From: a virus
Reading direction: 5' to 3' (one strand)
DNA: 38,548 nucleotides
Virus record (IMG/VR): IMGVR_UViG_3300002052_000016
Coordinates: 1-38,548 of that record
The position numbers and the translations under genes were made by a program. The notes beneath the pieces were generated by a model. It was given only the letters and a program-made list of their open reading frames with translations, did not search any database and had not been told where the DNA came from. This document shows, one piece after another, positions 1 to 38,548 of the stretch (positions are counted from its first letter, which is position 1; the number at the start of each line of letters is the position of its first letter).

Positions 1-1529
1 GCTCCGCCCCATTGGTACATTAGATAAACATTGAGACTGTGCGCGATCTCATGCTGCAACACTAGCCGCAACCGTTCGGGTTTCAGATGTATATCGAGTC
101 GGATTTCGTTGCCCGTCCAGTACGCCAGATCATGATCATCCATCGGGTTCTGAACGCGTGGATGGTCGACCGTGATCAAAGTCACTCCGACCTTTTTATC
201 GAATATCTCTTTCGGTGTTTCGTCGATGACTTTCTGAATCAGTGTCACCTTCACCGGATCACCGACTCGAATCGAGCAGCCTTTATCGGGAACGACGTGC
301 TTGAACGTCAGGTTGCCTTGCGCCTTACGCAGATCATAGTTTAGATAATCTGAGCGCTTCAAATCCTTCGGCACCATGTTCCCTTCGTCATCGAATTCCC
401 ATCCAGCCGGTACATGAACGATCTCGCAGCCGCACCATGGATGCACCGTGCCGACAACCGCTTTCCAGTCCCGACGCTTCCGCCCGATATTCGAACCATT
501 CGCGATCAGTTGCGATAACTTGAATATGCGGGGGTTGCTTCCCGGCCCTGCTACCAGATGCAAACGCACGCAATCGTCGCACGCATCGGGAGCCGGTTGC
601 TTCGCAACGAAGATAGTTTCAGGGTCGCCCTCTTTCTCGATAAGCGCTCCGACAAATCCCTCTTGCATCGCTTTCTGTTTCTCGGTTGCCGCGATGCGCT
701 TGAACCCTCTCGCCCAATCCCCGGTCTTGTGCCCTAGCTCACTCGCAGCCTTTCGCCACTGATCACGCCGGGCAACGTTGATATCGATCTCTTCGCGAAT
801 AGCTTGTTGATAACGCGCCTTCAACTCAGCATCGTTTTCTATCGCAATCGTTGTGAAGTCGCTGGCGACGGTATTGCCCAGCCCTTTTATCTCTTCTGCC
901 GCGTGCTGTTGAATCCAGGTGCGTGCCGCTTTCTCTTGCGGTGACAGTGGCGGCTCTCTGCGCCTGCGAAAGCTCGCAGCGGTCATCTCGCGCGCGTGCG
1001 GGCGCATTGCAGGCGTGCCGCCCATCATTTTCCCGTAATTGTACGCATCCGCGATGACCTTCCGCGCTTCTGGCGGTAGTTCCCCCGGTGCGGGTTGATA
1101 AGTATATGCTAGGTCTTGTGGCAGTATCCCGATATCGATAAGCCGTTGCACCGCTTCTGGCGGTACGAATGCCGGTCCTACCTGCGTGATGACGAATGCG
1201 AGATGGTAGTCGACGATAATCTGTTGAAGAGCCGCTAACTGTTGCGGCGTGAACATCGGCTGATACGATCCATTCGCCTTGCCCAGCGATGCGAGGATAA
1301 TCTTTTTCTCGATATAATCCTCGATAACTTTTTTTATTTTATCGAGTTGCTTGGCGTATGCTTTCTCGAAGTCATCCGCCATTTCCTGCATGGCTTTATA
1401 GCGCTGAAAAGTGCGCTCGCTGTATTTGATCTGTTCGGCTTTGAGAAGTAGCTGATAGGGTGCGATGACGGCTTGCGCGATATCGACCGCGTGCATATGT
1501 TTGGGAGCTTCGATGCGCAGCTTTGCCAT
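1..1529 (-). CDS. Mu-F-like minor head protein with C-terminal metallopeptidase motif (partial, runs off left edge)
   Basis: An open frame of 509 codons runs from ATG at 1529 to the window edge without a stop, so the 3' end is missing. The first 300 residues are helical and charged. At about residues 317-370 there is a CxxC pair (DACDDC) followed about 45 residues later by HPWCGCEI, which matches the zinc-like signature of Mu gpF / SPP1 gp7 head-morphogenesis proteins (usually HPNCRC). Such proteins sit at the portal and are made with the head genes. After that comes a separate domain ending in HEIAH (residues 493-497), the HExxH zinc-peptidase signature. Inference: a minor head protein carrying a peptidase domain, either for head maturation or as an injected effector. 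The start is supported by GGGAG seven bases upstream. The last gene before it (1545-1817) ends 15 bp upstream. Confidence 0.75.
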   Translation of the reverse strand, partial: MAKLRIEAPKHMHAVDIAQAVIAPYQLLLKAEQIKYSERTFQRYKAMQEMADDFEKAYAKQLDKIKKVIEDYIEKKIILASLGKANGSYQPMFTPQQLAALQQIIVDYHLAFVITQVGPAFVPPEAVQRLIDIGILPQDLAYTYQPAPGELPPEARKVIADAYNYGKMMGGTPAMRPHAREMTAASFRRRREPPLSPQEKAARTWIQQHAAEEIKGLGNTVASDFTTIAIENDAELKARYQQAIREEIDINVARRDQWRKAASELGHKTGDWARGFKRIAATEKQKAMQEGFVGALIEKEGDPETIFVAKQPAPDACDDCVRLHLVAGPGSNPRIFKLSQLIANGSNIGRKRRDWKAVVGTVHPWCGCEIVHVPAGWEFDDEGNMVPKDLKRSDYLNYDLRKAQGNLTFKHVVPDKGCSIRVGDPVKVTLIQKVIDETPKEIFDKKVGVTLITVDHPRVQNPMDDHDLAYWTGNEIRLDIHLKPERLRLVLQHEIAHSLNVYLMYQWGG

Positions 1530-1544
1530 GCTCCCAGCGTAGCA

Positions 1545-1817
1545 CTATTCCGATTCGTTTGCGCTATCGGAATCGGTTTGGTTTATCGACTCCGTTTCCT
1601 GTTTCAATACCTCTTCCAGCAGCGCATCGAACGCTGCCGCTCTCTCTTTCTCCGACGTTTGCACGTACCAGCATCGCTCTCCCATCGCATCGAGCATTCC
1701 GCGTTCCAAAATCATAGTCGGCATTTCGTTTTCGCGTTCTTTTATCACAACGCGCCATAACCCGACTTTCCCAAGAGCGCCCCATTCTTTCAGCACATGC
1801 GCTTTCGAACCTTTCAT
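1545..1817 (-). CDS. hypothetical protein, 90 aa
   Basis: Not recognised. The protein is 90 residues, with a basic N-terminal part (MKGSKAHVLKEW) and an acidic C-terminal tail rich in S, E, D and N. The start is preceded by GGGGAGCAGATAAA, one of the conserved start cassettes of this phage, which makes it a convincing gene. The stop of the small membrane protein upstream (1819-1959) lies inside that cassette, so the two are translationally linked. The position directly before the minor head gene suggests a head-related or accessory role, which is inference. Confidence 0.7.
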   Translation of the reverse strand: MKGSKAHVLKEWGALGKVGLWRVVIKERENEMPTMILERGMLDAMGERCWYVQTSEKERAAAFDALLEEVLKQETESINQTDSDSANESE

Positions 1818-1818
1818 T

Positions 1819-1959
1819 TTATCTGCTCCCCGCTTGCCTGTCCCGTCTTCTTTTATCTATTCTCCACATAATGTACGTGCCCAGAAAAAACACTGCGATC
1901 GCGGTTGCGAATCCGCTCACGAACGATAAAAATATGAAGTACCACGCTGGCATTTCCAT
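1819..1959 (-). CDS. small single-span membrane protein, 46 aa
   Basis: A short gene: 46 residues with one hydrophobic segment of about 25 residues (WYFIFLSFVSGFATAIAVFF and beyond) followed by a strongly basic end (RIDKRRRDRQ), predicting N-out/C-in insertion by the positive-inside rule. GGGAG stands nine bases before ATG 1959; an in-frame second ATG lies two codons later. Its TAA stop is embedded in the start cassette of the next gene (GCAGATAAAATG). It could be a holin-like or superinfection-related membrane peptide; nothing in the sequence decides this. Confidence 0.6.
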   Translation of the reverse strand: MEMPAWYFIFLSFVSGFATAIAVFFLGTYIMWRIDKRRRDRQAGSR

Positions 1960-1967
1960 TTACTTAA

Positions 1968-2212
1968 ACTCCCTGCCCCACCACACCGGACCACACCCTT
2001 GCTAACCGCGCCTTGCCGTACCAGAGACAACCCGACCCGAAAACTTTATAGATAAAAACCCTACCAGACCAGACCATGCCGCACCGGAACAAACCCTACC
2101 GAAAGCACACCGTACCCTGAAAACTTTATAGATAAAATCCCTACCCTACCGGACCACACCGTACCGAAACGCGCCACAACTCACCAGACCATGCCGAACC
2201 ATGCCCGAAACT
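1968..2212. repeat. non-coding tract with pentameric CCNNN periodicity and a three-fold CTTTAT(AGATAAAA) repeat
   Basis: This is the longest gene-free stretch in the window (about 250 bp). On the plus strand most of it can be cut into five-base units starting with CC, e.g. CCAGA CCAGA CCATG CCGCA CCGGA, CCCTA CCCTA CCGGA CCACA CCGTA and CCAGA CCATG CCGAA CCATG. The same element AAACTTTATAGATAAAA followed by CCCTACC occurs at about 2041 and 2121, and a shorter AAACTTTATGCCC at about 2208, giving a spacing of about 80-88 bp. No frame is open through it and no start cassette lies inside it. As minus-strand RNA it would be G/U-rich (GGUNN units). Origin iterons, a packaging site or a structured RNA are all possible. 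Confidence 0.7.
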
Positions 2213-2842
2213 TTATGCCCGACGAACATTCCAGTTGATTATCTTAAACCGTCCATAGGTCGGTCGATAATCTGCAACGCCCGCCAGTTGCCCCGCATTC
2301 TGCAACACGGTGTAGAAGAGATCCGCCGTGATGTATTGCGGTGCGATAACTTGAAACGTAAACTTCGCGCGCCATCCCGTTTTGAATGCCGGTCGCGTCC
2401 GATTGATCGCCTGCCGTTGCACCTGCACTCGCTGCGTATCGAGATAATCCCATTTCTTCGTGCCGAGCGATGCCAGTTGCGTAATGGGCACAATACCGGC
2501 TTTGAACAGATCGGCTGCGCTCTTTCGCGGAGAACGAGGATCGGATTCCGACTTTGCAGCCGTCACCATCGATCCTTTCACGTATGCGCCGGGCAAACAG
2601 ATATACCCGTTATCGTCCCGCCACACATACGTCTCGACATCATCGGTCTTTTTTATCTTCGAATTCTTCGGCGCTTTCGCTTTCTCTTCTACGCTCTCGC
2701 AATTCCATCGCTTGAAGAGCATGTCGCATGCGCCTTCAATTTCGAAGTCGATAAGATACGGTTTATTGAGATCAACAAGATTCTCCGCTCCGTTCGTCGG
2801 TTCACTGATATGTTCTACTGCTGCCGCTGCTCGTCTTGGCAT
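2213..2842 (-). CDS. conserved-looking hypothetical protein, 209 aa
   Basis: Not recognised with certainty. It is a 209-residue globular protein with no membrane segment. The N-terminus is Ala/Arg-rich; the middle contains VWRDDNGYICLPGAYVKGSM and the end reads YGRFKIINWNVRRA, a mixed alpha/beta pattern. The start at 2842 has AGGAG upstream. It is the first gene after the TTATCGGGTAT motif at 2869-2879, so it may begin a transcription unit. Its stop codon overlaps the third copy of the CTTTAT repeat. I recall no family firmly enough to name. Confidence 0.75.
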   Translation of the reverse strand: MPRRAAAAVEHISEPTNGAENLVDLNKPYLIDFEIEGACDMLFKRWNCESVEEKAKAPKNSKIKKTDDVETYVWRDDNGYICLPGAYVKGSMVTAAKSESDPRSPRKSAADLFKAGIVPITQLASLGTKKWDYLDTQRVQVQRQAINRTRPAFKTGWRAKFTFQVIAPQYITADLFYTVLQNAGQLAGVADYRPTYGRFKIINWNVRRA

Positions 2843-2868
2843 TTCCCATTCTCCTTTCTACTGATCAT

Positions 2869-2879
2869 ATACCCGATAA
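2869..2879 (-). promoter_or_regulatory. candidate phage promoter motif TTATCGGGTAT (copy 1)
   Basis: The minus strand reads TTATCGGGTATATGATCAG, then AGGAG and the ATG of the 2213-2842 gene 27 bp further on. TATATG would serve as a -10-like box. The same 11-mer occurs at seven gene junctions in this window. No -35 hexamer is evident. Confidence 0.5.
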
Positions 2880-2881
2880 CT

Positions 2882-2896
2882 CTACTTTTCGCTCAT
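2882..2896 (-). other. orphan start cassette with a four-codon ORF (MSEK)
   Basis: A full start cassette (AAGGTAGTAGATAAAATG) is followed by only four sense codons and TAG, directly after the stop of the 2905-3108 gene and directly before promoter-like motif copy 1. It is either the scar of a lost gene or a micro leader peptide. Confidence 0.4.
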
Positions 2897-2904
2897 TTTA
2901 TCTA

Positions 2905-3108
2905 CTACCTTCGCTCATCCATCAACGAAGTTTTTTTCACAACCGAATGCGGTTTCCCCTTCATCCTGTAATGCATTCGGAAGCATCCTAGCGAACAGAA
3001 TCGATAACGCGTTCTGAAATTTTCATCGAACGAAATATACCGCTCTGAGTCATACGGAATCGACGTTGTGCATTGCACGCAAGTATTACGCTGAGTCGCG
3101 TCGTTCAT
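2905..3108 (-). CDS. small zinc-finger-like protein, 67 aa
   Basis: It has two cysteine knuckles: CVQC at residues 10-13 and CSLGC about 25 residues later, followed by basic residues. This resembles a small treble-clef or TRASH-type zinc finger. It is preceded by GGAGG and the cassette TAGATAAA-ATG. It may bind nucleic acid or act as a protein adaptor; the exact role is unknown. The stop TAG is duplicated (TAGTAG) and leads into the orphan cassette. Confidence 0.7.
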   Translation of the reverse strand: MNDATQRNTCVQCTTSIPYDSERYISFDENFRTRYRFCSLGCFRMHYRMKGKPHSVVKKTSLMDERR

Positions 3109-3109
3109 T

Positions 3110-3370
3110 TTATCTACCCTCCTGCTTCCATCTTTTTATCTTGAGCAATATTCGCTCTGCTTTCTTTATTGTCTCGGCCGGTCCTTTGATCTTGCGCGCG
3201 AACGATAACCATACGCGCCAAGCGTTTTCGAGCCGGGTCAACGCATCCCAATTCAAACGTCCGTCGAAAAAGAATGGATGCGCAGCTTTCTCGGCTTCGA
3301 TAACTTCGTACCCGGCAGCGACGTATCGACGCCAATCGTAATCGGAAACCTCGGGACCGGGCCAACTCAT
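3110..3370 (-). CDS. hypothetical protein, 86 aa
   Basis: Not recognised. It is a small, mostly helical protein rich in W, K and R, with a basic C-terminus (ILLKIKRWKQEGR). The start overlaps the stop of the upstream gene (TAATG), indicating translational coupling. Its own TAA stop lies inside the start cassette of 2905-3108. Confidence 0.65.
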   Translation of the reverse strand: MSWPGPEVSDYDWRRYVAAGYEVIEAEKAAHPFFFDGRLNWDALTRLENAWRVWLSFARKIKGPAETIKKAERILLKIKRWKQEGR

Positions 3371-3651
3371 TACTGCAACTCTTCTCGCTCCCGCTGATTC
3401 GGCGGAACTGAAACATCCCCCTGATGACCATGAACGTATTTAGATAATATTTTTACTTTCTGCTCCAATCGCGCTACTCGATCCGAGTCCGTTTTATCGG
3501 GAGAAAAAAGTCCGTCCAGCAAATACGGCATTTCTTCCGTGAAGATGGTAATAGCTCTGTCGCGCGGTTGTCGCTCCGAAATTCGATAACCGTACTCGTC
3601 CATCACGTTCACGATCCGCTTTGCCAATACTTCTTTATCTTTCTCTTTCAT
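3370..3651 (-). CDS. hypothetical protein, 93 aa
   Basis: Not recognised. It starts with a charged, helical region (MKEKDKEVLAKRIVNVMDEYG) and has a short heptad-like stretch near residues 58-72 (RVARLEQKVKILSKYV), suggesting a coiled coil. The start is cassette type (GGGGAGTAGATAAATG), and the stop of the upstream membrane gene is the TAA immediately before this ATG. Confidence 0.65.
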   Translation of the reverse strand: MKEKDKEVLAKRIVNVMDEYGYRISERQPRDRAITIFTEEMPYLLDGLFSPDKTDSDRVARLEQKVKILSKYVHGHQGDVSVPPNQREREELQ

Positions 3652-4029
3652 TTATCTACTCCCCATTCCCGCGTCTATTTTCAGCACTCCCCTCGGTATC
3701 GGAACACCGGTAGTGCGCTCAACAAACAGTGCACAGCACACAGCGAGATCCCGACACTCTGCGAGGGTATCGACACAATCTCGATAATCCGTAGTGCAAT
3801 CGGCCAGCACTTCATGTGTCTTCTTCAACTCGACCGTACATTCATCCATCATAGTGCCGATATCGCGTAAGCTCTGTAGCGTTTCAGCGTGCTTGCGATC
3901 TTCAGCAGCGTGTCTTTCGACTCTACGTTGATGCGCAGCGAAACAGTCCCTCACCGTGAACCCGGCAACCACCAAAATAGTAAGTAGCAACCCGGCAAAT
4001 GCAAGATTGTGCTTCGTCTCGTTCGTCAT
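3652..4029 (-). CDS. membrane-anchored coiled-coil protein with many cysteines, 125 aa
   Basis: I choose the start at 4029 because the cassette GGGAGAATAGATAAA precedes that ATG; an upstream in-frame ATG at 4083 has no ribosome site. An N-terminal hydrophobic segment at about residues 9-26 (LAFAGLLLTILVVAGFTV) is followed by a helical, charged periplasm- or cytoplasm-exposed domain with about seven cysteines (DECTVEL, ADCTTDYRDC, AECRDLAVCC). The N-in anchor plus coiled coil resembles an inner-membrane spanin (i-spanin/Rz) in outline, but no outer-membrane partner is seen, so this is only a possibility. Confidence 0.65.
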   Translation of the reverse strand: MTNETKHNLAFAGLLLTILVVAGFTVRDCFAAHQRRVERHAAEDRKHAETLQSLRDIGTMMDECTVELKKTHEVLADCTTDYRDCVDTLAECRDLAVCCALFVERTTGVPIPRGVLKIDAGMGSR

Positions 4030-4034
4030 TTTAT

Positions 4035-4331
4035 CTATTCTCCCATCGCGACCATTTTGCATTCCCGGTATTCGATCTCGCATTGAGCGTATGTTATCGT
4101 ACCGTCGTATTCCATCGTAACGATCACGTAGCCGCCCCCCTCGGCAATATCAATTCCGCAGATTCGGTATACCGGCTTCTCGCTGACCTTGATAATATTT
4201 GCATCTGCTAGACCGGGGGGATTCCAGTCCGTTTCTTCTTTCGATTCCGCTTGTGCCGGTAACGCAGGAATTCCGACCGCCACGCCGAAACCCGCAAGGA
4301 TCATGTTTTGGATAAACTCTCGCCGATTCAT
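4035..4331 (-). CDS. small exported protein with a Tat-like signal peptide, 98 aa
   Basis: The start at 4331 has the cassette GGGAGTAAATAAA. The N-terminus, MNRREFIQNMILAGFGVAV followed by IPALPAQA, has a twin-arginine pair, a hydrophobic core and an AQA cleavage site, which is a Tat-type (or Sec-type) signal peptide. The mature part is about 70 residues with three cysteines and beta-strand-like stretches (GGYVIVTMEYDGTITYAQC). Exported phage proteins can alter the host envelope; a role in lysis or exclusion is inference. Confidence 0.65.
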   Translation of the reverse strand: MNRREFIQNMILAGFGVAVGIPALPAQAESKEETDWNPPGLADANIIKVSEKPVYRICGIDIAEGGGYVIVTMEYDGTITYAQCEIEYRECKMVAMGE

Positions 4332-4336
4332 TTTAT

Positions 4337-4525
4337 TTACTCCCATCCTTTTTTCAGGCACGTTCGCTTGTGCGCAACATGAATGTCCGGTCTGGGGATA
4401 GCTGTATCGAAAACAAAAATAATCGTTCGCGCCGCCAGATCTTCACGCGACTCCGCTTTATCGAAAAACTCTTCCATCTCTCGATAGCGCTCTACGTTTT
4501 GCGGAACGTAATCGTCGCCGTACAT
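4337..4525 (-). CDS. hypothetical protein, 62 aa
   Basis: Not recognised. It is a small acidic-to-basic protein beginning MYGDDYVPQNVERYREMEEF. The start at 4525 has a perfect GGGAGTAGATAAA cassette that also contains the TAG stop of the upstream gene. The end reads CLKKGWE followed by TAA, which itself lies in the next cassette. Confidence 0.6.
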   Translation of the reverse strand: MYGDDYVPQNVERYREMEEFFDKAESREDLAARTIIFVFDTAIPRPDIHVAHKRTCLKKGWE

Positions 4526-4530
4526 TTTAT

Positions 4531-5052
4531 CTACTCCCACTCCATTTTATTCGATGGATGCAACGGACATTTCTCTCGCGGGCACGCTACCCGTTTACCA
4601 TCTTTGAAACGCTCTACTTTATCGCATTGCGATGCACAGTAAGCCGACACTCTGCCTTGCAACGTACCCAAAGCAATTTCTGCTTTCTCCGCGCGCTGTC
4701 GCTGTTCATCACGGTCTTCTTTTGCCCGACTCAGCCGCTTTAGCGCGCAATCCCGCTCCCGCTCCGCAAGCAACCGCGCATGGTTTTCATCTTGCAGCAT
4801 ACACCTCAGATCACCACCTGTGATAACCTCGTGACGGCGATCGGCCTCTACGTTGTCCACCATCTCGATCAACCAGTCCCGCTCCCGCTCCGCTTCCGCC
4901 AGCCGGGCGCGGAGTATTTCAAGCCCCACCAAAGGCCGGTCACTTTCTGGATCTCCCGGCGCGTATTCGCCGCCCACACCATGCATTTCCCCCGTGGTGC
5001 GGTGTACCATTAGATCGACGCGTACCCACGCTGGCCCGTATGCTTCACTCAT
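4531..5052 (-). CDS. coiled-coil protein with a C-terminal cysteine cluster, 173 aa
   Basis: The N-terminal 45 residues appear globular. Residues about 45-135 are a long charged coiled coil (RARLAEAERERDWLIEMV and AERERDCALKRLSRAKEDRD). The C-terminal part has four cysteines (CASQC, then CPREKC about 17 residues on, then LHPS) that could bind zinc. This layout is common in phage proteins of unknown function. The start overlaps the end of 5045-5218; AAGGAG lies upstream. Confidence 0.7.
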   Translation of the reverse strand: MSEAYGPAWVRVDLMVHRTTGEMHGVGGEYAPGDPESDRPLVGLEILRARLAEAERERDWLIEMVDNVEADRRHEVITGGDLRCMLQDENHARLLAERERDCALKRLSRAKEDRDEQRQRAEKAEIALGTLQGRVSAYCASQCDKVERFKDGKRVACPREKCPLHPSNKMEWE

Positions 5053-5218
5053 CCCCTCGCTCCTTCGCTTTCAATACCTGCGCCATCTCGACCGCCCGGA
5101 TTGCTTCCGCGCGCGTGAGAGTTATCGGCGTACCGAAATATGGGTACAGCGTGAAATGCGTATCGGTGATAACTATCCCCTGAATGCGCGAGCTTATATT
5201 TGTCAAAACGATAAACAT
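5045..5218 (-). CDS. hypothetical protein, 57 aa
   Basis: A short gene that fills the gap between 4531-5052 and the ParB-like gene. The start ATG at 5218 overlaps the ParB-like gene's stop (TGATG), and its TGA overlaps the next gene's ATG (ATGAGTGA). The coupling on both sides supports a real gene. The protein starts MFIVLTNISSRIQGIVIT and ends with a helical charged segment. Function unknown. Confidence 0.55.
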   Translation of the reverse strand: MFIVLTNISSRIQGIVITDTHFTLYPYFGTPITLTRAEAIRAVEMAQVLKAKERGDE

Positions 5219-5556
5219 CAATCCGGCTCCGGAGTCTTATCGAATCGACGTGCGAGAATGTAACGCTTGCCGAACAGATAGGCTTTCGTTATTCGGTGGT
5301 ATCCATCCATGACCCGTCCGCGCGCATTCAAAATTATCGGATGTCGAAGATCTACCGAAAGCACTATTTCGTAATCGCCATTCCGCAAACTATTTATCAC
5401 AGGCATGTAGCGCCCCCGCTCGATCAACTCGTACAGACTGATCCTTTTTGCCGGAATATCGAGCGACAGATTTACCAAGCGCAATACATTCCATTCTTTT
5501 CCGCGATCGGAATACGTTTGCAGTGCAAGATATTTCCGAGTGTGCGCATCGAGCAT
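5218..5556 (-). CDS. ParB/Srx-fold-like protein, 112 aa
   Basis: The cassette GGATAAATAAA precedes ATG 5556; a longer frame upstream lacks a ribosome site. Residues about 72-100 carry the pattern VDLRHPIILNARGRVMDGYH-RI, which fits the ParB N-terminal fold (xxDGxHR nucleotide-binding box). No HTH or C-terminal partition domain is present, so it is a stand-alone ParB-like domain as found in many phages, where it may act as a nuclease or nucleotide-binding protein rather than in partition. Confidence 0.7.
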   Translation of the reverse strand: MLDAHTRKYLALQTYSDRGKEWNVLRLVNLSLDIPAKRISLYELIERGRYMPVINSLRNGDYEIVLSVDLRHPIILNARGRVMDGYHRITKAYLFGKRYILARRFDKTPEPD

Positions 5557-5557
5557 T

Positions 5558-5902
5558 TTATTTATCCATGATGATCTCGATCGGCTTGCCCGCTTCATTG
5601 AACAAATCGATCGTGTTTTTCGTTCCCCGGCTCTTCCCATCCCAGAACGCAATACCGCGATCGGAGATATCCACGATAACTACATTGCGCAGTGGCCCGG
5701 CCGCTTTGCCGAATGCATCCCAATTCGGGTAAACAATTATCCACATTAACCCGTATTGCTTCGCCGCCGATACCGCGAACGTGTCGACTCCCTTCGCTCC
5801 CCCGCTGACGATCACGGTATCTCGCGGCAGTGACGCGACCATCGATAAAATCAACGTCGGGTCCGCCCATGTTCTGCTACCAACGATCGCAACTCTTTCC
5901 AT
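5558..5902 (-). CDS. SLOG-superfamily (DUF2493/YspA-like) nucleotide-binding protein, 114 aa
   Basis: The N-terminus MERVAIVGSRTWAD is a Rossmann-like first strand with a glycine loop, followed by DTVIVSGGAKGVDTFA, the hallmark GG-x-x-G-x-D loop of SLOG/DprA-like folds, and AAGPLRNVVIVD. The length equals that of stand-alone DUF2493 proteins. Members bind nucleotides or nucleotide derivatives; the substrate is unknown. The start has the cassette GGGGAATAGATAAA. In a region with a DUF4406-like protein and an Acb2-like protein, a role in host nucleotide signalling is possible (inference). Confidence 0.8.
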   Translation of the reverse strand: MERVAIVGSRTWADPTLILSMVASLPRDTVIVSGGAKGVDTFAVSAAKQYGLMWIIVYPNWDAFGKAAGPLRNVVIVDISDRGIAFWDGKSRGTKNTIDLFNEAGKPIEIIMDK

Positions 5903-5907
5903 TTTAT

Positions 5908-6303
5908 CTATTCCCCTTCATCCTCTTGATCGTCGAGATCTTCCCAATACTCTTCGATAAGCTCGCAAACTTTCGCGCGAGCATTCGGCGTAATATTCGC
6001 CAAGCAATCGACCGGCACTGTTCCGTGAAGCTCTTGAAGATGCTCGCTCAATAATTCCCAGATGCCGCCGTAGTACCAGCCGTCACAGAAAAATGTCTTG
6101 CGTACGCTCAGACAATCCATGCAAGTTCGATAATTTTCTTTTCTCCCCTCGAACGTGGCAAAAATATATTCGTACTGTTCCCCCTTCGTTATTTCCCGAC
6201 CGCACTCCCCGCATTTATACGGTTTGCGCGCTTTGCGAATGCCCTCGCTGATCACCGTCACGAATTCATCGACTTCAACATATACGCATCCGCAATCGCC
6301 CAT
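5908..6303 (-). CDS. zinc-binding hypothetical protein, 131 aa
   Basis: Two CxxC knuckles, CGECGREI at about residues 31-38 and CMDC about 25 residues later, form a likely zinc ribbon, with further cysteines at the N-terminus (CGC) and in FFCDGW. The last 40 residues are acidic. I recall similar two-knuckle proteins in many phages, without assigned function. The start uses a variant cassette (GGAAAGATTAGATAAG-ATG) that contains the TAG stop of the 29-aa membrane peptide. Confidence 0.7.
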   Translation of the reverse strand: MGDCGCVYVEVDEFVTVISEGIRKARKPYKCGECGREITKGEQYEYIFATFEGRKENYRTCMDCLSVRKTFFCDGWYYGGIWELLSEHLQELHGTVPVDCLANITPNARAKVCELIEEYWEDLDDQEDEGE

Positions 6304-6308
6304 CTTAT

Positions 6309-6398
6309 CTAATCTTTCCTGAAAAGATCCGGAATGGTGCCGACGATCATCAACACCATTGCGATAAACATGATCGCTAGGAATTCTTCGTTAGTCAT
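6309..6398 (-). CDS. 29-aa membrane peptide
   Basis: MTNEEFLAIMFIAMVLMIVG followed by TIPDLFRKD: one hydrophobic helix with acidic N-terminus and basic C-terminus. The ATG follows the upstream stop with no gap (TAAATG), and the TAG stop sits in the next gene's start cassette. The tight fit at both ends supports translation. Such peptides can act as holin-like or membrane-targeting factors; unknown here. Confidence 0.5.
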   Translation of the reverse strand: MTNEEFLAIMFIAMVLMIVGTIPDLFRKD

Positions 6399-6683
6399 TT
6401 AGCAGGCGATATTGATCTTCGGAGCCGTCTTTCTTTCTTCGGCGAAAAGCGCATCGGTTATTTTATCTACCGACGTGTAACCCGATAAACTTTTGTCATT
6501 GCGCTCGTTGTGCGCATTGTAGATATGCCCGCCCTCGACATCGTTGACGGATACAACCAATTTCCATTGCTGCCAATACGCAACGCCCGGCCCGCGACGA
6601 TATGGGCACGATTCCTTTTTGCGCCAGTTCGCTTCATCGCGTGCCCGCACGAATGCTGCTTTCAATTCCTTTTTCGTTTTCAT
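6399..6683 (-). CDS. hypothetical protein, 94 aa
   Basis: Not recognised. The N-terminus is basic and helical (MKTKKELKAAFVRARDEANW), followed by a beta-rich middle (WKLVVSVNDVEGGHIYN). Cassette start GGAGAGTAGATAAATG. It ends directly on the ATG of the membrane peptide. Confidence 0.65.
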   Translation of the reverse strand: MKTKKELKAAFVRARDEANWRKKESCPYRRGPGVAYWQQWKLVVSVNDVEGGHIYNAHNERNDKSLSGYTSVDKITDALFAEERKTAPKINIAC

Positions 6684-6687
6684 TTAT

Positions 6688-6858
6688 CTACTCTCCGACT
6701 AATGGTTTCATCTCATCGAGAATTGTCTGCGCCTTTTCGATAAAGTCTTCGGTCGTAACCTGTCGACGCGGTATCTTCAATACGAGAAGCAGCATCCGCA
6801 ATTCGAGCGTGCGCAGCCGTTCACCCTTTTCCAGTTCCGTCATCCTTCGTTGCTTCAT
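6688..6858 (-). CDS. hypothetical protein, 56 aa
   Basis: A short helical, charged protein (MKQRRMTELEKGERLRTLEL and on). GAGGGA lies eight bases before ATG 6858; an in-frame ATG at 6843 is an alternative. It overlaps the end of 6821-7051 by 38 bp, and its TAG stop is embedded in the next cassette. Function unknown. Confidence 0.55.
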   Translation of the reverse strand: MKQRRMTELEKGERLRTLELRMLLLVLKIPRRQVTTEDFIEKAQTILDEMKPLVGE

Positions 6859-7051
6859 GCTGCGCATCCCTCGCTTTCATTTTATCTTCCATGTGCATGA
6901 ACTTCCGGCGTATCCCGGTCATCGGTTTACTACCCAAGAAATGACCCCATGAAACATCACTAGATAACTTCCGGAGTAGATAAAGTAATGCTTTCACCTC
7001 TGCGTCGGTGAAACTGTTGGCAAGCGGAAGGCGCGGTTTACTTGTCGCCAT
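6821..7051 (-). CDS. hypothetical protein, 76 aa
   Basis: I take ATG 7051 (MATSKPRLPLANSFTDAEVK) because it overlaps the end of the upstream gene in the manner usual here; no strong ribosome site is seen, so translation may be coupled. The C-terminal 25 residues are very charged and hydrophilic. Not recognised. Confidence 0.55.
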   Translation of the reverse strand: MATSKPRLPLANSFTDAEVKALLYLLRKLSSDVSWGHFLGSKPMTGIRRKFMHMEDKMKARDAQHEATKDDGTGKG

Positions 7052-7418
7052 AGATAATCTTGCGAATTCGTGCGAGGGCTGTTTCGTATGAATCATCTCT
7101 CGACAAGTTATCGATCAGTTCTTTGACCTCGTGTAGCTGCGCCCACGCATCGCTGATATCCGGCACCCGCACCGCTTTGATTTTATCGTTTATTTCATCG
7201 ATCTGCCATTCGTACAGCGGCGCAGTCATCCCCTCTTCGACCAGTTCGAATTCATACGAATAGGCAAAATATTCGATGTATGGCCCGAAAAAATTAGATT
7301 CAGCCTTTATGATAATGCATTTAGCCATTATCTTAAAAAGCAATTCGTTTCCCCATGACCAGATCAGATCAGCATTGATCCGAAACCGGCCGATCCGTTT
7401 GCGCAGATCGTCATCCAT
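7038..7418 (-). CDS. hypothetical protein, 126 aa
   Basis: The start ATG 7418 overlaps the stop of the Acb2-like gene (TAATG). A longer upstream frame would run antisense to nothing useful and overlap that gene fully, so I reject it. The protein is acidic with mixed secondary structure; SNFFGPYIEYFAYSYEFELV is an aromatic-rich strand region. It is co-transcribed with the Acb2-like gene. Function unknown. Confidence 0.6.
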   Translation of the reverse strand: MDDDLRKRIGRFRINADLIWSWGNELLFKIMAKCIIIKAESNFFGPYIEYFAYSYEFELVEEGMTAPLYEWQIDEINDKIKAVRVPDISDAWAQLHEVKELIDNLSRDDSYETALARIRKIIYGDK

Positions 7419-7618
7419 TACTTCGGCTCCCGATAAATCAACGCCCGAACAGCGCAGTCTTTTGCTTCGAGCAGTTTGCGTAGCGCTGCCGTGCGCTCCG
7501 GATTGCTGGGAAGCGTTGCTGCGAGAGACTTCGCCAGCTCGCAAAACGGTTTAGATACGAGTTGCAAAGGCGAAGGCAAATGCTCGTACTCGAAAAACTG
7601 TAGCATCCTATCTTCCAT
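7418..7618 (-). CDS. Acb2/Tad1-like helical hairpin protein (candidate anti-CBASS/anti-Thoeris sponge), 66 aa
   Basis: The 66-residue protein has the layout FFEYEHLPSPLQLVSKPF, CELA, then LPSNPERTAALRKLLEAKDC, AVRA. The two-helix pattern with ...LP.NPER..ALRKLLEAKD.AVRA at the end is one I associate with the Acb2/Tad1 hairpin family, which sequesters cyclic nucleotide signals of CBASS and related defences. This is from memory of the family pattern, not a database search. It is the first gene after terminator-like hairpin 7672-7704 and promoter-like motif 7655-7665, and has an AAGGGATAGATAAAA start cassette, so it may be expressed independently. Confidence 0.55.
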   Translation of the reverse strand: MEDRMLQFFEYEHLPSPLQLVSKPFCELAKSLAATLPSNPERTAALRKLLEAKDCAVRALIYREPK

Positions 7619-7654
7619 TTTTATCTATCCCTTCGTTAATGCCCATATTGTTAT

Positions 7655-7665
7655 ATACCCGATAA
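7655..7665 (-). promoter_or_regulatory. candidate phage promoter motif TTATCGGGTAT (copy 2)
   Basis: The minus strand reads TTTTATCGGGTATATAACA, with TATATA/TATAAC as -10-like boxes, 37 bp before the ATG of the Acb2-like gene and just after a strong terminator hairpin. This terminator-promoter order is the clearest case for a promoter role of the motif. Confidence 0.55.
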
Positions 7666-7671
7666 AACAAT

Positions 7672-7704
7672 GGCCCGGCTCCCTCTTTCTGCGGGAGCCG
7701 GGCC
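7672..7704. terminator. strong hairpin terminator, 12-bp stem
   Basis: GGCCCGGCTCCC at 7672-7683 pairs perfectly with GGGAGCCGGGCC at 7693-7704 around a nine-base loop. On the minus strand it is followed by ATTGTTTTATC; on the plus strand a T5 run comes eight bases later, so it could act both ways. It separates the 63-aa gene from the Acb2-like gene. Confidence 0.8.
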
Positions 7705-7717
7705 AGTAGTCCCTTTT

Positions 7718-7909
7718 TCATGCGCACTTGGGGGCGGGCGTTACCCGCGCGCGTAACAGGTCTGGCGCGATATTTTCGTATGGACGATGATTTATACCTT
7801 GCAGCGCTTGTCTCACTTGCGCCGCGCCCCATGTTGCCGTTTCATCGCACTCCCCGACCAGTGGCAATTCAACCGGCACTGGTTCAGTTCTGGGAGCGTT
7901 ATGCAGCAT
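7718..7909 (-). CDS. hypothetical protein, 63 aa, in its own promoter-terminator unit
   Basis: The only minus-strand frame between ThyX and the terminator. It begins MLHNAPRTEPVPVELPLVGE and ends PAPKCA. The ribosome site is weak (CGGAAAC before ATG). It lies between promoter-like motif 7953-7963 and the hairpin 7672-7704, a monocistronic arrangement unlike the rest of the window. A plus-strand frame at 7720-7950 overlaps it; a non-coding RNA is also possible. Confidence 0.4.
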   Translation of the reverse strand: MLHNAPRTEPVPVELPLVGECDETATWGAAQVRQALQGINHRPYENIAPDLLRARVTPAPKCA

Positions 7910-7952
7910 TGTTTCCGAGCCTACCAGTTTACTTTTTCAATTACAAATAACT

Positions 7953-7963
7953 ATACCCGATAA
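7953..7963 (-). promoter_or_regulatory. candidate phage promoter motif TTATCGGGTAT (copy 3)
   Basis: The minus strand reads TTATCGGGTATAGTTATTTG, three bases after the TAA stop of thyX and 44 bp before the ATG of the 63-aa gene. TATAGT is the -10-like box. Confidence 0.5.
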
Positions 7964-7966
7964 ATC

Positions 7967-8596
7967 TTACCGGTAGATCGAAAGATCGTCATAAATAATC
8001 GGCAAACGCTCGCGCATCTCTGCAAGTAACGGAATCATCAATTCTCGCATCTGCGGATGCGCTCTTTCGCTGGTACGCTGATAAAATATGTGGCCCCATT
8101 CGCGAAGATTTGCCGTCGCAACGATTTCCGTTTTCAATCCGATCGGCAATACCGCGCGAGCCTCTTCAGGCGTGGCTTTTATTTCGATAAGGTGCATGTA
8201 CGCACGTTCGGCAATCTGACACGCATCAAACCAATAATCGTAACGGGGATCGGTTTTATCCCAATAGCACCGATCGATAACCGTGATTTGATTATCGAAA
8301 CCCGCTTTCGAATAGTTACAGTACCGCGTGCTCTCTTGCGAATACGAAACGAGTCGATGCCGCACAAGCTCATGTGTGAAGCCGCGATCGCAAATGAAAC
8401 GCACCGTCATCGATTCGTGTTCGATAACGCTCAGATGCCCGCGTGCGATCAACATCTTGATAAACTGACGCGCCGATTCGTCGGTAATCCGATCCTCGGA
8501 TTTGTAACAGGTTCGCCCCGCCCGTTCGATCCGTTTGAAAACTACATCCGCCTCATCGAGCCGTTCGATAGAATAGCTAGGTTTGATTACTCGCAT
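7967..8596 (-). CDS. thyX: flavin-dependent thymidylate synthase ThyX, 209 aa
   Basis: Converts dUMP to dTMP using methylene-tetrahydrofolate and FAD/NADPH. The diagnostic ThyX motif is intact: RHRLVSYSQESTRY at residues 79-92 (RHRxxSxxxxSxRY). HLSVIEH before it and a C-terminal TNLREW-like helix (TANLREWGHIF) complete the family pattern; the length (209) is normal. GGAG is followed by TCGATAA and ATG, a variant of the start cassette. It overlaps the gene upstream by 20 bp. In phages it secures dTTP for replication. It stands among small accessory genes rather than with the polymerase. Confidence 0.95.
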   Translation of the reverse strand: MRVIKPSYSIERLDEADVVFKRIERAGRTCYKSEDRITDESARQFIKMLIARGHLSVIEHESMTVRFICDRGFTHELVRHRLVSYSQESTRYCNYSKAGFDNQITVIDRCYWDKTDPRYDYWFDACQIAERAYMHLIEIKATPEEARAVLPIGLKTEIVATANLREWGHIFYQRTSERAHPQMRELMIPLLAEMRERLPIIYDDLSIYR

Positions 8597-8930
8597 TTAT
8601 CGACTCCGCATGATCACCGTCGTCCACGGCTTTGAAATGTCGTTTCGGATGAATGCCCTCGACAAATTCGACTAGGGCAAGATGCGCTATATCGACTAAA
8701 CATTCTAAATTGCCTGTTTCATTATACTCGATAATAATTCGCTGAATATACGACATGCGATCGAACTGCGGTTTTCCTTTCGAGCCAAGCCTGCCATATC
8801 GATACGATCCCATTACAAGCCGATTTCGCATCAACTGTTCAAACTCGTATGACCATTCCGACCATTGGCGCATTATCAAATCTCCCAAGTAGAGAAGTCG
8901 ATAACGAATATGCTCTGTAACTGTTTTCAC
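8577..8930 (-). CDS. hypothetical protein, 117 aa
   Basis: The GTG start overlaps the upstream stop (GTGA). The arrangement YIQRIIIEYNETGNLECLVD followed by IAHLALVEFVEGIHPKRHF resembles a pattern I recall in phage and plasmid proteins of unknown function (TGN-x-E-xLVD ... EF ... HP). It ends 20 bp inside thyX, so the two are coupled. No enzyme can be assigned. Confidence 0.65.
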   Translation of the reverse strand: MKTVTEHIRYRLLYLGDLIMRQWSEWSYEFEQLMRNRLVMGSYRYGRLGSKGKPQFDRMSYIQRIIIEYNETGNLECLVDIAHLALVEFVEGIHPKRHFKAVDDGDHAESINASNQT

Positions 8931-9184
8931 GTCTTATCGACTTCGATCTCGGTGATGATCTTCGCCAATCCACGTTTCTTCAAGCCATTGACTGCGCACC
9001 GGAACTCGCGCCGATCCTTGTTCGTAAGTTCCTGCTTCGCTGCGCGCTTTGCTTCGATGCGCTGAATCGTCTCCATGTGCATCCGTGCGGCTTTACTGTC
9101 GATACGATCGGTCGCAATCTGAACAACAGGCTTGGCGAGTTTCTTCGTCTCGGTGTGCTTCAATATATCGTAAATCAGGCCCAT
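8927..9184 (-). CDS. hypothetical basic protein, 85 aa
   Basis: The start ATG 9184 overlaps the upstream TGA. A lysine/arginine-rich helical protein (RIEAKRAAKQELTNKDRREF); a nucleic-acid-binding role is plausible from charge only. Not recognised. Confidence 0.6.
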   Translation of the reverse strand: MGLIYDILKHTETKKLAKPVVQIATDRIDSKAARMHMETIQRIEAKRAAKQELTNKDRREFRCAVNGLKKRGLAKIITEIEVDKT

Positions 9185-9432
9185 CACTCTTTCTCTTTCA
9201 GGTAAAGGGGTGACGATAAAAACTTTATCTTTTTACCGTAGTATGCTCGCGCTGCTTTCTTCGAAACGAATGCGAGCGAAATCCCGACACATCCATCGGG
9301 TAATGATAAACGAGCCGTCATTCCCCCGAACGAAACTTCTAGAAACGGATCGGTTTCAAGACGCTGCGTTAGATAAAAACGTTTCGGCTTACGCGAACGT
9401 TTTATAGCCACCCTTTTTTCTTCGCGAGCCAT
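9184..9432 (-). CDS. hypothetical protein, 82 aa
   Basis: Start uncertain: ATG 9432 (MAREEKRVAIKRSRKPKRFY) overlaps the upstream gene by 31 bp; a GTG eight codons later is an alternative. The N-terminus is very basic; the middle reads DPFLEVSFGGMTARLSLPDG, beta-rich. Not recognised. Confidence 0.55.
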   Translation of the reverse strand: MAREEKRVAIKRSRKPKRFYLTQRLETDPFLEVSFGGMTARLSLPDGCVGISLAFVSKKAARAYYGKKIKFLSSPLYLKEKE

Positions 9433-9623
9433 TCCGTTATCGACAACGTTCCCTCGGTGCCCATCTCGTAAACTTCGCTGTCTTCGGTGATCTGATTTTT
9501 TGCTATCCATACTTTTTCAACTCCAAACACCGGAGCCGATATTAAAATTGCGCCTTCGTTCGGCTCGCCCCGTCGCGTCTCTTGAAGTACGATAACATCT
9601 TCTATGTCGTACCCTGGCTCCAT
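9402..9623 (-). CDS. hypothetical protein, 73 aa
   Basis: Acidic, beta-rich small protein (DIEDVIVLQETRRGEPNEG, AILISAPVFGVEKVW). It overlaps the end of the DUF4406-like gene by 22 bp; AAGG lies upstream. Function unknown. Confidence 0.6.
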   Translation of the reverse strand: MEPGYDIEDVIVLQETRRGEPNEGAILISAPVFGVEKVWIAKNQITEDSEVYEMGTEGTLSITEWLAKKKGWL

Positions 9624-9970
9624 CCGATACTTTTCCTTTCGATAAACGTTCGCAATTCGCGATACTCCGTAAAAGTCGGCCGACCGAGATTAGCCATTCG
9701 CGCTTCTTCGCCATCACCACCACTAGATAACCTCGGCACTCGAAAAGCACAGTCGCATTCATCTACCCAATCGAGATCGAGATCGAGCCAGTAGTCACGC
9801 AACTGCGGAAAGACTAGATCGAGAAAAAAGTGATGCGGAATGAACAGCTTTGCGCCCATCCGTCTTACCTGAACGAACGCATCCATTGCCGCGCGAAGAT
9901 TACTGCCCATCGTCCCGCTCGAATAGAGCGGGCCGATAATATAGACTTTGACTTTCCTAGTCGGAACCAT
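9602..9970 (-). CDS. DUF4406 / nucleoside 2-deoxyribosyltransferase-like protein, 122 aa
   Basis: Start taken at ATG 9970, overlapping the VWA gene's end. The N-terminus KVYIIGPLYSSGTMGSNLRA is the strand-GP loop of this Rossmann-like fold. Then come PHHFFLD, a YW-x-DLDLDWVDECDCAFRVP helix-strand with the typical cDa, and SSGGDGEEARMANLGRPTF (S-x-G-x-x-x-E-x-x-x-A), matching DUF4406/NDT-type proteins. These act on nucleosides or nucleotides, or bind them. Role here unknown; nucleotide salvage or interference with nucleotide signals are options. Confidence 0.8.
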   Translation of the reverse strand: MVPTRKVKVYIIGPLYSSGTMGSNLRAAMDAFVQVRRMGAKLFIPHHFFLDLVFPQLRDYWLDLDLDWVDECDCAFRVPRLSSGGDGEEARMANLGRPTFTEYRELRTFIERKSIGWSQGTT

Positions 9971-10622
9971 CGGCGTCATCGTCTTTTTCGTCCTGCGTGC
10001 GATTATCGACGAGATTCTGTAACTCGAAATTTCGAAGCGCTGATCTTCCACCCCCTCGGTAGCTCGATACCATCTGACCACTCGCCGCGTATGCGGCTCG
10101 CGTCCCGATTCCATCCGCCGCGATGTTCGCCGCGCGTGCTTGCGGAATACCGATCTTTTGCGCTTCGGCGAACGCATCAACATTCGCACCGAGATAGATG
10201 AACTGCCAGCCGTGCTTTTTTTCGCACTCGGCAACTAGCTTTTTTATCTGTTCGCCATTGTATTCCTTCGATGCGTTCTCCTGCCCATCGGTAATGATGC
10301 AAAAAATAGCTTTCTCCGGAACTTTTTTCTCCGAGAGCATCGTGTTGACCGTCTTGCCGACCGCATCGAGTAGCGCAGTCATGCCGCGCGGAACGAATGT
10401 TTTATCGTCTATCGGCTCGCAATCAGCAATCGGCTTCGTGTAAAGAACCTCATACTGATCATCGAAAAGAACTAGCGTAAGGCTCGCTTCGCCCGGCTCC
10501 GCTTTCTGCTTTCCGATAAACTCGTTCGCACCATCGATCGTCTCTCGGACTACGCTCGCCATCGAACCGGAACGATCGAGAATGAGCACTATTTCGGTCG
10601 GAGCTTCGAATTCTATTTTCAT
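9957..10622 (-). CDS. von Willebrand factor A domain protein, 221 aa
   Basis: A VWA domain with an intact MIDAS: D16-x-S-x-S in LILDRSGSM, the threonine in PRGMTALLDAV and the aspartate in CIITDGQEN. The domain fills residues 8-175; the rest is a Ser/Gly/Arg segment and an acidic tail (DEKDDDADGSD). No membrane segment. Stand-alone VWA proteins occur in phages, function not established; metal-dependent protein-protein adhesion is the family role. The start has GGAGGGAATAGATAAATG. Confidence 0.85.
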   Translation of the reverse strand: MKIEFEAPTEIVLILDRSGSMASVVRETIDGANEFIGKQKAEPGEASLTLVLFDDQYEVLYTKPIADCEPIDDKTFVPRGMTALLDAVGKTVNTMLSEKKVPEKAIFCIITDGQENASKEYNGEQIKKLVAECEKKHGWQFIYLGANVDAFAEAQKIGIPQARAANIAADGIGTRAAYAASGQMVSSYRGGGRSALRNFELQNLVDNRTQDEKDDDADGSD

Positions 10623-10636
10623 TTATCTATTCCCTC

Positions 10637-10852
10637 CTAGCTTTTCAATTCACGAACTTTCCAATTATCTTGACTCTTACGTTTGAACTCGACACCGAAC
10701 GTTGTATCGCCTTGCGCAATGCGCGCGTACCATATTCCGTTCGGTCCCTCACTCGGCAATGGAGCGGACATGCTTAGAATGTTCCGCACTCCATACCGAC
10801 CGCGCAGAAACTTCCGCGCTTCTTTCCATCGCTGGTCTTCGACTTCGCCCAT
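10637..10852 (-). CDS. hypothetical protein, 71 aa
   Basis: Start at ATG 10852 chosen because of AAGGCGATAAA before it. The protein begins MGEVEDQRWKEARKFLRGRY, then a beta-rich part (NGIWYARIAQGDTTFGVEFK). Its TAG stop overlaps the ribosome site of the VWA gene. Not recognised. Confidence 0.65.
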   Translation of the reverse strand: MGEVEDQRWKEARKFLRGRYGVRNILSMSAPLPSEGPNGIWYARIAQGDTTFGVEFKRKSQDNWKVRELKS

Positions 10853-10853
10853 T

Positions 10854-11111
10854 TTATCGCCTTGACGGTGTCCATTCGCCACGCGTGGTAGTACCCCCAA
10901 GAGTACAAATCTTTTCCGGGCATTTTATCGCAGCCTTTTTTGCCCATCTGCGAATAGCCTGTTCAAGCTCTTCCCATAAATTACCATCGATGAATACACC
11001 GACTATTTCACCATCATGAATCGATAACTTACAAATCAACGATCTATTTTCATTTCGAAGATGATAAACCAGCGAAGTAGAAGCCAACTTGATTTCGTAT
11101 TTTTCCGGCAT
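10854..11111 (-). CDS. hypothetical protein, 85 aa
   Basis: ATG 11111 overlaps the upstream TGA (TGATG). Beta-rich N-terminal half (KYEIKLASTSLVYHLRNENR) followed by a helix EELEQAIRRWAKKAAIK. Function unknown. Confidence 0.65.
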   Translation of the reverse strand: MPEKYEIKLASTSLVYHLRNENRSLICKLSIHDGEIVGVFIDGNLWEELEQAIRRWAKKAAIKCPEKICTLGGTTTRGEWTPSRR

Positions 11112-11560
11112 CAATTCAACTCGCTTTTCTGCGCTTCGTTTATCACTTGCGAAAGCCTCTCCATACCGGAAGTTTCCGCTACCTGCGTCATGTGCATGTG
11201 AACATGCGCCAGAATCGATTCCAAGCTACCACCGTAACGCATAGCTATGTAATGCAAAATAATTGCGAGTGCCCCGATAACTGCTGACGGGGGAGTGTTT
11301 CTCGCTTCCAATAACTCAAAAATCGCCGACGCAATCGCAGGCGAAGCACTCGGCAACGGTCGTGCTCTAATCACTGCGACAACTGGCACCATTTCAGACT
11401 TCAATGCCTGCGCTTCTACAGGCGCAGATTCCATAGGCTCCGCGCGTCTACGGGTACAATCCTCTGCCGCACAAGTACCGCAAAGGCCCGCCAGCATTTG
11501 CCAGAACCTTCGATTGAATTGCCGCTGAGTAACTAGCTTTTTTATCTTAGCTTTCATCAT
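11111..11560 (-). CDS. hypothetical helical protein, 149 aa
   Basis: Start ATG 11560 has AAGG seven bases upstream; a much longer upstream frame overlaps the whole neighbouring gene in another frame and is rejected. Residues about 75-115 are hydrophobic and helical (SAIFELLEARNTPPSAVIGA, LAIILHYIAM), and CGTCAAEDC near residue 30 is a cysteine cluster. Not recognised; a membrane association is possible but weak. Confidence 0.55.
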   Translation of the reverse strand: MMKAKIKKLVTQRQFNRRFWQMLAGLCGTCAAEDCTRRRAEPMESAPVEAQALKSEMVPVVAVIRARPLPSASPAIASAIFELLEARNTPPSAVIGALAIILHYIAMRYGGSLESILAHVHMHMTQVAETSGMERLSQVINEAQKSELN

Positions 11561-11744
11561 CTCGTAACCTTGCCGGGCCAATCTTTTCCCAATCCGTTCG
11601 CTCTTGCCCTGCTTGTTCATCGAACTCGCCATATTCGACAATCGATTCGGCGGCTTCTTTGCTGTCCGCTTCGATCTCTGCAATTCCCTGATATGTTACT
11701 CGATAAGGTACGAGATACCAGCGTTTCTTTCGCTTCGCTGCCAT
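11547..11744 (-). CDS. hypothetical protein, 65 aa
   Basis: Basic N-terminus (MAAKRKKRWYLVPYRVTYQG) followed by IAEIEADSKEAAESIVE, a strand-helix unit as in small PepSY/'AEIEA...EA' type proteins; function unknown. The ATG lies only ten bases after promoter-like motif 11754-11764, with AGAG as a weak ribosome site. Confidence 0.6.
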   Translation of the reverse strand: MAAKRKKRWYLVPYRVTYQGIAEIEADSKEAAESIVEYGEFDEQAGQERTDWEKIGPARLRDDES

Positions 11745-11753
11745 ACTCTATAC

Positions 11754-11764
11754 ATACCCGATAA
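11754..11764 (-). promoter_or_regulatory. candidate phage promoter motif TTATCGGGTAT (copy 4)
   Basis: The minus strand reads TTATCGGGTATGTATAGAGTATGG. The ATG of the 65-aa gene is only ten bases beyond the motif, which would give a nearly leaderless transcript. It stands six bases after the stop of the 11771-12121 gene. Confidence 0.4.
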
Positions 11765-11770
11765 ATCGGA

Positions 11771-12121
11771 TTAACGGTTTACTAACTTTTCGAGAAAATC
11801 CAGATCGGCGTTAGGAATCTGATCCATCATGCGCTCGCTGGAATGCCTCGCTGAGAGCTTCAAGATAACTCGCGCCACCACTCGCAGAGCATTTTCAATA
11901 TCTTCGATCAGAGACGAATGCTTTTCCGGCTGCTCCGGTTTCGCATCATTCCCTTCCCCCATATTCTCGATAACAGATATCAACCGTCTATTCTCTTCGG
12001 CCAGTCGACTGACTTCTTTTTGCAACCGATCGCGAGCCATTTCGGCTGTCGTTTTATCTTGAGTAAGACGCGCGCATTGCTCTTGCAGTTGATCGCAGTT
12101 CGCACAGTATTCATGGGGCAT
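11771..12121 (-). CDS. coiled-coil protein with N-terminal CxxC, 116 aa
   Basis: The protein begins MPHEYCANCDQLQEQCARLT and continues as a coiled coil (ARDRLQKEVSRLAEENRRLI), then a helical C-terminal domain (ENALRVVARVILKL). Start ATG 12121 has no ribosome site; a TTG at 12166 in frame is also unsupported. The ATG follows directly on a hairpin plus ATTTTTATC, so expression could be controlled by RNA structure. Confidence 0.6.
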   Translation of the reverse strand: MPHEYCANCDQLQEQCARLTQDKTTAEMARDRLQKEVSRLAEENRRLISVIENMGEGNDAKPEQPEKHSSLIEDIENALRVVARVILKLSARHSSERMMDQIPNADLDFLEKLVNR

Positions 12122-12130
12122 GATAAAAAT

Positions 12131-12157
12131 CCGGTTTTGTCCGGAACCGGAAACCGG
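12131..12157 (-). terminator. terminator-like hairpin in the leader of the 11771-12121 gene
   Basis: On the minus strand CCGGTTT (12157-12151) pairs with AAACCGG (12137-12131), followed at once by ATTTTTATC and then the ATG of the gene. It has the form of an intrinsic terminator or attenuator placed inside a leader. Confidence 0.45.
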
Positions 12158-12177
12158 GTCTTGCAAACAGAACGGAG

Positions 12178-12200
12178 AGAACGCGCACCATGCGCGTTCT
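12178..12200. other. perfect hairpin, 10-bp stem, 3-base loop
   Basis: AGAACGCGCA at 12178-12187 pairs with TGCGCGTTCT at 12191-12200. No T-run follows, so it is a leader structure or operator-like palindrome between promoter-like motif 12219-12229 and the attenuator-like hairpin. Confidence 0.6.
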
Positions 12201-12218
12201 GATCATGGCAATTGATCT

Positions 12219-12229
12219 ATACCCGATAA
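12219..12229 (-). promoter_or_regulatory. candidate phage promoter motif TTATCGGGTAT (copy 5)
   Basis: The minus strand reads TTATCGGGTATAGATCAATTG, three bases after the stop of the 12233-12985 structural gene and 98 bp before the next ATG. The long leader contains two hairpins. Confidence 0.5.
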
Positions 12230-12232
12230 GGG

Positions 12233-12985
12233 TCAGTCGGTGAGCAGATCGCCGACAATCAGCGTCTTAATCCGCACCCCTGCTGTCGAATTCGGATTCG
12301 ACAGAATCACCGACGTTGCCACGATGGTCGCCAGAATGTACGACTTCAACCCTTCGGCCGCACTCGCCCCCGACGGGTCTGCCGGGCGGGAGATGGCAAG
12401 ATTGCTCGTTCCGGGCGCAGCGTTGGCCCCCTGTGCGCTCGAAACCGACAAGCCTAGCGCTGCCATGCCCGTACCGGAAACGACCGCTACGGTACTGCTG
12501 TCGCCCACGGTAGGGCTTTTTAGCTGCAACTGCCCCCCGGAGTCGAATGCCACGCAAGACAGGGATAGCAGGAGAGCGAAATAATTTATTCTCGCTAAAA
12601 CTTGCACAAGCGACTGATCGGCCGCATCGAACGTGATCGCGACTGGCGTTCCGTTTATCGTAATGTTCAAAGTTTCGCCGCCTGCAAAACCGGTCGGGTA
12701 CGCTCCGCCTACTCCGGTGATCTGCGCAGCCGTTGCGACTGTTCCCCCGAACACGGCTTCGAACTCGGCATCGCCTTCAAGATAAACCAATCGCGCTTCG
12801 GTCACATCTCCGAAATCGACCGCGACGTTGTTCTCACCGGGATCGAGCGCATACACGCCCGCTTCGCCATGATCGAGCGTATCGATTAGCTCGCCCAGAA
12901 CGCCATCGCCGCCGAACAATTTATTATCGAGCGAGTTTCCGTAACCCGCAATCAGATCTAATGCTGTCGAAACGCGAATGCCCAT
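12233..12985 (-). CDS. putative virion structural protein, 250 aa
   Basis: A 250-residue protein poor in charged lysine and rich in A, G, T, V, S, mostly beta, e.g. GGETLNITINGTPVAITFDA and SGGQLQLKSPTVGDSSTVAV. The segment INGTPVAITFDAADQSL...SGGQLQLKSPT..GDSS resembles beta modules of phage tail/sheath and flagellar-hook-type proteins. It follows the portal gene by two bases (GGGGATTGAA-ATG), and a promoter-like motif follows its stop, so it closes the head operon. A decoration, head-completion or tail protein are possible; I see no HK97 major-capsid features. Confidence 0.6.
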   Translation of the reverse strand: MGIRVSTALDLIAGYGNSLDNKLFGGDGVLGELIDTLDHGEAGVYALDPGENNVAVDFGDVTEARLVYLEGDAEFEAVFGGTVATAAQITGVGGAYPTGFAGGETLNITINGTPVAITFDAADQSLVQVLARINYFALLLSLSCVAFDSGGQLQLKSPTVGDSSTVAVVSGTGMAALGLSVSSAQGANAAPGTSNLAISRPADPSGASAAEGLKSYILATIVATSVILSNPNSTAGVRIKTLIVGDLLTD

Positions 12986-12986
12986 T

Positions 12987-14687
12987 TCAATCCCCTAGTT
13001 CTATTTCGATAACCTGAGTGTTTTCTTTCGCCTTACGCAATCGCTCTTTGCGCTCCCGTATTGATTTTTCGAGCAAGATAGCGGCGTGCTTCAATTCGCG
13101 TTGTGAGCGCATGAATTCCTCTTCGCCGCCCTCTTCGCTGCCGAGATCCGTTTCGTCGCTTTCTCCGCCGCCCCCGAACTGATCACCGTACTGATCTTCA
13201 CTCCCGTCGCTTTCGCCGGGTCCGAGATCGCCACCCCCGCCCTGCTCCGCCATCGCCTCTTTGCCTTGCAGGTATTGTAGATAAGTTGGATTAAGAATCA
13301 GATCACCGTATTCCAACGGTTCGTGATCTAGCTCTGCGCGAATCTCGTTTATCGTTCGCCAATTCTGTACTTCATCTTGTCGACGCTTACGCTCTTTCTC
13401 TTCAGCCTTCGCGTCCAGCCCGCTGAATGTAAACTCTAGATCCGGAGCCTGCTCCCAGATAAGATGTTGATTGATGTAATCCTGAATGTGCTCTGCTAGC
13501 GGGATCAGTCCTTTATCTTTTGACTCGACAACCTCTTCTTTTTGCGGACGCGCCTGATTCAACCCGCCGCGCTGCCCCGTATTGCCAAAGATAAAATTGA
13601 TTTCAGTCGGATCTACACCGTAGATAGCGCAGATTAACTTAGTCAACCAATCCATCCATGCCGAGAATTCCATTTCCCGGTTAGACGAATGCATGTTGAC
13701 CCACTGAATATCTTCAGAGTTAAGAATCGGGGTCTTCCAGGCATTCTGTACGCCTGCAACCATCGCGTACCACTGTCGACGAAACGCCCGCAGTTGCCGA
13801 TCAGGAATCGCCCCTTTGATATTCAGCAACCCTTTTATCGCGCTACCTTGCGTAAAGAATCGCGTATTGTATTCGAAACCGAAAAGCCATGCAGTAACGA
13901 GTCGAACGATTTGTTCTACCGGGCTGAATCCGAAACTATTGGTTCGGAGATCGCTGCGCGGGTTCATGATGCACCACGCGATATCGTCGACTGCGAATTC
14001 CGCGATAACCGTATTCTCGTAAACTTGAACGTGACTCACCCGGTCACGTCTCTGCGCCGGGTCCATGTGCTCTATGTCAGCAACAGCGGGTCTGATCGTC
14101 TCTGCGGGCAAACAGATAAAACGCGAAATCTTTCCGGAACGATCTCGTATCTTCTCAAAACACCATTGATCGTATGTGAGAATATCCCGTGTAGACTTTC
14201 GCAGAAAGTGCCGAAACGAATCGCGATCAGATGGACGCTCATCCGGCAATAAATAACCGGTTGTTTCCAGCATCGCTTCGAGCTTCGATGCCATCTCTTG
14301 TTCGGCATCACTCATCGACTTTTCATTGTCGCGCCGATCCCGAAGCACAACCCGAAAACCGCGATCGTACACCTCTTGCTGCGGTCTGGAAAAATGCGAG
14401 ATCTGATTCGTGCGCAAATTGATAATCGCTGCAATGACCGTGTTCTGTACCGACATGATCCGCAGCGTCTCGTATGTGAGCGCAGACGGGCGTTGCCGCC
14501 AGCCTCCCCAATCCATTACCGTATACGGATCGTGAAAGAGCGCTCGCGGCTTATCGGTAGTCGGTTCCGCTAATCCAGTTGCGACCAGCGCTTTTTGCAT
14601 TTCATCGAACGGTACATCATCTTCCGAAGTCAACGCCCATTGCGTGACTTTCCGTACCGTCGACCCTATTTGATCGAGTAATGCCAT
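12987..14687 (-). CDS. phage portal protein (HK97/SPP1-like), 566 aa
   Basis: The portal forms the dodecameric ring at the head vertex for DNA passage. The sequence shows the usual order: N-terminal clip/wing region (QTVRKVT...ETLRIMSVQNTVIAAIINLR), a middle with FEKIRDRSGKISRFICLPAE, the stem-type segment SFGFSPVEQIVRLVTAWLFG, FEYNTRFFTQGSAIKGLL, then the IYGVDPTEINF region typical of HK97-type portals, and a long acidic C-terminal tail (EEGGEEEF). The ATG overlaps the stop of the large modular protein (TAATG). The length is usual for this family. Confidence 0.88.
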   Translation of the reverse strand: MALLDQIGSTVRKVTQWALTSEDDVPFDEMQKALVATGLAEPTTDKPRALFHDPYTVMDWGGWRQRPSALTYETLRIMSVQNTVIAAIINLRTNQISHFSRPQQEVYDRGFRVVLRDRRDNEKSMSDAEQEMASKLEAMLETTGYLLPDERPSDRDSFRHFLRKSTRDILTYDQWCFEKIRDRSGKISRFICLPAETIRPAVADIEHMDPAQRRDRVSHVQVYENTVIAEFAVDDIAWCIMNPRSDLRTNSFGFSPVEQIVRLVTAWLFGFEYNTRFFTQGSAIKGLLNIKGAIPDRQLRAFRRQWYAMVAGVQNAWKTPILNSEDIQWVNMHSSNREMEFSAWMDWLTKLICAIYGVDPTEINFIFGNTGQRGGLNQARPQKEEVVESKDKGLIPLAEHIQDYINQHLIWEQAPDLEFTFSGLDAKAEEKERKRRQDEVQNWRTINEIRAELDHEPLEYGDLILNPTYLQYLQGKEAMAEQGGGGDLGPGESDGSEDQYGDQFGGGGESDETDLGSEEGGEEEFMRSQRELKHAAILLEKSIRERKERLRKAKENTQVIEIELGD

Positions 14688-17600
14688 TATCGCTTACAAG
14701 TACACGCCCCGTGCGGGTTCTGAAAGTTTTGATCCTTCGTAAGATCACGCGAGCCATGAATAATACAACTCGCGTTCACATTTGCTCTCACCGACTGATC
14801 CGGATAAAGCTGTCGCACTTTTGACTTGTGTAGCACACCGACATCACCGAACGGATTACCTGGCATGGGAACTGCGGGGCGAGCATCCGGCTCACTTGCC
14901 AGTTTTACGCCCGGTGCGCCTTGCGCCCACGGGTTCTGTTCGCTCGCCAGCATAACTTCACCGGTCGGGCTTGCATCCCCGGTAACACCCATACTGGTCA
15001 TCGAATCCCAATCGGTCGAAAAATAACTGCTGGCCGGATCGTTGTAATCTCGACCCGACGGTTTCGAATCTGATGGGGTCGCAATGAAGTTCCGCTGCTT
15101 GATAATATCTGCAAGCGTTTGCTGCGTAACTTTGTATTTCTTAGTCGCGCGCATTAGATTTTTATCTTGCGGCATCTGCCGAACGAGCATCTGCATCGCC
15201 TCTTGCGCTGCCCGCGTGTAAATATCCTCACCCGCTGTCAACGCCTTCAAACGATTGCGGCAATCGTAACTGGTTATCGCTTCTTTCACGAAGCCCGCGA
15301 GATATTCGAAGAGGTACGCATCGGGAAGATCCTTGGCCTTGCCGTCGCGATCATCGTACGAGTAAATACCCTTACTCAATTTATACGTGTCGCCCTCTTG
15401 CTGGTACATCGGCTCGCTCCCTTCCGACTTTTTTGTTTTTCCGGACGCCATCAACGCTTCGTGAAAAGTTTTTCCGGGGTAAGGATCTGGCTTCCGCTTC
15501 TTTTCAGCTTCCGCTCGTTCCGATTCGCCGATTGCATCTCGGAACCGCTGAATTTTCTCTTTATGATCTTCAATCCACCCCTTCAATTCTTTATGCGCAT
15601 CCGACTCTTCTTTCCGCTCACCCTCTGGAATATATTTGCCAGTAACAGTTGACCAGACTTCGATAACATGCCTCTTCAAATGCGGAGTCGACCACACAGT
15701 TCTAACACGAGGGGGATTATTTCTTAACAGCCTCAAATCTCGTTCTAACTTTTTTGAATCAAGCGACAATGGGGATTTTTCTACCCACTTTTGCGCCTGC
15801 GCTAACTTTTGTTTCGTAGCAGGACCGAATTGCTTTTCACCTTTCCATGGAATCGTATGCTTCGGATCAGCCCATTGTCCACCCTTCGGGCCGATATACG
15901 GGCCAGCCTTCGATAACACTTCAAGTTGATCGATTGCATCCATGGATTTCATCTCCGTATACTCCTTCATATACCCGAAGATTTCCTGATAGTTATCTTC
16001 CATCGTGCGCGTGTTCGAGCCGACCGCCGGGCGTTCCGTTCCACTGCGTGAAACGCCGTACGTCTTCGTATCTTGCATTTCATCGGCAGGAATAACCATC
16101 TTACCCATCATCTGCGGTTTCTTTTCGGGCTTCTGCGGCGGCTGTTGCCCCGACTTCATCGGCGGTTGACCTTTGCCGTTTTCATCTTTACTGCGCATCG
16201 CTGGATGACTGCCATTGTTACCGTTGCCGTTACCATTCCCGTTCATCGTGTGATGCGACGGGGGCGGCTTCGGTGCGCCATTGCTGTTTTGATGCGCAAG
16301 ATAATCATCGTACGCTGCTTTGTGCGGCCCGGCATCGAAATGGTGCTTCTGCGCGTGCTTCATCGCACCATGCACTAGCTCTTCGGGAATATCGGTGCCC
16401 TGCAACCCTTGCTTGCGCGCCGCTTTCCATTGTTTGAAATGCTCGTAATGCTCACTATGATGCGGCATTTCCCAATGCGCGCCTTCGGGAGTTTCATCGC
16501 TCACCACGAAACGCGCATCTTCGGGCCGTTCGTCTTCCGATAAAAGTTCGAATGTAAATTCACCGGGCTTTTCGGGATTCTCGATTTTAGTTTTATATTC
16601 TCTCTTATCGCCCGGCTGCGGCTTGCCATCATTACCGTTCGGTTTCTTTCCAAAAGGAGGCTTATCATTTTTCTTATCAGCTTTCTGATCTTTACTCTGT
16701 CCCTCTTTATTCATAAGATCGGCAAACTTCCCGATCAGATCAATCGCATCACCGACCATCTTTGCCGCGAGCCGTTCCTTTGCCTCTTTCTTCGAACCAG
16801 GCGCACCGGTTCGCCGACTGAACGTTTCGAGACTAACTTTTTCGCCTTCGATAATCGGAGCCTTGCCTTGCGCAACTCTTTGCGTGTTCGCGTTCTTTGC
16901 TTCCGCCAATGCGCGCAACGCGCGCCTGATACCGGGCGTGCGCTTACCAAGCATTTCGATTGCGTCGACCATCTTCGCTTCCGGTAAATTCTTTCCCTTC
17001 ACTCTGCGCGACCATTCGCGCGCTTTCCCTTTCGGCAACTCTCCGCGCGCTTCGGCTGCAAACGCCCATCTCCGCTGCGCTTCGCTTACAGGATGCGGAG
17101 TCTTTTTCCTCGCAGCCTTTTCGAGTTGATCGATCGCATCCATAGCAACCTCTGATTTTCTAATTCGGTGCGGACCATCCGCATGAAGATACTCGCCTCT
17201 GCGATGAAATCCTTTGCCATTCCACTTAAATTGGGAACGCTTTTTCGGGCCACGCATACCGATATAACCACCATGCGTATAGGTGGTAGTAATCATCGTG
17301 GGACTTACACTTTCTATCCGCATTTCATTGTGCTGCCCTTTTCCAACAATATCGCCAGTTCGTAATTGTGCCGCATGTGATTGTGTAAAAAGATGCGTTT
17401 CATTTTGCGGTTTAGGTTTTTCCGGAACTGCTTTCCCCGACAATTGATCATAAACTTCTTTCCAAGTGCTACCAGTCGCAATTCGCTTATCTCGCGTTTC
17501 CCAATCATACCCGCCGGGTTTTGGTTCACTTTGCCCCAAGTCAATTACGCCGACACCTCCATCATGTAAATTACGCATCACCGGCTTTACACCGATACGC

Positions 17601-18664
17601 GTTTCTTGATTGCGACGAATCATTCTCAAAATTTCATCTTCATATTCCCGTTCTGTTTGCGGGCCTTTTTTTTCCGCAGTAGGCGTTTCTTCTTTCCATG
17701 GGATCGTATGCTGGGGGTCTGCCCATTTACCACCCTTCGGGCCAATATAAGGACCGCCTTTCGATAACGGCGCAAGTTGATCGATCGCGTCCATGGCAAC
17801 CTCTGATTTTTTTATTGTCGAATCCGCTTTTTGACGATGCAAACGCATACCATGAAAAATTTGTTTTTTAGCGAGATCCGGGCCTAATGGATAAACTTTA
17901 CCGCTTGCCTTCCAACGCGAATAAACACCTTCAACTGCCGACCGTTCGCTATCGTTTGGCAGTCCACCTTTCTGCCAATCCGCAGACAAGTCATCTACTG
18001 TTGCATGATGAATGTAATCGAATGCTTTTTCTTTCTGTCTTACTTTATCAAGATATTTTTGGTAAGCCGCCTTTTTTCGATCTTCTTTCGCTTCTCCGCC
18101 ATTCACATGCGCGCCCGATCCGTGCGCCCGCTCGTACGCTTCTTTCGTATAGTAATAATCATACGGGCGCTTCGGGTTACCTGTCGGTACGCGACGATAA
18201 TACGCGCCCCCGCGCGCCTGCCCTTTCGACAACTCTTCAAGTCGATCAATCGCATCCATCGACTTCTTTATATACTGCTTTTTGAACGCGCTAACCGGGC
18301 CTTCCCATGTCGGTTCATGCGAAAACGTATGCCGGTGCGCCCGCTCCCATTCTTCTTTCGTCACACTGGAAAAATCAGCATCTTTCTTTTTATGAAGAAT
18401 ATCGTGAAAAAGTTGAAACGCTTTTTTGTTCTTTTCGTGCTCGTTATCAAGATGCTCTTCAACGTGTTTACGACGTTCGGCGATTGCTTGCTGCATTTCT
18501 TTCGCAGACGTACCAAGCGGCGCATTGCCTTGTTCGTGCTGCCGCTTCAACCGTTCGTGCGCGTCATGAAGAAACTTTCCCCGTTCATCACCCGGATACA
18601 AATAACGATAACCACCACCCGGCTTCGGATAACGCGCAATATAGTTATGCCCATGCGGCTCCAT
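14687..18664 (-). CDS. large modular head-associated protein with internal repeats, 1325 aa
   Basis: A highly hydrophilic, K/E/G/P-rich protein. It is built from cassettes headed by a short helix motif MDAIDQLE-LSKG, seen at about DNA positions 18240, 17780, 17140, 16950 (VDAIEML), 16750 (GDAIDLIGK) and 15930. Two of them continue GPYIGPKGGKWADPQHTIPW, a peptide I recall from other large phage head proteins. Others continue with YYRRVPTGNPKRPYDYYY or SEAQRRWAFAAEARGELPKG segments, and the N-terminus has ARYPKPGGGYRYLYPGDE. Residues about 690-870 are a low-complexity linker rich in N, G, P and H. No catalytic motif is recognised. It sits between a SKAQ-type head protein and the portal. Inference: a scaffold, internal head or ejected protein made of docking cassettes. 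Confidence 0.75.
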   Translation of the reverse strand: MEPHGHNYIARYPKPGGGYRYLYPGDERGKFLHDAHERLKRQHEQGNAPLGTSAKEMQQAIAERRKHVEEHLDNEHEKNKKAFQLFHDILHKKKDADFSSVTKEEWERAHRHTFSHEPTWEGPVSAFKKQYIKKSMDAIDRLEELSKGQARGGAYYRRVPTGNPKRPYDYYYTKEAYERAHGSGAHVNGGEAKEDRKKAAYQKYLDKVRQKEKAFDYIHHATVDDLSADWQKGGLPNDSERSAVEGVYSRWKASGKVYPLGPDLAKKQIFHGMRLHRQKADSTIKKSEVAMDAIDQLAPLSKGGPYIGPKGGKWADPQHTIPWKEETPTAEKKGPQTEREYEDEILRMIRRNQETRIGVKPVMRNLHDGGVGVIDLGQSEPKPGGYDWETRDKRIATGSTWKEVYDQLSGKAVPEKPKPQNETHLFTQSHAAQLRTGDIVGKGQHNEMRIESVSPTMITTTYTHGGYIGMRGPKKRSQFKWNGKGFHRRGEYLHADGPHRIRKSEVAMDAIDQLEKAARKKTPHPVSEAQRRWAFAAEARGELPKGKAREWSRRVKGKNLPEAKMVDAIEMLGKRTPGIRRALRALAEAKNANTQRVAQGKAPIIEGEKVSLETFSRRTGAPGSKKEAKERLAAKMVGDAIDLIGKFADLMNKEGQSKDQKADKKNDKPPFGKKPNGNDGKPQPGDKREYKTKIENPEKPGEFTFELLSEDERPEDARFVVSDETPEGAHWEMPHHSEHYEHFKQWKAARKQGLQGTDIPEELVHGAMKHAQKHHFDAGPHKAAYDDYLAHQNSNGAPKPPPSHHTMNGNGNGNGNNGSHPAMRSKDENGKGQPPMKSGQQPPQKPEKKPQMMGKMVIPADEMQDTKTYGVSRSGTERPAVGSNTRTMEDNYQEIFGYMKEYTEMKSMDAIDQLEVLSKAGPYIGPKGGQWADPKHTIPWKGEKQFGPATKQKLAQAQKWVEKSPLSLDSKKLERDLRLLRNNPPRVRTVWSTPHLKRHVIEVWSTVTGKYIPEGERKEESDAHKELKGWIEDHKEKIQRFRDAIGESERAEAEKKRKPDPYPGKTFHEALMASGKTKKSEGSEPMYQQEGDTYKLSKGIYSYDDRDGKAKDLPDAYLFEYLAGFVKEAITSYDCRNRLKALTAGEDIYTRAAQEAMQMLVRQMPQDKNLMRATKKYKVTQQTLADIIKQRNFIATPSDSKPSGRDYNDPASSYFSTDWDSMTSMGVTGDASPTGEVMLASEQNPWAQGAPGVKLASEPDARPAVPMPGNPFGDVGVLHKSKVRQLYPDQSVRANVNASCIIHGSRDLTKDQNFQNPHGACTCKR
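15841..15945 (-). repeat. 105-bp direct repeat, copy 2 (in the modular protein gene)
   Basis: Aligns without gaps to 17692-17796; I count 19 mismatches by eye (about 82% identity), many in third codon positions. Encodes MDAIDQLEVLSK and the GPYIGPKGGQWADPKHTIPW peptide. Confidence 0.85.
17692..17796 (-). repeat. 105-bp direct repeat, copy 1 (in the modular protein gene)
   Basis: Partner of 15841-15945. Encodes MDAIDQLAPLSK and GPYIGPKGGKWADPQHTIPW. Further, more diverged copies of the MDAIDQL helix alone lie at about 18240 and 17140. Confidence 0.85.
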
Positions 18665-18665
18665 T

Positions 18666-19466
18666 TTATCGCCTCTTCGACTGGCCTTGAACCCGCTCGT
18701 AATTTATTCCTACACCTTCGGTGAGCCTTTTCTTATCGTCTCCGAGTTGCTGCGCTGTAAGATAATGTACCGGAGTTGTCGCAACATCGCCAGTGGACGT
18801 TTCGCCATAACGATAACGCAACTGCGGTTTATCGTCTTTTACTCCATGTATGCCAGCAAAATTCAAATCGCGCCACATACTCTGCCGACGCTGCCTGCTT
18901 TGCTCTGCTTCTTTATCTTGACGTTTTTTTGCCTCCGGACTGAACCACATTTCCCAATCAGGAAAATGCGGCATCTGCGTTTCTGGACGAACTGTTATAC
19001 CGATCTGTTGCGGGTCACCACCGACCGGCCCGCCTTTCTTCATCGGTAAACCGATAATCGCTTGCACTCCGACATCGCAACGTATCCGACTGTCTTCAAG
19101 TCCAGCCGTCGTGCCCGACCCTTGCCGCATGTGCCATTCGCCCGGTGCGTCAATAATCGCTCCGAGCTTTGCACCGATATGATTCTTTCCGCGCGCCCAA
19201 TTGCGCACGTCTTCTTTTCGCGGGAACGCTCGCTTATCGAAAATCAACGTATGTAGCAAATAGCCGGTTTTGCATTCGGTCAGCTTCGCGAGCATCGAGC
19301 CATGAACTTTTGCGAGCTTCACTACGTCTTGTAGTTTCTTCCCGTTTATCTTTGCGACCTGTTCCGGCAACTTTTTTGCATCCGGCGTATGTCCCGCCCA
19401 CTCGCGCGCCATTTCAGGCTTGTTCGCGAACATCCAGCGCATTTGCTTTTTCGATTGAAACGGCAT
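18666..19466 (-). CDS. head-associated protein of the 'SKKQMRWMFANKPE' type, 266 aa
   Basis: I take ATG 19466 (MPFQSKKQMRWMFANKPEMA), which overlaps the upstream stop (TAATG) and has GGAG; a start three codons earlier is possible. The N-terminal sequence followed by REWAGHTPDAKKLPEQV matches a short conserved block common in phage head-module proteins (FKSKAQ-RWMFA-KPEIA-WA-TP...LP). The remaining 220 residues are not recognised; GEWHMRQGSGTTAGLEDSRI is a notable glycine-rich turn region. The stop lies in the ribosome site of the 1325-aa gene. Confidence 0.65.
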   Translation of the reverse strand: MPFQSKKQMRWMFANKPEMAREWAGHTPDAKKLPEQVAKINGKKLQDVVKLAKVHGSMLAKLTECKTGYLLHTLIFDKRAFPRKEDVRNWARGKNHIGAKLGAIIDAPGEWHMRQGSGTTAGLEDSRIRCDVGVQAIIGLPMKKGGPVGGDPQQIGITVRPETQMPHFPDWEMWFSPEAKKRQDKEAEQSRQRRQSMWRDLNFAGIHGVKDDKPQLRYRYGETSTGDVATTPVHYLTAQQLGDDKKRLTEGVGINYERVQGQSKRR

Positions 19467-20362
19467 TATCTCCATTCCAGCCGAATCGCCCGCTGCTCCG
19501 GGCTACGGTATACAAACGACTTTTTTACCTCTCGACTACCCTCTGCCTCCATACGCTTCAATCGTGTGTAGTAATCCGCAATTTCAGCAAGATGATCTTT
19601 CGCCACTTCTTTTGCAATCGCCGAATTGCTTGTATGTTCTTTTTCGACTTTGATCCCCATGGCAAGTTGCTTTTTATCGAACTTGCTGTCGGGCGTATCT
19701 CGGTGCTTTCCGACATTGCGAATGAACGTAGCGATCAGCCGATAAATTCTTTCTTCAAATCGGTGCTCATCAATGCCGAGCTTATTCGCGAACGCGTGAA
19801 CTTGTTTATCAGATGGCTTCGGGTTCTTTCGAAAGAACTCGATAATCTTTGAATCTACTTCATCTGCTTTTTGCAACGCATCCGACTTCCCCCATTGAAT
19901 ACCCGGTACTGTCCGATTGCGATTCAGATCGGTATCGTACTGCTTTTTCCACCATGCCCGCGCCCGCTTCGCGATTTCAAGCCGAGCATCGGACGGCACC
20001 GATTTCATGCTGCGCAACAGTTCGGTCAATTTCCCTTGCGCATGAAACAACCGTTGCGTTTGTGTCTTCGGGCTGAATGACGGGTTTGTATCAACTATCG
20101 CTTTTTGAATGCGCTGTTCATCCGCTTGCTGCAATCCGAGTCCACGCGTTACATCATCGATAAGAACGACATGCCGCTCCGCTTCGGCTGTTTCGGGCTT
20201 CGTCCGGAATAGCCTCTGTGCCATCAACTGCTCTGATTGAAACTCCCCCAATCCCGCACGCGCACGTTCTCGCAATCGCGCGGGTGACGCCATGGACGGA
20301 ACATATCCTGGCGTTTTGGGAGTTATCCGGCTGAGTTCGGTGCTTTTAACGAAGTATCTCAA
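19466..20362 (-). CDS. hypothetical head-region protein, 298 aa
   Basis: I propose the TTG start at 20362: GGAGG lies seven bases upstream, whereas the ATG at 20410 falls inside a perfect hairpin and has no ribosome site. The protein is helical and basic, e.g. RLRERARAGLGEFQSEQL and KVEKEHTSNSAIAKEVAKDH. A segment KRARAWWKKQYDTDLNRNR is striking. No family recognised. It lies between the 20495-20908 gene and the head-associated gene, with TAATG coupling to the latter. Confidence 0.65.
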   Translation of the reverse strand: MRYFVKSTELSRITPKTPGYVPSMASPARLRERARAGLGEFQSEQLMAQRLFRTKPETAEAERHVVLIDDVTRGLGLQQADEQRIQKAIVDTNPSFSPKTQTQRLFHAQGKLTELLRSMKSVPSDARLEIAKRARAWWKKQYDTDLNRNRTVPGIQWGKSDALQKADEVDSKIIEFFRKNPKPSDKQVHAFANKLGIDEHRFEERIYRLIATFIRNVGKHRDTPDSKFDKKQLAMGIKVEKEHTSNSAIAKEVAKDHLAEIADYYTRLKRMEAEGSREVKKSFVYRSPEQRAIRLEWR

Positions 20363-20408
20363 CCGGACACCTCCAATGCTAACGGTGGCCCCGCCACCAC
20401 GCGAAAGC

Positions 20409-20435
20409 ATGTCGGGGGCGGCTCACCCCCGACAT
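20409..20435. terminator. GC-rich hairpin, 10-bp stem
   Basis: ATGTCGGGGG (20409-20418) pairs perfectly with CCCCCGACAT (20426-20435) around seven bases. No T-run follows on the minus strand, so it may slow transcription or protect RNA ends rather than terminate. It lies between the 20495-20908 and 19466-20362 genes. Confidence 0.5.
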
Positions 20436-20444
20436 CCCTGATCC

Positions 20445-20467
20445 GCACCGACGGACGTTATCGGTGC
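20445..20467. other. second hairpin, 7-bp stem
   Basis: GCACCGA (20445-20451) pairs with TCGGTGC (20461-20467). It stands next to the hairpin at 20409-20435 in the same 130-bp gene-free stretch; together they form a double-hairpin intergenic element. Confidence 0.5.
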
Positions 20468-20494
20468 GAACCCGCGCCCTACAGAGGCTTGCAA

Positions 20495-20908
20495 TTAGAG
20501 GCTACCGCCTACGTCGCGAACACCGAGAAAGACCAGCGAAACGGTATCGCCATCGGGAGCCTGTGCCGTCGGAAGCGTCAGCGTCCATGTCCCGTCGGGC
20601 TGTTGAACCAGATCGGGAATCGCTGCCGCTGCCGCCGCACCGGTAATCATGTTGATATCGACTTTGCCCGCGCTGCCGGGCATCTGCAACTGCAAGGTCG
20701 GTCCCGTGTTTTCCGACATGACGATCACTGCCGGTTCGAACGGAACGCCTGCCAGCGATCCGCCCGCGCCAGCCGCGCCGACGATTTCACCGACGAATGC
20801 CTCGACGCCATGCTTGCCGAGCTTTTGCACGATTTCGAGCCACGTCGCGTACGGAACCGCATCTTTGCCCTGAGTCGGAATCTGTCCTTGTGCGTATGAT
20901 TGCCTCAT
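20495..20908 (-). CDS. putative small structural protein, 137 aa
   Basis: Beta-rich C-terminal half (DLVQQPDGTWTLTLPTAQAP, DGDTVSLVFLGVRDVGG) and Ala/Gly-rich middle (GEIVGAAGAGGSLAG). The composition and place between terminase and portal suggest a head decoration or neck component. GGAGAGTAGATAAAATG start cassette. It is followed by the double hairpin, which may set its mRNA level apart from the genes downstream, as expected for an abundant structural protein. Confidence 0.6.
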   Translation of the reverse strand: MRQSYAQGQIPTQGKDAVPYATWLEIVQKLGKHGVEAFVGEIVGAAGAGGSLAGVPFEPAVIVMSENTGPTLQLQMPGSAGKVDINMITGAAAAAAIPDLVQQPDGTWTLTLPTAQAPDGDTVSLVFLGVRDVGGSL

Positions 20909-20913
20909 TTTAT

Positions 20914-20982
20914 CTACTCTCCGTTTCCGTTAAGCCCCTGTAGGAGCACGTAGAACACTATCAATGGATACCACAATCCCAT
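20914..20982 (-). CDS. 22-aa hydrophobic micro-protein
   Basis: MGLWYPLIVFYVLLQGLNGN then GE. A single hydrophobic helix. It begins four bases after the terminase stop and its TAG stop sits in the start cassette of the next gene. There is no clear ribosome site, so translation would depend on reinitiation after terL. Included as a candidate. Confidence 0.35.
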   Translation of the reverse strand: MGLWYPLIVFYVLLQGLNGNGE

Positions 20983-20985
20983 TCA

Positions 20986-22752
20986 CTAGAATAGATTAAT
21001 TTCAGAATTATCGCCACGCTCTTCGGGCGGGCCTAGCAAGACATCCATGTAATCTTCATCATCGCCCGGTTCTTTATCGTCTTCTTTGTTATCGTCTTCA
21101 TCGAACGCGAAAGAAAAGCCCGCAGAACGCGCAGCTTCGTCGGCGAACCACCATGCCATCACCGTATCGTCATGTACGCCTATTCCCTGCAATTTCCCGT
21201 CAACATAACCGAACTGCGAGCACTCTTCCATCCAGATATCGGTAATGGCCCGACTATACTCATCACCACGGGGGATAACAAGTTTCTTATTTTCGAGAGT
21301 AATCCGCAAGCCCGGCACGCCTTTATCGAGAGGATATTTGTTGACCGCAGTAGTAACAAATTCTTTCACCGGCAGATCGGTCATCCGCCGCATCTCATCG
21401 GTATACAACTGCTGCATCGCATTCGATTCGATATAAATAAGAGACGGATCGTACCGAGCCGCTTCGATTGCAATCTGCTGCAACTGATCACGAAACGATA
21501 ATCCTTTTGATCGATGTATGTCGACGAGATATCGATTGCCTGCTTTATCCTTTGCCAATGTAAAGATAACAAAATAATCCGCGCCCACGCTGGCGCTGCG
21601 CGCAATGTCGACCCCCATAAAAATCGTCCAGCCCCGTTGCTCGATTGCCTCTTTTGTCGGGCGCAACGTTAAAACCTCATCGAACAGGGGCGGGAATAGA
21701 TAAGTCGGAAAAATCGAAATGTCATCATTGATCGCAAGGCACATGATCTCACGCGCGAATGCGATCGGCCCAATCTCTTTCTTTTTTTCGTAAAGCTGCG
21801 CCAGTGACCATCGCCACGGAAACAGCGCTCGTTCTTTCCCTTCGTCGCGAAGAATGCCTGGATAACGAAAGAACTTGTAAACTTCATTCTTTTCAAGCCA
21901 ACCGAAAAGGTCCGCCATGTGATAGGGAGTGCCGACTACAATACATTGCCCGCCTTCGAACCAATCGCCGTGTTGCGTGTACGGCATAACCATGTTGACG
22001 ATAGCGGACTGAAAGTACGCAATGTTTTTCTGGCGCACCGTCTCCGACCACATATCTTCATCATTCAACGGATCATCGAGCACAACGTATTTCGGGTGAC
22101 GACCACGGATTGCCTTTCCGTATCCAACCGCCCGCAATCGCGAGCCGTTCGTCAAGATAACATCGTTGCGATTCAGCCGCGTACGTCTACGGGGATCGCG
22201 AACAGCATCTTGATCCGGAACGAGATGCGAAAGCTTCGGAATATCGGCAATCCCTTTTAGATTGTTCCGACCCCATAAGATTATATCGATAAACTCTTGT
22301 GCCTGCTCTTGCGTCTTCGAGAAAATATAAATTTCGACGCCCGGCTCTTTCCACGCCCACCATATCGGGCACACGTATGAAAAGAACGTGCTCTTCGAAT
22401 GGTCACGCGCAGCCTGGATCGCAAGCCGCGCGTGCTTATTTATCAATTCCGACCACTCTTCAAGATGCGCGCCGATCTCGACACCGAGAACATCGCGCCC
22501 GAAAAGCGCAGCCGACGATTCTAACAATTGACGATAAACTTCTCGCCAATAGTTATCGTCTTCATCGCCGAATCCGGCAGTTTGAATGCGCATTCCCGCG
22601 TGCGGGCCAGGATCTTCATCGATCGGTGCCGCCGGGTGATGCGGAAGAGGTAATGGCCGCGCTTTCTTTCCCGACTTTATCGGAGAAACGGGTATCGGCC
22701 GCGCCCGCTTAGTCGAGTGCGGTTTTACACCTGTAGCGCTACTGCCGGGCAC
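20986..22752 (-). CDS. terL: terminase large subunit, 588 aa
   Basis: The packaging motor: ATPase plus headful/cos nuclease. Walker A variant ARDHSKST at residues 115-122, Walker B YVVLDD at 222-227 with the acidic DPLNDED after it. The RNase H-like nuclease has D382 (MGVDIA), E442 (IYIESN) and HDD at 527-529 (GVHDDTVMA). A basic, proline-rich N-terminal extension of about 50 residues precedes the ATPase. The start is GTG at 22752 with a weak ribosome site; ATG at residue 54 is an alternative that keeps all domains. The acidic C-terminal tail (DEDDNKEDDKEPGDDEDY) is likely the portal-contacting end. Confidence 0.95.
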   Translation of the reverse strand: MPGSSATGVKPHSTKRARPIPVSPIKSGKKARPLPLPHHPAAPIDEDPGPHAGMRIQTAGFGDEDDNYWREVYRQLLESSAALFGRDVLGVEIGAHLEEWSELINKHARLAIQAARDHSKSTFFSYVCPIWWAWKEPGVEIYIFSKTQEQAQEFIDIILWGRNNLKGIADIPKLSHLVPDQDAVRDPRRRTRLNRNDVILTNGSRLRAVGYGKAIRGRHPKYVVLDDPLNDEDMWSETVRQKNIAYFQSAIVNMVMPYTQHGDWFEGGQCIVVGTPYHMADLFGWLEKNEVYKFFRYPGILRDEGKERALFPWRWSLAQLYEKKKEIGPIAFAREIMCLAINDDISIFPTYLFPPLFDEVLTLRPTKEAIEQRGWTIFMGVDIARSASVGADYFVIFTLAKDKAGNRYLVDIHRSKGLSFRDQLQQIAIEAARYDPSLIYIESNAMQQLYTDEMRRMTDLPVKEFVTTAVNKYPLDKGVPGLRITLENKKLVIPRGDEYSRAITDIWMEECSQFGYVDGKLQGIGVHDDTVMAWWFADEAARSAGFSFAFDEDDNKEDDKEPGDDEDYMDVLLGPPEERGDNSEINLF

Positions 22753-22758
22753 GCTCTA

Positions 22759-23004
22759 CTACGCGACTGCCGCCAATCCGCGAACGTCGAACTGACCTTT
22801 CTGCTGCCCTCGCGATGCATCCGTCTTCGCGATGATTCCGCCATCCGCTTCGTGAACGGTCAGGTTGACAGTTCCATCGGCATTGACTGCGGTAATGGTC
22901 GCGCGCCAGATATCGCCAGCGTTGCCGTTTCCGGTTGCCGCTTCGGCATCGGTGGGAAAATAACTGACTTCACGCCCGACACGCACTCGATAACGTTCTG
23001 CCAT
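22759..23004 (-). CDS. small beta-rich structural candidate, 81 aa
   Basis: RYRVRVGREVSYFPTDAEAA then WRATITAVNADGTVNLTVHE: an all-beta, OB/SH3-like small protein, as seen in phage head decoration or baseplate parts. Strong ribosome site GGAGG. It directly precedes terL. Function inferred from composition and position only. Confidence 0.6.
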   Translation of the reverse strand: MAERYRVRVGREVSYFPTDAEAATGNGNAGDIWRATITAVNADGTVNLTVHEADGGIIAKTDASRGQQKGQFDVRGLAAVA

Positions 23005-23072
23005 TCGAATCCTCCGAGAGTTTATCCTTTACGCACAGACTAACCCGGAGTTTCGAAAAGGTCCAGTATGTT

Positions 23073-23255
23073 TTATTCTTTATCGAGTTCCGATGCCTTC
23101 ACGATGCGATACCCGGCAAGCTCTAGTTCGTACGCTACGCACTCGCCAATATCGCGCTTCCGCGTTACGTCAAGAGGCCAGTAACCGACTCGCTTCGCAG
23201 TTCGCGTCCCCTCTTTTATCGCTTCCCCGATCGTCTTAAAATCCGCCGCGTCCAT
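23073..23255 (-). CDS. hypothetical protein, 60 aa
   Basis: Not recognised. ATG 23255 overlaps the end of the upstream gene; GGCGGTG precedes it. Helical with a possible C-terminal strand (AYELELAGYRIVKASELD). The 68 bp downstream before 23004 hold no visible signal. Confidence 0.55.
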   Translation of the reverse strand: MDAADFKTIGEAIKEGTRTAKRVGYWPLDVTRKRDIGECVAYELELAGYRIVKASELDKE

Positions 23256-23706
23256 TTTTCACCGCCTTCGTCATAATCCCATCACTGATCGGCTTTGCTG
23301 TTACATGCGCCACCCGTCTCGCTATTGTATGCCCGACATTCCGAGCACCTTCTGCCGTACCAGAATAAGATATTGAAATTAAATAACGATTCGCTTCTGG
23401 CTCGTATTGATAATCAATCCCGCCCGTAGGCAACTCTAAATCTTGAAATAGCTCTACACCCATCTGCCTACCATACAACGCGTGCGTTCTCGGTATCCTG
23501 ATAAAAATACCCCACCGGTTAATCTCTGACTCTGCAAGTATTGAAGCTAAATACGCATTCCTTTCTTTTCGTATTCTGAGCTTCACTCCATTTACAAACT
23601 CTCGATCATAAACATCCGGCATCTCGAAACTTTCAGTTTCGGATTTCTCTCGTTTACGGCGCATATACGCCGCAAAATCTTCCGGTGATAACTCACTTAA
23701 CTTCAT
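23236..23706 (-). CDS. hypothetical protein, 156 aa
   Basis: Not recognised. Charged N-terminus (SPEDFAAYMRRKREKSETES), then an alpha/beta domain with GIFIRIPRTHALYGRQMGVE and EANRYLISISYSGTAEGARN. It overlaps the endolysin stop by four bases. Base composition here is a little richer in A/T than in the neighbours. Confidence 0.6.
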   Translation of the reverse strand: MKLSELSPEDFAAYMRRKREKSETESFEMPDVYDREFVNGVKLRIRKERNAYLASILAESEINRWGIFIRIPRTHALYGRQMGVELFQDLELPTGGIDYQYEPEANRYLISISYSGTAEGARNVGHTIARRVAHVTAKPISDGIMTKAVKNGRGGF

Positions 23707-24530
23707 CGAGTCGTACTTCCGCCAACCTTTGCAACACGCTGAATACCCATTACAAAATCTCTCGACCGATCTTCATCTCCGAATGGATTTACGAAACCAG
23801 CAATCCGCGAATCGACATCTCGCAATCCACACTTGAACCGATTTCCGCAGTTACCTTCCAGCGTATTGATCAGCAGTATGTCCTTCGATACGCGATATAA
23901 AAACCCAATATGCCCTTTGTCTCCCCCATGCAGCATGATAAACCAGTCGCCGGGAATCGGAATATAACCGCTCTCACGATCATGCCATTTACCTTGTTTC
24001 TTTGCCGCCTTCATCGCTTGCACACAGCTACCGTACCGTCGACCGAGCGTATAAAACCCGCGCGCTTCGTTGTCGCACCACGAAACTGAAAAGCAGCACC
24101 ACGGCATCCCTTTGTCACTCGGATCATGCTTATCAAGCCACCATTGCGGAAAATATTTATCTACTTCTTTCCCCCGATTCGATCCCATCGGACGTTCGCA
24201 CACACCTTTTCGGTGTTCCTGTAATGGAATCTGCAAATACGCAGCCCGCTCTACTGATAAACCGTTTGGAATAGTCGGAGTAATAAAATTCTGCTGCGCT
24301 TTTCCTTTCGGGTGACGTAACGCCCACCACGTATCACTACCGACCGCGCCATCAACAACCAGCGGGATACCATCGGAAGCGAGATGCGTTTGTTGAAAAT
24401 AAATGACCGCTTGTTTTGTCTTCTTATCGAAAACGCTCGCGTAGCGATTTACTTCTAACCCGGCTTGGTGAAGACGCTCATGAAGAAAGACAACATCTTC
24501 ACCTTTGCTACCGACTCTTAAAACTGCCAT
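23703..24530 (-). CDS. endolysin: peptidoglycan-binding domain plus CHAP/NlpC-type amidase, 275 aa
   Basis: Degrades peptidoglycan at lysis. Residues 1-72 form a PG_binding_1 domain (VGSKGEDVVFLHERLHQAGL ... DGAVGSDTWWAL). Residues about 140-245 match a CHAP-type cysteine peptidase: catalytic Cys in MPWCCFSVSWCDNEA (145/146), His207 in GGDKGHIGFLY and a polar residue in NTLEGNCGNRF, plus the usual PIPGDW turn. No signal peptide, so release would need a holin. GGAG upstream of ATG 24530. A long leader with a hairpin separates it from promoter-like motif 24617-24627, suggesting its own timed transcription. Confidence 0.85.
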   Translation of the reverse strand: MAVLRVGSKGEDVVFLHERLHQAGLEVNRYASVFDKKTKQAVIYFQQTHLASDGIPLVVDGAVGSDTWWALRHPKGKAQQNFITPTIPNGLSVERAAYLQIPLQEHRKGVCERPMGSNRGKEVDKYFPQWWLDKHDPSDKGMPWCCFSVSWCDNEARGFYTLGRRYGSCVQAMKAAKKQGKWHDRESGYIPIPGDWFIMLHGGDKGHIGFLYRVSKDILLINTLEGNCGNRFKCGLRDVDSRIAGFVNPFGDEDRSRDFVMGIQRVAKVGGSTTR

Positions 24531-24556
24531 CGATAAATCTCCTAGCAGGGCAACCG

Positions 24557-24604
24557 GCCGTTCCGTTCTGCGTGGAGTAGCGCTAACTCCCAGAAGCGAC
24601 CGGC
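24557..24604. other. imperfect leader hairpin before the endolysin
   Basis: Inner stem GGAGT (24574-24578) with ACTCC (24586-24590), continued by TTCTG/CAGAA and GCCG/CGGC with one internal bulge, total span 48 bp. No T-run. It lies between promoter-like motif and the endolysin ribosome site, so it would be part of the mRNA leader. Confidence 0.5.
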
Positions 24605-24616
24605 TGCATAGTAATT

Positions 24617-24627
24617 ATACCCGATAA
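24617..24627 (-). promoter_or_regulatory. candidate phage promoter motif TTATCGGGTAT (copy 6, with consensus TATAAT)
   Basis: The minus strand reads TAGTTATCGGGTATAATTAC: the motif runs into a perfect TATAAT -10 box. It directly follows the stop of the 24628-25086 gene and precedes the endolysin leader. Best single argument that the motif is a promoter core. Confidence 0.6.
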
Positions 24628-25086
24628 CTACTCCGATGCGAGATGCTGCGCATCGAGCGCTTGCCCCGCTCGATCTAGCACTGTTACGACCGCTTGCGGA
24701 TTATCTTCTCGTTCGTTTTTCCTGAAAGCAACCGCAACCTCGAATCGTGTATTATCAGTCTTCCGCGTAACCCCAATAACTAGATAAAGTTCATCTTCTC
24801 TGAGACGATCTACCGACTTCTCCGCTGTCGCTTTTTCCTTCACATCCCATTTGATCGACCAATCCCGCGACTCGAAAAATCCAATAAGCCAATCAAAAAC
24901 CAGTTGCCGGAATTCGGGAGTAGTCCATTCGTCGCCTTGCCTTCGTTCCCACGGTAGTCCCTTAATATCGGGCGCGTGCATAAAGCCTTCGGGCAACGGT
25001 CCCGGCCCCTCGGGCTTCAACTCTCCCGAATTGGTAAACGGTTGCCGCTGTCTCGATGGGCGAATATCTCTGCTTCTAATTGTCAT
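24628..25086 (-). CDS. hypothetical protein, 152 aa (paralogue of 25076-25495)
   Basis: Proline-rich N-terminus (SGELKPEGPGPLPEGFMHAP) then an alpha/beta domain: WTTPEFRQLVFDWLIGFFES ... DELYLVIGVTRKTDNTRFEV, AVAFRKNE. The block DNTRFEVAVAF is matched by DNREFEVGLPF at the same place in the adjacent gene, and both have a helix with W and FL/FF before and an Ala-rich final helix. Function unknown. Overlaps the upstream gene by 11 bp. Confidence 0.65.
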   Translation of the reverse strand: MTIRSRDIRPSRQRQPFTNSGELKPEGPGPLPEGFMHAPDIKGLPWERRQGDEWTTPEFRQLVFDWLIGFFESRDWSIKWDVKEKATAEKSVDRLREDELYLVIGVTRKTDNTRFEVAVAFRKNEREDNPQAVVTVLDRAGQALDAQHLASE

Positions 25087-25495
25087 TGCTCATTCTCTCC
25101 GCTGCAACGAGGCTATTCGCTGCTCCGAGTAGCATAGACCGAATAACCTCTTCGGGCGTATCGTTCGCCAACGTGAAAGGCAACCCGACTTCGAACTCGC
25201 GATTGTCCCGCTCACGAATCGCGGTAATGATAATCACAGGTATGCCGTCCCGCTGCAAAAAGTTATTTTCTTTTCTCAAATCCGCCGGTCCAGTCGGGCC
25301 GATCGGCACACGCACGTTCACCCCGGTATCTGTAAAACGCTCTTCAAGTTTCATCGCGCCCACCCACGCGAAATTATCTTCGAATGCGTTCAAAAAGCGA
25401 ACGAGTTCGTCTCGCAAAGCGCGTTCCGTCCATCCTTGCGATGGTAGCCTTATCCATTCATGCCGTATACCAGCAACGTCTGCGGGAAGAGTCAT
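25076..25495 (-). CDS. hypothetical protein, 139 aa (paralogue of 24628-25086)
   Basis: Same fold outline as its neighbour: WTERALRDELVRFLNAFEDN, then GIPVIIITAIRERDNREFEV, GLPFTLAND and a final Ala-rich helix SMLLGAANSLVAAE. The two look like an old tandem duplication that diverged. The start overlaps the methyltransferase stop (AAATGA). Confidence 0.65.
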   Translation of the reverse strand: MTLPADVAGIRHEWIRLPSQGWTERALRDELVRFLNAFEDNFAWVGAMKLEERFTDTGVNVRVPIGPTGPADLRKENNFLQRDGIPVIIITAIRERDNREFEVGLPFTLANDTPEEVIRSMLLGAANSLVAAERMSNDN

Positions 25496-26361
25496 TTCGT
25501 CAGCACAAGTTGTTTTGCTTTCTTTCCTTTATCTAAACCAAAAGCCCGCTTGCGCGAGACTCGATGATGCAACATCTGTTCTATCATAGTTTGCTCGCGC
25601 GTGACTAACAATCGATCCTTTGCCGCTTGATAAGGCTTCGAATCGATCTCCCATCCAATGTATCGTCGACCGAGCTTTTTTGCCGCAACTAGCGTATGCC
25701 CGCTTCCCATGTATGGATCGCAAATCAATTGACCGGGCATTGTGAAGTCTAAGATAATCTGCTCCATTAATTCGAGAGGCTTTTCAGTATGGTGCTTACG
25801 ATTATATTTATCTATTGCGTAATGATAGTGCCCGACCTTTCCGCCGCCATTCCACACCGACGCACCTTTCCCACACCATACGCACACAAAATGCTCGCAC
25901 GGCTGCGCTGGACCCATGCCGGTAAAGTTCGCACTGGCATTCGGCTTCGTCCAGATGCACGTTACCCAGCGCTTCGCCCCCGCTGCGATAAGCGCATCCT
26001 GCCATAACTTGATCGCAGTATCCTCGCAGAATATCAACGCCCATCCGCGAGTCACCCGCACGATCTCCGCCGCGACCACTACCCGCTGTTCGGAGTCCAT
26101 CGCATCGAAACCCATGTCGCGATGAATGACGCGCTTCTTTTTTATCCGCCTACGTTTTTCATGCGTGTGCTTTTCGAAAGGCGGATCGGTTATCGTATGA
26201 TCGATCGAGTTGTCGGCAATCGCCGGTAATCCACGCGTCGGATGCAAACACCCGCGCGTGATGGTGCTACTCGATACGTTCTCTTCGACTAGATAAATAG
26301 AATCGTGTGAAGGATCATACCGAACAGGTCGAAGCGCAATCGACCGAGCACATTTACTCAT
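25492..26361 (-). CDS. beta-class DNA adenine/cytosine-N4 methyltransferase, 289 aa
   Basis: Catalytic motif IV DPPF at residues 59-62 comes before the AdoMet-binding motif I-like DPYMGSG at 215-221, the order of beta-class N6-adenine/N4-cytosine methyltransferases. Between them are WALIFCEDTAIKLWQDALIA and TEKPLELMEQII, the usual motif X-like lead-in. After it comes a basic tail (VSRKRAFGLDKGKKAKQL). No restriction endonuclease is adjacent, so it is probably a solitary modifier for protection against host restriction or for phage regulation. The target sequence cannot be read from the protein. It overlaps the gene upstream by eight bases (ATGAGTAA). Confidence 0.88.
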   Translation of the reverse strand: MSKCARSIALRPVRYDPSHDSIYLVEENVSSSTITRGCLHPTRGLPAIADNSIDHTITDPPFEKHTHEKRRRIKKKRVIHRDMGFDAMDSEQRVVVAAEIVRVTRGWALIFCEDTAIKLWQDALIAAGAKRWVTCIWTKPNASANFTGMGPAQPCEHFVCVWCGKGASVWNGGGKVGHYHYAIDKYNRKHHTEKPLELMEQIILDFTMPGQLICDPYMGSGHTLVAAKKLGRRYIGWEIDSKPYQAAKDRLLVTREQTMIEQMLHHRVSRKRAFGLDKGKKAKQLVLTK

Positions 26362-26653
26362 TCGGAATTTCGATCCCTAACGCCTTGAACTGCCAATCGG
26401 CAACCGGATCTTTCGAAATCTCCGGAACAGCCGCATCGAGATAAATCTTTTTGCCGACTTCAACTAGGTCGATTTCGAAACCCTGATCCATCGGCTTGCT
26501 GACAAAAGCAACCAATCCCGGTTCGCGAGCTTGCACATGGATAATTTGTTTGCCATCAACTCGCAAGATCAATTCGATTTTCCTTGCCTTATCGAGATCT
26601 TCGCCTTCAACGACGTATCTTCGTCGCGAGAACTTTTTAGGATCGGTTATCAT
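26354..26653 (-). CDS. hypothetical protein, 99 aa
   Basis: Start ATG 26653 with GAGGGA upstream. Beta-rich: IELILRVDGKQIIHVQARE, GLVAFVSKPMDQGFEIDLVE. Not recognised. Coupled to the methyltransferase by the overlapping ATGAGTAA. Confidence 0.6.
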   Translation of the reverse strand: MITDPKKFSRRRYVVEGEDLDKARKIELILRVDGKQIIHVQAREPGLVAFVSKPMDQGFEIDLVEVGKKIYLDAAVPEISKDPVADWQFKALGIEIPNE

Positions 26654-26828
26654 CTTTTCCCTCACTTATGTCTTTCCGAAAAACAGCGTTTAGCAACGCG
26701 CACGCCATTTCGATCGCTGCGTTCAGCACCGACCGCAACTGACTATCATTCACCGCTTCTGCCGCGATGACATGATAACGAGTTGATCCATTCTCGGTGC
26801 GAATCGTAATTGTTGCTTCGGTTCCCAT
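26637..26828 (-). CDS. hypothetical protein, 63 aa
   Basis: Start ATG 26828 with only a weak ribosome site. N-terminal strands (TEATITIRTENGSTRYHVIA) then a helix with ACALLNAVFRKDI. Not recognised. A motif copy (26841-26851) lies 13 bp upstream. Confidence 0.55.
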   Translation of the reverse strand: MGTEATITIRTENGSTRYHVIAAEAVNDSQLRSVLNAAIEMACALLNAVFRKDISEGKDDNRS

Positions 26829-26836
26829 CACACAGG

Positions 26837-27382
26837 TTAATTACCCGATAATGTATAAAACGTGTTTTTCGTTTCCCCGCAATCAACCGGAACGAGATCC
26901 CCCCATGGCTCATCAATCGTGCCACCCCAATGCCACGCGCGCCCGCGACATGGATCACGTAGACGCCCGCTCGCCCAGGCATCCGCGCGCGTAAGCGCAT
27001 CACGCCATAATGCCCGATGACGCTCCCAATTCACCTGTCGGGGCCAATAGTCAGGCTGGCGCAAATCAGGGCTGAGAGAACGAATCCAGCGCTGACGCGG
27101 GGTATGCTCGCGCCTCCCATCGCCAAGCCCCTTTGCGTAACTGAACAGTACATCTCGATATCGCAACGAAGGCCAGCGTTGCTGCATTCGTTTCAGCCGT
27201 CTCGCGAGCACATACGCAATCGCCACATGATCCCGCTCCGCTTTCCATCCGGCTTCCGCAACCATCGCGCGAGCAAGCCAGATTTTATCTTCTGCGGAAA
27301 GTTGATCAGGCAATGGCGCACGCGCCTTTGCAATTGATAAACTCGCAAATGAAAACACTAATAAAAAAATTATCGTTCTCAT
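26837..27382 (-). CDS. secreted SleB-like cell-wall hydrolase candidate, 181 aa
   Basis: An N-terminal Sec-type signal peptide (MRTIIFLLVFSFASLSIAKA) precedes a domain with IWLARAMVAEAGWKAERDHV then AIAYVLARRL, which fits the E...xVAxVxxNR helix of SleB/cell-wall hydrolases. The C-terminal GRAWHWGGTIDEPWGDLVPV and NTFYTL close the fold. Inference: periplasmic peptidoglycan hydrolase, perhaps for lysis or DNA entry. It lies in the replication-side gene set, apart from the CHAP endolysin. The signal peptide means it could leave the cell without a holin. Confidence 0.55.
   Translation of the reverse strand: MRTIIFLLVFSFASLSIAKARAPLPDQLSAEDKIWLARAMVAEAGWKAERDHVAIAYVLARRLKRMQQRWPSLRYRDVLFSYAKGLGDGRREHTPRQRWIRSLSPDLRQPDYWPRQVNWERHRALWRDALTRADAWASGRLRDPCRGRAWHWGGTIDEPWGDLVPVDCGETKNTFYTLSGN
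26841..26851 (-). promoter_or_regulatory. candidate phage promoter motif, variant TTATCGGGTAA (copy 7)
   Basis: Overlaps the last codons of the SleB-like gene. TAATTA follows. The downstream ATG is only 13 bases away, so its use as a promoter is less clear than for copies 1, 2 and 6. Confidence 0.35.
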
Positions 27383-27384
27383 AG

Positions 27385-27609
27385 TTATTGCCCTACCAAT
27401 ACCGCCCTGTCTGACTCGACAGGTGCCGGTGAACCGACGGTGCGTTTCCGGTACACTACGCCCATCTTTTTTTCGATAGGAAACAATCCTATAAGTTCGT
27501 ACCCAATTGTCAATGCATCGTTCGCTTCGCGAAGCATCGCAACGAAACCATCTTTCGTCATCGGATGAAGCGCACCGCAGATCGGCGGACCTTTTTCACT
27601 CAGTATCAT
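27385..27609 (-). CDS. hypothetical protein, 74 aa
   Basis: Not recognised. ATG overlaps the end of the upstream gene (GATGATACTGAGTGA). Contains MLREANDALTIGYELIGLFP, then MGVVYRKRTVG, a helix-strand pattern. Confidence 0.55.
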   Translation of the reverse strand: MILSEKGPPICGALHPMTKDGFVAMLREANDALTIGYELIGLFPIEKKMGVVYRKRTVGSPAPVESDRAVLVGQ

Positions 27610-28360
27610 CTTCGTCGCCTCCCTCTAGCGTAGGCGATAAAAAGTCTTGCGCCTTACGTTGCTCTAGCAACGCTGCCGCCAACACGCGCGCTTCCGTTCT
27701 ATTCAACAGCGGATGCGCCGAAACCGGATCTTCGGTGTGCGCCGTTACTGGCGGATGATCTCTGCTAGCACTTTCCGATCGAGTTATCGCTTCCCCGCGC
27801 AACAACATTAACCGTTCGTGAATCTTCAAATACATCTCAGCAAACTTATCGAGGTTCGGCATCTTCAACGCAAACTTCGGTAAGTTCGTATCAGAATCAA
27901 TAAGAACCTCTCCCGTTTTCGGATCTTTCATCGGCAACAAGTACGGCTCGTATACCTCGATCAATTCTTCCAGCTTGCCCATCTCGACTAAACGCTGTCG
28001 GAATATTCTATCAGCATAATGGGCAATGACCCGCTGCTCCATTTGCTGCCAAAACTCGACGCGCCGCTCAGTCCATTTATCTTCTATCGACCACGATTCA
28101 AACGTGCGCCATGACACCGTCTGCATATAAATTCGATCACTTCGCTCATAATGCCAACGAATCGATCGCCCCTCGCTATCGACGATAAAATCGGTCGCTG
28201 CCTGATTACGAATAATCCGCGACTGCTTTGCAAAATCTTTTTTCGGCTGCGGGAGATGCGCCGGAAGATCTCTTCCCGCTGTCTTCGTATTCGTTCGCTT
28301 CGGAGCCGATACAGGCAAAGCTACTTTCTTACGAATCAGTTTTCTCTTTTCGCTTGCCAT
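27596..28360 (-). CDS. possible terminase small subunit or DNA-binding protein, 254 aa
   Basis: ATG 28360 with GGGAG upstream. Basic N-terminus (KRKLIRKKVALPVSAPKRTN). A middle with TVSWRTFESWSIEDKWTERR resembles the HTH-plus-W-x-x-RR segment of some terminase small subunits, followed by long helices (VIAHYADRIFRQRLVEMGKL) as in their oligomerisation domain. It lies five kilobases ahead of terL, which is unusual, so the call is tentative; a replication initiator is the main alternative. Confidence 0.35.
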   Translation of the reverse strand: MASEKRKLIRKKVALPVSAPKRTNTKTAGRDLPAHLPQPKKDFAKQSRIIRNQAATDFIVDSEGRSIRWHYERSDRIYMQTVSWRTFESWSIEDKWTERRVEFWQQMEQRVIAHYADRIFRQRLVEMGKLEELIEVYEPYLLPMKDPKTGEVLIDSDTNLPKFALKMPNLDKFAEMYLKIHERLMLLRGEAITRSESASRDHPPVTAHTEDPVSAHPLLNRTEARVLAAALLEQRKAQDFLSPTLEGGDEDDTE

Positions 28361-28742
28361 CACGCTCCCGCTTCATCCGCATAAACTCTATAAACTCTTC
28401 TTTCGATAACTCCTGAATTCGATCCTTCGTGTTGTCCTGCATCCATAAATTGTAATCAATTACTCGCGCGAAATCCCGCCTATATTTATCCCATATCTCG
28501 CGAATAGCAGCAGTCGCTATCGACTTTGAATCGGTATGTTGCTCGCCATTCTTACCAGGAATGAGATGCGGCGCATGATGCTGTAATCGCGAATTGATCT
28601 TGATATTCGGCTCGACAACATTAGCGCTGTCATCCCATGTTATCGTAACCGTAACACTGATCGTAGACTCGATCTCTCTCTTGACCGAATCCAAGATCTG
28701 AACGATCTGCTTCTGCCACGCTACTCGTAAACCGCTAGTCAT
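28329..28742 (-). CDS. hypothetical protein, 137 aa
   Basis: Not recognised. One alpha/beta domain (ILDSVKREIESTISVTVTIT) and a highly charged C-terminal helix (MKRERDGKRKEKTDS). Start overlaps the RuvC-like stop (ATGA). Confidence 0.6.
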   Translation of the reverse strand: MTSGLRVAWQKQIVQILDSVKREIESTISVTVTITWDDSANVVEPNIKINSRLQHHAPHLIPGKNGEQHTDSKSIATAAIREIWDKYRRDFARVIDYNLWMQDNTKDRIQELSKEEFIEFMRMKRERDGKRKEKTDS

Positions 28743-29335
28743 GCTCGTTTCTTCAATGCCTTCATCACGTCAGAAGCGTCAGAAGCTATATACGCTGCGA
28801 GCGCATCCCATCCATGATTGTGAAGCGTCTCCGGAACCGACTCCATGAATGCACGTACAGCAGGAAGCTTTCCATACTGATTGAGCACTTCGATTTCAAC
28901 CTCTTCTTTACTTGCGTTAATCCTTCCACAAATAGCTTTTTTAATATGCTGCGGGGTGCTCATCACTACCGCTAGATCATACACAACCGATAACGTGCTG
29001 ATAATTGTGTAAGGCATTCCGATCTTCACAAGGTTCGATTTGCTCGCCTTCATCGGAATAGAAAATGCCTCGAATGTCATCGCATCGATCTTGTAATCTT
29101 CGATTACAGCGATCAATCTCTCTGCGATATACCGCATCCGCATGAAATTATCTTCATTGGCGAGTATGCGAAGTTTCTTACTCGCTTTCTTCGTCCGGAT
29201 AACATTCATCTCCGCGACAAATTCCACACCTGATTCGCGAATGACGACACCCCACCCGAAAGCCGAAAAGCCGGGGTCAAGCGTCAGCACTGCCAATCTT
29301 CGACTCGGTTGTATCGCTCTCGGAGTTTTCGGCAT
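28739..29335 (-). CDS. RuvC-like Holliday-junction resolvase, 198 aa
   Basis: Resolves four-way junctions made by recombination and replication. RNase H-fold acidic residues are in place: D20 in LTLDPGFSAFGWGVV, E in DAMTFEAFSIPM, and the final H-x-x-D in HNHGWDALAAYIAS. TPQHIKKAICGRINASKEEV equals the substrate-binding loop of RuvC proteins. GGA precedes ATG 29335, which is 59 bp inside the upstream gene. Works with the RecA-like and SbcCD-like neighbours. Confidence 0.85.
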   Translation of the reverse strand: MPKTPRAIQPSRRLAVLTLDPGFSAFGWGVVIRESGVEFVAEMNVIRTKKASKKLRILANEDNFMRMRYIAERLIAVIEDYKIDAMTFEAFSIPMKASKSNLVKIGMPYTIISTLSVVYDLAVVMSTPQHIKKAICGRINASKEEVEIEVLNQYGKLPAVRAFMESVPETLHNHGWDALAAYIASDASDVMKALKKRA

Positions 29336-29792
29336 CTTGCTTCCGTGCTTGCTCTAGCTTCGCAAGCATTTCGTTCTCGGCATCTTGCTTTCGCTCTTGT
29401 TCTAACTTTTCGAACAACTCTTGATTCGCAATCATTTCATTCAGCTTACTTTCCTGCTCACCGGATATTTCCTTCAAACGAAGAAAGCGGATGCCTCGCT
29501 GAATGACTAATGCTTTTATCCCCATCTCTGCCAATCGCGTACCCATCACGCTAATTTCAGCAGGCGATTTAATTTCCGGTACTTCAACGATCACGAAATC
29601 TTCAAGCACACCGAGCATGTAGCCTGACTCTCTTACGCCGACAACTTCTTTCTTTCTTTCATCGAAGTAGGCTTCGATCTCGTACCAATGTTTCCCAGAC
29701 TTACGCAGTTTTCCGCCCGGCCGTTTACGCCGCGCCGCAACACGCTTTGCGCGATTCACTTTTTTCTGAACATCGTCTTTATCAATACTCAT
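29277..29792 (-). CDS. hypothetical protein with duplicated helix, 171 aa
   Basis: Basic N-terminus (RAKRVAARRKRPGGKLRKSG), then an alpha/beta middle (FVIVEVPEIKSPAEISVMGT), then a tandem repeat KLEQERKQDAENEMLAKLEQ / KLEQARKQDAEN in the C-terminal helix. Function unknown; its place between the SbcCD fusion and RuvC suggests a recombination accessory protein. Confidence 0.65.
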   Translation of the reverse strand: MSIDKDDVQKKVNRAKRVAARRKRPGGKLRKSGKHWYEIEAYFDERKKEVVGVRESGYMLGVLEDFVIVEVPEIKSPAEISVMGTRLAEMGIKALVIQRGIRFLRLKEISGEQESKLNEMIANQELFEKLEQERKQDAENEMLAKLEQARKQDAENSESDTTESKIGSADA

Positions 29793-32700
29793 GATGCTAC
29801 CTTCAATATCGCCTCTTCGTCCGTTCGCTGCAACTCGTACACATTATCGAAATATCCTCTCACCGTCAGGTCATGATCAATTGCGATAATATTTGCACGA
29901 TCTAGTGTTTCGAGAATTTCGCAGACCCGTCGCTTTTGCGTCTGTCCAAGATGCGTTGTTAGCTCATCAATAGTAAGTAGATCGATCCGCACACCGCATC
30001 GATTGAAAATCAAATCGGATAAAGCGAATGGAGCAAACGCAAGCTCGACACAACGCCGCTGACCACCCGATAATTTCTCGTATGCGCGTTCGTGGATATT
30101 GCCTTGCATATCCTGTTCAAAATACAACACGCGCAGATCATCGCCATCCATTGCCAACTGGCAATGAAGTTTCCCATCGAGAAGTTTCGAAATATATCGA
30201 TTCGCTGCTAGTTCTAACTCATACAGCGCTGTTCGGAGAACGAGAACGGGTAAGCCCTTTGCGCTAAACCCTTCCACCCAAAAAAGCAAACTATCTTTCT
30301 CTTCCGATAACTTCCCGGCTTGTTCGGCAAGCTCTCTGAGCCGTTCAGTCAACTCTTGAATCTTCGCTTTATTCTGCGCCGCTTGCTGTTCAAATGGATT
30401 TTGAACCATCGCTTTCTTTGTGTAGTCAACGCGAGCTTTTTCGAGAGCAGACTGCGCGTTCTGCATGTTCTCGCGTATGCGCGCAAACTGCGGTAGCGCT
30501 GCATCGCATTTCTTCAACGCCTCCCGCGATTCCACCAGCGCAATTTCCATCTGCGCTTTTTCTTCTGTGCTACCACTATTCAACGCGTCCAATTCAGCCG
30601 CAATATTTGATAACCGCGATTGAAACGAAGTAAGCTCTGTATTCTTACTCGCAACCTTTGCTTCATGCGTTTGGATATGTTGTTCGACCGTTCCCGTCGG
30701 CAACGGCTGCCCGCATTCTTTACAAATCGCCGCACCCTGGTTCGCTTGCTCGATAAGACGATTCAGTTCAGTCTGCGCGTTATTTCGATCGCGCTCTACA
30801 ATCGCCCGCTCTGCTTCCAGCGCGCCATACTGTCGTTGTAACTCTGCAATCCTTTTCGTCGGCCGAAGCTCTGCAAGTTGTTTTGTTATATTCTCTATTC
30901 TCTGGTCATGCAGCTTCTTTGACTTCAACCACTCCCCTTCACCTTTCAACAATTCTTCGCAGTTTGCGACTTTCGCTTTCGCTTCGTGCCCGGTCTGTGT
31001 AAGCTGATCCAATTCTATTTGTTTTTGGCGTTCCCATTGCTGAATCTGCTCGCTGAAATTCTGCGTTTCAAGCGTTGCTTTTTGCGTCTCAGCAACCGTC
31101 TGTTGATGCTGCGCGTTTGCCAGCGTTGCATTTACAACGTCTAGCCGTTTCTTCGCGACTTTTTGCGCAGCCGGGCACGATTCGAGATCGAATGCACTGG
31201 AAAGTAAATCCTTCCGACGCTTATCAGCATCCGTTGCAAAGTTCGCAACCGCCCCCTGTCCAAGTGCAACGCACGCACGCCACAACTCGTACGGGTATCC
31301 GATAATCTGCCGGATCAGTTTTTGCTGATCGGATATCCCCTCTTTGACTTTTATACCCTTTATCGAAACTGTCGACCCTTTGCCCCGTTGCTTCGCGCGC
31401 GTAACGACGATCTCTTTACCGCCGACTTCGACCTTGCATGAAACAGAGCACTCGGTCGCGTAATCATTTATCACGTCATCCGCACGCAACGTCGCTCCGA
31501 TCTGCCCCGCCTTGCGCGGAGTAGTCGACCCGAAAAAGCACCATCCGGCCGCATCGGCAATCGCCGTCTTGCCGATACCGATCGGGCCAGTAATCAACGC
31601 GCGACCCATCTCGGATACATTGATAAAAAGCTCACCCGGAACCACGCAGAAATCTTTCAGCGTAATTTCCGTTATCGAGACTTCCGGCCCCAATGGTGCA
31701 AGCGCAGTCGCTTCCGGAACTTCCGATAAGATATCCCGACCCAATGCAACCAGATCCATTTCATCGAACGGATGCGCTACGCTCTGCAACTCCTGATTGA
31801 CATACTGCGCGATTGCATCATCGAGCTTCAACGCAAACGACGGTGCCGCTTTCTCAGATGGCAATGCCTTCGGAGCCGTTCGCACATTCGCCGGAATCGT
31901 CGCAAGCGCTTCGGCAAAATCGGGGTGCTGCATGTCTTGCGGGTATGCTTGCACCTCGACAATATCGTTCTCTTTTACCGCCGACAGATCCCACTCATCA
32001 CCGTAAGTGAATCGCCAGTAGCGCGGGAATATATCGAGATCGATCCAGACTGGTTCTACTTGCTCGCTCGTAATAAGCGCGATCCCGTGCGGCTGATCTC
32101 GCTCGCCTATATCGAGTTCGTAAGGCGAACCAATATACCAGATGCGATCACCTATTTGCTGCCGTTTATGATAATGCCCTAAATAACACGCGCGAATGAA
32201 CGGCTCAATTTGCTTTGCAGTAAATAGCCCCGACGCTTTTTTACCACTATTCGCAATCGCTCCCGCAACTTCGCCATGTCCAAAAACCGACCATGGATAA
32301 CCTCGATATTTTGATTCAACCTTTCCTAAGTCAAAAATAGAATTTTGTTCTTCGGGTCGTTCTCGCCATGGAATAAAAGCACACTGTAATTCAGTCAGCA
32401 ACAACCGATTAGTCACTACTTCAATGTCTTGATAACCTCGAAAGATGTTCATCCCGTGAATCGTGCCATCGAGCGCAACCTGATCATGGTTACCGGGAAT
32501 GAAAACCTTTCGAGCTTTTATCGATTCGATTGCAGCGAGTACCCGCTCGACCTGTCGAACATCGAGCGTGCCGCGCATGTCCCAGAAGTCGCCAAGGCAC
32601 ACAACATCCGCACCGTACTCTTCTGCTTTCTCACCGACGATCGATAAAAGCTCGCACGCACGGTCGAGTGTTTCGTTATTCACATGCAAATCGCTGAACG

Positions 32701-32809
32701 CAATATATCGAAATGGTTCGCCCGGTGCGGCTTTTTTCCGAACCGGTTTACGCTTCGCTGGCTTACTCGGAAGTGGTTTTATCGGTCTAGCTACTTTAGG
32801 CATTTCCAT
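29789..32809 (-). CDS. single-chain SbcD-SbcC (Mre11-Rad50 / gp47-gp46) fusion nuclease-ATPase, 1006 aa
   Basis: DNA end-processing nuclease. Residues 1-30 are a basic linker. Residues about 33-330 are a calcineurin-like phosphoesterase with all five SbcD motifs: D40-x-H42 (FSDLHV), GDFWD 73-77, GNHDQ 106-110, FGHGE 176-180 and GHYH 211-214. Residues about 378-1006 are a Rad50/SbcC ATPase: Walker A GPIGIGKT 408-415, coiled coil with zinc-hook CKEC 696-699, signature LSGGQRRC 913-920, Walker B LLTIDEL 944-950 and an H-loop AIDHD. In T4, E. coli and most phages these are two genes; here no frameshift or stop lies between them. ATG 32809 overlaps the recA-like end. Confidence 0.93.
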   Translation of the reverse strand: MEMPKVARPIKPLPSKPAKRKPVRKKAAPGEPFRYIAFSDLHVNNETLDRACELLSIVGEKAEEYGADVVCLGDFWDMRGTLDVRQVERVLAAIESIKARKVFIPGNHDQVALDGTIHGMNIFRGYQDIEVVTNRLLLTELQCAFIPWRERPEEQNSIFDLGKVESKYRGYPWSVFGHGEVAGAIANSGKKASGLFTAKQIEPFIRACYLGHYHKRQQIGDRIWYIGSPYELDIGERDQPHGIALITSEQVEPVWIDLDIFPRYWRFTYGDEWDLSAVKENDIVEVQAYPQDMQHPDFAEALATIPANVRTAPKALPSEKAAPSFALKLDDAIAQYVNQELQSVAHPFDEMDLVALGRDILSEVPEATALAPLGPEVSITEITLKDFCVVPGELFINVSEMGRALITGPIGIGKTAIADAAGWCFFGSTTPRKAGQIGATLRADDVINDYATECSVSCKVEVGGKEIVVTRAKQRGKGSTVSIKGIKVKEGISDQQKLIRQIIGYPYELWRACVALGQGAVANFATDADKRRKDLLSSAFDLESCPAAQKVAKKRLDVVNATLANAQHQQTVAETQKATLETQNFSEQIQQWERQKQIELDQLTQTGHEAKAKVANCEELLKGEGEWLKSKKLHDQRIENITKQLAELRPTKRIAELQRQYGALEAERAIVERDRNNAQTELNRLIEQANQGAAICKECGQPLPTGTVEQHIQTHEAKVASKNTELTSFQSRLSNIAAELDALNSGSTEEKAQMEIALVESREALKKCDAALPQFARIRENMQNAQSALEKARVDYTKKAMVQNPFEQQAAQNKAKIQELTERLRELAEQAGKLSEEKDSLLFWVEGFSAKGLPVLVLRTALYELELAANRYISKLLDGKLHCQLAMDGDDLRVLYFEQDMQGNIHERAYEKLSGGQRRCVELAFAPFALSDLIFNRCGVRIDLLTIDELTTHLGQTQKRRVCEILETLDRANIIAIDHDLTVRGYFDNVYELQRTDEEAILKVAS

Positions 32810-33887
32810 CCGCCATGAATGCTGCGATGAAGTCTCGATAAATCTCCGGATTCTCAGCGAGCACTTCGCCTAATCCGATAAACGAATTCTGAAATGTTAT
32901 CGTTTCGTAACCGGGCGGAACAAGATAACACCATGCGGCTTGTTGTTCAATCCAGCGATGCTTCGGGTAGTCGCCACCGATCCCGTGATCTTTTCCCCAC
33001 CGGAAAAGCGAATACGAATTATCTATTCCGCAACTGTGAACAAGTCCAAGCGTAACCGGGGGACGATATGGACCGACTTTCGTTTTCTTCAACTTCGCTT
33101 CGACTTCAAATCCGGCCACACGCCCGCCAACTTTTATCTCATTCGTTCGGCGTATCCATAACCGAAGAGACGTATAATATCGTGGCCCTTTACCGCCATA
33201 ACTGACAAGCGTGCTAACACCCTGCCCGATCGTCTTGTAAAAATGATTCGTGAAAATGAAAACCACTCGTAACTTCGCCAGTCTCGATAATATTCGCTTA
33301 AAGTTCAACCCGATAACTCGCGCACCGGTTGCGACATGATCATCATCGGCCGCACCGGTAAACTCCTCTTCACTTGGCGTACCACCGAGCGAATCCCACG
33401 CGATCAGCACAAGCGGTGGTTCGATATTCGCTTCGCGTAGCTCTGCCTCTCTTCGCTCTTGAACAGTCAATATCTTATCGATACCAGCAAAGCCCTCTTC
33501 GAGCGTTTCGATTTCATCCGTTATCAACTTACTCGTATCGACACCGAGCTTTTGCGTATAACCGACATCACGCCCTTCACAGTTGTCGATAAGATGCGCA
33601 ATTCCCCCCATCTTTTGACACTGCGCAATGCCCTGATCGATCAGCGTGCTTTTCCCTGCTCCCTCCCATCCAGCAACTTCAATCATTCGCCCGATTGGAT
33701 AACCGCCACCCGTAAACTTATCTAACTCAAGTATCCCGGTCGGAAGTCGTTCCTTTGGCTCACCGAAAAGTGCATCTTCAAAAAACGCGAAGTCTTCGGG
33801 TTCGTTCTTACCTCGCAACTTGATTAGATCTGCAAGGTAATCGCTCGCGTCTGGTATCTTCGGCTTCTTAGCCTTACCCTTTGCCAC
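32796..33887 (-). CDS. RecA/UvsX-like recombinase, 363 aa
   Basis: Strand-exchange ATPase. GILELDKFTGGGYPIGRMIE at 51-70 leads to Walker A GWEGAGKST at 73-81; Walker B is LIAWDS at 161-166; FIFTNHFY after it matches the motif-3/L2 entry of RecA-fold recombinases. The C-terminal part is specific to this phage. The GTG start at 33887 has GAGG upstream and follows the SSB gene by six bases. Pairs functionally with the SSB, SbcCD fusion and RuvC-like protein. Confidence 0.9.
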   Translation of the reverse strand: MAKGKAKKPKIPDASDYLADLIKLRGKNEPEDFAFFEDALFGEPKERLPTGILELDKFTGGGYPIGRMIEVAGWEGAGKSTLIDQGIAQCQKMGGIAHLIDNCEGRDVGYTQKLGVDTSKLITDEIETLEEGFAGIDKILTVQERREAELREANIEPPLVLIAWDSLGGTPSEEEFTGAADDDHVATGARVIGLNFKRILSRLAKLRVVFIFTNHFYKTIGQGVSTLVSYGGKGPRYYTSLRLWIRRTNEIKVGGRVAGFEVEAKLKKTKVGPYRPPVTLGLVHSCGIDNSYSLFRWGKDHGIGGDYPKHRWIEQQAAWCYLVPPGYETITFQNSFIGLGEVLAENPEIYRDFIAAFMADGNA

Positions 33888-33893
33888 GTTGCC

Positions 33894-35375
33894 TCAGAAC
33901 GGAGGGTCACCGGGGTTGCCAGGCGCAACCGGGGGAACAAGCGGAGCCGCATTGCCACCCGTAGCAACCCCGCCAACAGGCGGAGCGAACTGCCCTTGCA
34001 ACTGGTCAGGCGACATGGGAACGGGGGCTGACGGAGGTTGTGCGGGCACGGACGGGGGCATTCCAGGGGGTGCTACCGGGGGCATCGCCGGGAACTGCCC
34101 ACTAGCCGCTAAACCGGGCGCAGCCGGGGGCGGGGGCGGGGGTTGATTCCCGCCTACAGGGGGCGCTACAGCCGCCGGGGGCGCAACAGGGGGTGGCGGT
34201 GCCTGCCCCGGAATCGGGGGCGCGTATGAGGCTTGTACGGGCGGGGGCGAGGCCATTTGCGCCGGGGGCGCGTAAGCGGGCAACTGCGCTACAGGCGGAG
34301 CCGGGAGCGCAGCAACCGGGGGCGGAGCCGCCTGAATCTGCCGCACCTGTCTTGTAACAGAATGGTACTCCCATCCGGGCGACTGCGGGTGCGGAATCCA
34401 CTGCCCGACCTGAGCAGGCACCTGTACCTGTCCACGATTCCCGCCACCATAAAACGATATAATGTTTTGCGCGATCGCCTGAAACTTTTCTCGCTTGTGA
34501 AAAATGATCGCTTTATCGCGGAGATTGACTAGGTTATACAAAACAGAAACCAGCGACGGATCTATCGGTCCCGCGTGATGCGCCATGTGATTTGCTTTGT
34601 ACTCGACATCGAACGTTCCGCCGCCCGTCTTATTTCGAATGCATTCTATCGGAAAACCGATTTGATGATGCGTGAAATCACCATTTCGGAAGCAGGCAAG
34701 AATCGCGTTGTGTAACTGCGGGCCTACACGAAACAACCCCGGCACGATCCCTTGCGCCTCTTGCCCTTGCGCATCTTTTATCGTCTGGTAATGCTTCGCC
34801 GGATCTTGCAGATTGAGCATTTGCCAGACTGCCGACGGCTTTCTCTTCGCCATACCGTGAAAATCATCAACACCGGTTGCCGAACTGTTGTTTAAGATAA
34901 CTTCCAACGCAGCACAGATATCGCAGTTGCCCGGCCCACCCGGATTATCGAAGCAATCGAAACTGATAAAGTCTCGATTCGTCGGCGGGTCAGGAATCAG
35001 CCGCGCGTACAACCGATGACGGAATGACTCGATATAGGCTTTGCGTTCAGTGCGACCCCATGGCGGAAGAAATCGCGACAGGATAATTTCTTCGTTCGCT
35101 TGGCGAGGAAAACCGACGTAGATAAAATTTCCGTCGCTCGAAAAATCCGATCGCGCTTTGCCGGTCGCGAGATCCTGCGCAGCCTGATCGAGATCCTGTT
35201 GCCCCCACGTCTGTTCGGGCATCGATACTTGCACGGGTGCCTGCGCGGGCGGCATGACAGGCGGCGGAGGCTGCTCCATTGGCATCGCGCGCACGTCGTT
35301 CGTTGACGGATTCCAGATATAGTTCGGGTTGTTCGGATGTCGCTGATACCCTGGCGGTAACTGACCACTCATCAT
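33894..35375 (-). CDS. gp32-like single-strand DNA-binding protein with long Pro/Ala-rich tail, 493 aa
   Basis: The core (about residues 75-315) has IILSRFLPPWGRTERKAYIE, CFDNPGGPGNCDIC (zinc-type cysteines 141, 151, 154) and the alternating strands of T4 gp32-type proteins. Its place just before the RecA-like gene supports SSB. The C-terminal 145 residues are almost only P, A, G, Q and V, instead of the short acidic tail of usual SSBs. A 20-residue module occurs twice: YQRHPNNPNYIWNPSTNDVR at 10-29 and WIPHPQSPGWEYHSVTRQVR at 326-345, with aligned HP-P-aromatic-T-VR positions. AGGAGATAA-ATG start. Confidence 0.65.
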   Translation of the reverse strand: MMSGQLPPGYQRHPNNPNYIWNPSTNDVRAMPMEQPPPPVMPPAQAPVQVSMPEQTWGQQDLDQAAQDLATGKARSDFSSDGNFIYVGFPRQANEEIILSRFLPPWGRTERKAYIESFRHRLYARLIPDPPTNRDFISFDCFDNPGGPGNCDICAALEVILNNSSATGVDDFHGMAKRKPSAVWQMLNLQDPAKHYQTIKDAQGQEAQGIVPGLFRVGPQLHNAILACFRNGDFTHHQIGFPIECIRNKTGGGTFDVEYKANHMAHHAGPIDPSLVSVLYNLVNLRDKAIIFHKREKFQAIAQNIISFYGGGNRGQVQVPAQVGQWIPHPQSPGWEYHSVTRQVRQIQAAPPPVAALPAPPVAQLPAYAPPAQMASPPPVQASYAPPIPGQAPPPPVAPPAAVAPPVGGNQPPPPPPAAPGLAASGQFPAMPPVAPPGMPPSVPAQPPSAPVPMSPDQLQGQFAPPVGGVATGGNAAPLVPPVAPGNPGDPPF

Positions 35376-36094
35376 TTATCTCCTATCGGGCGTGCCCTCT
35401 TTGAGCTTCCCTTGTTTGCCGGTCTTTTCACCGGTCGACGCCTTTGCGGTTTATCCTCTTCAACTTCATCGCTCGCCGGAACATCTACCGGCACAGAACT
35501 CTGCGCGCCTTCACGGAAGTCAGCGGCGGCTTGCGCTGCGCCGCTCGCGTCATGCGTATCTATCGCGAGTCTTTCCAGTTCAACTTCACTCATCCGGTCA
35601 TGCGGCTTTTGCACCTGACCGTGCCCGAAGTTGTCTCTCGATAAACTTTCGAGTTGCCGCGATTTAATTTCGAAAGCTCTTTTGAGATCGTCCGCAAGAG
35701 ACATGATCGTTGCGAGATTGATCTGCTCCTGATATCGCTCCTGGTAATCTTCGGCACCTCGATAGAAATCTTCAAGATCTTCTTTCGTCGGCTTTTTATT
35801 ATCTTTTGCCTTTGCACGGCACTCATTTCGCTTCGCTTGCTTCCATCGACGAAATCTGACTTCCGACTCTTGATGCGCGCGATAGGCTGCCGCTCGAATA
35901 CGTGCCATCTCGCCATACAATGCCGGAACCGTCTGCGCTTCGAAAGTCAGATTGTTTGCATCGATGACCAGCAACGCCAATAAGTTATCGCGATTGATCG
36001 TGAAAGGTTCCCCGGTAATCGGATCGGGCAACGTTACGACCAGCGGTAACTTCAATCGGATACGTTCGATAATTTCCCGTGATTCGACCGTCAT
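35372..36094 (-). CDS. hypothetical protein of the replication module, 240 aa
   Basis: ATG 36094 chosen because of GGAGG-TAGATCAC before it. N-terminal domain with VVTLPDPITGEPFTINRDNL, then helices rich in R, K, E and Q (VRFRRWKQAKRNECRAKAKD, DYQERYQEQINLATIMSLAD), then a hydrophilic basic tail (RRRPVKRPANKGSSKRARP). No family recognised; a recombination or replication mediator is possible by location. Overlaps the SSB start (TGATG). Confidence 0.6.
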   Translation of the reverse strand: MTVESREIIERIRLKLPLVVTLPDPITGEPFTINRDNLLALLVIDANNLTFEAQTVPALYGEMARIRAAAYRAHQESEVRFRRWKQAKRNECRAKAKDNKKPTKEDLEDFYRGAEDYQERYQEQINLATIMSLADDLKRAFEIKSRQLESLSRDNFGHGQVQKPHDRMSEVELERLAIDTHDASGAAQAAADFREGAQSSVPVDVPASDEVEEDKPQRRRPVKRPANKGSSKRARPIGDK

Positions 36095-36115
36095 GTGATC
36101 TACCTCCAAGTATTT

Positions 36116-36126
36116 ATAGGCGATAA
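36116..36126 (-). promoter_or_regulatory. variant of the promoter-like motif (TTATCGCCTAT)
   Basis: The minus strand reads GTTATCGCCTATAAATACTTGG, one base after the polA stop, 9 of 11 positions as in the main motif, followed by TATAAA. Could start transcription of the SSB-RecA-SbcCD block. Confidence 0.4.
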
Positions 36127-36127
36127 C

Positions 36128-38251
36128 TCACTGCACCCAGCAAAATTTATTATCGTCCGTCAGTTTGATCTTCTTTTTGTTCGCCCATGTCGTTGTCGTG
36201 AGTTCACACGAAACCGTTATCGGAACTCCCTTCCCGATTCTGCCCGGCCCGGCTTCGCTGAACATCGGCCAATCTTCCATCGCCCGAATAATCTTTATCA
36301 ACGTATGCGCCCATGGACCGGAAAGCGAAAGATCGAAAACGAGTTCATCGTGAATCGACTGAACGAGAAAATCGTCAGTCGGAGTTTCCTGCAAAATATC
36401 ATAAGTGCGGATCATGCATTCCTTCATCAAATCGGCTGCGGTTCCTGAGATTATCGAAGACATCATTTGCCGCTCTGCCCGCTCGCGCGCCCATTTGTCC
36501 GTAAAGTTACTTATATCGGCTATTCGTCGCGGGCGACCGAAAGGATTGATAAACATGCCTCCATTGCGGCGCATCTCATTTGCCAGCTTCGCCTGAAAAA
36601 CTTTTATCGACGGGTACTGTTTGAAAAACGCTTCGAGCACCTTACGTGCTTTCTCGCGAGTACCCTCCGGATCTTCATAGTAACCCGGCATTCGCAACGC
36701 CAACCCCATTTCGGTCATGCCGTAACTGTTACCGAAGTTTACTTGCTTCGCTATCGCTCTCGCTATACCGAGTAAATCGGCTGTCATTTGATGAACGTCC
36801 AACCCCTCTCGATAAGCTCGCAACAAATTCGGATCTTGACTAAACCACGCAAGTATCTTCAACTCGATCTGTTGAAAATCTATATACGCGCGAATGTACT
36901 CGACCGGCACCGTGAAATATTCTTTAATATTTATCACTGTGCCATCTTCAAGCTTCAATGGATCGCGAGATATATTCTGTATATTCGGATTCTGCGAAGA
37001 CAATCTCCCCGTCACCGGAAAGCCACCCTCTTCACGTTGCTCTAACTGATTGTAATTCGGATAAATCCTTCCAGTTTCTTTATCGAAGTATTGAAGAAAA
37101 TTTCCCGAATAGGTACTATGAACTTTCTGAACGTCGGCAAGCCTGCCGATTGCCGTAAGAAAATTAATATGCTCCGGATACGATCGCTTCAATAACTCGC
37201 GCGCTTCTTTATCAACCGACTGTTTCGACGTGCCACTCTTTCCCCCTTTCGTCCACTTCGGCGGCTCCATATGTAACTTGTTATAGAGAGCATCACGAAT
37301 CTGATCGTCAGTTGCTTCGAACGATTCATCTCCGGACAAACGACGGCACTCACCGAGCCAATGCAACAATTGCTTGCCAGTCTTATCATGCGCTTCGCGT
37401 ACAGTCGTTTCGCTTATCGGCAATCCTACCCATTCCATTTCATGTAGGATATGGGAAACTCGCCGCTCCCGCTGATAAACTTGCGAAAACTCTACGGGCG
37501 TATTTCTGAAATGCAGCAACCAAAGATACAGCGTGTAAATAACATCTTTGCACGCGTACTTGCCGCATAGACTTATCGGTGTCCGAGAATAGCCAAACCT
37601 TTCAAGGTATGTTGGCTCCCCCAAGCTATCGATATCATCTATTCTGCCACGATCGCGTTTTCTGAAATTCATTTTCAGCTTACGCGCATCGGATTTCATC
37701 CAATTTTCTAATTCTTTTTCTTCATTGCGTGCGCTATCGAGAATGTACTTTGCAGCAAGCGCTTTCAACCCGAAATATCTTTCGTTTTCGTTTGCAATCG
37801 TCGCCAACAATGAAGTGTCATGCATCTCACGCGCGATCACAATATCATCCGCACGACACATAATCTGATCAAACTTCATGTGATGATAACCAGCCCGACC
37901 TTTTGATTCTAAAATCAGTTGGACTACATCGGATACAGCGTCAACACCTAATTGATATTCTGACGTATTAATATGCCTGATCGGTATATACCAGCCGCTT
38001 AGTTCCGCCGTGTCAGTCTGCGCAGCAAACGCATGACCGATCGCTCTTGCACCAAGATGGACATGCAAACCACTCGTTTCAGTGTCATGTGTAATATCCG
38101 GAATGCTGCAAAGTAACTCGCCTACATCATCGAGTTCGCGTTGCGTCTGAACGAGATTGTAGCGAAGCGTTAACTTCCGACCACTCTTCGGAACGATTTC
38201 TTCCGAATCGATCCAGCTATCCATTCCCGCGAATGTAGCCTGTTCGGACAA
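36128..38251 (-). CDS. polA: family A DNA polymerase with 3'-5' exonuclease, 707 aa
   Basis: Replicative polymerase. Exonuclease: D56-x-E58 (ITHDTETSG), D128 (HHMKFDQ), D236 (KDVIYTL). Polymerase: motif A YIDFQQIEL with D458, motif B R498-A-I-A-K502-QVNF506-GNSY510G, motif C SIHDELVF with H634-D635-E636. The position equal to E. coli F762 is F506. The usual loop of about nine residues between the DVHQMTADLLG block and the motif B arginine is missing, making it T7-like compact. No 5'-3' exonuclease domain. The TTG start at 38251 has GGAGG seven bases upstream; ATG at residue 10 is weaker. Confidence 0.95.
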   Translation of the reverse strand: MSEQATFAGMDSWIDSEEIVPKSGRKLTLRYNLVQTQRELDDVGELLCSIPDITHDTETSGLHVHLGARAIGHAFAAQTDTAELSGWYIPIRHINTSEYQLGVDAVSDVVQLILESKGRAGYHHMKFDQIMCRADDIVIAREMHDTSLLATIANENERYFGLKALAAKYILDSARNEEKELENWMKSDARKLKMNFRKRDRGRIDDIDSLGEPTYLERFGYSRTPISLCGKYACKDVIYTLYLWLLHFRNTPVEFSQVYQRERRVSHILHEMEWVGLPISETTVREAHDKTGKQLLHWLGECRRLSGDESFEATDDQIRDALYNKLHMEPPKWTKGGKSGTSKQSVDKEARELLKRSYPEHINFLTAIGRLADVQKVHSTYSGNFLQYFDKETGRIYPNYNQLEQREEGGFPVTGRLSSQNPNIQNISRDPLKLEDGTVINIKEYFTVPVEYIRAYIDFQQIELKILAWFSQDPNLLRAYREGLDVHQMTADLLGIARAIAKQVNFGNSYGMTEMGLALRMPGYYEDPEGTREKARKVLEAFFKQYPSIKVFQAKLANEMRRNGGMFINPFGRPRRIADISNFTDKWARERAERQMMSSIISGTAADLMKECMIRTYDILQETPTDDFLVQSIHDELVFDLSLSGPWAHTLIKIIRAMEDWPMFSEAGPGRIGKGVPITVSCELTTTTWANKKKIKLTDDNKFCWVQ

Positions 38252-38501
38252 GGTATTGCCTCCATTGCTCGATTAAATATTTTATCTGCTCTTTCGTATG
38301 GTATGGATGAAAACCTACCGCGCCTTGCTTTGCTACTCGACCAGGATCGGCCAGCATCACGAACCAAAGTTTCAATTCGCTATGCCAAAACCAAACTTCG
38401 TAAACCGGTATGTTATCGGAATAATAGATCGGCTGTTGATTCGCCCGGTCAAGTAGCAGCGACTCTTCCGGTCGCGTAGCATTCAGAATCCAGCCGAACA
38501 T
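38217..38501 (-). CDS. hypothetical protein, 94 aa
   Basis: Aromatic-rich protein (YEVWFWHSELKLWFVMLADP) ending in a helix KEQIKYLIEQWRQYLVRTG. AAGG lies six bases before ATG 38501. First gene after the terminal hairpin, 35 bp inside polA. Not recognised. Confidence 0.6.
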   Translation of the reverse strand: MFGWILNATRPEESLLLDRANQQPIYYSDNIPVYEVWFWHSELKLWFVMLADPGRVAKQGAVGFHPYHTKEQIKYLIEQWRQYLVRTGYIRGNG

Positions 38502-38518
38502 TTTGGGCCTTAAATGCG

Positions 38519-38548
38519 AACGCCCCGACCGTTTCCAGTCGGGGCGTT
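38519..38548. terminator. hairpin at the right window edge, 11-bp stem
   Basis: AACGCCCCGAC (38519-38529) pairs perfectly with GTCGGGGCGTT (38538-38548) around eight bases. It likely ends the upstream unit; whether a T-run follows on the plus-strand side lies beyond the window. Confidence 0.65.

Follow-up and report, generated by a model that had tools for sequence, protein, structure and literature searches.

A probable VIPR guide array adjoining its vipr gene in a tailed phage

The intergenic tract at positions 1968-2212 of a 38,548-nt viral DNA (IMG/VR record IMGVR_UViG_3300002052_000016; this whole stretch is called the window) is very probably an array of VIPR guide RNAs (vrRNAs) accompanied by its own vipr gene, in the genome of a tailed phage. 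Three observations carry this reading: the anatomy of the array, the homology and fold of the protein encoded beside it, and the linkage of such arrays to Vipr in many phages. The locus adds to a recently described kind and is unusual in being without vap and in having short, unstructured linkers.

VIPR, a phage-borne relative of CRISPR, was first described in April 2026, in a preprint, as a phage-encoded RAMP protein (Vipr) together with vrRNAs, each composed of 9-16 YNNGG units in which GGY is conserved and NN is hypervariable (PMC13142463). The guide reads DNA with a 1-nt skip, using two bases out of each five of its own. The system, characterized experimentally in phage SUSP1, represses competing phages; staggered, overlapping guides are also mentioned, and this gapped-code RNA-guided DNA recognition is proposed to precede CRISPR (PMC13142463).

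Results

Autocorrelation analysis of positions 1967-2222 yielded a self-identity of 0.442 at lag 5, against 0.299 for dinucleotide shuffles (z 5.3; reached by 0 of 1000 shuffles), with additional peaks at lags 10, 15, 20, 25 and 30. The lag-5 signal was the maximum among all 250-nt stretches of the window, which confirms the five-base rhythm reported in a preliminary description of this DNA. The flanking genes lie on the minus strand, where the unit is best written as GGYNN; its plus-strand form is RCCNN. The same description had parsed the tract as continuous CCNNN over 250 bp: the pentamers were found as described, but RCCNN fits them better and their phase is reset at every linker. The tract was correctly taken to be non-coding: it is intergenic, bounded by a stop codon (2213) and an ATG (1959).

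Read on the minus strand, the region resolves into three GGY-NN tracts of 13, 11 and 13 units (Table 1), numbers that fall inside the published vrRNA range of 9-16. Exact GGY was found in 31 of the 37 units (11/13, 9/11 and 11/13 in guides 1, 2 and 3), the third base was a pyrimidine in 36, and one unit of guide 2 was 6 nt long. The information content at unit positions 1 to 5 was 1.82, 1.20, 1.13, 0.06 and 0.16 bits: GGY is conserved and NN is near random across the three tracts. Elsewhere in the window, no more than 5 GGY per 13 slots were counted on the minus strand and 4 on the plus strand; shuffling the tract 2000 times gave at most 8, against the 11 observed.

The linkers between the tracts are 23-24 nt long, AT-rich and contain ATCTATAAAGTTTTC, exact at 2039-2053 and 2119-2133. 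Copies of AAACTTTAT are found at about 2041, 2121 and 2209, spaced by 80 and 87-88 nt, in agreement with the spacing first given for three CTTTAT repeats; the complete AAACTTTATAGATAAAA, however, occurs only twice, the third copy (2208-2217) being the AAACTTTATG core in a shortened linker motif, CATAAAGTTT. No other exact copy of the linker motif was found in the window when it was sought as a possible phage promoter. As regards the invariant 3' tail that follows the repeats in VIPR systems, and that is structured in the SUSP1 clade, the AT-rich linker is common to the ends of guides 1 and 2 and is weak after guide 3, and no significant fold was detected. All three guides terminate in AG-GG, which may be the start of the tail. 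Among the earlier suggestions, a G/U-rich RNA came closest: the minus-strand RNA is G/U-rich. It folds no better than shuffled sequences, however (z -0.4 with the array taken whole; 0.1, -0.7 and 0.0 for the single guides), so the reading as a structured RNA is not supported.

Table 1. Features of the vipr locus and of the putative guide array (positions in the window)
Feature	Positions	Strand	NN letters	Basis
vipr, 209-aa RAMP-superfamily protein (Cas7/Csm3-like) with C-terminal glycine-rich loop GVADYRPTYGRF	2213..2842	-		BLASTP, phmmer, profile, AlphaFold
Leader of guide 1 (CATAAAGTTTCG), with vipr stop codon TAA	2206..2217	-		sequence
Putative vrRNA guide 1, 13 pentamers	2141..2205	-	AT TC AT CT GA GT GC TC AC GT CC AG AG	decoding and shuffles
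Linker 1-2 (GGATTTTATCTATAAAGTTTTCAG)	2117..2140	-		sequence
Putative vrRNA guide 2, 11 units, one of them 6 nt long	2061..2116	-	AC GT TT AG TT CC GC AT CT CT AG	decoding
Linker 2-3 (GGTTTTTATCTATAAAGTTTTCG)	2038..2060	-		sequence
Putative vrRNA guide 3, 13 pentamers	1973..2037	-	CG TG CT AC AA GC TA AG GT CC GT GG AG	decoding
Array 3' end (GGAGTTTAAGTAA), abutting the next start codon, weakly linker-like	1960..1972	-		sequence
Next downstream ORF, 46 aa, one hydrophobic segment; VIPR membership not implied	1819..1959	-		ORF list

The gene directly upstream of the array, on the same strand, encodes a Vipr homologue, and the array begins at its stop codon, which overlaps the first leader. The product is a small, single-RRM RAMP homologue. 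A pairwise BLASTP comparison with the Felixounavirus Vipr homologue gave 34% identity over 73 aa (E 6e-12), and the protein also matched PHROG 4652, to which that homologue belongs. In the PDB, the sole sequence match by phmmer was 36pp, 'SUSP1 Vipr protein' (E 5.6e-7); a profile that combined the window protein with 52 relatives from IMG/VR, SUSP1 being left out, hit 36pp at 5e-44, the next hit being Csm5 at 0.75. The tblastn search with the window Vipr reached phiSUSP1, as well as phage DSL-LC04 (OR003939.1; 53% over 98%), whose protein WJZ48083.1 is the closest named relative (53% identical). The family-invariant residues W157, G184, G188 and G197 are all present.

The AlphaFold model of the protein (mean pLDDT 89.9, pTM 0.82) had Csm3 and type VII Cas7 as its top solved folds (Foldseek E values starting at 4e-7, and Z 12-13 across about 160 residues). 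Judged by this model, the window protein has the Cas7/Csm3 RAMP fold, an assignment that concerns fold and not activity. Structural matches from weak to good were also obtained in BFVD with proteins of archaeal viruses, A7WKN2 (Betalipothrixvirus) and A0A0A0P750 (Los Azufres archaeal virus 2), and with the siphovirus protein A0A8S5R426 (ctcMb1), which is annotated as RAMP superfamily; on these model comparisons, all three are candidates for further VIPR proteins. The GenBank label of WJZ48083.1 (positions 4004-4621 of the DSL-LC04 locus, L155), helix-turn-helix transcriptional regulator, is probably wrong.

The window carries genes for a portal, a terminase, a DNA polymerase A and a UvsX-like recombinase, as expected for a phage. 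The accessory gene vap is typical of VIPR systems, though not universal. No homologue of the SUSP1, DSL-LC04 or clade-member neighbours that could serve as vap was found within the window; an unrelated vap, or one located off the contig, is possible. The 46-aa ORF that follows the array gave no phmmer match to neighbours of other vipr genes. Elsewhere on the minus strand, a 1325-aa ORF (14687-18664), which comes immediately downstream of the region where the portal gene starts, matched no Pfam or PHROG family. A 1006-aa protein (29789-32809), also encoded on the minus strand, combines a calcineurin-type phosphoesterase domain at its N terminus with an AAA/SMC domain at its C terminus and resembles an SbcD-SbcC fusion.

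In a low-stringency blastn search of phages, ten weak matches were obtained (E 0.8), all of Felixounavirus type and all located in intergenic pentamer tracts on the strand equivalent to that of the window; this shared architecture led us to suspect a common system. When the tract parser was applied to SUSP1 (KT454805.2, L156), GGY tracts were obtained up- and downstream of ALH47069.1, as published.

In IMG/VR, a DNA pattern of eight RCCNN units, which uses no protein information, retrieved at least 120 loci. With an HMM built up from the proteins of the window, DSL-LC04, SUSP1 and bumzen, a Vipr homologue was identified in 87 of the 120 pattern-selected loci listed. None was present in the 31 control loci, which had been picked for their portal similarity; the controls are fewer and total 0.29 Mb against 1.06 Mb. 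In the loci listed, 85 of the 87 homologues lay on the GGY strand, at a median distance of 90 nt from the tract. Given this contrast and distances so short, a chance association is hard to maintain. Pentamer tracts with Vipr alongside thus recur in other phages, a comparison called for at the outset. The early opinion that such phasing is not typical of terminators or spacers is supported. The 33 listed loci with no Vipr match include short fragments and probably some GC-rich coincidences. A search of IMG/VR for related loci with Vipr alone as bait found none; the DNA pattern was the better bait. Since vipr was absent from 16 of 16 portal-carrying relatives tested, records that may be fragments, the VIPR module looks accessory.

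A degenerate, inactive VIPR locus with a decaying array is improbable. It would account for the 6 of 37 units that are not GGY, the unit with an extra base, the imperfect third tail and the lack of a vap in the window; against it, Vipr is intact at its invariant residues, the active tracts of SUSP1 also contain GTT, TGT and AGT units, and the tracts remain far above chance.

Sites for a TRAP-type ring RNA-binding protein, acting as a cis attenuator or a sponge, were considered as well. TRAP sites have a period of about 5 and come in 11 units, and the tracts hold 11-13 units of period 5. The motif, however, is GGY and not (G/U)AG, a RAMP gene is adjacent both here and in most of the pattern-selected loci listed (87/120), and near-random NN is what guides require, so that this explanation is very unlikely. 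The same low probability is given to two-layer G-quadruplexes (GGN3) on the G-rich strand with a regulatory or replication role: the GG-N3-GG spacing of the tract is suited to such structures, but their loops do not need the pyrimidine kept at the third base, and the linked RAMP gene would be left unexplained. An iteron replication origin or a packaging recognition site near the head genes, both raised in the preliminary description, would fit intergenic repeats in a terminase-bearing phage and are nevertheless the least credible readings, as iterons are near-identical repeats and two of five bases are almost random here, portal (12987-14687) and large terminase (20986-22752) are both distant, and tracts in unrelated phages accompany Vipr on the same strand.

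Tandem Repeats Finder listed no array here, which, with the near-random NN, speaks against iterons. A class 1 CRISPR-Cas locus was rejected: there are no near-identical direct repeats with spacers, and none of the genes scanned had a Pfam cas match. Rfam searches of positions 1400-2900 (E up to 1) and of the window with eight VIPR loci (gathering cut-offs) returned nothing; the array therefore corresponds to no known RNA family or hammerhead.

Scans of IMG/VR and GTDB gave no convincing target for any guide, only chance-like partial matches. Seeds of 8 units in IMG/VR gave 15, 9, 7, 4 and 1 stretches, the extensions stopping as chance predicts. The best full matches, 10/11 units for guide 2 (L173) and 10/13 for guide 3 (L189), occurred in chance-expected numbers and were rejected as targets, being out of wobble phase of the coding frame or mismatched. 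A match of 8/13 units to guide 3 in the wobble phase of a phage protein (L188; TNAYRVPVG) was within chance. Two 20-base scans of 84,980 GTDB genomes were empty, and 30 other records (29 portal-carrying relatives and DSL-LC04) held no target with up to 3 mismatches. This lack of targets says little.

Phylogenetic analysis of 56 Vipr proteins grouped the protein of the window with that of DSL-LC04 (96/85), inside an eight-member clade (100/100) that stands on a long branch, apart from SUSP1.

Discussion

The array extends from the vipr stop codon to 13 nt before the next start codon, for which the simplest reading is a single vipr-guide transcript. Such a minus-strand transcript would run through vipr and the three tandem vrRNAs and could then be cut at the AT-rich linkers; the promoter and terminator scan remained at chance level and showed no promoter-like site inside the array. 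Vipr subunits would coat each vrRNA, about one per GGYNN unit. From the RAMP fold and the published SUSP1 work, GGY is expected to anchor the protein while the two N bases are displayed. By analogy with SUSP1, the N pairs may read double-stranded DNA in a pattern that skips one base after every two (NNxNNx...), and a single guide would then recognise some 22-26 bases within a span of 33-39 bp. Such binding would silence the transcription of competing elements, whether phages, satellites or prophages; silencing rather than cutting is favoured because no nuclease-like partner gene was found.

We tentatively suggest that the locus represents a variant of VIPR with neither a structured 3' tail nor vap, in which the linkers, TTTTATCTATAAAGTTTTC, would serve as leader or processing sites. 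Because the vipr stop codon falls within the first leader, the guides might then be cut from the vipr mRNA itself.

An independent, compact locus found from the raw rhythm of its DNA supports the 2026 VIPR account and adds a complete vipr with three guides that belongs to a clade separate from the SUSP1 group. VIPR loci are widely retrieved by a simple pentamer pattern, and the range of layouts within one clade, from discrete guides to dozens of continuous units, makes guide processing directly comparable.

The other members of the clade are DSL-LC04 and the IMG/VR loci L037, L055, L069, L103, L107 and L153, with 41-53% identity to the window Vipr. As in the window, GGY tracts adjoin the gene in DSL-LC04 and the clade loci; in DSL-LC04 they lie just upstream of vipr, and here downstream. 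The loci L055, L103, L069 and L107 carry near-continuous arrays of dozens of units, in contrast to the three discrete guides of the window, while L037 has five discrete guides with conserved hairpin linkers where the window linkers are short and AT-rich. Within the limits that contig ends set to this comparison, layouts vary inside one clade, and array layout is therefore not a simple function of Vipr phylogeny.

Some of these layouts deserve description. In L055, well over 100 GGY-NN units (6297-7150) follow right after vipr (5652-6296), nearly unbroken and with no clear linkers. In L037 (reverse complement), up to 900 nt after vipr, the guides are split by a linker GGGCCTTATTGCRAGGAATARGGCGGYTAA..ACCGCCTTAT..ACGTGCAAT with hairpin-forming parts, a candidate tail or processing element. 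In L153 and L039, RCCNN tracts lie upstream of vipr on the opposite strand, facing it, and are possibly divergent guides.

The SUSP1 system (type II; PDB 36pp) shares with the window a single small phage-encoded RAMP protein and tandem GGY/NN vrRNAs that adjoin vipr on its downstream side and have its orientation. It differs in several respects: in the window no vap separates the array from vipr, whose stop codon marks the array's start, the linkers are AT-rich and 23-24 nt long whereas SUSP1 has a long tail with a pseudoknot, no upstream guide is present, and the window Vipr belongs to another clade.

With Csm3 and type VII Cas7 of class 1 CRISPR, the window Vipr has in common the RAMP fold and the glycine-rich loop, and, like the class 1 effectors, it is expected to coat its guide RNA. 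Unlike class 1 CRISPR, the locus has no cas operon or direct-repeat/spacer array, and its guide would be read in gaps.

Follow-up and report, generated by a model that had tools for sequence, protein, structure and literature searches.

The question raised by this locus is whether the small helical protein encoded at 7418-7618 belongs to the Acb2/Tad1 hairpin family and, if it does, whether it acts as a sponge for a nucleotide-type signal, as had been proposed from the letters of the DNA. The window, that is the whole stretch of DNA analysed, is one 38,548-base record of a tailed virus. Its minus strand encodes terminase, portal, family A DNA polymerase, RecA, RuvC and a CHAP-type endolysin, and a ThyX gene lies upstream of the hairpin gene. 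The window gave no Rfam match at the gathering score and no tRNA. The features discussed below are the following:

7418..7618, minus strand: 66-aa helical-hairpin protein (PHROG 1761/5120), placed here as sister to the Acb2/Tad1 hairpin family
7038..7418, minus strand: 126-aa protein, sharing one base of its start codon with the hairpin gene (TAATG)
7629..7634, minus strand: Shine-Dalgarno-like GAAGGG, 10 nt before the ATG, read from the sequence
7654..7666, minus strand: TTTATCGGGTATA, candidate phage-specific promoter motif by inferred function, 35 nt upstream of the ATG
7671..7705, no strand: perfect inverted repeat with 13-bp arms and a 9-nt loop, probable terminator or boundary hairpin
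2868-2880, 7654-7666, 7952-7964, 8723-8735, 11753-11765, 12218-12230 and 24616-24628, minus strand: 13-bp copies of the TTTATCGGGTATA type

The hairpin gene reads on the minus strand from an ATG at 7618 to a TAA at 7418-7420, and a frame check found two stops on the plus strand across 7418-7618. The sequence-only reading had placed the gene and its length of 66 residues correctly, leaving the strand unsaid, and the pattern that it quoted, NPER..ALRKLLEAKD.AVRA, is present in the translation. The ORF is a real, conserved gene, since tblastn (E ≤ 0.01) matched 325 of 50,697 phage records, the best at 63-68% identity and 309 of them over at least 80% of the query. Further members were found in at least 590 stretches of viral contigs (out of 600 candidates), in 119 of 227 candidate stretches of bacterial genomes and in 24 of 72,556 plasmid records (10 named Acinetobacter, 20 predicted to be non-mobilizable), some of which may be phage-plasmids. 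The protein thus belongs to a large family without assigned function. The gene is labelled 'hypothetical protein', left unannotated or, once, covered by an overlapping 'endopeptidase Rz' in the best 60 phage records, none of which carries a sponge annotation. Searches of an open-access library, outside which subscription papers mostly fall, brought up no title or abstract describing the family as a sponge.

The HMM search that had been suggested as a check did not connect the protein with the Acb2/Tad1 family directly. Against PF24729 (Acb2_Tad1_hairpin, curated cut-off 27 bits) the window protein gave no match at E ≤ 0.1. None of 73 family members scanned passed the cut-off, three matching weakly (best E 0.044), and gp27 of Brevibacterium phage AGM3 reached 16.4 bits, under the 27 bits required. 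Among 50 records, 48 of them with the hairpin family, PF24729 passed its cut-off only in T4 and Rhizobium phage RHph_N2_6. Direct searches of Pfam, NCBIfam and PADLOC with the window protein gave nothing usable.

Since direct HMM matches were absent or sub-threshold, PF24729-type proteins were collected for a profile comparison from bacterial genomes over the cut-off (1/197, 11/299 and 1/197), and a further 80 viral loci, all related to one of these proteins, were added. Alignment A1 was made without eight of its own 80 viral loci (L003, L006, L010, L024, L033, L052, L054 and L055), which were duplicates or had a broken frame or a long insertion. The PF24729 set excluded L178 (stop inside), L191, L092 and L093, and the dropping of identical rows brought it from 92 to 82; alignment A3, without L175 and other genome loci, had 51 rows. 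When 161 sequences of the hairpin family were compared by hhalign with the 82 PF24729-type sequences, the score was 31.6-32.8 and the probability 87-90%. The 300 column-shuffled controls had a mean of 10.2 (sd 2.35) and a maximum of 18.6, the reversed-profile controls scored 7.4 and 8.6, and 84 unrelated real families drawn from these phage and prophage loci reached at most 17.5, the test having skipped any family of fewer than three or more than 40 loci. Separately built alignments gave the same register, with a probability of 57.7% for a narrow set and 83.6% for a diverse one.

The PHROG matches run in both directions. The window protein matched phrog_1454 at E 0.0014 and AGM3 gp27 did so at E 3.9e-6. 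All 42 of the PF24729-type sequences searched matched phrog_1454, and 10 of the 42 matched phrog_1761, the family of the window protein itself (best 2.5e-4). The PF24729-type profile moreover reached Acb2 homolog 43 (9ptq) at E 0.0014 and Tad1 at E 0.0066, over residues 89-108. The profiles of the hairpin family had no significant match to the solved Acb2/Tad1 structures: 9ptq appeared only at E 0.51, below the unrelated Dps, and was absent among the matches listed for a more diverse profile. A relation to Dps itself was rejected, as its weak matches cover one helix pair and its E-value went from 0.048 to 0.51 with the more diverse profile.

The AlphaFold2 monomer of the window protein, modelled from a 73-sequence alignment, had a mean pLDDT of 95.6 and helices at residues 4-9, 16-35 and 40-61, in agreement with the helical hairpin expected earlier. 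A PF24729 member modelled likewise (L192) had helices at 3-8, 18-39 and 44-66. With the helix layout defined as in PMC12043709, the two monomer predictions follow one plan, a short helix followed by two long antiparallel helices. In a search of BFVD the top six matches (28-56% identity) look like the hairpin family itself, and at ranks 7-29 there were 15 entries out of 23 named Acb2/Tad1 hairpin; as their E-values ran from 0.025 to 2.1, weight is placed on this pattern and not on any single match. Foldseek and VIA-align searches of the PDB with the window model had no Acb2/Tad1 protein among the matches listed. The method is weak for this fold, yet the L192 control, searched by Foldseek, placed T4 Vs.4 first, at only E 0.28, so that the absence counts mildly against an Acb2/Tad1 assignment. 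Helical hairpins occur in many proteins, and sharing such a fold does not establish function.

Taken together, the controlled profile comparison, the two-way PHROG matches, the matching predicted topology and the BFVD ranking make common ancestry of the hairpin family and PF24729 well supported, though remote. We would place the window protein in a sister family of the Acb2/Tad1 hairpin and not within Acb2 itself, since it misses the PF24729 cut-off and most of the other residues invariant or nearly so in that family, the aromatic position apart, are replaced. The sequence-only reading is thus partly supported and had named the right superfamily. It was to be given up if both a family hit and a hairpin prediction failed; the direct family match is absent and the hairpin is predicted.

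The Acb2/Tad1 hairpin (PF24729; PHROG 1454 and 717) is known from T4 Vs.4 (7uq2), PaP2 p26 (8h2j) and Acb2 homolog 43 (9ptq). Besides the homology at profile level, the window protein has in common with it the character of a small stand-alone phage protein, a predicted layout of three helices, the first short and the other two long and antiparallel, an aromatic residue at the Y8/Y11 position, a P..(x)E(K/R)(S/T) turn and an L..A pattern. It differs in falling under the Pfam cut-off, in having four residues fewer between Y11 and helix 2, and in that most of the other invariant polar residues are exchanged for another near-invariant set. Tad1 (Thoeris anti-defense 1; 7uav, 8smd) carries a C-terminal helical hairpin of the same superfamily, whereas its N-terminal beta domain is absent from the window protein and the profiles of the window family give no direct Tad1 match. 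Acb4 and Tad2 are nucleotide-signal sponges, the functional class proposed here for the hairpin family, and PMC11722364 finds no structural homology between Acb4 and Acb2, Tad1 or Tad2. A relation of the hairpin family to Acb4 or Tad2 was neither found nor expected.

The residues that may form a ligand pocket were compared next to mutational data on T4 Acb2, for which PMC12657218 and PMC12657230 state that Y8A abolishes cyclic-dinucleotide binding and PMC12657230 that a change of T68 to M lowers binding. Y11 of the window protein aligns with the ligand tyrosine, Y8 of T4 Acb2 and Y11 of PaP2, and about 95% of 160 sequences have an aromatic residue there (Y in 78%, F in 10% and W in 7%). T4 T68 aligns with T51 of L192 (T in 96% of PF24729 sequences) and with R47 of the window protein (R in 98%). 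R26, R44, W59, N61 and R66 of PF24729 (98-100% conserved; L192 numbering) correspond to S22, P40, C55, V57 and Y62. The near-invariant residues of the hairpin family are H13, R47, K48, E51, K53, D54 and R58, and by their spacing residues 47, 51, 54 and 58 would lie on one face of the last helix. The conservation of this helix is partly a retrieval effect and its near-invariance inflated, because KLLEAKDC was one of the patterns by which the stretches of viral contigs and bacterial genomes were retrieved. Eight members derived from tblastn keep R47 in 7/8, K48 in 6/8, E51 in 8/8, K53 in 7/8, D54 in 7/8, C55 in 4/8 and R58 in 7/8 cases.

The genomic placement of the gene is variable. In some phages it lies near late genes, beside portal, downstream of the major capsid gene or between minor tail genes; elsewhere it follows holin, follows Rz and precedes terS, or follows DNA maturase B. 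Other places are between the genes for topoisomerase and RNA ligase 2, behind a gene for a DNA repair exonuclease, and beside an HNH gene where small genes, DNA-binding proteins among them, lie together. Among 160 loci compared, relatives of any neighbour in the window, the family itself apart, occurred in two at most. These varied insertion places in unrelated phages and the unshared neighbours fit a self-sufficient accessory gene moving between phages, as is expected of counter-defence genes, and are no proof of function.

Several members depart from the simple architecture. Four viral loci (L002:3827-4189, L027:3743-4183, L048:3632-4186 and L050:3812-4183) are extended in frame at the N-terminus and have the motif MGQAFD...RE/DVF in common there. 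These fused forms had raised the suspicion of an N-terminal domain like that of Tad1; a PDB search with L050 gave nothing convincing. The best viral structure match in BFVD, A0A6G6XYP8 of Ochrobactrum phage vB_OspP_OH (122 aa, 'Anti-TRAP domain-containing'), suggests a hairpin fused to another N-terminal domain. Two loci, L010:4001-4231 and L087:1501-1728, have an insertion of at least 12 or so residues in the turn between the long helices. In Brevibacterium phages 2T, 5T and 8C the matched stretch is longer and annotated 'repeated sequence in phage genome', which suggests a tandem duplication inside the gene.

In the reading that we prefer, and to which we would assign about an even chance, the hairpin protein is a stand-alone accessory sponge which descends from the ancestor of Acb2/Tad1 and has a ligand of its own, a nucleotide-type signal. 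It would form an oligomer, perhaps a hexamer like those of Acb2 and Tad1; pockets lined by the aromatic position 11 and by the charged residues along one face of the last helix would hold a small signal of nucleotide type, and the captured signal would be kept from the host immune effector. The ligand is probably other than the one preferred by Acb2, since the set of pocket residues differs, T68 of T4, the change of which lowers binding, being among those replaced. Against such a sponge stand the lack of a direct significant match to PF24729 or, by family profiles, to solved Acb2/Tad1, the PDB fold search without Acb2/Tad1 for the window model, the arginine at the T68 position, and a last helix more conserved than a protein in an arms race would need, even if part of this is due to retrieval. 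That the protein is instead a canonical Acb2-like hexamer, sequestering 3'3'-cGAMP and cyclic trinucleotides exactly as Acb2 does and merely diverged in sequence, would agree with the homology, the fold and the retained aromatic residue equivalent to Y8/Y11. This is unlikely, and less likely than a sponge with its own ligand: the exchange of R26, R44, T51, W59, N61 and R66 for S22, P40, R47, C55, V57 and Y62 and the missing Pfam PF24729 match speak against it.

The same fold could also serve another job, the charged face of the last helix binding a conserved host protein or nucleic acid and not a small ligand, which would cover roles in host take-over or as inhibitor or adaptor. A conserved partner would suit the very strong conservation of R47, K48, E51, K53, D54 and R58 across phages and prophages of many bacterial phyla, and the fusion of some members to other N-terminal segments is in line with it; the common ancestry with ligand-binding hairpins and the conserved aromatic residue next to the N-terminal helix weigh on the other side, and we regard it as a minority possibility. 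A virion or packaging accessory protein might be thought of from the portal, major capsid and minor tail genes next to which the gene lies in several phages, but its position is inconstant, after lysis genes, after DNA maturase, between topoisomerase and RNA ligase genes or with DNA-binding proteins, and such a role is very improbable. Returning to the sponge with its own ligand, it is tempting to speculate that, next to Acb2 and the hairpin of Tad1, these proteins form a third large branch of hairpin sponges, spread over phages of many bacterial phyla, whose conserved pocket would receive an immune signal that neither of the other two prefers. We hold this extension tentatively; if true, it would mean that some nucleotide-based defence signal is widespread and has so far had no phage sponge assigned to it. 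The placing of a family of hundreds of phage records next to Acb2/Tad1 makes it testable with existing binding assays, and a putative pocket that is uniform within the family and unlike that of Acb2 predicts a single ligand for all members. Should this ligand prove to be an immune signal, the family would rank with the broadest of phage counter-defence proteins; otherwise the hairpin fold has been turned to another use.

The 126-aa ORF downstream is probably co-translated with the hairpin gene, to judge from its start inside the TAATG overlap, so that the coupling claimed in the sequence-only reading is plausible. The further suggestion that both proteins share a function found no support. The 126-aa protein has no convincing family in Pfam, PHROG, NCBIfam or PADLOC, no relatives in the viral contigs searched, and weak matches in four of 50,697 phage records. 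Rhodobacter phage RcZahn carries both its best weak relative and a hairpin gene, about 12 kb apart, and therefore the pair is not a fixed unit.

The hairpin gene had also been said to possess its own terminator-promoter boundary. The inverted repeat at 7671-7705, in a 112-nt region with a folding z of -4.75, and the recurring motif at 7654-7666 speak in part for such a boundary, whereas general-purpose scans called no sigma-70 promoter and no terminator there. The TTTATCGGGTATA motif occurs in seven copies in the window at two mismatches or fewer, against 0.62 expected, and none of 100 shuffles reached seven. All seven are on the coding strand and six sit 8-85 nt upstream of the start of a minus-strand ORF, an arrangement suggesting a promoter specific to the phage. 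No other locus scanned contained the exact 12-bp core.

About 1.5 kb downstream of the hairpin gene, the minus strand encodes at 5558-5902 a stand-alone SLOG-type protein of 114 aa (Pfam YAcAr/YspA, also DprA). Because domains of the SLOG type bind nucleotides as ligands, this gene too may be connected with signalling.

Follow-up and report, generated by a model that had tools for sequence, protein, structure and literature searches.

Background

In 2017 Iyer et al. likened polyvalent proteins, which are encoded by phages and by conjugative elements, to viral polyproteins, with ART, ddrB-ParB and InPase domains as stock parts (PMC5512222). Among head proteins that are cut during maturation, HK97 gp5 is cleaved at K103/S104 (PMC10275583), the mature gp23 of phage P1 begins with SVAAEM (PMC9024508), and 69 residues are thought to be removed from P1 DarA (PMC12810830). 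The window analysed here is an entire virus record (IMGVR_UViG_3300002052_000016) of 38,548 bases and is probably a fragment of a virus genome. It contains a long gene, P0001, whose product we consider likely to be a head-module polyprotein of polyvalent-like build, cut at recurring helical tags by the prohead protease of the phage; this reading was obtained by sequence analysis.

Gene neighbourhood and relatives

P0001 is a single open reading frame of 1325 aa that fills positions 14687-18664 on the minus strand. It sits between the portal gene (12987-14687, minus strand; PF04860 3e-25, phrog_12 4e-50) and two small genes, PHROG1375-like and DUF5661 (18666-20410, minus strand; assigned by family matches and by their order in relatives), which adjoin the gene for the terminase large subunit, TerL (20986-22752, minus strand; PF17289, phrog_38). 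A MuF-like head protein is encoded at 3-1529 (minus strand) and is incomplete at the window edge; it carries a lysine joint, LRKA, at residues 399-403, followed by a region with HEIAH. The first-pass annotation had placed the modular gene next to portal and head genes, and this holds, with the portal gene directly adjoining and the MuF-like gene and TerL in the same window. The gene order is kept in relatives, where TerL, the DUF5661 gene, the PHROG1375-like gene, the modular gene, the portal gene, a small gene and MuF follow one another.

Searches with P0001 gave no match of weight in Pfam, PHROGs, NCBIfam or PADLOC and none above a curated cut-off, and no solved structure matched above a curated cut-off. 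The family-library searches recognised no enzymatic, effector or DNA-binding domain in the protein, nor a MuF domain, which is encoded separately. The sole match in a bacterial genome is to a Myxococcales MAG. A search with the whole protein found no relatives, while the pattern GPYIGP[KR]GG, taken from one of its modules, was found in 62 stretches of IMG/VR, and helix patterns brought further relatives. The pattern AMDAIDQL matched mostly one unrelated replication-type protein, and matches of the MDAI pattern elsewhere (MDAIPGL, MDAIKLL, MDAIAKFF) were set aside as chance. No mention of the peptide GPYIGPRGG was found in the literature searched.

Modules and the constant C-terminal domain

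Five or more types of module occur in P0001, and each type has related copies in other contigs. All are given here on the minus strand. The N-terminal HNYIAR..GYRYLYP module (aa 6-25, 18590-18649) resembles HKYIxR modules that stand behind the tag in relatives, and the GGAYYRRVPTG..YYYTKEAYE module (aa 148-189, 18098-18223) has relatives in contigs L046, L005 and L107. The QRRWAF..LP module (aa about 524-561, 16982-17095) is matched in L046 and resembles the N-terminus of the neighbouring gene at 18666-19475. A segment at aa about 682-899 (15968-16621) is common to P0001 and its homologue in L090 (E 1.5e-25 and 3e-24). The GPYIGP module, which is the one found in the 62 IMG/VR stretches, is present twice, as copy A (aa 304-326, 17687-17755) and copy B (aa 921-943, 15836-15904). 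The two copies lie within a DNA repeat pair at 17683-17796 and 15832-15945 with 81% identity over 114 nt, in agreement with an earlier claim of two segments sharing GPYIGPKGG-WADP-HTIPW at 82% over 105 bp. Over the 36 codons compared, the differences are mostly synonymous (pN/pS 0.15), so the peptide appears to be under selection. A fold for the helix together with the GPYIGP module was modelled with AlphaFold2 at low confidence (pLDDT 70, pTM 0.28), and no fold is therefore claimed.

The last 227 residues form a constant domain (aa 1099-1325, 14690-15370, minus strand) that is common to 25 matching rows, some of which are overlapping loci of one contig. The domain begins behind LSK/G (a slash within a motif marks a cut, actual or predicted), includes a helical bundle at about aa 1115-1191 predicted with a pLDDT of about 90, and ends in a zinc-knuckle-like CIIH..CTC element (aa 1300-1323, 14696-14767, minus strand); a terminal CxxH..CxC is conserved in 20 of the 25 rows. 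The predicted bundle is confident but had no PDB or BFVD match of weight. In all 25 rows the gene lies directly upstream of the portal gene, and the boundary before the domain is [LM]xK[GS], again in 25/25. The part ahead of it ranges from about 120 to more than 1000 residues, with cassettes that are very variable across the family.

Helix tags

Six helices of the form DAI[DE]x[LI] occur in P0001, and none of 20,000 composition shuffles of the protein contained more than one. Four are near-identical, with MDAIDRL at aa 136 and MDAIDQL at aa 291, 508 and 908, and two are degenerate, with MVDAIEML at aa 565 and MVGDAIDLI at about aa 636; the at least six helices of the MDAIDQLE type noticed at first are thus present, of which four are good copies. 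Tag 1 (aa 135-147, 18224-18262; SMDAIDRLEELSK) and tag 2 (aa 287-302, 17759-17806; SEVAMDAIDQLAPLSK) each stand between IKK/S and LSK/G, tag 3 (aa 504-516, 17117-17155; SEVAMDAIDQLEK) between IRK/S and LEK/A, and tag 6 (aa 907-919, 15908-15946; SMDAIDQLEVLSK) between EMK/S, which has no Phi at P3, and LSK/A. Tags 4 (aa 565-572, 16949-16972) and 5 (about aa 636-644, 16733-16759), the degenerate ones, are followed by LGKR and IGKF and have no lysine site behind them; these two worn helices are probably dead joints. All six are on the minus strand. Each of the four good tags has K-S upstream and Phi-x-K-[GA] downstream (Phi = L, I, V, F, M), two marks that occur together at 0.5% of background positions. 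The stretch directly upstream of the helix, K-S or KSEVA, is also common to the copies. All tags are internal, and none has the N-terminal position of T4/P1-type capsid-targeting sequences. Rather than a docking tag, the helix is more aptly called a linker that could be excised at the predicted protease sites on its two sides.

A different segment stands behind each helix of P0001, as had been supposed when the protein was described as different cargo strung behind one recurring helix. Repetition extends well beyond the 105-bp pair. Among related contigs, modules of five or more kinds (GPYIGPRGGKWADPxHTIPW, HKYIxR..GxWxYxYP, RGGxYxRR..YYY, RGGxIIGHTxSGKPIY and TPIGGxTPGGYK) are preceded by the helix M[DS][AG]IxxLxx[LF]xK[GA], and several contigs have 2 to 5 copies of it within one frame. 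The seeds of the tag profile were chosen by hand. GPYIGP-module proteins elsewhere carry Zeta toxin, ART-PolyVal, ddrB-ParB and InPase domains. In contigs L004, L084, L090 and L091 the helix also occurs in separate genes, where it forms the N-terminus or lies close to it.

This last position would suit an explanation by nested genes, in which each MDAIDQL methionine is or was a start codon with its own Shine-Dalgarno sequence, giving N-terminally shortened products with a common C-terminal domain, or in which growth by cassettes at the 5' end left old starts inside. A strong Shine-Dalgarno sequence is found at 62% of internal tag ATGs vs 17% of control in-frame ATGs (Fisher p 1.3e-5), local RNA structure is weaker at tag ATGs (-10.5 vs -14.8 kcal/mol, p 1e-4), start codons with a good Shine-Dalgarno sequence are enriched 11-15 codons ahead of GPYIGP, and the methionine is kept in most tag copies. 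However, synonymous recoding of the upstream peptides yields almost equal Shine-Dalgarno strength (combined p 0.066), and the enrichment may thus stem from conservation of the K-S-E peptide. Several internal copies have no methionine (e.g. KKSGDAIDGL) and still keep the helix, and nested genes leave the lysine joints at MuF, InPase and the constant domain unexplained. Internal starts were the leading idea at first and gave way after the synonymous-recoding test had failed and the K-S/K-G brackets had been seen. Nested genes are now regarded as unlikely; as a history of the gene, the data do fit extension at the 5' end with former start codons retained internally, some of which may still be in use.

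Lysine joints

The case for cleavage at the tags by a prohead protease draws on the placement of lysine sites in the related proteins. Across 67 aligned module sites the residue before [GA]GPYIGP is almost invariably lysine, about a tenth of the GPYIGP sites being without it, and K-S is found upstream of the module in 34/77 sites vs 9.6 expected. A Phi-x-K[ASG] joint precedes 18 of 21 InPase domains (3.4 expected), and a joint of this type marks the border between MuF and cargo in many MuF proteins. In the related contigs the motif is most enriched in the scaffold (58 observed, 8.1 expected; about 7-fold) and the protease (41 and 7.9; 5-fold), followed by the modular family (146 and 68), MuF (121 and 66) and, to a lesser extent, the portal protein (91 and 61). 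It is not enriched in TerL (14 and 18.5) or in the replication and TerL genes of the window (7 and 11). In the same counts, glutamate in place of lysine gave no excess and arginine none comparable. The residue after Phi-x-K is A, G or S in about 80% of cases in scaffold and protease, compared with 19% in TerL and replication proteins. Every capsid protein examined has a Phi-x-K[ASG] site at aa 27-30. The counted proteins are kin, so their z-scores exaggerate independence; better support comes from four more diverged phages, in which the scaffold site pattern is repeated, as is the capsid site in the three whose capsid gene was available, and from the HK97 and P1 controls given below.

The same counts bear on whether the tags are cut at all. 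The helices could form a docking array that attaches to the portal, scaffold or capsid as its partner in the head and is kept in the mature protein, with the lysine sites as ordinary linker residues. The recurring amphipathic helix is under purifying selection, the portal gene adjoins the modular gene in every relative, and the scaffold of L123 starts with a weakly similar MDGIxxLDELVKA (E 0.013). An uncut array is nevertheless improbable in our estimate, as the sites are specific for lysine and for a small residue after it, concentrated in the proteins expected to be processed and unenriched elsewhere. It had been proposed earlier that the product is an internal head, scaffold or ejected protein cut or bound at the tags; the assignment to the head module is retained, and of cutting and binding the site statistics favour cutting.

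Prohead protease and control phages

With a profile made from the S78-like prohead proteases of four relatives, an HK97-like prohead protease was found in 10/14 related contigs. The exceptions are three short contigs and the window, whose record stops inside MuF, before the place where relatives carry the protease. TIGR01543 and PF04586 match the relatives' proteases weakly, one of four above the Pfam cut-off. In relatives the protease gene is followed by that of a scaffold-like protein and then by the capsid gene; the capsid model PF05065 had no match there. Secondary matches (E 3e-5 to 8e-5) connect the C-terminus of the protease with the N-terminus of the capsid protein through a similar short segment that surrounds a Phi-x-K[ASG] site. 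Phi-x-K-[ASG] looks like the cleavage consensus of these HK97-like proteases.

Two phages with known cuts served as controls. The HK97 gp5 sequence at K103/S104 is FNK/S. Five Phi-x-K[ASG] sites occur in gp5, four of them inside the delta domain that is removed or at its end; in HK97 gp4 the motif is not in excess (1 site, 1.1 expected). The start of mature P1 gp23 places the cut at MLE/S. P1 Pro has eight Phi-x-E[ASG] sites vs 2.0 expected and zero lysine sites, and in DarA LLE/A occupies 66-69, which nearly agrees with the presumed removal of 69 residues. As FNK/S of HK97 and MLE/S of phage P1 are both recovered, the count reads the residue at position P1 correctly at two known capsid cuts.

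The joints might instead be cut by the metallopeptidase-like domain behind MuF. HExxH is found downstream of the MuF domain in the window and in many relatives, and embedded peptidases were suggested by Iyer et al. to release polyvalent domains (PMC5512222). The same consensus, though, occurs in the scaffold, the protease and the capsid N-terminus, on which prohead proteases normally act, and both controls, HK97 and P1, speak for the prohead protease. We regard cutting by the metallopeptidase-like domain as very improbable.

Proposed processing of P0001

The modular anatomy, the portal synteny, the site consensus and the site placement are read from the sequence itself, whereas actual cleavage, packaging, ejection and the action of the cargo are what we infer. 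According to the proposal of cutting by the prohead protease, small cargo modules and the constant C-terminal domain would be joined by the recurring amphipathic helix. Until it is cut, the chain would be retained in the prohead by the helix, the C-terminal domain or both, in the manner of the P1 DarA N-terminus, the capsid-targeting sequence of T4 and the delta domain of HK97; in this phase the helix may serve in targeting, scaffold contact or spacing. Inside the prohead the HK97-like protease would cut K/S upstream and Phi-x-K/[GA] downstream, so that the helix is excised as a peptide of 13-16 residues and each cassette and the C-terminal domain are freed. The freed pieces would remain with the DNA and enter the host; the portal-side position and the polyvalent cargo of relatives point to packaging and ejection.

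More tentatively, and with somewhat less than even confidence, the MDAIDQL helix and the pair of lysine sites that flank it may together be a transferable load-and-release tag, cut at both ends by the protease in trans, by which one portal-side gene fills the head with separate proteins and is reshuffled by cassette. Such a tag would amount to a genuine viral polyprotein strategy in tailed phages. If cutting at the tags is true, it would account for the way in which portal-side proteins of polyvalent type turn their shuffled modules into separate functional units, a step for which embedded peptidases were the only earlier suggestion. The cleavage consensus would be readable from sequence for each phage (lysine in this family and HK97, glutamate in P1), processed head cargo would be predictable from genomes, and a short tag would be available that might be tried for loading cargo into phage heads.

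Comparison with described systems

Like polyvalent proteins, P0001 has many modules and is encoded beside portal, terminase and MuF genes, and its short modules occur together with ART-PolyVal, ddrB-ParB and InPase domains in relatives. Such domains are found only in the module-bearing relatives; P0001 itself has no recognised enzymatic, effector or DNA-binding domain and is therefore described as built like a polyvalent protein, not classed as one. Release by embedded peptidases was proposed for polyvalent proteins (PMC5512222), whereas at the joints of P0001 a recurring helix stands with a predicted site for the prohead protease on either side. With HK97 gp4/gp5 it has in common the form of the site (FNK/S), an HK97-like protease (in its relatives) and a helical removable part, but in HK97 one N-terminal domain is lost from the capsid protein, while P0001 has many internal joints in a cargo protein. 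P1, whose prohead protease is Pro, processes internal head proteins with a part in defence (DarA, Hdf, DarB and DdrB) inside the prohead, a course predicted for P0001 too; the P1 protease, in contrast, appears from its sites to be specific for Glu, and from DarA a single N-terminal piece is lost, with no tandem tags. T4 internal proteins with a capsid-targeting sequence and the ejection proteins of SPN3US and phiKZ are packaged, ejected and trimmed by a prohead protease (PMC10052503), a course that is predicted here as well. The cuts identified in SPN3US remove N-terminal propeptides, except for the C-terminal one of the protease itself, whereas those of P0001 would lie at joints between cargo and cargo. 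MuF polymorphic toxins (PMC5576092) are likewise head-module proteins with variable cargo, and the MuF proteins in the present set show the same lysine joint before their cargo. P0001 differs from them in having no MuF domain, and its own constant domain is C-terminal and unrelated.

Lysine joints in head-module proteins

The predicted cleavage site of the HK97-like prohead protease, Phi-x-K[ASG] (Phi = L, I, V, F or M), recurs in other proteins of the head module. In the portal protein (window 12987-14687, minus strand), the C-terminal tail has two Phi-x-K[AS] sites, LEKSI at 539 and LRKAK at 550, so this tail may also be trimmed. On the minus strand of the related locus L122, the ORF preceding the protease encodes a small protein that resembles InPase and continues, after PLRKAG, into a CPxC..CxxC zinc ribbon; here the same putative Lys joint lies between two unrelated modules. 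The C-terminus of the prohead protease and the N-terminus of the capsid protein contain a short similar segment, [LV]xK[AS]LxAG..PG.GFxLRxE[SA]LE (L121-L124, L129, L130 and L155-L157), as though both proteins used a single motif for processing or targeting. The MuF-like protein (window 3-1529, minus strand) has a metallopeptidase-like HEIAH in its C-terminal part, and in its homologues of L031, L054 and L062 a GPYIGP module is inserted exactly behind the shared DLRKA joint.

Portal-side variants and bacterial match

A second group of tagged proteins (L107, L117, L048, L025 and L024) has the same tags and position before the portal, with a different constant C-terminal region containing a CPxC..CPxCG zinc ribbon. 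Another portal-side protein, L077:4188-7202 (plus strand), starts with an MDAIEQL tag and has its own dispersed repeat, approximately [RS][GA][RK]MxEEPxGxEYAxLGAxMR, in at least four copies. One cassette of L083:3923-7591 (minus strand), containing FRAPHHTVS..GGTLHLDEPH, is similar to part of the Mg-chelatase/ComM fold (PF01078, E 0.008). Among bacterial genomes, the module matches only a Myxococcales MAG (L120, CP070713.1), in which portal and MuF homologues adjoin it; this is a possible prophage and a hint at the host.
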